A DNA stretch of 64,000 nt from Astropecten irregularis (taxonomy: Eukaryota; Echinodermata; Asteroidea; Paxillosida; Astropectinidae), in the NCBI GenBank assembly GCA_963971285.1, contig OZ020262.1:10980745-11044744 (forward strand), written 5' to 3'. The notes below the pieces were generated by a model. The model was not told where the DNA came from and did not search any database. It worked only from the letters and a program-made list of their open reading frames with translations. Both the position numbers and the translations under genes were made by a program. Shown here in pieces: positions 1 through 64,000 of this stretch (positions within the stretch are counted from its first letter, which is position 1; the number at the start of each line of letters is the position of its first letter).

Positions 1-100
1 TATCTTCATAGATCATGCATTTAAACATGTTCCATACTCCCAAAGTATTACTACATACATGATGATTTCTTTTCCTATAATTGTTTTTCTCGTGCTATTA

Positions 101-462
101 TTAAAGGTAGTATCATACTTTGGTAAGAAACCAATACACAAGTCACTGATTTACCTATAACCTACAGGTATGAAGATGGTGGTGGTAGAAACATATTACC
201 TTTAAAATGTTTCCGCCTGAAATGGTGTACTATCCAGAAATTAGTAAAACAACGACCAAAAATCTTTTTGATCTTTTAAAAGATCAAAAATAAAAGAGAA
301 AAGACTTAAGGAATGCTGTAGCTGTTTTAAGTTATCTCAAAAAGCGGGCATCGTATGGGACTGAAATTTCCACAGAATGATGACTATAACTGTATCTGTC
401 TTATATTTAGCCCATGAATCTTTATTTCTTTGATAAAAACCGAAGTATGATATTACCTTTAA
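101..462. mobile_element. MITE family 1, copy 1 (about 360 bp, terminal inverted repeats)
   Basis: It starts TTAAAGGTAGTATCATACTT and ends with the inverted counterpart AAGTATGATATTACCTTTAA. The inside is non-coding and contains a short hairpin around GATCTTTTAAAAGATC (269-284). Related copies occur at 36081, 41742, 47335, 50108, 51251 and 53464. It lies in a BCOR intron. Confidence 0.8.
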
Positions 463-689
463 AGACGACTTCCGTTGCATTTGCGATGTCCCTGTTGGGT
501 CTATTGATGTAATCTATGTTTGTTATTTTGATTTGAATTTCGTAACCTTTGGAGATTGATTTATCAAAATCTATCAAATCGAATCCGAACTGAAATTTCC
601 CTTTTGCCAATATTGCTCTGCCCATATAAATTAATGATCCTAATATTTTAATCAATTTGAAAAGCTGGATATGATGATTCCATTTCCAC

Positions 690-1085
690 TTCGTTATGAC
701 GATTATTAAATTGATTGATTAATCAGATATTTATCTAATCGATGGCGATCGATTTATCAGCTAATTGATCTACTAGCTATTTAATCGATCAGGAGTCAAG
801 TAATTGTCGGTCTATTAGGTAATTGATTGATTTGTCGATATCGATTGATTGAGGAGACAAGTTATCGAGTTTTCATTAATCAATAAATCGATATAGAATC
901 GATTTATCAATTATTTCCGATAATACCGGTAAACAAAATGAATGTATCCATATCAACTAACTTGTGCCAAAATCGATCATTTTTTTCCGATTAATGTTTC
1001 AATTGATATGAATTGATATCCTGATCAATATATACTGATCAATAATCAATACACTAATCGATAATATCAATCGATATGTTAATGT
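690..1085. repeat. Degenerate ATTGATCGATT-rich low-complexity DNA
   Basis: Dense imperfect ATTGAT/ATCGAT/AATCAATC words make up the end of the BCOR intron up to the splice acceptor at 1098. The same motif recurs in PSMD1 introns (26452-26582, 38262-38600). No coding signal is visible. Confidence 0.7.
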
Positions 1086-1098
1086 TTCCTTCATGCAG

Positions 1099-4000
1099 GA
1101 TGTGGCCATCTACTGCATAGATTATGATGTAGTGAACATTAATGCCAAGGACAATGCTGGGTACACGCCCTTACATGAATGCTGCGTCCACGGGCGTCTC
1201 AGGGTCGCCCTTCATCTTTTGCAGCATGGGGCTGACGTCAATGCCAGCGCGTCTGACGGCACGCGGTAAGTACGCAGTACGCATTATGAGTCCAAAGGTA
1301 TACCATTCTGTTCGTACATCATTGAGGGCGCTTCAGATAGTTTGTTCGATTGATTGATTAATTGATTGATTGATGTAAAAAAAACCATAGAGTTAAAGTC
1401 CCTCTTGGAACCAATCCAAGCAACAAAAGCAAGTGACGTCACTTACAGAACTAGTATATGCTCGCACCACAGTAAACTGCCTGGCGTTCTGCATGTGATG
1501 ACGTAAGGAAGGCTTTTCGTCGCGTAAAGTGTGCTAAATTATGTGCCTTAAATACCTCCGTTTTCTATATACAATATTTTTTAGCACAAACAATGATATT
1601 TTAAAAATCTATTCCACTTAATGTCAGAAATGGAAAAGAAAATCGGCCATGTTTGTGGTATGACATTGTCATCACCGCACTTTTTGATTTGCACCGGCCA
1701 TTTTATCGGGGTTTTTCTTTTTTCGACCGTCTCAGGCCCATTCACGACGCCGTGGATAACAACTGGTTGGCCCTGGTTCGTCTCCTTCTGATGTACGGTG
1801 CTGACCCGCTGATTGCCACTTACTCCGGAAGATCGACCATCACGTTAGCCCGGACAACGGCCATGAAAACTTTCATCATCGGTGAGTAAGCTATATGCCT
1901 AGGCCTAGGCCGTTTGTGCTTTGGACTGCCATCGTGTATGTTGGTTGGGCCTGGCCATCTTAAAGTAAGAGGTCATTTAATGACCAAATTCTGACAAGTC
2001 TAAAGGATTACCGTAAATGTTACATGCAGGCTGTCAGCTGACCAGACGTAGGCCGAAAATAACCTCGGCTTGTAGTATTCTTACCAACATTGAGAAAAAT
2101 AAGACTTGAAGCTATGCTGGAAGTACTAAAAGAAGGCAGGTTTGCGGTGACAATCTCTTCTGAGAGAGTGTATGGTTCTGAGAAGAACCATTGGTATATC
2201 TCGAAGTTCCGAACAGTGTGCTATCTCCATCCTCAGGAGAGTGACACTGAGAAAGCACCAGTGGTATTTGCCACTTTTTTCTTTCAAAGTTTTCCATCCC
2301 GATCAACCCATCAGCAAAACAACAACTTTTCTGTCTTTGTTTTTTTGGCATCAGGATACCTGAATGACGTGAACGGGAACTGGGAACGCGACGACGATGA
2401 TCCGTACCAGAGCAACCTGGATCTATGCTGGCACCTTGCCGGCACGCATTCCTTCGGTGAGTCCACTCTTTGATGTTATCAATCCTCTGTTTCTTCCAAG
2501 CAGCTCTGTTTTGAGCTAGACGCTTGGCTTGGACTATAAGCTCATTCCTGTCCACTCTTTGATGTTATCAATCCACTGTTTCTTCCAAGCAGCTCTGTTT
2601 TGAGGTAGATGCTTGGCTTGCACTAAAATCAATCCTGTTCACTCTTTGATGTTATCAATTCACTGTTTCTTCCAAGCAGCTCTGTTTTGAGCTAGACGCT
2701 TGGCCTGCACTAAGCTCATTCTTGTCCACTCTTTGATGTTATCAATCCACTGTTTCTTCCAAGCAGCTCTGTTTTGAGCTAGACGCTTGGCTTGGACTAA
2801 GCTCATTCCTGTCCACTCTTTGATGTTATCAATTCACTGTTTCTTCCAAGCGGCTCTGTTTTGAGCTAGACGCCTGGCTTGGACTAAGCTCATTCCTGTC
2901 CACTCTTTGATGTTAACAATCCACTGTTTCTTCCAAGCGGCTCTGTTTTGAGCTAGACGCCTGGCTTGGACTAAGCTCATTCCTGTCCACTCTTTGATGT
3001 TATCAATCCACTGTTTCTTCCAAGCAGCTCTGTTTTGAGCTAGACGCTTGGCTTGCACTAAGCTCATTCCTGTCCACTCTTTGATGTTATCAATCCACTG
3101 TTTCTTCCAAGCAGCTCTGTTTTGAGCTAGACGCTTGGCTTGGACTAAGCTCATTCCTGTCCACTCTTTGATGTTATCAATCCACTGTTTCTTCCAAGCA
3201 GCTCTGTTTTGAGCTAGACGCTTGGCCTGCACTAAGCTCATTCCTGTCCACTCTTTGATGTTATCAATCCACTGTTTCTTCCAAGCAGCTCTGTTTTGAG
3301 CTAGACGCTTGGCCTGCACTAAGCTCATTCCTGTCCACTCTTTGATGTTATCAATCCACTGTTTCTTCCAAGCAGCTCTGTTTTGAGCTAGACGCTTGGC
3401 CTGCACTAAGCTCATTCCTGTCCACTCTTTGATGTTATCAATTCACTGTTTCTTCCAAGCAGCTCTGTTTTGAGCTAGACGCTTGGCCTGCACTAAGCTC
3501 ATTCCTGTCCACTCTTTGATGTGACCAATCCACTGTTTCTTCCAAGCAGCTCTGTTTTGAGCTAGACGCTTGGCCTGCACTAAGCTCATTCCTGTCCACT
3601 CTTTGATGTGACCAATCCACTGTTTCTTCAGACGTCCTTTCTCCCCTTCCCTACAAACATGGCTCCCTATTAACCGGAACATAGAGTAAATCACGATTGA
3701 AATGTATACAATGAAGCAAGTCCATGCATTGATTGGTAATTCGGTTTGGAAGTTGTCTTGACGTGGTACCTGTTTGTCTTTCTCGTAGATGGCAATGACT
3801 TGCCCGTGGCTGACATCTTCCAAGACATCCCGGAGGAAAAGATCGATCACACGGGTGAATTTCTCGTGGAACTCAGCGAGACGCCGCTACTGAACAGCTA
3901 CAACATCAGACTTCCAAAAGACAAAAGGTACGTAGGCCTACAATCTTCTAGTTATATCAAGGAGTTCAAAGTTTTGGGGTGTTTTTTTTTCAGGCCAATA

Positions 4001-4761
4001 TGTAGTACCTGGTGAATAGGTTGCTGAAAAGGGTATTTTTAAAAGTGTTTCTTTTGCTGTTTCTTTATTTGTCGGTCTGTCGTGCGACTATTTTGTATTG
4101 GTTAGTCGGTCGAGTTGTGCATCAGCCGTTTGGTTGATAAGTAAACAAGGTTAAAATAAGGTAGGTTTGAGGTGACACCATATAATCTCTTCTGTGAGAG
4201 TGTGTGGTTCTGAGAAGAACCGTTGGTATTATCTCGACGTTCCGAACAGAGTGCTCTGTTCGTCCTCAGGAGAGTGACTGGTTGCCTGATTTCGTTTCTA
4301 GGCTGTGTATACCTAGAAACCTGAAGAATTACAAATGATAGACTAGCAATTAATTTGCTTCAAAATTAAAAAAAATTGGGCCTAATGGGTGAAATCATAA
4401 TTATTTCTCAATTGTGTTTTATTCCTTTTGTTTGAGGTGTACACAACGTTACGAATTACCAACCATTTGAATTGTTTTCCTCATGATATGCAGGGTGCGT
4501 AATTGGCTGTTGCTTGATGACATCATCAATCAGCTGGAGACCACGCGGTCGGAGTTTTTGGCGGGAAACCGACATTTGCGCTGCGCCACAATGACGCACG
4601 ATGAATTCACCGTAGCCATCAAGGGCTCGCAGCTGAACTGCACCCCGCCTGATAAGTCGCAGTGTTTGCTAGACAATACGTCAGGGTACTACGTCGTAGA
4701 GATACTGGAGCTCACCAGCGAACTCAGAACTATTCTCAACATCGATGAAGAATATGTATAA
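1099..4761 (+). CDS. BCOR: BCOR-type BCL6 corepressor, 3' part (last five exons)
   Basis: Five exons join in frame: 1099-1265, 1736-1881, 2355-2456, 3789-3927, 4494-4761 (822 nt, 273 residues plus stop). All introns are GT-AG. Exons 1 and 2 encode ankyrin repeats ([16 protein letters not shown], then RPIHDAV and LLLMYGADP followed by ATYSGR). Exon 3 starts with YLND and is acidic. Exons 4 and 5 carry [11 protein letters not shown], then RNWLLLDDI, ending in an [10 protein letters not shown] helix. This order matches the C-terminus of vertebrate BCOR/BCORL1: ankyrin repeats, linker, then the PUFD domain that binds the RAWUL domain of PCGF1 in the non-canonical Polycomb complex PRC1.1. The 5' exons, including any BCL6-binding region, lie before the window. 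A single invertebrate ancestor of BCOR and BCORL1 is the likely identity. The assignment of the symbol rests on remembered family sequence. Confidence 0.87.
2136..2262. repeat. Interspersed repeat with GTTCTGAGAAGAAC core
   Basis: Contains a CTCTTCTGAGAGAGTG-type start, GGTTCTGAGAAGAACC and a closing CCTCAGGAGAGTG. It matches 4162-4275 closely and 27953-28335 more distantly, so it is a dispersed palindromic element. Its open frames are not part of BCOR. Confidence 0.65.
2460..3632. repeat. 87-bp tandem array (about 13 units) derived from a LINE tail
   Basis: The word CCACTCTTTGATGT recurs about every 87 bp from 2463 to the last copy near 3596. On the - strand the unit reads as 29 residues: [13 protein letters not shown], then [16 protein letters not shown]. 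Because 87 is a multiple of three, it stays open for up to 193 codons (2834-3415). WTGMSL plus [11 protein letters not shown] closely resembles the extreme C-terminus of non-LTR retrotransposon polymerases (an A-x-x-R-x-x-W pattern). The array is therefore probably an expanded fragment of a LINE 3' coding end, not a gene. It begins four bases into the intron after BCOR exon 3. Confidence 0.85.
4162..4275. repeat. Interspersed repeat with GTTCTGAGAAGAAC core, second copy
   Basis: Same dispersed element as at 2136-2262, here in the last BCOR intron. It shares AATCTCTTCTG, GGTTCTGAGAAGAACCG and CCTCAGGAGAGTGAC. Confidence 0.65.
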
Positions 4762-6290
4762 GGACAGAGCACAAGTTCCCCTATACTGGACACAAAAACA
4801 CACGATATGCATTTTACCGCCCAAAAAAGACGTTTATTTTTTCGTGATCTCAGTTGCAGAGGTTTCACAGACTGTTTTGCAGAAGTACTACTACGGCAAT
4901 TTCTTGATGCATTTTTTAGATGTACGTACATAACTTTTTAAGTTGTGGAATATGATCGCATGCTGATGAAGTGGATTTGATACCACGAGAAGCGAGGATA
5001 CCGCACCGCAATGGGACATTGGTGTCAACGTGATATTGCTGAGGATTACCAGTTGCAAAAGTACTACCGGAATAATTATATTCTTCTCAATGCAGAAAAT
5101 GGGCCTTAAAACTCCAGCCAAGATGTTAAACTTGCTGCTTTTTGCAAAATTGGAATGCTGTAAGATTTGCTTCATTCGAAACTTTTTTCTTTACCGCAAT
5201 TAATGATAAGCTGAATAATGTGACGTGGAACTTTTGAAATCGTCTGCGTTTCCATGGTGTGAGCCGCCATCTTGGATTATGATTACGTGTTTTCTCCAAC
5301 AGTGTGTACGGAAATCATGACGAGGCTCTTACGGATAAAGCATGGTACCCGTGATGTGTGGACTGGCTTCGTATTGCGTTGTCTCATATCCGTCAGGGAA
5401 CTTGACTGGTTGATGTTTTTGCCGTCTGTCCATTTTGATGAACGGATTAATAGTGATTACAATGCATAATGCCTATGGTGCTTTCATTAAGAATTTGTAT
5501 TGATTATTTGGAATACCGATTCCAAAGGTTCGTGCTTGAAATATTGGTGTTTATGTTTTGGAGGGAAAGATGAGACTGCAGAACGCCGTTTTTGAATGAA
5601 AATTTTGCATATTTAATCAGTCTCCATGCAGATTCTTAGAAATACCAGCATCCCGTGAATGACTACCTACGAAGGTTAAAGGTCACGATATCGCTGGTTC
5701 CCGAAATAACTCTTCAGTACTATACTCTCGTTTACGTTATTTCGTGAAAAGACAGTGGCCGGCAACCAGTGAATGTCCAAAACTTAACAAAATAATAGTT
5801 TATTTTGCTATAATTATTCATTTCCCTTTAAGCATTTCTGTGAAATGTTTCAAAATTTTGCAACCGCATTTTGGAAACAAAATCATTTTTGTTTTAGGAA
5901 TGGGTTGGATCTTCCTGACCCGAAAGTTTGGTTGATCGGTTTGGTTGAAGGGTAGATCGTCAGCTAGGAAAACAAGATTGTTTTTGTTTACTTAATAACA
6001 AGATTGTTTTTGCTTACTTAATAACAGGAGTGATGGCTATTGTATTCATTGACTCAAAAGTCACATCCTAGTTGTTGTTATTGTTATTATTCACCGTATT
6101 CCATAAAATTTCGCATTTATATCCATTAAATTCTATAAAATTAATGTTATGTTGGAAGAACAAAGGCTGTGGAGGGATCGAGTTCCGAGATTTTGTGACC
6201 TGCATACCTTAACAAGATGAGTGGAAAGTCGTGAGGTCTTGTCTCGCATTGCAATGACCACCACATGGTCGTTTTTGGTTCCGTTTAAAT
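4762..6290. other. BCOR 3' UTR and intergenic DNA
   Basis: AT-rich sequence follows the BCOR stop. Short open frames here (for example 5272-5469) show no family resemblance or splice signals. A clear poly(A) signal for BCOR was not identified. Confidence 0.5.
5263..5274 (+). promoter_or_regulatory. YY1-like motif
   Basis: GCCGCCATCTTG matches the classic YY1 core sequence. No transcript start or gene is visible beside it, so it may be a chance or distal site. Confidence 0.3.
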
Positions 6291-6297
6291 TTTTTTG

Positions 6298-6528
6298 AAA
6301 GACCGATTGCGTGACCAATGTTTTACATGCCATCACATGGCTCATAGTGGGTATTTTGTCATCTCATTTGGTGCAGAACAGCAGTGGAAACGAGCAAAGA
6401 AGACTATTGCATCGTCCACATTCTTCTTTTCACATTTCCACCGCTGCTCTGTTATGTGCCAAATGAGACGTAAACATACCCACTATACGTCATCGTGATG
6501 GCATGTAAGCATTGGTCGCGCAATCGGC
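6298..6528. mobile_element. MITE family 2, copy 1
   Basis: The terminal inverted repeat starts GACCGATTGCGTGACCAATG and ends CATTGGTCGCGCAATCGGCC. The inside is nearly palindromic. A second copy lies at 31643-31811. Confidence 0.8.
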
Positions 6529-6530
6529 CT

Positions 6531-6774
6531 GGGGCCAATTTCATAGAACTGCTTAATCACCAAAACTTGCTTAAGCACCAAAAACCTTGGTCAATGAAAT
6601 CAGTATGCCAGCCAAAACTCCTTGTGAATGTTATGCTCAGCCAACAATGGCCAAATACAAGTCAAAAGCAGTAAACATCCCATGAAAATTTGATTGCCAA
6701 CCCTGTTTCATCAAGGAAGACTTTTTCATGCTTAAGCAAATTTTGTGCTTAAGCAGCTCTATGAAATTGGACCC
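6531..6774. mobile_element. MITE family 3 (GGGGCCAATTTCAT ends), copy 1
   Basis: It starts GGGGCCAATTTCATAGAACT and ends with the inverted form AGCTCTATGAAATTGGACCC. The inside carries repeated CTTAAGCA words. It directly abuts MITE family 2. Other copies are at 25743, 30787, 32289, 33128, 45062 and 51713, with a fragment at 49293. Confidence 0.8.
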
Positions 6775-7439
6775 AAGTTTCAACAGACAGAGGAAGATAG
6801 CACCTTAGTGTCGCATATATCGTTGGAAAGATCTTTTCAGGCTCATTCCAATTGTAGCATCACTTCAGTTTCTTCCATGTTTGCTGCGACTTTTCCTTTT
6901 ATTTTTCCAGCCAGGTCACATAATAAATCCCCCACTAAACAATTCTCGGTTTGTTTTCGCCATCTAATATTATCACATTTTTAAAGGAACTTTGAAGCAA
7001 AACAAAATCATTTGCAACTTTGTGTACACTTTACGAATATAGGCCATGCTCAATCACTGCACTTCTAGGCAAGATGCCGAACTAAGTTTAAAAGAAGCTT
7101 ATTGAAATAATTATGTCAGCTTTTAAGACAAAAAATCTTCATTTAGCCAGCCAGCGACATTGACATCACGTATTAAACCTATTCTACACAACTGTATGTA
7201 TATAGTAATGTTTACTTTTTTGTTGTTGTTACTTTTTATAATATAAAACGAAGAAAATTAAGAAGAAAAAGGTGTTAAATTTACGACGTTAAAGTTTATT
7301 GCTGGGTGTGAAGAACAGTAAAGTTCCGAGATGGAGCACATTTTACACAAAAGTATTGTCTCTGGACTGTTTTTATACTAAATGCTACCTTCTTGTTATA
7401 CCAAGTTGCATGTTGCTATATCACTATACATGTTTATGG

Positions 7440-8130
7440 GCGATTCACAATAATATGCGCCACCATGAGTTTGCAATGCGTTGGCCAATCACAATGCGGG
7501 GAATTAATTTTGTCGACAATAAATAAAATTGCGCATGTGGAAAGATCACTGGGTGCATTCGTTTAGCTCCCCCGGGTCGACACCAGTCAACCTCGTCCCC
7601 ATTCTCTCACTTGTTTTGTGCAGTATAGCACGACCATTCCCAGTAAGGGCTGACCCGTGTGAGCTAAACGAATGCACCCACTGATCTATACAAACTGGAT
7701 AGGTCGCGGGGGCAGTGATTACACGGCGAGCCGTGAAGTCACCAGCGGCCATGTTAGGATATTCAGCACAATACTCATTGCACTGCATGACTGCACAGCA
7801 AGCAGTGCAGCAATTCTCTGTATACGCCGGCCTACGGGCCTGCCAATGTATTGAATATCCCAAAATGGCCGCACGGATGCTTCACCTGCAGAGCAGCGCG
7901 ACCTATCCAGTTTGTATAGGTGCATTCGTTTAGCTCCCCCGGGTCGACACCAGACAACCTCGTCCCCATTCTCTCGCTTGTTTTGTGCAGTATACCACGA
8001 CCATTCCCAGTAAGGGCTAACCCGTGTTAGCTAAACGAATGCACAGATCAGTGGGAAAGATGCGCAGTTTTGTCGACAAATTGGCCAACGCGTTGAAAAC
8101 TCATGGTGGCTCACTATTGGCGTTTACGAA
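7440..8130. mobile_element. Nested palindromic transposons (three levels)
   Basis: The outer arms are inverted copies: CGCCACCATGAGTTTGCAAT with TTTTGTCGACAA and GCGCAT on the left, matched by GATGCGCA, TTTTGTCGACAA and ACTCATGGTGGC on the right (8055-8110). The central arms are also inverted: CTATACAAACTGGATAGGTC (7685-7704) with GACCTATCCAGTTTGTATAG (7900-7919). Each arm holds one copy of a separate 125-bp element, 7552-7677 and 7921-8043. Each copy starts GTGCATTCGTTTAGCTC and ends in the inverted counterpart. No transposase is present. Confidence 0.8.
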
Positions 8131-8252
8131 ACTCAGGCTCCGGCTCAGGCTCCATTTCGTGAATCATCCATTCTAAAATAACGGGCATCAAAATAGAGGC
8201 TTTTGGCTGCGGTTCCGGGAGATTCTCTAATTTGAAGAGGAAAACCGAGGGT
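8120..8252. mobile_element. MITE family 4 (CTCAGGCTCCGGCTC ends), truncated copy
   Basis: It shares GCGTTTACGAAACTCAGGCT, CCATTTCGTGAATC and GAGGCTTTTGGCTGCGGTTC with copies at 12856, 17358, 40421, 43119 and 54080. The 3' inverted repeat is missing here. Confidence 0.7.
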
Positions 8253-8599
8253 AGAAAAAAATGTTTAAAAAAATGACTGCGTCCAAATTATTTTCAATTC
8301 AGTCCATGCAATTAAACACATCTTTTATCCAATAGGCCCTACTGTACCGCAGAAGTAGCCTTTGCCAGTATAGCCGGCCCGGCCCATCATCATTGTTTGT
8401 CATAAGTCAAAGTTTTGAATTGATGAAACCTTTTTTAAATACAGAGATGTCCACATGGAGTGATATGTGTCTGTCTAGTAACATATTTTATTTCACCTGC
8501 CCCGAAGTCTTTTTCTTTCAAGTTTATTGTCAATTATAATCGCATAAAAATTAATTTGAAATCGCTGCACGGTCGAATTGCGAAAAGTGCTTATTTTGG

Positions 8600-8739
8600 T
8601 CTAGCGCCCTCTATTGTTGGACCATAGTTAGTACGACCACCATTTTGTTTTCTGAAGCAGTCGGCGTTCGGACCGGAATATTAATTGTAGGAAAAATTAC
8701 GAATTTTACATTTCCTGAAAGGTTAAACACTACAAAAAA
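8600..8739 (+). promoter_or_regulatory. Presumed PSMD1 promoter and 5' UTR
   Basis: This is the TATA-less stretch immediately before the PSMD1 start codon. A CCACCATTTTG site (8638-8648) resembles a YY1 element, often found near housekeeping-gene starts. The transcription start cannot be fixed from sequence. Confidence 0.4.
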
Positions 8740-47812
<39,073 letters not shown>

Positions 47813-48118
47813 GAGGATTAACATAGCGGGATTAAGGATAAAGAGAATTAGCAGGGTGCTGGACCCCTACAGATAGAGGGCTCATCTAGTCTCAAGATTT
47901 AAAGGAACAATTATGAAATAACTTCACATAAAATACATTTTCTGTTCAGCTATCTTTACATAATGCTGGTTACATACAGAGCAGATTATGCTCCATTCTC
48001 TTTCTTACCCTTGAAGTGTCTTTGCTGTTTATTTGCTGACAAAAGAGGGCGCTGTTCGTGCCAGGGCACAGTAAACTTGCTGTACAAAATACAATCAAAC
48101 TTCGTTAATGCGAAGTCC

Positions 48119-48315
48119 TCTAGAGGGACTTTGCAGGAACCTTGTAACTTTGCAGGAACTGTGTAACAAGAACCGTGTAACAGGAACCGTGTAACAGGAA
48201 CCGTGTAACAGGAACCGTGTAACAGGAACCTTGAAACAAGATCATTGTAACAGGAACCCTGTAACAGGAACCTTGAAACAAGATCATTGTAACAGGAACC
48301 TTGTTGTAACAGGTG
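48119..48315. repeat. GTAACAGGAACC minisatellite downstream of PSMD1 stop
   Basis: About ten units of TGTAACAGGAACCG with CTTG variants, starting 307 bp after the stop codon. It would be in the 3' UTR if the signal at 48898 is used. Confidence 0.8.
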
Positions 48316-48897
48316 CTCTTATTAGTGAGGTTCCTCTGTAGCACGATCATTTTGCAGAAAGGTTAATCCCGGATATTGACGACCATCACCATGGATATTT
48401 GAGCGCAGTGGACTGAAAAGTTGACAGGAAGTGGATGGCTACCGTCATCCTTCATGGGGATGTCTACTCCAGATTGAACAACAGCACTCTTTATTACGTT
48501 TGGGTCTATTTAATGTCAGGTTTAATGTTGATGGGTGAAACAAATGGGGTTAAAGAAAGAAGTTCTTTGGCCCAATTTCATTAAGCTGACTTGGAATTTG
48601 AATTATCTTGTCATCAGTGAAAAAGCAATTTTTCTTCAGCTGAAGCCCTTGGTAGGAGGCTGAATTTTGCAAATTTGTGGGACATAATTTTGCTAAAAGC
48701 TCCTCCATATCTTAAAAAAAAAATCCAGCATTTCTGTTCGGCATTTCCCGATGCATGCAACAGGCCATTTTTAATAATATGACGTCTCTGCTTCATTATG
48801 AAGTACATTTTTTTTTTCTCTGAAGAGTTGTTCGAAACAAAACAAAAATAATTACTGGTAACTTTCTTTGTTTGTACTGTATTTGAGTGTTTACAAG

Positions 48898-48903
48898 AAT
48901 AAA
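48898..48903 (+). terminator. Candidate PSMD1 poly(A) signal
   Basis: AATAAA about 1.09 kb after the PSMD1 stop. It is the first good match noticed; use is inferred. Confidence 0.45.
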
Positions 48904-49377
48904 AACCAAACACAAAAATATTAAATAATCTCTCTTATTATCAATTTATTTATTCAATCTTTATTACAATTTTTTTAAGGGAAAGGATTATTCGCTATTT
49001 TCTGATTATGGTCTAATCGGATAAAAAGGATTTAGTAAGATCAGAGTGGAATATGATAATTGTTTACTTTGAAACCAACTCCGTCAACAAACTCATGCGT
49101 TGTGACTAGACTTCTTCCCTGTCTGTGATGAAGTCAAAGCGCTTTCCAACAAAATTTTCAATATTTTTCCGTCCTCAAATTTAATCGTTTGTGGTTATGA
49201 GATTATAAATGTGATATAGTATCACAGAGGGACTGGCAAGGCTTTAAGTATCTCAATTCACGAAGTGAAATTTGTGGGTTGCCACATTGATAATTTGGTT
49301 GTTAATTCTGTTTTAATAAGACAGAAATTTCATGATTAGCAAATTTTCGTGCTAAGCATGGCCGTGAAATTGGCCCT

Positions 49378-49514
49378 TTGGGTCTATTTCACGAAACTCT
49401 ACGATCGATCGTAAGTCGAGTTACGAAGGATAACCCATCGTAGGGTTGCAATGCTTCATAAGTCCTACGATTGATACTATAAGTTATGATGAGTTTGGTG
49501 AAATCGACCCCGGG
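49378..49514. mobile_element. MITE family 5 copy beside a family 3 fragment
   Basis: TGGGTCTATTTCACGAAACT at the left and TTTGGTGAAATCGACCCC at the right. A family 3 right end (49293-49376, ending GTGAAATTGGCCC) adjoins it. Confidence 0.65.
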
Positions 49515-49638
49515 ACAGTTACAAAATGAATCGTTCTTTAAATTCACTCTCACTACTTATAAACTACATTAAAACAGGTAGGCCTATCGGTTGTCAAGTT
49601 TCCATGCTGATATGATCGGAGGTAGTTTCTCTGGACAT

Positions 49639-50725
49639 CTAGTGTCGACGACGGCGCTTTCTGTCTCCGGGTCCAGCCCGTCTCCTTTTGCTCCGTCCCC
49701 CGTGCCCTCCACCGCGATGCCCATGGGTCCTACCACCGGGACCGCCACGGGGTGTGTGCCCACCGGGACCACCACCACCACCACCGTGACCGTGTCGCGG
49801 CGTGTGCCTCCCCGGTGACTTGTCCCCGAACCACGCGCTCTGCCACACCAGCCAATCGTAGAACCAGCGGTACTGCTCGTAGTTTTTCCCGCCGGAGATG
49901 AAGAGTTCCAAGCCCCGTAAGATGTAGTTCTCTTTCTTGATGTCGTCATGGGAAGGATCGGCGATGACGTCGTAAATGTCACGGAGTTCCTCGGGCTGGA
50001 AAATGAGAAGGAATCGGTGAAAAATAGGAATGAGTAATTAATATCAGGCTGTGATAAGCTATCAATAAGCTGGCATCCAACAGGGACCAACCGCTCTTAA
50101 AAGTAGCTTCATAAAAGAAATGCAGATTCATGAGCAAATGAAAAGAGACAGCAACAGTCATCTGTGAAATTTCCAGTCCCACACGGTACCTACTTCTTGA
50201 GAAAACAGTGAAAACGCTAACAGTATTTTAAAATCTTTACACGGGAGTTTTGATCCCTGAGATCAAAACTGTATGTTTTGGGGGTCTTTGGTTTTACTCT
50301 TTTCTGAATAAATACGGCATTTCACACAGAAACTAGAGCAAATCCTTAAAGTTGCTGTTTCCCAGTCGGGTGAAGACTACACCACAAGCTGAACTTGGGT
50401 ACATCAATGGGCACAGCCATGAAATCAGGTGCAAGACTTACACTTCAAATAAAAAAGGGTCACTAAATAGTTCGTTTTTTTTTTTAATTTGCGTTGTGTT
50501 TTTGTGGTTACATTTCTCATGATAAACGGAATACAAAGTCATAAAGTAGTATAAGGCCTAATGAGCTAGCATTATTAAACTCACCAGATGGGGCACAAGG
50601 TTGATGATTTCATACTCTGGGACTTCCTCTCGCGACCCAGACGGCGACGAGGCCCCCGTAAGACACACCACCGAGGCGATGAGGAGAAGCCCCGGTACGA
50701 CCATCAGCAGGCCGGTGCTCTTCAT
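49639..50725 (-). CDS. Secreted protein with aromatic segment and Gly/His/Arg-rich tail, unknown family
   Basis: Two - strand exons, 50725-50585 and 49995-49639, join in phase 0 to give 165 residues. The chosen start (MKSTGLLMVV) opens directly into a signal peptide of about 25 residues. An upstream in-frame Met at 50761 would put twelve charged residues before it and is less likely. After the signal peptide come an acidic/helical region (PEYEIINL, PEELRDIYDV, DDIKKENYILRGLELF; about 32-82) and a Trp/Tyr-rich stretch (86-104). A Gly/His/Pro/Arg tail follows (about 108-150), with basic clusters SKRRR and RKRRRRH at the C-terminus. No cysteines follow the signal peptide. A TATA box (50871-50880) supports the start. 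It could be an antimicrobial, matrix or metal-binding protein, or a precursor cut at the basic clusters; nothing here decides. I do not recognise the family. Confidence 0.75.
50108..50330. mobile_element. MITE family 1, copy 5 (fragment)
   Basis: TCATAAAAGAAATGCAGATT, TCATCTGTGAAATTTCCAGT and CTGAATAAATACGGCATTTC match the family inside. Both terminal repeats are lost. It lies in the intron of the - strand secreted gene. Confidence 0.7.
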
Positions 50726-50870
50726 GCTGCCGCCCGTAGTACGATCTTTCGTCTCGGACACTTGGACAGAATTTCTTCAGTCTCCTTCTCAGCTCAACTT
50801 TTACGCGCCAAAAGTTTTCGATTTACGACAGTCGACGCTTAGAAGTGAAATGTCACGCCTGCCGTGTGTC

Positions 50871-50880
50871 TTATATACAC
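50871..50880 (-). promoter_or_regulatory. TATA box of the - strand secreted gene
   Basis: The - strand reads GTGTATATAAGAC, about 150 bp before the chosen start codon at 50725. Confidence 0.65.
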
Positions 50881-51250
50881 CATCGTCTGCTCATGGCAGG
50901 ATATGGTCTTCCTTGGTTTTTTTTTTAAAGGTATAAAGCAAAGAAAGCAGTTTGTTTTGGCCCTGGCCAATTTCACGGTGGGCCTGCCACTTGTCTTGTT
51001 TTCACATCTCGATTTTTGTGTGTGTTAGACCTACTTTTTAAAAGTCATGTCATGGTCATTTGACACAAAGGGAGTGTTTGACATCCTACGTCTGCATCAC
51101 ATTTCCTGCAGATGTTTTACCCCGGTATCCGTCCAGGCGAATGTCCGAAGGTATGACGCGTAGTGAGGATCGTGTACTTTTCATGAGTTCGCTGGGGCTG
51201 GGCTGGAAGTCTGTTCTCAAGTTCACACAATAAACATGTTTTTATCTTGA

Positions 51251-51440
51251 AGGTTATGTTATACTCTGGGTTTTGTCAAAGAAATGAAGATTCATGAGCA
51301 AAAATAGCAAGGAAGGTACAGTAACAGTTATCTGTGAAATTTTCAGTCCCATACGGTGCCCACTTTTTGAGAAAACAGTGGAAACATCCCACAGTATTTT
51401 TAAAACAATCTTGTCACCATTTTTTTTATCTTTAAAAGAT
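51251..51440. mobile_element. MITE family 1, copy 6 (truncated)
   Basis: GTCAAAGAAATGAAGATTCA, GTCCCATACGGTGCCCACTT and TTTGAGAAAACAGTG match copy 3. The right half is missing. Confidence 0.7.
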
Positions 51441-51712
51441 CCACATTGTCGAGTGATAAAAAGAAGTGAACTTGACAGGCATTTATGTCCCTTTTTGGGA
51501 GAGCGTGGGAGCTTTTTTCCTACCCCCTCAAGACGAAGCCACTCCCAGACAAGGTGGAAGTAATCACTTTTATGAAAAGAAGGAAAATAATATCTAAAAT
51601 TGGAAAATGACTGTATAAAACCAGCGGGTTAACGACATCGAAAAACACCTTCCCCAGACAAAGGTGACCAAGGAAGTTTTGTGGTTGGGATCGTCATTCC
51701 TCCACTCATGCA

Positions 51713-51913
51713 GGGCCAATTTCATAGAGATGCTTAGCACACACACAAAAAATGCTTAGTACACAAATGGCTTGCCCAATAAAACAAACCACCATTGAAA
51801 ATTCGGTTTTGATATTCATGGTCAGTGAACAACAGCCAAAGAACAATGGCAAATGATACACAAGACATGAACTTAGCTTTTTTTTTGTGCCAAGCTGGCC
51901 ATGAAATTGGCCT
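51713..51913. mobile_element. MITE family 3 copy
   Basis: GGGCCAATTTCATAGAGATG at the left, GGCCATGAAATTGGCCTC at the right. Confidence 0.7.
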
Positions 51914-52911
51914 CTGCACTGTTTCTTCCTCGTCTGCCTATGTACGGTAGTGACGGTCCGTTCTCACGCACGTCCTGGCTTGGACCTCACCTCTCCAGCA
52001 CTTTGGTGCTTCATTTCCGTTCAGGTTTTCCTTTCACTTTGACAGGATATAGAGACTATAGAGTGTCTTGTCATTATAGGTCATGCGACTGGACCCACTT
52101 TCGAATTTCATCATCAGAAATCCTAGATCTATTTACGCGTTTTCGCCATTCGTTATTTATAAAAATGTTCAAGATTTTGGGGCTTTACGAAATGAGGCTT
52201 GAGGCTATAGGCTTGGGATTTATTTTGCTACCGCCATTTTGTGTCCTGAATGAAATGAAGGGCTTTTGATACATCTCATAGGATAGTTTACCTGTAGGTG
52301 GCAAAGATTAGATTATTTTGGGTTGTACATCTTTGTCAAATTTCACCACGACATGCCAAATAGATTAAAGATTATTCCATAGACCTTCTTGCTTACGATT
52401 CCCATAACAATAGTTTGTATAATAAAATATTCAATGCAAACATCTTTTAACTCCAAATCTAAGGGCGGATCTTGCTCATATAGCAAGTTAGTAAGTAGTA
52501 AACAAGCAATAAACCGCTGCAAAATGCTCATCAACCAAAATAATGACTTGAACTATTTCAAATGTATGCTTGGAGGACCTGACGTTCCGATCCTAGCAGG
52601 ATCTTTCCTTTAATTATACTCCAAGCATTTATATTTATACTCGAATGACACAGAAAGGGGCATTCCTAACCATATTTTTCCAAATCTCGCCCACTGGCAA
52701 GCGCCACACCAATCAAATCATCCTATAAAAAGAATTGATACATAAATCGTGAATTGCAGAAATCCTAACTGATACAGGATATTAATTTTGTCTGCACAAC
52801 ATGCAGCGCACCCAGCGCCTCGTCACCCAAATCCGGACGAAAACAGGAGTGCCCCAAGTCCGAACCAAACCTCTCATCAGGTTCCCGTTGGGAACCCCTC
52901 TTGAAAACCCT

Positions 52912-52919
52912 TATAAATA
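52912..52919 (+). promoter_or_regulatory. TATA box of the exon-repeat secreted gene
   Basis: TATAAATA on the + strand, 225 bp before the ATG at 53137. The 52801-53076 open frame overlaps this promoter and 5' leader. Confidence 0.6.
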
Positions 52920-53136
52920 CCAAGGTCTTCACAGCTTGAAAATCCATCGAGGAAACCTCTTCCAAGCATCAAGAAATCCTCACAATTCGTATAAGACAAC
53001 TTATCTTCAAGTTGGCCTACCGTTACTGTATTTTGAATTTCATCAAGCATCGCCAGCATTTTACCATTTGGTTTAACTTTGTTTCGGTATTATCTTTGGC
53101 CTTATTGATTTTTTTCTCTACTCCACAAATTCAAAA

Positions 53137-56100
53137 ATGAGCGCCAAAATCCTTCTCCCTGTCGTCTGCATTTTCCTGGCCGTGGTCATAGTGACTGGAG
53201 GTTGCATGATGTTCTTCACAGATCTTTTCGGCTGGGATTTCGGGAATAAAGAAAATGGCGACACAGTGAACGCCACCGAAAGCTCGTCATCAACGCCAGA
53301 CTACGAAGACGGCGAGATGTCTTCAGAATCTGTCACGGTAAGCGAGTTTTTATACATTCATCTCAAATTATTATCTTGTATTATTTCTGAGAGATGTATC
53401 TCTGTAAAATTCCTGGTTAAAAGGGTTTTGTTTTTCCTGTATTAAGTCCGCTATGCGATGGAGTTTAAAGGTAATATCATACTTCGGTTTTTGTCAAAGA
53501 AATACAGATTCATGGCCAAAAATAGCAAGGAACATACACAGTCATCTGTAAATATTTCAGTCCCACACGGTGCCCACTTTTTGAGAAAACAGTAAAAAAA
53601 ATGCCACAGTATTTCTTACGTCTTTCCCTTTTATTTTCGATCTTTAAAAAATCAAAAATAATGTTGGTCACTTGTGTTACTCTTTTCTGAATAAATACAG
53701 CATTTTAGGCGGAAAAATGTTAACGGTATGTTTCTACCACCATCATCTTTATACCTTGTAAGTTATAGGTAAATCTGTGAGATTTCTTTTTTGGTATGCT
53801 ACCAAAGTATGATAGTACCTTTAAGTGATGTTAATTGTTCATATAGACTGACTGGATATTTCATTGCACTAAATTGATAGTGGCAAGTCGCTTTGTAAGA
53901 TCCACAATTAAAATCACCACTGCAATAAAATGGGGCGGACAAACATTTTCTTGAGTTTTTTTTTTAATTCCTTTGGGTAGCAATCTTCCTGCACGTGTGT
54001 ACAGAGAAATTCAACTGAAATGTTAATAAAAGTTCGAATTATAGATGAGCAATACGCTGCCTACGATTTTCAAGTCATTTTTGTCACTGAAACTGAAGCT
54101 CTGTTTTCTTTTGCAAGCCAGATAATTTACTTCCGAATCGCAGCCAAAAGCCTCTATTTTGACACCCGTAATTTTAGAATGGATTCACGAAATGGAGCCA
54201 GAGCTTTGAGAAAGGCCACTGTTAGCCTCTTCTTCTTCTTCTTCCCGTTAAAAAAGTAAAAAAGAAAGTCTTTTTTTTTTTTATAGAAACAACTAATTTA
54301 AATTCCTCTTTTTATTGTATTTCCTCAGCTTATGCCGCCAGACGAAGACGAGAAAATAGACGAATTCTTCCCTGATCACATGACAGATGACCTCAAGTTG
54401 AAACTTATTCTAAAGGCCTTGGACATACTAAAGGTACACAGTCCTGAAATGCTTACAGACAGACAGACCGACAAACCTATAAATACCGGACGGACAGACA
54501 AACCTCACAGAAACTGAATATCATGTTGACCCAGTATTAACAACATGCAGGAGCAAAAATGACAAGTCGAAAGATTGATGCAAACAATGAGTTTCATAAT
54601 GATGTTCCATAGCCCTGACACAAATACACGACAAAGAAACAATATAAAGAGCAATACATTAAACTTAGAAGATTAGCATGGTTACCCTGCGTAAGGATGA
54701 CATGTTAAATCGTGAAGCGTTCCAATGTTTTTGTTCGAGGATTCCAAAATAAAGTTATCCTTTGAAAAGTAAAGTCATTCGAAATAAATTTTTATTTAAA
54801 ACTGATTTGAACTCAATAAACAATATATAAAAACTACGCTGTCTAGTTTTAAACTAATGTAACAAGTTTCTCGTCTTTCTTTTTTCGTCCTGGCAGACTT
54901 TGGATGTCGAGAACCCAGAATACGTCAATTCCCTGTTACCTAGCAACGGCGAGATGAGAGATGAACTCAAACTGCGACTGATCTTGAAGGCTATTTCGTT
55001 ATTGAGTGTAAGTTCTCACTTTTTGACTCTCCATCAAAAAAACACCAGAAGAAATCCAAAAGTTGTGTGTGTGTGTGTGTTTTTTTTTGAATTAATTACT
55101 TGTAGTTCACAGTTCCCATAATATCACTTTCTCCCTGTTTTAAACAATTTAAATAATGGCCCACGTATATTAATGTTGAAGGCCTACCGTAAAAGTTGTG
55201 TCAAAAATCAAGAATCATAAATAAATCCTTTTCTTTTCCGCAGGACAAACCATTGACGTCAGAATTCGCTGGTCACGTGGTTGCCGAGTTGGAGCTCACA
55301 CTGGTCTTGAAAGCTATTTACATTATCAAGGTACAGGAAATTCTACAATGAATTCCCATGAAGTAGATATAGTGCATAGACATAATCACCGACGAATATT
55401 GTTTCAGAATGATTATGCACGTATTCTGATTAGCTGTCACAAAGCTGTCATTCAGAAAATACATATACATTAAATTTGATTTACACAAACTTCACTATCC
55501 GTGCAAAATGAATTAGTCAATACAACTAAGACCAAGCTTTATGATACCAAACAGCTACAAACTTCCTCCAACAGAATACTAACAAGATAGACCTATACGT
55601 CATGGTTGGAGTTTTGGAGGGCCTGACGTTTTGATCCTTGTATGAGCTGGTTTTTCTTTAAAGGCCGCTGAACAAACCAATATAATTTTGATGATAAAAG
55701 ATTTAAACATTTTCTGTCTGTATAATTTTTTTAGGAAGTTCAAGAGGAGTTGGGAATTGATAACCTCGACGACCTCAAATTCAACCTCGTTCGCAAGGCT
55801 CTGTACATTCTGAAGGTAACTATAATATTAGTACATTGTTTCCGTTTCTGGTTTTGGTGATTTGAATAGACAACCAAAATCATGTGATTTGCGTCGTAAA
55901 ATAACTTGTATTCTACATCGAGCTAATTTTAAGTGATGGACAATATTAAGATATTGTTCACAACTTTGCTATATATTATGGACCCTCTATTTAGGCAAAT
56001 TTGATTTAGAAATGGTAAACTTACATTATACTATCTGTTTGCTATATTGTGCTCATTATTTTCCTTATATAGGTATACCGTGGAGATTTCGTGGACACCG

Positions 56101-56480
56101 TTTTCAAGACCAAGAACAGATATCACCTTAAACTGAAACTGACTCTACTATACCTCTCGCTGTCCAAGACAACCAAGACCCCGTCCAGTCATGATCATGA
56201 TCATGATCACCATCATCGTCACGCCCGTGACGTCATGGACAACTTCTTGCCAATCAGCGGAGACGAGGTGGAGGGCGACAGCCAATCAAATCCCACCGTG
56301 CGCGTGATAATCGACAACGGAGGTTTGGCAGCCGAAGCAGACGAGACGACACCAAAAGGGCGGGAAAATCTCCGACCTGAGGAAAAAGTGGTCGGATTTT
56401 TCAAGTGGCTGAAACGGTTGCACAAAAATGGGCATCAAAGTCAAACTGTTGATAATAAACAGAGTTTACATTCCTTGTAA
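53137..56480 (+). CDS. Secreted or membrane-anchored protein with five exon-encoded helical repeats, unknown family
   Basis: Six exons, all phase 0: 53137-53337, 54329-54433, 54897-55007, 55244-55330, 55735-55815, 56073-56480 (990 nt, 330 codons with the stop; 329 residues). Exon 1 encodes a hydrophobic leader (ILLPVVCIFLAVVIVTGG), either signal peptide or anchor, and a Ser/acidic segment with an N-glycosylation site (NATE). Exons 2-5 and the start of exon 6 each encode one repeat. The repeats end in TDDLKLKLILKALDILK, RDELKLRLILKAISLL, VAELELTLVLKAIYIIK, LDDLKFNLVRKALYILK and RYHLKLKLTLLYLSLSK, each predicted as an amphipathic helix. Exons 2 and 3 also carry an acidic (F/L)(F/L)P lead-in. 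Exon 6 adds a His/Asp cluster (HDHDHDHHHRH) and a basic, amphipathic C-terminal segment (VVGFFKWLKRLHK). I do not recognise the family. The exon structure and consistent frame make it a real gene. Confidence 0.82.
53464..53825. mobile_element. MITE family 1, copy 7 (inverted, full length)
   Basis: TTTAAAGGTAATATCATACT at the left, CCAAAGTATGATAGTACCTT at the right. It lies in intron 1 of the exon-repeat gene. Confidence 0.85.
54080..54220. mobile_element. MITE family 4 fragment
   Basis: GAAGCTCTGTTTTC, CGCAGCCAAAAGCCTCTATT and GGATTCACGAAATGGAGCCA match the reverse of the family. It is about 100 bp upstream of exon 2 of the exon-repeat gene. Confidence 0.7.
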
Positions 56481-56897
56481 ATTCCATGGGATTTTTTTCT
56501 TGACCCAACTTGGAACTTTTGATTTTTGAATTATAATTGAGATTATTCTTTACATTTTCTGTGGAAATCTCGCCACGCCGTAAATAATCATAATTTTATG
56601 CCAATGACGTTTCTACAGCTAGCATCCTGTGATTGCCACCGAACCACGTACAGTGTATTGTAAAAGATCTTCCCAAATAACACTGCCAATTTGGTCCTCT
56701 ATAAAATTATCTGTTTTATTTTTTGTGATGATCCTACAAAATCGTCTTCAATATTTTGTACAAAATTCCTGATAGTCTAATAATGCTTGGTCCTATTATT
56801 TTGTTATGTGTGTGGTCATTAGGAATAATTTGCCGCAAGGAATATCCACATATACGTGCAACTTTGCTATATCATGTTGGATAAACCATAGAAGATT

Positions 56898-56903
56898 AAT
56901 AAA
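56898..56903 (+). terminator. Candidate poly(A) signal of the exon-repeat gene
   Basis: AATAAA 418 bp after the stop codon at 56480. Confidence 0.5.
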
Positions 56904-57557
56904 ACTTTCCTTCAAAAGAAAAGGGTTTTCCCGCTAGGCTCTGAATTTTGTTTGATAATTGTTTGTTTGTTGTTTTAGTTTGTTTTGTTGAGACCCTATG
57001 TATATAGGACTCGCACCTCAAATCTTATCTTGAAGTGGGCTCATTTTGCAAAAGGAAAATGGCTTAAAACCTGAACTTTAACTAAAAGATATTTCAACAT
57101 TTGTGTTGGGATTGGCCCGTCGATCGTACCTTACTGATAACATTAATATCTACTGTTTTTCCATTATAGACGGTCTTTGCACTATTTTGTGGGCTTATCT
57201 TTTGGGGACTCAAAGTTTGTTTAATAAAAACAACCACTTTTATGCAAACAATTTAAACTCAGTGTAACTTGATCATATTTGCATAGAGCTAGGAACAGAT
57301 GGTAATTTTGTTATTAAAATATTACAGGGGCTAAAAATAAACCACAATGAATGTCAAAGGTCAATAGGAAATGTTTAATTCCTACACCGTAGTCTGGTTA
57401 ACGCCTTTTTGTGATGTGTTACGACAAGGAGCTGGGCAGCGCCGCCGAGGCGGTAACGCGACCTGTCAGAATCATGTGAGCGATTGTTATGGTTGACAAA
57501 CCTTGCGAAACGGAGCACTTTCTCTGTCACAAACGGTGAGTTTTTCTACCTGACAAG
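56904..57557. other. Intergenic DNA and presumed PhyH-gene promoter
   Basis: AT-rich to about 57410, then a short GC-richer, TATA-less stretch (CAGCGCCGCCGAGGCGGTAA at 57437-57456) containing CATGTG. This is the most likely promoter of the downstream enzyme. Confidence 0.4.
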
Positions 57558-60500
57558 ATGCCAGAGCCTCCGAAAGCCAAGAGACAGAAGACGGGCGAGG
57601 GACTCGTGTCAACGTGGCCCAAGTTTTCAGAGAGATTGGTGGAGAGTGAGACGAAAGGCCTGTTCAAAGACAAGGGATACATCAGGGTAATTTGTGATTT
57701 GTTTTGCATTACGTTGAATTGCATCTATTTCGTGACAAAATGGCAATTAGATTATACATATTTCATGTTTGTTGTAAATAGGTTTATTTTTCCTTAATAC
57801 ATAACATTTTAACAATGTCTTTTAGTAAATTTCACGGAAAGATTCAAAGGAAAAAGAGAGGAAATGCTTACAAAGAATGTTTTTGTTATTTGTTAAGTTG
57901 CTAAAAAGTAAGTAGGGGGCCTAACAGTTAGGCCCCCGGCCCTAGGCCTATAATTTTTAGGCCTAACGTTGGGCCACAATGTTCAATGGCTCACGATGTT
58001 GGCTGAATTTAGAAAGATAGTGTCGTTTCAGCTTCAGACTGAGCCTTTGTTAAACTGATGAAGACGCTTGTGTGGTCTCAATTTTTATCTGTAAGCCATC
58101 GATCACTTTGGCTTTATAATTATTTTCCTAGAACTATGCCTACTATATACCACTAGTAACAGTCAGTATTTAATGTTTTTGTTATTGGCAAAGGAATGAT
58201 GGGAGACTATATTACCCTTGGACAAGTTACTTGTCAGACAGTGTCAGTTAAAATGCAAATGTGGTGTCGTACTTATGATGTTAACAAAGTAAACCTATAT
58301 CACAAACTAAGTGTGAGTCCAAAATAAAAATAAGTTACCAGCTTGAAATGGGGGATCTACATTTTTCGTCAAATGTAGGCGGATGCCTTTATAAGAGAGG
58401 ATGAACTGAGCACGATTAAAAGTGAACTCCAGAGGTATGAGAAGGATGTGGTTCCAGACCTACCTCCTAAGATGGCATTCTACGAGGAGAAAGGGAAGAA
58501 GGACTCCATCATCCGTCTAGAGAGGATGTTGGACTACGACGCTTTCTTCAAGGTGAGTCCGATCACGGCTTCAGGGCTTTGTCTTCCTCTCTTCTTTCTG
58601 TCATATGAAGAGTGTTTCTTCAAAAGTTAGGATGCCAGAGAGTATGTTTTTTTTAATGAACTGACCTTTTGCCCTTTGACCTAGGATCTTGGGGAGTCGC
58701 CTGCCTTCAACGGACTGGCCGACTTGCTGCTGGAGGAAGAGTGCATCCCCAAAAACGTGCAATACTTCTCTAAGCCTCCCGGTGCCAAATGCACTCCGGC
58801 TCACCAAGATGGTAAATACTTCATGCACGACAGAGGTAAGTAGTGACTGTGACCTCTCTAGAGCCCTAGAGGTAGGGGAAATCTTGATTTCATCTTTGCA
58901 GAGCATCATGACACTGCCGGTATTTGCAGGATTCACATGGAGAGGTTCTCCCTTACATCAAGACGTGGTTATCAGTAGCCGAGTGGTCTGATTCTTCCAA
59001 CCCATGGACCATTTCACAGATTGTTCATCCGACCTCAGAGAGCTTGGAGATTGCATTTTTGAGCCAAGATTCCTTCACAATACTTACCTCTCTCCACCCA
59101 AGAGAGTTTTAGGAGCTCCCTTGCATCAAGACGTGGTTCTCCGTAGCCTGCCAAGCGGCCTGATGCATCCAACTCATTCTCTTGTGGACCATTTCACAGA
59201 TTGTCTGTCGGAGTTCAACCACTGAGGTCTTGGTCCTTGCATCTGTGAGCCAAGGCATTCTGTCACTGCTTACTTCTATCCCATCCAGAAAATCTAAATA
59301 AGTACCTTATAAAGGTAGAGGTGGTTGTGTGTCTGATTTGCGTTTGTGTGCTCATGAAGCAGCCAGGGTTTTGTTCTTCCCTATTTCAGTTCAACCCAGA
59401 GACCAGGGTAACATTGTGAAGTGCATTAAGATTTCCCGTTGTTAAGAAGTGCATTATAATGTTACCCACATAGGCACTTTGAGGTTTTTTTAGGAGATAA
59501 TCAGGGCTCGAAATAGTGCTAGCCTGGTGTTCAATGTCTAGCAAAAACTGCTCCGGGCTAGCTAGACTCACTTCCTTGGTTGCCCAGTGGGCTAGTAAAA
59601 TGTTAAGAACCTACCTGTTAAGGTATGGATCAACGTACATATGTATGGGCTAGTAAAAATCTAAACGGGCTAGTAAAATCTGAAGTAAGCTGGCCTGATG
59701 GGCTAGCCAGGAAAAAAAAGGCCTGATAATCCTCATTTTGATGTCTCTAGGCATCACATTTTGGCTGGCCCTGGATGACGCCGATGCTGAAAATGGCTGC
59801 TTGTACTACGTCCCCAAGTCAGATAGGAAGGGGGAGCTGGAACACCGCAAGACGGAAGCCCTGGGCTTCAGCCAGGCCCTGGTGGAATACGAAGACTGGA
59901 TGAAGGAGACTGAGGAGGAGATGCCGGCCAAGAAAGGTAAGTGGGTCACCTCAGAGGTTACAGGGTCATTTGGCAGGGTCATAAGGTCATTGCCAATGTG
60001 ATGTGATCTTTCAAAATGAGTCTTAAGATTCATCTTACTATTCAGGTTTTTATTCTGATAGCAAAGTGATATCCTTTGGGGTTTCTTCTTCTTCATCTTC
60101 TTCTTTGGTCGCCGTCAATACGGACGATTGGCTACCATCTGGACGCATCTCCTTATCTCCTTCTATAAAAGCAGTTCTGTTAAAAAAAAAATTCCCAAAG
60201 ATTTGTTGTGCACCAACTTCTTAGTGGCCTGTTTCTCATAACCAGCTTTTGCGTCTTATGACTTATTCCGCCCGGTTGCTTCATGCCTAATCTTACTCCG
60301 GTCTCTTCTCCATTTGTATAGGGACTCTACTGGGGCACCATGCCTACATGATCCACCGAGCCGGAGAGAACAAGTAAGTATTGCAGAAGTTGAATACAGC
60401 ACTTGCAGCTTGTGTTGCTTGATAGTAGGTTTGTGGAAGCTTCCACAAGCGATCTCTTTAGAGCCAGTTGGACTTGGAAGAGTTTTGAGTTAAAGTAGAG

Positions 60501-61210
60501 GAGTGGCTTTTGGACCCTGTTATAGTGTTTTGATGTCCTGCATGCAGACTTGAAGGTGGCACCTGCATTACCTGTAGCAACCGGAACTGGCTCCTGTACA
60601 GGTCAGAACATGGCACCTGTACCAGCCAGAACTTTTTATCAGCCAGAATGTGGCATTATATGGGCACCCTGAGTCGACCAAAATTTAGCCGGTTTCAGCC
60701 ACAAAGAGGTACCTGTGACAGCCTGAACATGGTTCTTGAGAAAGCTAGAAACTGGTTCACCACCAGCCAGAACCTGGTTCTTATACCAGCCAGAACCTGA
60801 TTCTTATACCGTCCAGAACGTAGTTCTTTACCAGCCAGAACCCAGTACCTTTGGGAGGGGTAGAAGAAGCCCTCCAACCATCAAAACATCAGTAGAAGCA
60901 CACTTCTGCTGATGTCCTTCTGATCAAATCAACAAAATGGCGAAGAGACTACATCGAAAGCTACCCTCCGGCCTCCTATCGTTGGATGGCAATGATGTGA
61001 TGATGCCAGTGGATGCTTGCGACAAAAGATGATATCCTTTGATATGTTTTTCCTCGTTATCTCTCGATCAGATCCAAGGAGAGATGGAGACCAGCCCTTG
61101 GCCTGACCTACTGGGCCAAGAGTGCCGTCAACGATGAAGAACTGCAGAAGAAACACGCAGAATACAATGCCAAACTCATGACCGAGCTGGCCGAAAAGGG
61201 ACGCATCTAA
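57558..61210 (+). CDS. Phytanoyl-CoA dioxygenase (PhyH) family oxygenase
   Basis: Six exons: 57558-57686, 58379-58552, 58685-58835, 59751-59936, 60322-60373, 61072-61210, giving 276 residues with no frame break. The family is of Fe(II)/2-oxoglutarate dioxygenases. The metal triad is visible: H141 and D143 in TPAHQDGKY, and H225 in MIHRAGEN. R235 or R237 (KERWRPAL) is the likely 2-oxoglutarate ligand. The ITFWLALDDADAENGCLYYV strand is a hallmark of the PhyH fold. The substrate cannot be told. It resembles PhyH-domain proteins such as PHYHD1 only in general plan. There is no clear peroxisomal signal: the C-terminus is GRI, and the N-terminus is basic (KAKRQK) without a PTS2. Cytosolic or nuclear location is inferred. 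The start is the first Met, with a GACAAG context. Confidence 0.88.
60540..60850. repeat. Degenerate CCAGCCAGAACCTGGTTCTT repeats
   Basis: About ten loosely related 26-30 bp units, with AGCCAGAAC(C/A)TGG cores, lie in the last intron of the PhyH gene. Confidence 0.6.
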
Positions 61211-61795
61211 AAAAAGAAGAAGCAGCACTTTGTAACCACCACCAGTGGGAAGTGAGCCCTCTTGTGATGGGGCTTTGCCGGTTGACCTCGGTTGACCTTT
61301 TTGGATCTGCACTTTTAATTCAGTATTATAGTGTGTAAATAAGACTTTGGGCCTGTTTGTTGTTTCGCACATGAGTTCCATGATCTGCAGATCAGTGTCC
61401 CATGCAGGATATGCTAAAATGGGACCCGGATCAGCAGGATCAGCCCGTGAAACAAACAGGCCCTATGAAATTTTGCACTCTTTTTAAAAGATGGTTTAAA
61501 TTTTATGAGCGTTAAACGGCGTACTTAATGAATTTGACTTCAAACTCACTTTAAATCATTTGGGAAAATGAAAAAAAATCAGAAAGAATTAAAAATGTAT
61601 TTGTTTCAGTGAAGTTTTATGCACTTTCAGATATATTGCCATTTTGTGTTCTTTTATGCAATGTTTAACTTTGAAAAATTGTATTTACTTTTTTAAATTG
61701 ATTGTGCAGTATGCGGCAAAATTGTGACATTTTACCAATCATCATTTGTCTAATTACTTTTATTGTGGATTTTCTCTTTTTTAAATGTAGCTGAA

Positions 61796-61803
61796 ATAAA
61801 TAA
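61796..61803 (+). terminator. Candidate PhyH-gene poly(A) signal
   Basis: Overlapping AATAAATAAA about 590 bp after the stop codon. Confidence 0.5.
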
Positions 61804-61810
61804 ATGTCAT

Positions 61811-64000
61811 AGTTGTGTTGGTTTTTTTTTTTTAAGTTTCTGCATATTTCAAAGGAATATGGGGGGGAAATATAATTCAAACAGGTATATATTTAAATTT
61901 AGCTTGTTCAACTTATTTAAGTCTTAAATATATAATATGTTGTCGCAATGGGGTGTATAGAATTGTACACAAATACGCGGGGAGTAAAAATTGTGAATTA
62001 ATTTTTTCTCACAAAATATTTTCCTTTTGCCTAGAAATTGTGTCAGTTTATGGGCCAATTTGTGACATTGGGGGCCATAGAAGGAGTGTGTAGGTCATAC
62101 TGACGAATTTAAGAGAGGTCACTTGGGTCAGTAGGTCATATATTAAAGGTTAAATATAACTCGTTCTTAGCCGTTTTGGAGTTTTTTGTTATATGGAATT
62201 ATATATTTTTTCACTTTTAAATTCACACATTTCAATTTATACACAAGATGAGCCAATGTTGTCAAGTGTTAAAAAATAAATTTTATTTGTATTAAACTCT
62301 CAATTGTTTTTCATTTAATTTGACTTTTAATGTTAGCTAAAAATATCATTATGATTTAAAAATTTATAACATCATTACATTTTTTCATTTAAATGATCAG
62401 TAAGCGCTTGGCAGTTTCATAGAAAACTTTGTCATTTTTTGCTTGAAATTTTAAAAACCGTACTTCACAATCGTCGTAATATTCTAAACACCCGCCAGGT
62501 TTGAACGGAACAACAACCTCAATTCGAAAAAAATTAATTCAAACAGTAATAGATGAATTACACAAAAATAATTTTTAAAATCAATTTGTTTGGTTTAAAT
62601 ACCTTGTTTTGCATAATTGAGTTGAAGAGGTAGTGTTTGGTTAAAGAATGTAAGGCAATGGAGACGTGTCTAACTTGTAAATTTAAGAATGCGTTCATTT
62701 GGTTTCAACTTCTACTTGGCTTACGTTCGTCCTCGTTCACATGAGCTACTGAAACAGTTCCTTGGATCCGTCAACGTCATGAATTCTATTTTGTCTTCGG
62801 TACAGAAGGGACAGTGCCCGAGATGACAAAGCTTTGTAATCCATGTTCCAGATGAGCCTTTTCTTTCATCACAATAACTTCTAAATTGTGATATCGTACG
62901 CAGTTTAAGATTGCAATTTAACTTTTACGATCACTCTTTCTTGAAATCAACACCTGATTATTACAACTTTCCGACCAGGAGGCTTGAAGTTAGGCTAGGG
63001 CTGGATTTCACCAAACACTAAGATTAATTGTGAAATCGACCCCAGGTGTATAGCCAATGAGACACATCTGCACCTTTGCCCCGCCCAACCTGCCCCGCCC
63101 ACCTCGGCAGCTCATGGGCGCGGTCCCCACTGCTTGCGTTGTTTATAAGAGTGGATCATGTCGCCAACAATGAGCATATCGATTCAGAGGCCATAAAATT
63201 TAATCTACTTAAAAAAAAATTTCAACTCATTTATATATTTTTTTCATTTATATTATTAACAAATTTCAGTTTGTTCACAAATATAATTACGTGGAAATCT
63301 GCTTTATTACTATTTTTTTAAATTATTCTAACGGTGTATATATTGGTGAAGACAAAAGTTCTGAAGTGATAGAAAAATACCAATTAGGTAAAAAATATAC
63401 AATTTATAGGCTGTAAGAAATCTTCGGCTTAAATTTTAAGATTTTTTCAATTCCCAGTCAGTGTTATTATCATTACTTTCACTAGATTTTATAAACAGAT
63501 CGTGGTTGAAACTTTATCGTCCCAAAAACCTTCAAGCTTCAAAATTGTCCTACAAAATGTACAAATTCCTATTGTTTCTGTCTAAATTACATGTAGCAAA
63601 ATTACATGGATGATTACATGTTAAATACATATGAAACTTTCTATTCCTTGACCATACTTGAAACAATGATTTTAAAAAGACTTAAAAGAACATATAATTG
63701 GTTCGATAAAAGAGTCATATTTAATACAAGAAACAATTCTGAAAGTGCATACTTTACTTCGATGCCGATGCAACTTCAATAGTTGAGTGAATGTCAATGA
63801 ATGCTACTTACGTGTACACAAACCGCAACGACTTTTGCTGTATTCATTTTGCTGCTCCAACCTAAATAATGTCTGTTTTTGTTTGCCGAACATTTCCCCT
63901 CATTCAAACTACATATTTAAGTACTGTATAATTATTCAATATTCAAAAACCCAACCGTTAAGCTAACAGTTATTTTATTCAATCATTAAATAACCACAAA
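61811..64000. other. AT-rich intergenic DNA, no gene recognised
   Basis: Only short frames without motifs. A 49-bp remnant of MITE family 5 (62999-63047) consists of just the two inverted ends, GGGCTGGATTTCACCAAAC and GTGAAATCGACCCCAGG. Confidence 0.55.

Follow-up and report, generated by a model that had tools for sequence, protein, structure and literature searches.

The gene at positions 53137-56480 (+) of a 64,000-nucleotide stretch of Astropecten irregularis DNA (the window) is very probably, as regards its identity and architecture, a member of a real, ordered and selected family of three genes, here called A (in the window), B and C. We give a probability of roughly 40% to the overall reading that the family encodes secretory-pathway proteins whose basic tail would bind negatively charged surfaces, probably in a defence or barrier role. 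The family is new to the libraries searched (Pfam, PDB and NCBIfam), and the underlying process, exon duplication within a gene for a secreted protein, is known.

Exon plan of gene A

The window lies within contig C27 of a genome of 475.7 Mb in 168 contigs. An earlier note on this DNA had proposed six phase-0 exons at 53137-56480, and this was borne out: gene A encodes 330 aa in exons of 201, 105, 111, 87, 81 and 408 nt (stop included in the last), each divisible by 3, separated by introns of 991, 463, 236, 404 and 257 nt, all five of them GT-AG and phase 0. All the exons are on the forward strand. Exon 1 (53137..53337) encodes a hydrophobic leader (residues ~1-22) followed by an acidic S/T-rich stretch, and holds N45, the sole N-glycosylation sequon of the protein. 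Repeats 1 to 4 are carried by exon 2 (54329..54433), exon 3 (54897..55007), exon 4 (55244..55330) and exon 5 (55735..55815), respectively, and exon 6 (56073..56480) is not a pure repeat unit, as repeat 5 shares it with the linker, the basic tail and the stop. Upstream, a TATA-box-like TATAAATA (52912..52919, +) stands 225 nt 5' of the ATG, and an AATAAA polyadenylation-like signal (56898..56903, +) follows about 0.4 kb 3' of the stop; both are consensus matches only. TATA-like words were also present in paralogs B and C, 155 and 175 nt 5' of their ATGs.

The exons are richer in G+C (0.42-0.50) than the introns (0.29-0.35), and a codon score with a training set of only 477 codons told the exons of gene A from its introns. 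With the same 477 training codons, the score did not tell the gene A frame from the next one (joined values of -0.004 and -0.04, respectively). Intron 1 harbors a MITE-like element (53465..53824, +) with 24-nt inverted ends, outside the protein-coding part. Its end motif was also found at 101, 446, 36081, 36421, 41743 and 47609 in the window, as well as on contig C1, and TTAAAGGTARTATCATA, the 17-nt start of that end, occurs seven times in the window and four times in 50 kb of C1.

Paralogs B and C share the exon plan

When exon 2 of gene A was used as query against the genome, it matched itself and two exons on C1 (68% and 62% identical) located 2.7 kb apart on opposite strands. A profile of the five gene A repeats, run on the 50 kb around these exons, yielded ten sites that passed the inclusion threshold, five in each gene. 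The corresponding gene models, which were drawn by eye from the sequence without transcripts, are paralog B (C1:21776593-21779838, -; 386 aa) and paralog C (C1:21781426-21785019, +; 294 aa), arranged head to head and with six exons each. Over the three genes, 18 of 18 exons are divisible by 3, 15 of 15 introns are GT-AG and the phase-0 plan is common to all, the last splice acceptor of the B model (CATTAAAG) being weak-looking. A genome search with the whole of C as query, at E values up to 10, gave at least 15 matches, the 15 obtained being all within gene A (3), gene B (6) and gene C (6), and no fourth copy of the family. For exon 1 (first 54 codons) and exon 6 of gene A, only self-matches were obtained at E 0.001.

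Two other features of paralog C were noted. The end of its exon 1, together with the splice donor, is tandemly duplicated, with a unit of about 77 nt and two donors (L007 6556-6708; by eye), and ARAGORN placed a tRNA-Thr (GGT) in its intron 2 (L007 7318-7392), which could be either a gene or a repeat of tRNA origin.

Five homologous repeats and their predicted fold

According to the earlier note, five of the exons each carry one diverged repeat, and alignment and shuffling agree. The summed pairwise score of the five gene A repeats was 382, while the maximum was 232 in 2000 composition shuffles (0/2000) and 256 in 2000 shuffles that kept the hydrophobic pattern (0/2000). Within the 64-kb window, exactly five sites, all of gene A, passed the HMMER inclusion threshold with the five-repeat profile, and there was no sixth above it (next best E 0.63). 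The units are 27-38 residues long, and the core common to proteins A, B and C reads L-K-L-x-L-I-L-K-A-L/I-x-I-L.

AlphaFold2, given isolated repeat 1 and the remaining four as alignment, placed helices at 6-13 and 16-34, with pLDDT reaching 93 and 91 in the final two blocks, a mean of 76, a pTM of 0.38 and values of 50-70 for 18 of the 35 residues. This model of a single isolated repeat supports the prediction that in each unit a short helix leads through a turn into a long helix rich in Leu and Ile. The repeats had been described as amphipathic helices; the helix is upheld by this model, but the amphipathic part is not, as the hydrophobic periodicity of the gene A repeats had maxima near 120 and 180 degrees rather than 100. 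Likewise, the averaged core of 15 repeats displayed moments of 0.42 at 120 and 0.44 at 180 degrees, and only 0.20 at 100. In the aligned cores, the long helix is mainly hydrophobic with few charges. We infer that the modelled helix and the missing 100-degree periodicity could be reconciled if the helix, being mostly hydrophobic, were buried in a bundle.

The size of the units and their predicted short plus long helix (again in the model of one isolated unit) recall TPR, HEAT and Armadillo proteins, which are alpha-alpha repeat solenoids. Unlike these, neither the repeats nor the full proteins A, B and C matched any such family in Pfam.

An exon array older than the three genes

Between genes, mean repeat identity was 59.5% for the same position (15 pairs) versus 42.6% for different positions (90 pairs), and the observed colinearity score was reached by the true order alone, that is, by one of 14400 arrangements. 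The exceptions were repeats 2 and 4 of A, which scored best against repeat 1 of B, repeat 4 doing so also against repeat 1 of C. Since the same five repeats stand in the same order in the three genes, the alignments indicate that the five-exon array was already in place when gene duplication gave rise to A, B and C. The growth by exon duplication postulated in the earlier note is supported by this ordered array common to the paralogs, and gene A displays what an exon-duplication repeat protein should: homologous repeats, one per symmetric exon, in an order shared by its paralogs.

Over exons 2-5, the pS/pN values were 0.82/0.30 for A-B (Fisher p 3.0e-18), 0.80/0.31 for A-C (p 1.4e-15) and 0.63/0.18 for B-C (p 2.8e-15), figures to be read with the caveat that comparisons with A approach saturation at synonymous sites and that protein-level alignments favour conserved residues. 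As judged from these codon comparisons, the repeats (exons 2-5) are shown to be under purifying selection, and this, together with the exon plan common to A, B and C, marks them as a protein-coding family. The leader exons diverge fast (dN 0.67-1.17). B and C are 99% identical in the initial 200 nt of exon 6, whereas their exons 2-5 are only 69-77% identical, a pattern that points to recent gene conversion.

A comparable case is that of Nasonia nasonin-2 and nasonin-6 which, according to PMC2853521, are secreted proteins lengthened by duplication of a one-unit exon, with no processing signals between units. According to the same source, the nasonins differ from the present family in being defensin-like and in having phase-1 introns, while the units of A, B and C are cysteine-free and in phase 0.

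Leader, linker and tail

Proteins A, B and C have a common layout consisting of a hydrophobic leader, an acidic lead-in, the five repeats, a post-repeat motif, an acidic linker and a basic tail, and their cysteines are confined to exon 1. In gene A, the hydrophobic leader, the HDHDHDHHHRH cluster and the basic tail reported by the earlier note are all present. The A leader reaches a Kyte-Doolittle value of 2.65 over 19 residues and, being long and hydrophobic, could possibly be an uncleaved membrane anchor. The leaders of B and C look classical by eye. On these grounds, entry into the secretory pathway is plausible for the three proteins, which are candidates for secretion.

Past the repeats, a conserved motif (56241..56276, +) has N252, F253, P255, D259, E260, E262 and G263 identical in the three proteins. 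The linker that follows carries a charge of -7 in A, -17 in B and -11 in C, and the basic C-terminal segment VVGFFKWLKRLHKNGHQS (56388..56441, +) includes an FKWLK conserved in A, B and C. The earlier note mentioned neither this conservation nor the paralogs, which are situated outside the window. Each of the three tails is positively charged (+3 in A, +6 in B and +11 in C). The amphipathicity that the earlier note ascribed to the tail of A holds for A and C, in which 31 and 33 of 2000 shuffles, respectively, were as good as the best 18-mer, but not for B, where the tail did no better than shuffles (1082/2000 as good).

Searches for known families

The earlier note had recognised no family for the repeats, and profile and sequence searches of Pfam and PDB, plus a search of NCBIfam with the window protein, likewise gave no credible match. 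No Pfam family was above the cut-off with the single proteins or the profiles (best E 0.25), nor was any NCBIfam family with the window protein (best E 0.82), and in PDB, searched with single proteins and profiles, the best E was 0.0094, to a designed protein, followed by 0.6. The designed toroids dTor_9x57R and dTor_3x57R (PDB 6xr1 and 6xr2) contain an LELALKALQIL resembling the LKLxLILKALxIL of the family. Both are artificial proteins, with E values of 0.0094 and 0.77, respectively; no single copy came near significance, and homology was rejected because neither was matched by the 14-repeat profile. MAGE-G1 and NSE3, found with the three-protein profile against PDB at E 0.67 and 1.3, were taken as chance.

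Six repeat or tail strings had no occurrence in 5.39 million open-access papers. Among the matches listed for sea star His-rich secreted proteins, no title or opening of an abstract described the family, and the same held for the matches on symmetric-exon duplication and on starfish antimicrobial precursors. It may already stand in a sea star annotation as an "uncharacterized protein".

Genomic surroundings

Several observations on the neighbouring DNA and on other contigs were made along with this analysis. A 5-HT2-like receptor gene (window 23118-25124, -), with best PDB matches to 5-HT2B, lies antisense between exons of a PSMD1/RPN2-like proteasome subunit gene (+) recognised by Pfam PC_rep at 16.2 kb and RPN2_C at 46.5 kb. 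In the table coordinates of PMC3420870, in which the strand is not given, mouse Htr2b is also within the Psmd1 span. Nesting of the receptor gene may therefore be a conserved trait, common to echinoderm and mammal. Head to head with gene A there is a two-exon gene (window 49639-50725, -; exons 50585-50725 and 49639-49995 by eye) with a phase-0 intron and a TATATAA near 50871-50877. Its product seems to be secreted, rich in Gly and His, and Arg-rich at its end, and its two ORFs had no Pfam match. Directly downstream of gene A (57540-60001, +), one of four scanned ORFs (59699-60001) matches the PhyH (phytanoyl-CoA dioxygenase) domain. A tandem repeat at the peptide level at 2837-3442 (-) resembles multiplied retrotransposon coding sequence.

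The mitochondrial contig C168 (16,335 nt) has a cox1 with 10 in-frame TGA codons. Under the echinoderm code and with genes named by eye, its order is cox1, nad4L, cox2, atp6, cox3, nad3, nad4, nad5, nad6 (reversed) and cob, nad1 and nad2 being reversed as well. The succession cox1-nad4L-cox2 is an echinoderm mitochondrial order, and a reversed nad1-nad2 block characterises the sea stars. By this gene order the DNA is almost certainly that of a sea star, a brittle star being a remote alternative. Gene orders of this kind are discussed in PMC5856267. Contig C131, the cox1 of which has no TGA codon and an open frame of 552 aa, is perhaps a bacterial contig in the assembly, and the cox1 fragment with seven TGA codons on contig C25 is probably nuclear mitochondrial DNA.

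Proposed function and alternatives

Orphan secreted families are a large unknown of marine invertebrate immunity and secretions. For the proteins described here, we propose that the leader would direct them to the secretory pathway, that the five repeats would pack as one cysteine-free helical domain, and that a flexible acidic linker would tether the cationic tail, which could then bind negatively charged surfaces such as microbial or host membranes and glycans. The functional step itself, from this architecture to an extracellular surface-binding protein probably serving host defence or barrier, is tentative, and we hold it at clearly less than even odds; it is weakened by the B tail, which is not amphipathic, and by the A tail, which is only +3. 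Precursors such as cathelicidins and the echinoid centrocins combine an acidic pro-part with a cationic C-terminal peptide. The family resembles them in its leader, its acidic part, its Trp/Lys-rich basic C-terminus and the putative processing motifs between repeats and tail; it differs in that A, B and C lack a Pfam match to such families, have no cysteine after exon 1 and possess an ordered domain of five repeats.

It is unlikely, although it is the alternative that we take most seriously, that these are structural, mucus or adhesive-matrix proteins in which the helical domain would self-associate, the S/T-rich linker would be O-glycosylated and the basic tail would cross-bridge acidic glycans. 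The leaders of secretory type would suit such proteins, as would the linker of B, where S+T make up 32% of 142 residues; however, this proportion falls to 19% of 54 residues in C and to 16% of 69 in A, so that a long S/T-rich linker is found in B only, there is no cysteine past exon 1, and the genes found are at least three rather than a large array.

Improbable too is a role in carrying lipid or another hydrophobic cargo, with the Leu/Ile-rich helices lining a cavity or wrapping lipid, as the helices of the exchangeable apolipoproteins do. The long helix, mainly hydrophobic, poor in charges, repeated and exon-coded, is consistent with this, but lipid-transfer families were unmatched in Pfam and PDB and the cores are devoid of the 100-degree periodicity expected of helices on a lipid surface.

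We likewise consider it improbable that the proteins are precursors from which the C-terminal part or the tail would be freed as a basic peptide, with the repeats acting as pro-domain. Putative processing motifs do stand just past the repeats: RHAR at residues 244-247 of A (56217..56228, +), a match to the minimal R-x-x-R site, and in its place a KR at the end of repeat 5 in B (residue 215) and C (residue 207), all of them motif matches only. In addition, B and C have a KK (at 362 and 263, respectively) close to where the tail begins, and one-unit-per-exon genes of Nasonia are reported in PMC2853521 as exon-duplicated defence proteins. Against this, A has no KK before its tail, and the other dibasic pair that each protein has before the end of repeat 5 (RK 188 in A, KK 199 in B and KK 191 in C) falls within a repeat. 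The version in which each repeat would be a peptide is less likely still, and cutting into single repeats was rejected because the dibasic pairs are inside the repeats and none is between them.

A His-rich metal-binding protein is very unlikely. The His/Asp cluster HDHDHDHHHRH (56190..56222, +), one of the features with which the earlier note had found metal binding compatible, is present in gene A and missing from both paralogs, so that metal binding could at most be a speciality of A and was dropped as a family function. Finally, it is hardly credible that gene A is a chance run of open stretches or a decayed copy: the codon score, with its 477 training codons, is blind to frame as a non-gene would have it, but frames and splice sites are intact, two paralogs follow the same plan and purifying selection is strong, and pseudogene or chance was rejected by the repeat shuffles, the paralog colinearity and pS/pN.

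Returning to the surface-binding proteins that we favour, their most specific form would be an undescribed family, restricted to echinoderms, of proteins that are secreted as effectors of immunity or barrier. Its helical-repeat domain would be new and free of cysteine, each unit being one exon, and the cationic FKWLK tail on its acidic tether would be the working end. Taken with all its parts this form is doubtful; if true, growth by exon duplication would be directly readable in the protein. The history of the family is unusually clear, with one repeat, one exon, one order and three genes. If present in other echinoderms, it would illustrate cleanly how a domain grows by exon duplication and would supply a candidate family of defence or barrier proteins.
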